From: Magnetococcales bacterium
Lineage (GTDB): Bacteria; Pseudomonadota; Magnetococcia; Magnetococcales; JADFWU01
Direction of reading: 5' to 3'
Assembly (NCBI GenBank): GCA_015234045.1
Contig: JADFWU010000091.1
Span: 1 to 6,795, forward strand
Length of the DNA: 6,795 nt
Numbering within the stretch: the stretch's first letter is position 1; each line of letters starts with the position of its first letter. The translations under genes and the position numbers were made by a program. The notes under the pieces are model-generated. The model made no database searches, was not told the origin of the DNA, and saw only the letters and a program-made list of their open reading frames with translations. This document shows positions 1 to 6,795 of this stretch, piece after piece.

Positions 1-395
1 TCATTGCCGAAGGTGATCTGAAAAAAATGCTCGGAGCACCTGTTCAAACCGGTGACGTGCTGTTCAAAGTCGCGCGACTGGATCAACTCTATGCTGATCT
101 GGCTGTGGATGAGCGCGATATCCATGAAATCAACACCAATCAAACCGGTGAAATCGCTTTTGTAGGCCGCCCGGATCACCGTTTTGCCATCTCGGTCGCA
201 CGGATTCGGCCCATGGCTGAAGCCAGTGATCAGGGCAATCAGTTTCATGTGCGCGCCACCATTGCCGATGATCCCGCCCCGTGGTGGCGGCCTGGCATGA
301 GTGGTGTTGCTAAAATCTCCGCTGGTGATCGGGTCATTCTGTGGATTTTGACCCATCGAACTGTGGATTTTCTGCGTATGGCGCTTTGGTGGTAG
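1..395 (+). CDS. RND/HlyD-type periplasmic adaptor, C-terminal part (5' truncated by window edge)
   Basis: The 3' end of a membrane-fusion (periplasmic adaptor) gene; the reading frame is open from base 3, giving 130 visible residues before TAG at 393-395. The visible start shows the second half of a lipoyl-like barrel-sandwich domain (GAPVQTGDVLFKVARLDQL). A beta-barrel follows with the typical VDERDI turn, then the late RPGMSG motif seen before the last strand of RND adaptors. The protein ends in a Trp/Arg-rich hydrophobic tail (LWILTHRTVDFLRMALWW) that could be an amphipathic or membrane-associated helix. Such adaptors bridge an inner-membrane component to an outer-membrane TolC-like channel. 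The next gene starts 3 nt downstream and carries its own adaptor domain, so this protein probably works with it rather than with an RND pump. The ATG at 27 lies inside the lipoyl domain and is not the true start. Family assignment is confident; the partner assignment is inferred from context. Confidence 0.85.
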   Translation, partial: IAEGDLKKMLGAPVQTGDVLFKVARLDQLYADLAVDERDIHEINTNQTGEIAFVGRPDHRFAISVARIRPMAEASDQGNQFHVRATIADDPAPWWRPGMSGVAKISAGDRVILWILTHRTVDFLRMALWW

Positions 396-398
396 AGC

Positions 399-2546
399 AT
401 GGAAACCGCTTTCAGTGACTCATGGCATCGCGTTGCCCAAACAAAAACCATGCTCCGCCCTTCGGTTACCGCACGTAAACAGCCGTTTGCCGGTGAGATC
501 TGGTATGTGCTGCATGACGCTTTTTCCAATCAATTTTTTCGTCTGAAACCGGAAACCTACCAATTTATCGCCCGGCTCTCACTGGATAAATCGGTTGAAA
601 TGGTTTGGCAGGAACATCTTCAAAAATTCCCGGAACGCACGCCCGGTCAAGATGCTGTTCTGCGTCTGCTCGGCCAGTTGGATGGTGCCAACCTACTACA
701 ACACAACAGCCCATCCGATGCGGCAAAACTGAGTCAGCGCCGTCTGAAGCAAGATAAAAAAAAGCTGAAGGCAAAGTGGACCAATCTGCTCTTCATCCGC
801 GTGCCGGTCTTTGATCCTCATCACCTGCTCAACCGTCTACAAAAACCCATAGAGTGGCTGTTCGGTCCACTGGGTCTCTTTCTTTGGGTTGCAGTGGTCG
901 GCAGTGCGCTTACGGTGGTTGCAGATAATGCAGAAGCACTTTTCAATCAAGCAGAAGGCATGCTGGCACCTGGAAATCTAGCCCTGCTCTATCTCTCCAT
1001 GGCGTTTATCAAAACCCTGCATGAATTTGGCCATGCTGCACTATGCCGTAAATATGGTGGCGAAGTGCATACCATCGGTATTCTGTTTTTGGTATTTACA
1101 CCATTGCCCTATATGGATGCCACCGCAAGTTGGGGTATTCGCAGTCGCACAAAAAGGGCTTTGGTTGGTGCTGGCGGAATGATTGTTGAGCTGTTTATCG
1201 CTGCGCTGGCTACCTTTGTCTGGGCCAATTCCGCACCCGGTATTATTCACGGGCTGGCCTACAATATGATGTTCATTGCCTCTGTATCCACACTGCTTTT
1301 TAACATCAATCCACTGTTACGTTTTGACGGATATTATATTCTTTCTGACCTGCTCTCTCTGCCGAATCTGTATGGTCGTGCTAAAACCTATTTACGCTAT
1401 CAGACTGAACGCCTTCTGTTTGGTCTACGCCATGCCGAAAATCCAGCTCAGACCAACAGAGAGGCAGTATGGTTTACCATCTATGGCATTACCAGCGGGA
1501 TCTATCGTGTGTTTGTGGTGTTGGCAATCACACTGTTTGTTTCCGATCAGTTTCTGATCGTTGGTGCACTATTGGCCGCATCGCTGTTCTTTGCCTGGGG
1601 CATCCGACCACCATTTAAATTCATCCGCTATCTGTTTGTTGATCCGCGTTTGGCACGTAATCGTAACCGCGCCATTCTCACAACTTTGGCGATTGCCATT
1701 CCACTGATCACCGCGCTACTGCTTTGGCCTGCGCCGAATCGATTCCGTGCGCCTGGCGTGGTGGAAGCGCTGAACTATGCTCGAGTGGCGGCGGAAGTGG
1801 CCGGTAAAATCGACCAACGCCATGTACAAACCGGTGATCCTGTTGTGTCCGGTGATCCACTGATCACGCTGACCAATCCTACGCTGGCCTTTCATATTGA
1901 ATCCGCTCAAGCCCAATTGGCGCGCATCCATGCATTGCAGCATAAAGCGAGCTATCTGAGCACTGCCGATCTGCAACCTCTGGAGAAAAAACAACGCACC
2001 TTGGAGCAACTTATTGAGAACCTCCAAAGACAACAGAAAAGTCTGATCGTACGTGCACCACAAACCGGCGTTTGGGTGGCACCGGACTTTACCTCAGTGA
2101 TCGGTTCTTGGATCAATCGTGGTGATGAACTGGGCAGCGTGGTCGATCCTGATACTGTGCGCTTTGTGGCGGTGGTGCCTCAAGAAGAAGCCACTGAGAT
2201 ATTCCAAGCCACCATCCATCAAATTGCCGTACGACTTAATGGCGAAGCACAGACCACTATTCCGGTCAGTACACATCGAATCATTCCTTTTCAACAGGAC
2301 ACACTGCCTTCTGCTGCACTGGGTTGGCTCGGCGGTGGTGATGTGGCAGTCTCTGTTGATGATCGCTCCGGTGTGCGTGCTGCGGAGCCGTTCTTTCGCA
2401 TTGTTGCCCAACTGGACCCACTGAAGGATGATATCCCGTTTCATGGCCGGTCCGGTCAAGTTCGACTTACGCTGACCGATACGCCGCTGATGTATCAGTG
2501 GTGGCGCACGGTCCGGCAGTTTGTCCAACAAAGGTATCGGTTGTGA
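399..2546 (+). CDS. PqqD-like / M50 (site-2 protease-like) membrane protein fused to HlyD-type adaptor domain
   Basis: A 715-residue modular protein. Residues about 18-101 resemble the small winged-helix PqqD-like domain. Residues about 150-445 form a polytopic membrane core with the M50 zinc site: HEFGH at 208-212 and NPLLRFDGYY at 304-313, which supplies the third ligand Asp310. Further hydrophobic segments lie near 152-175, 255-276, 283-303, 358-380, 384-400 and 425-443. Residues about 447-715 form a periplasmic adaptor: first lipoyl half (447-495, with VQTGDPVVSGDPL), a helical hairpin rich in Gln/Lys/Glu (496-548), second lipoyl half (549-590), a beta-barrel and a Trp/Arg-rich tail. The zinc ligands are intact, so peptidase activity is possible, but the fold could equally serve as a membrane scaffold or conduit. 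The ATG lies 3 nt after the upstream stop with a weak GGTGG at 388-392; an internal ATG at 450 (Met18) lacks a ribosome site. Domain calls are firm; the cellular role is inferred. Confidence 0.88.
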   Translation: METAFSDSWHRVAQTKTMLRPSVTARKQPFAGEIWYVLHDAFSNQFFRLKPETYQFIARLSLDKSVEMVWQEHLQKFPERTPGQDAVLRLLGQLDGANLLQHNSPSDAAKLSQRRLKQDKKKLKAKWTNLLFIRVPVFDPHHLLNRLQKPIEWLFGPLGLFLWVAVVGSALTVVADNAEALFNQAEGMLAPGNLALLYLSMAFIKTLHEFGHAALCRKYGGEVHTIGILFLVFTPLPYMDATASWGIRSRTKRALVGAGGMIVELFIAALATFVWANSAPGIIHGLAYNMMFIASVSTLLFNINPLLRFDGYYILSDLLSLPNLYGRAKTYLRYQTERLLFGLRHAENPAQTNREAVWFTIYGITSGIYRVFVVLAITLFVSDQFLIVGALLAASLFFAWGIRPPFKFIRYLFVDPRLARNRNRAILTTLAIAIPLITALLLWPAPNRFRAPGVVEALNYARVAAEVAGKIDQRHVQTGDPVVSGDPLITLTNPTLAFHIESAQAQLARIHALQHKASYLSTADLQPLEKKQRTLEQLIENLQRQQKSLIVRAPQTGVWVAPDFTSVIGSWINRGDELGSVVDPDTVRFVAVVPQEEATEIFQATIHQIAVRLNGEAQTTIPVSTHRIIPFQQDTLPSAALGWLGGGDVAVSVDDRSGVRAAEPFFRIVAQLDPLKDDIPFHGRSGQVRLTLTDTPLMYQWWRTVRQFVQQRYRL
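2530..2545 (+). promoter_or_regulatory. Ribosome binding site and GTG start of the SecA-like gene, overlapping the M50 stop
   Basis: AAAGG at 2530-2534 sits 8 nt before a GTG at 2543-2545. That GTG overlaps the upstream TGA (2544-2546) as GTGA, the usual layout for translational coupling. A more upstream in-frame GTG at 2498 would extend the protein by 15 residues, but it has no Shine-Dalgarno-like sequence before it and would need a 49-nt overlap. This site therefore decides the start. Confidence 0.6.
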
Positions 2547-4516
2547 TACCGCCCAGCCTTCAGGATCGTCTGCTTGATCTGCCTGATCCATCCGCACCGC
2601 CAACCGGATTGGATGCCCTTGCCCATCGTCTTATTGGTATATGGAAAACACAGCCTGGACGTTTCAACGCCCTTCAGCAAAGCACTTTTCAGGTTGAAGA
2701 TGCACTGAAACCAATTCATCACCTTTCTGAGCATCAACTGACAAACAAGCGCCAACATGTTCATGCCCTGATTCGACAAGGTCAGAGTGACAAACCAGAA
2801 GTGCGGCATGAAGCCATTGCGCTTTTATGTGAGACCGCACATCGCACTTTAGGACTTTCGCCCTATCCGGTTCAGATTATGGGTGCATTGGCACTGAGTC
2901 AGGGATTTCTTGTTGAAATGGCCACCGGAGAAGGCAAAAGCCTGACCGCTGCCCTGGCTGCCGCTTTGGCGGGTTGGATTGGTCGGCCCTGCCATCTGTT
3001 GACGGTCAACGACTATCTGGCCGAACGGGATGCTGACTACTTTTCGCCTTTTTATCAGGCATGTGGACTGCGTAGCGGATCGGTTGGCGGTGAACATCAA
3101 CCCAACCAACGCGGTGAACGTTATCAACGAGAAATCGTCTATACCACGGCAAAAGAGTTGCTTGGTGACTTTCTGCGCGATCGAATTGCTTTAGGGCGTG
3201 TTTCTCAACCTGAACAACTCCGATTGCGGCGGATCATCGGTGCAGATCATCAAAGCCGATCAACTGTATTACGCGGTCTGCACACCGCGATTGTGGATGA
3301 AGCGGACAGCCTGTTGATTGATGAAGCGGTCACTCCGCTGATTATCGCCCAACCGGCTGAAAATGCGCTTCTAAAAGAAACAATTATCACAGCGGTTGAG
3401 ATGACCGAGCAGTTTGAACCCGGCGTTCATTTCCGTATCAATACCCGCTTTAGAGATCTGCGTTTAACTGGCCCTGGCGAACAACTACTAAATACGCTGA
3501 CTTCAGAAAAAAAAGGGGTTTGGCAAAATAGCGCCTGGCGTGGGCATATTATCCGCACCGCTTTGATGGCGCGAACTTTTTTCAAAAATGGTGATCACTA
3601 TGTCATTGACGAAGGCAAAGTAGTTTTGGTGGATGAGTTCACTGGACGACAGACACCAAACCGCAACTTAGGCACCGGTCTACATCAAGCGGTTGAGGCG
3701 TTGGAAGGTGTAGAGATTACCGACCCAACAGAGACCATTGCGCGGTTGAGTTTTCAGAAGTTTTTTCGACTGTTCCGCCGACTCTCCGGCCTGACCGGAA
3801 CCGCCAGTGAAGCAGTGAGTGAGTTTTGGCGCATCTACGAGATGCCGATTTCGGTTATTCCAGCCCATCGACCCGTCCAAAGGCGCATCAAACCGGCTCG
3901 TGTGGTTGCCGATGCTGATAAAAAATGGCAACTCACCGCACAACTTGCCGCAAAAAAACATCAAACAGGACAGCCGATTTTGATCGGTACGCGCACGGTT
4001 ACTGACAGCCAAAAACTGGCCCAAGCACTGAAACAAAAAGGCCTCAGTTTCGAACTACTCAACGCCATCAACCACAAAGAAGAGGCCGAAATCATCAGCA
4101 AAGCTGGCCAACATGGCAAAATCACCATCGCCACCAACATGGCCGGACGCGGCACGGATATTAAATTAGGTCCAGGTATCGCGGACCTCGGTGGACTGCG
4201 CGTCATCGGTACCGAAATGCACGAATCAGGACGCGTTGACCGCCAACTATTCGGTCGTTGCTCCCGTCAAGGCGATCCCGGTGTTGTGCAACTGGTACTC
4301 AGTATGGATGATGTACTTATACAACGATTTCTGCATCCTTTGATGAAACAAGCGCTTTCTCTGATTGTAAAAGCTGGTATTCCAGGTTCTCGACACATGA
4401 CGCTACTGGCCTTTCGGCTGGCACAGAAACAGGCCGAACGCATGGCCTTTCAACGCCGCGCACAGGTGCTTAAAGCGGACAAACAGCTTGAAGAATCGCT
4501 TTCGTTTGGTCGGTAG
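2543..4516 (+). CDS. SecA-like preprotein translocase ATPase, short accessory form
   Basis: A 657-residue (from GTG 2543) DEAD-type motor related to SecA, expected to hydrolyse ATP in the cytoplasm at the inner membrane. Motifs in order: VQIMG Q-motif region near 109; Walker A TGEGKS at 128-133; TVNDYLAERD near 154-163; DEAD at 252-255 followed by SLLIDEA; a cross-linking-like segment about 273-350; VDEFTGR at 363-369; GLTGTA at 416-421; and, in the second nucleotide-binding domain, ATNMAGRGTDIKLG at 530-543 and QLFGRCSRQGDPG at 568-580. Only about 60 residues follow, so most of the helical wing/scaffold and the zinc-binding C-tail of housekeeping SecA (usually 800-900 residues) are absent. 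The usual IDEARTP motif reads IDEAVTP. It overlaps the M50/adaptor stop by 4 nt, pointing to co-translation and a shared job. It is not the housekeeping secA; a dedicated export motor is the best inference. Confidence 0.85.
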   Translation: MIPPSLQDRLLDLPDPSAPPTGLDALAHRLIGIWKTQPGRFNALQQSTFQVEDALKPIHHLSEHQLTNKRQHVHALIRQGQSDKPEVRHEAIALLCETAHRTLGLSPYPVQIMGALALSQGFLVEMATGEGKSLTAALAAALAGWIGRPCHLLTVNDYLAERDADYFSPFYQACGLRSGSVGGEHQPNQRGERYQREIVYTTAKELLGDFLRDRIALGRVSQPEQLRLRRIIGADHQSRSTVLRGLHTAIVDEADSLLIDEAVTPLIIAQPAENALLKETIITAVEMTEQFEPGVHFRINTRFRDLRLTGPGEQLLNTLTSEKKGVWQNSAWRGHIIRTALMARTFFKNGDHYVIDEGKVVLVDEFTGRQTPNRNLGTGLHQAVEALEGVEITDPTETIARLSFQKFFRLFRRLSGLTGTASEAVSEFWRIYEMPISVIPAHRPVQRRIKPARVVADADKKWQLTAQLAAKKHQTGQPILIGTRTVTDSQKLAQALKQKGLSFELLNAINHKEEAEIISKAGQHGKITIATNMAGRGTDIKLGPGIADLGGLRVIGTEMHESGRVDRQLFGRCSRQGDPGVVQLVLSMDDVLIQRFLHPLMKQALSLIVKAGIPGSRHMTLLAFRLAQKQAERMAFQRRAQVLKADKQLEESLSFGR

Positions 4517-4545
4517 AGGTCAGCTGTGCAGATGAATCTGCCACC

Positions 4546-4595
4546 AATATCCCGCGCGACTGGGATGATTAATATATTCCGTAGGCCTAATCCCA
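4546..4595. terminator. Possible weak hairpins between convergent genes
   Basis: The 95-bp gap between the two convergent stops contains AATATCCC (4546-4553), which can pair with GGGATgATT (4562-4570, one bulged G) around an 8-nt loop. The same GGGAT can pair instead with ATCCC at 4590-4594. A smaller inverted repeat, GCAGAT/ATCTGC, lies at 4528-4541. No run of T follows on either strand, so these are not convincing intrinsic terminators. Position between convergent genes is the main reason to list them. Confidence 0.22.
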
Positions 4596-4611
4596 AGAAC
4601 GGATTGTTCCA

Positions 4612-6795
4612 TCATAGTTTTGTAGTCATTATGGACAACTCCTCCAGCCGGTAGTCGTCCACCATCTGTTTTAAGACATTGGCGAGATCCGGAGATTGTT
4701 CTCCGATTCTCGAGACCACCGAGGCAATCACATCCGTATCCAACTCGACCACGGCATGACGGAGTGCATCCTGCAACTCTGGAGAAATGGAGCTAAGTGA
4801 CGCAAGCAACCCATCCCTGTCCAGCATTACTTTCTCTTTAGAGTCCGCTTCATCCATCGGGGTTTCGTCTTCATAGCGAAAGCGAAGTTTCAAATAGTTG
4901 GCCATGCAGTCGAATAGTTCATACTCTTGAAATGGTTTACCCACACAATCATCGCATCCCGCTGCGATGATCTCTTTACGGTCTTCCTCAAAAACGTTGG
5001 CTGTCAGCGCTACTATAGAAGTCTCACGCCCATGCGGATGGTTTCGGATGCGCCGCGTGGCTTCATATCCGTTCATGACCGGCATACGCATATCCATCCA
5101 GATCAAGTTGGGTCGCCACTCTTTGAACTGCTCCAATGCTTCCTGCCCGTTGACAGCCTCACGCACGTCAAACCCAACCTCAACAAGCAACTTTCTCAGC
5201 AACAGGCGACTCTCCTGGACATCCTCAACGATCAAAATCCGGGGGACCGGTTGTCCTGGCTCAAGGCCTACCACGCGTCGCTGTCTTTTTTGTTCTGTAA
5301 AGTCAGATGCAGCCACATAAGTGACGGGAATATGAAAGGAAAACAGTGATCCCTGGCCCAAGTGGCTTGAAACTTCCAAATCGCCGCCCATTAATTGGAT
5401 ATAATGACGCGTAATGGAGAGTCCCAAACCCGTGCCTTTCATGCTGCCCGAACTATTGACTACCTGGATGAAAGGAGAAAACACCTCTTTTAGGTTGTGT
5501 TCGGAAATACCAACCCCGGTGTCTTCCACCTCGCACAACAGATCAGGATGGTCTTTGGTAGTCATTCCAGTCTCTGTTTCCTTGATTCGAACACGGAGGG
5601 AAACCGTGCCCTGTTCGGTAAACTTGATGGCATTGCCAATCAGGTTGATAAGTGCCTGGCGAAGTTTACCCGAGTCCGTCTGGACATGAGTTGGCAGGTT
5701 GTGAGCAAAATCCACGGTGAACTGTAGTTCTTTGTCCTCAGCCCGCACGCGCATCATCTCCGCAACATCTTGAAGTGTCCGTAGCAGATCGATTTTCTCC
5801 TGGTTCAGAACGATTTTTCCAGCCTCAATCTTGGACATTTCCAGCACATCGTTGATCAACTCAAGCAGGTGTTCACCACTTCGACCAATGATTCCCAGGT
5901 TCTCCTGATGCTCAACAGACAAGTTCCGATCGCGCACCATCAATTGGGCAAAGCCGAGGATGACGTGTAAGGGCGTACGCAATTCATGACTCATGTTGGC
6001 CAGAAAGTCACTTTTGGCCTGGTTGGCTGCTTCGGCAATCTCCTTGGCTGCTTCTGCGGCCTCTTTGGCCTCCGACATCTGTGCTTCAGCGGCTTTCCGC
6101 TGCCGCACTTCCCGCTTCAGAGACCAGGACCAGAGAAGGGCCACAGCCAGGATGACCAGAAATCCACCACCGATGATGGTTGCATATTTGTAGATAACCT
6201 CCAGGGAGACACCACGCGGATCAACAACGCCGAACCATTTATCATAAAGTTCATCATATTTTCCGGTGGCCTTGACGATACTCAAACCTTGGTTCAAGTG
6301 GGCCAACAGCTCCGTATTTCCCTCATGCACTGCAAAGCCGTATCCACGACCATAAGCGGCAATTTGAGGACCGGAAATCTCAATGTTTGTCAGGCCCAGT
6401 TCATTGGCGGTCAAAAGCCCTACCAGCCTTGGCACCAGAGCAAGATCCCCTTCACCTGCGGAAAGCCGCCGTAGCGCCTCTGGAACTGTTTTAACCAGAA
6501 TAAGGCTTTCAGAAACCTTGTATTTGGTCAGGTAGTCATGGGTTCCGTCAGACTGCATGACAATGATATTGCGGCTTCGCAAACCTTCCTCCGACTCAAT
6601 GCCATCGTCACCCTTTCGGATAAAGGCGGCACCGTAGGAAACTGTATGCGGAGTTGTAAAGTCGAACACCTTTTCCCGCGCAACCGAATAGGATACCAGA
6701 GGCAAAGCGTCGATTTCCCCACGCTCCAGCGCAGTCCGCACCTCATTCCATGGTCCAACCCGGAAACGAACCTGAAGCCCCATCACCTGAGCCAC
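4612..6795 (-). CDS. Hybrid sensor histidine kinase with SBP_bac_3 sensor and receiver domain (N-terminus beyond window edge)
   Basis: 727 residues are visible, counted from the right edge; signal peptide and start lie outside. Residues 1-193 are a periplasmic solute-binding (SBP_bac_3) sensor: RGEIDALPLVSYSVAREKVFDFT matches the family's GEID...S..R....DFT pattern. One membrane helix lies about 204-225, then an Ala/Glu-rich helical linker (226-262). HisKA carries FLANMSHELRTP with His270. HATPase_c has the N box around Asn388, DTGVGIS at 425-431 and GTGLGLS at 454-460. The receiver domain (about 519-640) has acidic Glu524/Asp525, phosphoacceptor Asp568 (MDMRMP), Thr598 and Lys620. The last ~70 residues are helical without an HxxKG-like Hpt motif. 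All catalytic residues are present, so a BvgS/EvgS-like relay without its own Hpt is likely: ligand sensing, autophosphorylation of His270, transfer to Asp568, then to a separate partner. The ligand and output are unknown, and a link to the convergent operon is not shown. Confidence 0.92.
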   Translation of the reverse strand: MAQVMGLQVRFRVGPWNEVRTALERGEIDALPLVSYSVAREKVFDFTTPHTVSYGAAFIRKGDDGIESEEGLRSRNIIVMQSDGTHDYLTKYKVSESLILVKTVPEALRRLSAGEGDLALVPRLVGLLTANELGLTNIEISGPQIAAYGRGYGFAVHEGNTELLAHLNQGLSIVKATGKYDELYDKWFGVVDPRGVSLEVIYKYATIIGGGFLVILAVALLWSWSLKREVRQRKAAEAQMSEAKEAAEAAKEIAEAANQAKSDFLANMSHELRTPLHVILGFAQLMVRDRNLSVEHQENLGIIGRSGEHLLELINDVLEMSKIEAGKIVLNQEKIDLLRTLQDVAEMMRVRAEDKELQFTVDFAHNLPTHVQTDSGKLRQALINLIGNAIKFTEQGTVSLRVRIKETETGMTTKDHPDLLCEVEDTGVGISEHNLKEVFSPFIQVVNSSGSMKGTGLGLSITRHYIQLMGGDLEVSSHLGQGSLFSFHIPVTYVAASDFTEQKRQRRVVGLEPGQPVPRILIVEDVQESRLLLRKLLVEVGFDVREAVNGQEALEQFKEWRPNLIWMDMRMPVMNGYEATRRIRNHPHGRETSIVALTANVFEEDRKEIIAAGCDDCVGKPFQEYELFDCMANYLKLRFRYEDETPMDEADSKEKVMLDRDGLLASLSSISPELQDALRHAVVELDTDVIASVVSRIGEQSPDLANVLKQMVDDYRLEELSIMTTKL

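Follow-up and report, generated by a model that had tools for sequence, protein, structure and literature searches.

We consider it likely, from the sequence comparisons described below, that three adjacent genes of a Magnetococcales bacterium supply the inner-membrane component and the motor of a dedicated exporter, one system for one substrate: the giant proteins which begin with a LEPR-XLL leader. The genes lie on a stretch of 6,795 nt, which we call the window. It is one whole contig and ends inside the operon, the rest of which is absent from the assembly; the substrate, the small adaptor and the outer-membrane partner of this copy were for that reason not recovered. All three genes are on the forward strand: the end of a HlyD-type adaptor, a membrane protein which joins PqqD, M50 and HlyD parts, and a truncated SecA-like protein (SecAL). 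The substrate family, its leader and the limits on the role of SecAL as a motor are new with respect to earlier work.

The periplasmic adaptor of the HlyD family (HlyDL) is represented by its C-terminal 130 aa (3..395, + strand; HlyD_3 5.7e-9), its 5' part lying past the contig start. The fragment shares 55% identity with the C-terminal end of a relative of 643 aa. At full length such relatives have about 620–640 aa, with GAF and HlyD regions; one of them (L040) shows a GAF match (4.5e-7) plus HlyD. The missing half was searched for on the other contigs of the same genome and was not found. After a gap of 3 nt (396-398) comes the PqqD-like/M50 metalloprotease/HlyD-adaptor fusion, a membrane protein of 715 aa (399..2546, + strand, ATG at 399; HlyD_3 5e-11, HlyD_D23 2e-9). 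Its stop overlaps by 4 nt, GTGA (2543-2546), the GTG start of SecAL, which has 657 aa (2543..4516, + strand; SecA_DEAD 1e-82, SecA cross-linking domain 7e-19). The SecAL frame has an alternative GTG upstream, at 2498; the start at 2543 is favoured by the homologues and by the overlap. Both gap and overlap are read straight off the sequence and confirm the tight coupling of adaptor, M50-adaptor and SecA-type genes on which the initial annotation was built. The remainder of the window (4612-6795, minus strand) codes for a hybrid histidine kinase, whose domains are a periplasmic solute-binding sensor, HisKA, HATPase and a receiver; it is convergent and apparently unrelated to the export unit.

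The central protein has three parts. Residues 1–104 (399..710, + strand) are a PqqD-like region of the RiPP recognition element type, modelled as strands followed by three helices. The PqqD part named in the initial annotation is borne out by its homologues, ten of 20 matching PF05402 (best 3.3e-7), but the match is not significant in the window copy. The M50 core has the zinc motif HEFGH at residues 208–212 (1020..1034, + strand) and a third ligand, D310, at 1326-1328: the hallmarks of M50 intramembrane zinc proteases are present, HExxH and a downstream Asp in an NPxxxxxD context. In the profile search M50 is found at 8e-5, under Pfam's cut-off, and the model for the daptide HExxH membrane metalloprotease (NF041824) gives 1.8e-42 and 145.8 bits, short of its cut-off of 300. 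Six residues (H208, E209, H212, N302, P305 and D310) are invariant in 126 of 126 M50 homologues, including those of a sister clade which has no SecAL. Among them are the catalytic E209 and the three zinc ligands, H208, H212 and D310, so that the fusion would appear to be proteolytically active rather than a pore alone. This M50-like protein has transmembrane helices and adjoins SecAL. Its C-terminal part, residues 443–705 (1725..2513, + strand), is a periplasmic adaptor domain of the MacA/MexA/AcrA kind with a short helical hairpin (MacA, Z 15.0, rmsd 5.7 over 218 residues). The AlphaFold model of the whole fusion has a mean pLDDT of 86.5; in the fold search carried out with it the adaptor domain dominated the matches, which therefore did not yield a solved structure related to the PqqD or M50 part.

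SecAL aligns to Bacillus subtilis SecA from about residue 14 to about 610-613, where the scaffold helix begins. It therefore has neither wing nor two-helix finger, and the window copy has no SecA_SW match. The ATPase motifs are in place: Walker A (GEGKS, 2927..2941, + strand), with G129, G131 and K132 invariant in 50 intact copies, and, from a motif survey of SecAL copies, Walker B (DEAD, 3296..3307, + strand) and motif VI (GRCSRQGD, 4253..4276, + strand). All four motifs (Walker A, Walker B, V and VI) are preserved in 106 of the 116 copies surveyed; with the inclusion of two copies which depart from the strict pattern by a single residue the number is 108. A SecAL profile was applied to 398 genomes: SecAL reaches 634–961 bits, with frames mostly of 660–750 aa, and ordinary SecA at most 548 bits, with frames mostly of 880–1000 aa. 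Three candidates were scored per genome, so extra SecAL copies may be missed.

The AlphaFold model of SecAL (mean pLDDT 89.4) superposes with the lowest rmsd on structures of SecA bound to SecY and a substrate, namely 6itc (3.6 A over 592 residues) and 5eul (3.5 A over 586). Such a resemblance, in a protein which retains the ATPase motifs, the PPXD and the clamp, is what would be expected if SecAL worked with SecYEG in the way of SecA2 and brought the giants to the periplasm, leaving the M50 protein to cleave them and the adaptors and TolC to carry out a second step. Mycobacterial SecA2 has no helical wing, yet it operates with the Sec channel. Housekeeping SecA is also still present where active SecAL is missing, as would suit this route. 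However, SecAL has no two-helix finger, the part which touches the chain in the SecY pore, and it stays under the cut-off of the curated NCBIfam SecA2 models (466/1085, 441/930, 389/725 and 331/1100 bits, score against cut-off). The giants, moreover, have a distinctive leader and, in the N-termini analysed, no conserved hydrophobic signal-peptide core. We regard an accessory Sec route as rather unlikely and prefer a dedicated exporter.

The three-gene unit is conserved across several phyla. We have 133 homologous M50 loci; in 115 of the 125 which have room downstream SecAL is found directly behind M50, and four of the remaining ten are effectively adjacent to it, with overlong ORF calls or a gap of 929 bp. 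A grouping with this frequency is far beyond chance; the loci were chosen for their resemblance to the M50 or SecAL proteins, so that the numbers hold for this clade and not for M50 proteins at large. The order adaptor-M50-SecAL is found in 80 named loci of Verrucomicrobiota, Fibrobacterota, Planctomycetota (Phycisphaerae), Desulfobacterota, Nitrospirota and Pseudomonadota and in about 50 further loci; it is also present in Elusimicrobia, Spirochaetales and several proteobacterial classes. An apparent fusion of the M50 and SecAL genes in one genome (G172, locus L222) was rejected: it corresponds to two separate overlong ORFs. In four Fibrobacter loci (L118, L126, L130 and L143) M50-SecAL is present and an adaptor gene beside the module was not detected in any. 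In L118, L130 and L143 the M50 and SecAL genes come right behind a frame of more than 1100 to 3300 aa.

The neighbourhood of the module is also regular. Of the loci, 55 are flanked by 7 kb on either side; in these we find SecAL in 53, HlyDL in 50, a small HlyD (sHlyD) in 48, an outer-membrane protein (OEP or ShlB) in 32 and DUF3467 in 18. Genes for outer-membrane proteins of the TolC or TpsB type are frequent in the flanks, and so is one for a second small adaptor; a look at the flanks for a TolC-family gene was among the checks suggested in the initial annotation. That annotation had also remarked on the absence of an ABC or RND pump, which is upheld: no such family recurs among those common to two or more of 84 operon neighbours, the window has no ABC transporter, and a motif search of the neighbourhood loci gave only three ABC-like ORFs. 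The small DUF3467 gene lies just 5' of the large adaptor in many loci (L033-L038, about 11700-12140) and its product is possibly a chaperone or regulator. Genes of the SapC family (PF07277) are found in 12 of the 84 operon neighbours, for instance at 15464-16354 of L047, and one adjoins the giant gene of Alisedimentitalea. Some Magnetococcales loci (L061, 13987-20000; L063, L065, L069-L074 and L226) have after the small adaptor a ShlB (TpsB) gene and a gene of the filamentous-haemagglutinin type, which replace TolC; at loci of this type the leaders read LSGE, as in L243, L244 and L252. They are possibly hybrids with two-partner secretion.

An efflux or RiPP-type exporter of small products, with the giants as bystanders, would agree with an M50 core like that of the daptide and epipeptide maturation proteases and with adaptors like those of RND pumps. 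But neither a RiPP precursor nor a modifying enzyme is conserved beside the module among the 84 operon neighbours, nor is an ABC or RND gene; leader-tagged giants are. We consider such an exporter very improbable.

The probable substrates are the giants themselves. In complete plasmids giant genes of 12 to 38 kb adjoin the module: plasmids of Rhodobacterales, Methylosinus and Thalassospira have the order giant - DUF3467 - HlyDL - M50 (- SecAL) - sHlyD - TolC, with variations, Thalassospira being without SecAL. Behind a K/R-rich N-terminus the giants have a leader with the consensus [LFV]ExLE[PDE]R[IVL]LLSA[DE]P, which is the LEPR-XLL domain of NCBIfam (NF012209). In the module loci it is found in 52 of 206 long ORFs, a denominator which includes spurious long antisense ORFs, and in 6 of 5837 other ORFs. 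The frames which bear it have up to 15,434 aa where SecAL adjoins; elsewhere in such genomes the longest has 19,427 aa. The link with very large proteins, suggested in the initial annotation, is real, and the common leader gives it a sharper form. Annotation may hide the leader: in Alisedimentitalea (L265, NZ_CP123586.1:182000-183600) the giant gene is annotated from a start 3' of it, and the frame extends further upstream and contains VEQLEPRLLLAAD.

The type of leader follows the clade of the M50 protein and the adaptor, not SecAL. LDAA or FDAA instead of LLSA is seen only in the sister systems without SecAL. The genome to which the window belongs has, in the NF012209 search, only giants of FDAA/FDGA type (contigs C25, C83 and C117) and one short ORF; leaders of this type belong to its SecAL-less systems. 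One of these systems is complete (L078, G000:C117:36501-56500, at 8721-18315 of the locus): it has genes for an outer-membrane lipoprotein-like protein, a small HlyD, a HlyD, an M50 fusion of 701 aa and a DUF4347 protein of 1198 aa whose leader is LEPRLMFDGA. Three more M50 fusions of the SecAL-less sister clade are found in the same genome, on contigs C89, C37 and C106.

The association is also apparent at the level of whole genomes. In 350 genomes of the same phylum, outside the order, the M50 fusion and the leader are found together in 27, the fusion alone in 17, the leader alone in 6 and neither in 300 (Fisher 3e-23); the corresponding numbers for SecAL and the leader are 11, 0, 22 and 317 (Fisher 9e-13), although both p-values overstate the case because related genomes are not independent. 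The 44 M50-positive genomes are spread over many families. All 11 genomes with SecAL have the leader, against 22 of the 339 without it; 16 of these 22 have the M50 fusion, about ten with a leader ORF on the same contig. The 17 genomes with the fusion alone have no leader above the cut-off, which speaks against the exporter that we favour, as do the Fibrobacter loci without an adaptor and the loci where SecAL is absent or motif-dead. In five of the six genomes with the leader alone its frames measure 64 to 311 aa, and the matches could be due to chance. Among non-truncated, hand-picked ORFs the length of the leader-bearing frame differs: the median is 9835 aa in systems with SecAL and 3479 aa in the others (p = 3e-4).

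The initial annotation suggested that the SecA-like ATPase could be the motor of the machine. As a required motor it does not hold: besides the missing two-helix finger, three module loci have no SecAL gene and five have a SecAL without its motifs. In Marinobacter sp. F4216 and in a Thiodiazotropha genome, both checked genome-wide, the module and the leader are present and SecAL is nowhere in the genome; in a Thalassospira marina plasmid, checked plasmid-wide, the module is present without SecAL. The five motif-dead genes, of 495-650 aa, are without Walker A, Walker B, motif V and motif VI and retain their position in the operon (L042, 6974-8890; L055, 3949-5811; L056, 10741-12690; L057, 3418-4902, which ends at the contig end; L163, from 12333 onward). 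No intact SecAL copy was found in genomes G018 and G004. We take the motif-dead copies as candidate pseudo-ATPases; their pairwise identity is only about 23%, so that decay and a new function are indistinguishable. In the M50 tree the SecAL-less and motif-dead cases are nested in SecAL-bearing clades, at about four separate positions. We have rejected SecAL as a universal component. A role as reader of the leader is disfavoured: SecAL-less loci of the close M50 clade (L169 and L180, also L255 in genome G331) retain a leader of the LLSA type.

These losses, where M50, adaptors and leader persist, and the longer substrates which go with SecAL could mean that it is a chaperone or unfoldase which keeps the giant export-competent, the energy for transport coming from elsewhere. 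Against this, the ATPase motifs are intact in the great majority of the SecAL copies surveyed and the gene is locked to M50 in order and spacing; a role of this kind is in our opinion unlikely. The simplest reading of the comparisons is that SecAL is a frequent energising subunit, added for or needed by the largest substrates. Since SecAL is lost or motif-dead in some systems while the zinc site of M50 is invariant, the exporter and its substrate are probably defined by the M50–adaptor core, which would read and cleave the leader.

The dedicated exporter which we favour could work as follows. The giant would be made with its K/R-rich N-terminus followed by the leader, a sequence pattern which the PqqD-like domain of the fusion may recognise at the membrane; we infer this from the RiPP recognition elements and from the leader type, which tracks the M50 clade. 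Where present, SecAL, a SecA core with ATPase and clamp and without wing or two-helix finger, would bind the chain and drive or ratchet it; systems without active SecAL would require another source of energy, perhaps the housekeeping SecA. The inner-membrane pore could be the M50 protein itself or SecYEG. The M50 core, as its invariant zinc site suggests, would cut the leader at the LLSA|D stretch or close to it, and the substrate would thus be committed or released. The adaptor domain of the fusion, HlyDL and the small HlyD, components given by synteny, may assemble into a periplasmic tube which leads to the TolC-type outer-membrane protein or, in some Magnetococcales, ends at a TpsB-type one.

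We suggest tentatively, as one possibility, that these systems are a separate class of secretion in diderms: a protease-adaptor membrane protein would read and cleave the LEPR-XLL leader and move chains of several thousand residues, and some of more than 10,000, directly through a duct of the TolC kind. For the largest substrates a truncated SecA would stand in for the ABC motor, and some lineages would have lost it or retained it as a pseudo-ATPase. For the secondary SecA_DEAD locus no function has been known since 2015, nor is it clear by what route bacteria secrete their largest proteins, of 5,000 to 15,000 residues and more, when a type I ABC exporter is not used. Pairing the two supplies a substrate family, a signal of 15 residues to mutate and the active sites of a protease and a motor. 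If the pairing is right, many environmental phyla have an added route of secretion, and the LEPR-XLL family has its exporter. Through the conserved N-terminal tag the function of the export module becomes testable for the first time, and culturable hosts exist, for example Thioclava pacifica, Marinobacterium mangrovicola and Methylobacterium.

The hypothesis of a SecA motor and an M50 pore is a rediscovery, since Kamneva, Poudel and Ward (2015, PLoS One 10:e0129066, PMC4452313) proposed for the same locus SecA_DEAD as ATPase and M50 as pore. Their secondary SecA_DEAD locus contains SecA_DEAD without wing-scaffold, M50, a GAF-HlyD adaptor, a further HlyD/biotin-lipoyl protein, sometimes an OEP, and no ABC; they named no substrate and called its broader role completely unknown (PMC4452313). 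The window has both the SecA_DEAD protein without SecA_SW and the adjoining M50 protein. To this we add the giant LEPR-XLL substrates with their leader consensus, the PqqD-like domain, the invariant zinc site, the SecAL-less and ATPase-dead variants, the sister systems with DUF4347 giants and a wider range of phyla. Our literature search, which did not extend to subscription papers and preprints, found neither a follow-up of that work nor a paper tying LEPR-XLL or DUF4347 to a secretion system.

Type I secretion (HlyBD-TolC, with large adhesins of the RTX and LapA type) shares with the module a HlyD-like adaptor, a TolC-type channel and a devotion to large repeat proteins. It differs by its ABC transporter, where the module has an M50 membrane protein and SecAL, and by the place of its signal, which is C-terminal, while the leader of the giants, whose N-termini were analysed here, is N-terminal. 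Accessory SecA2 of Gram-positive and mycobacterial species is likewise a second, shortened SecA for special substrates, whereas SecAL is coupled to M50, HlyD and TolC in diderms and ends where the scaffold domain begins. The daptide metalloprotease of NF041824 also has an M50-type core and an N-terminal recognition region, but the M50 protein of the module has a periplasmic adaptor in the same chain and is associated with giants. Finally, the LEPR-XLL domain of NF012209 and the DUF4347 giants share with the module the leader with which the substrates begin; in the literature searched no exporter had been assigned to this family, for which one is now proposed.
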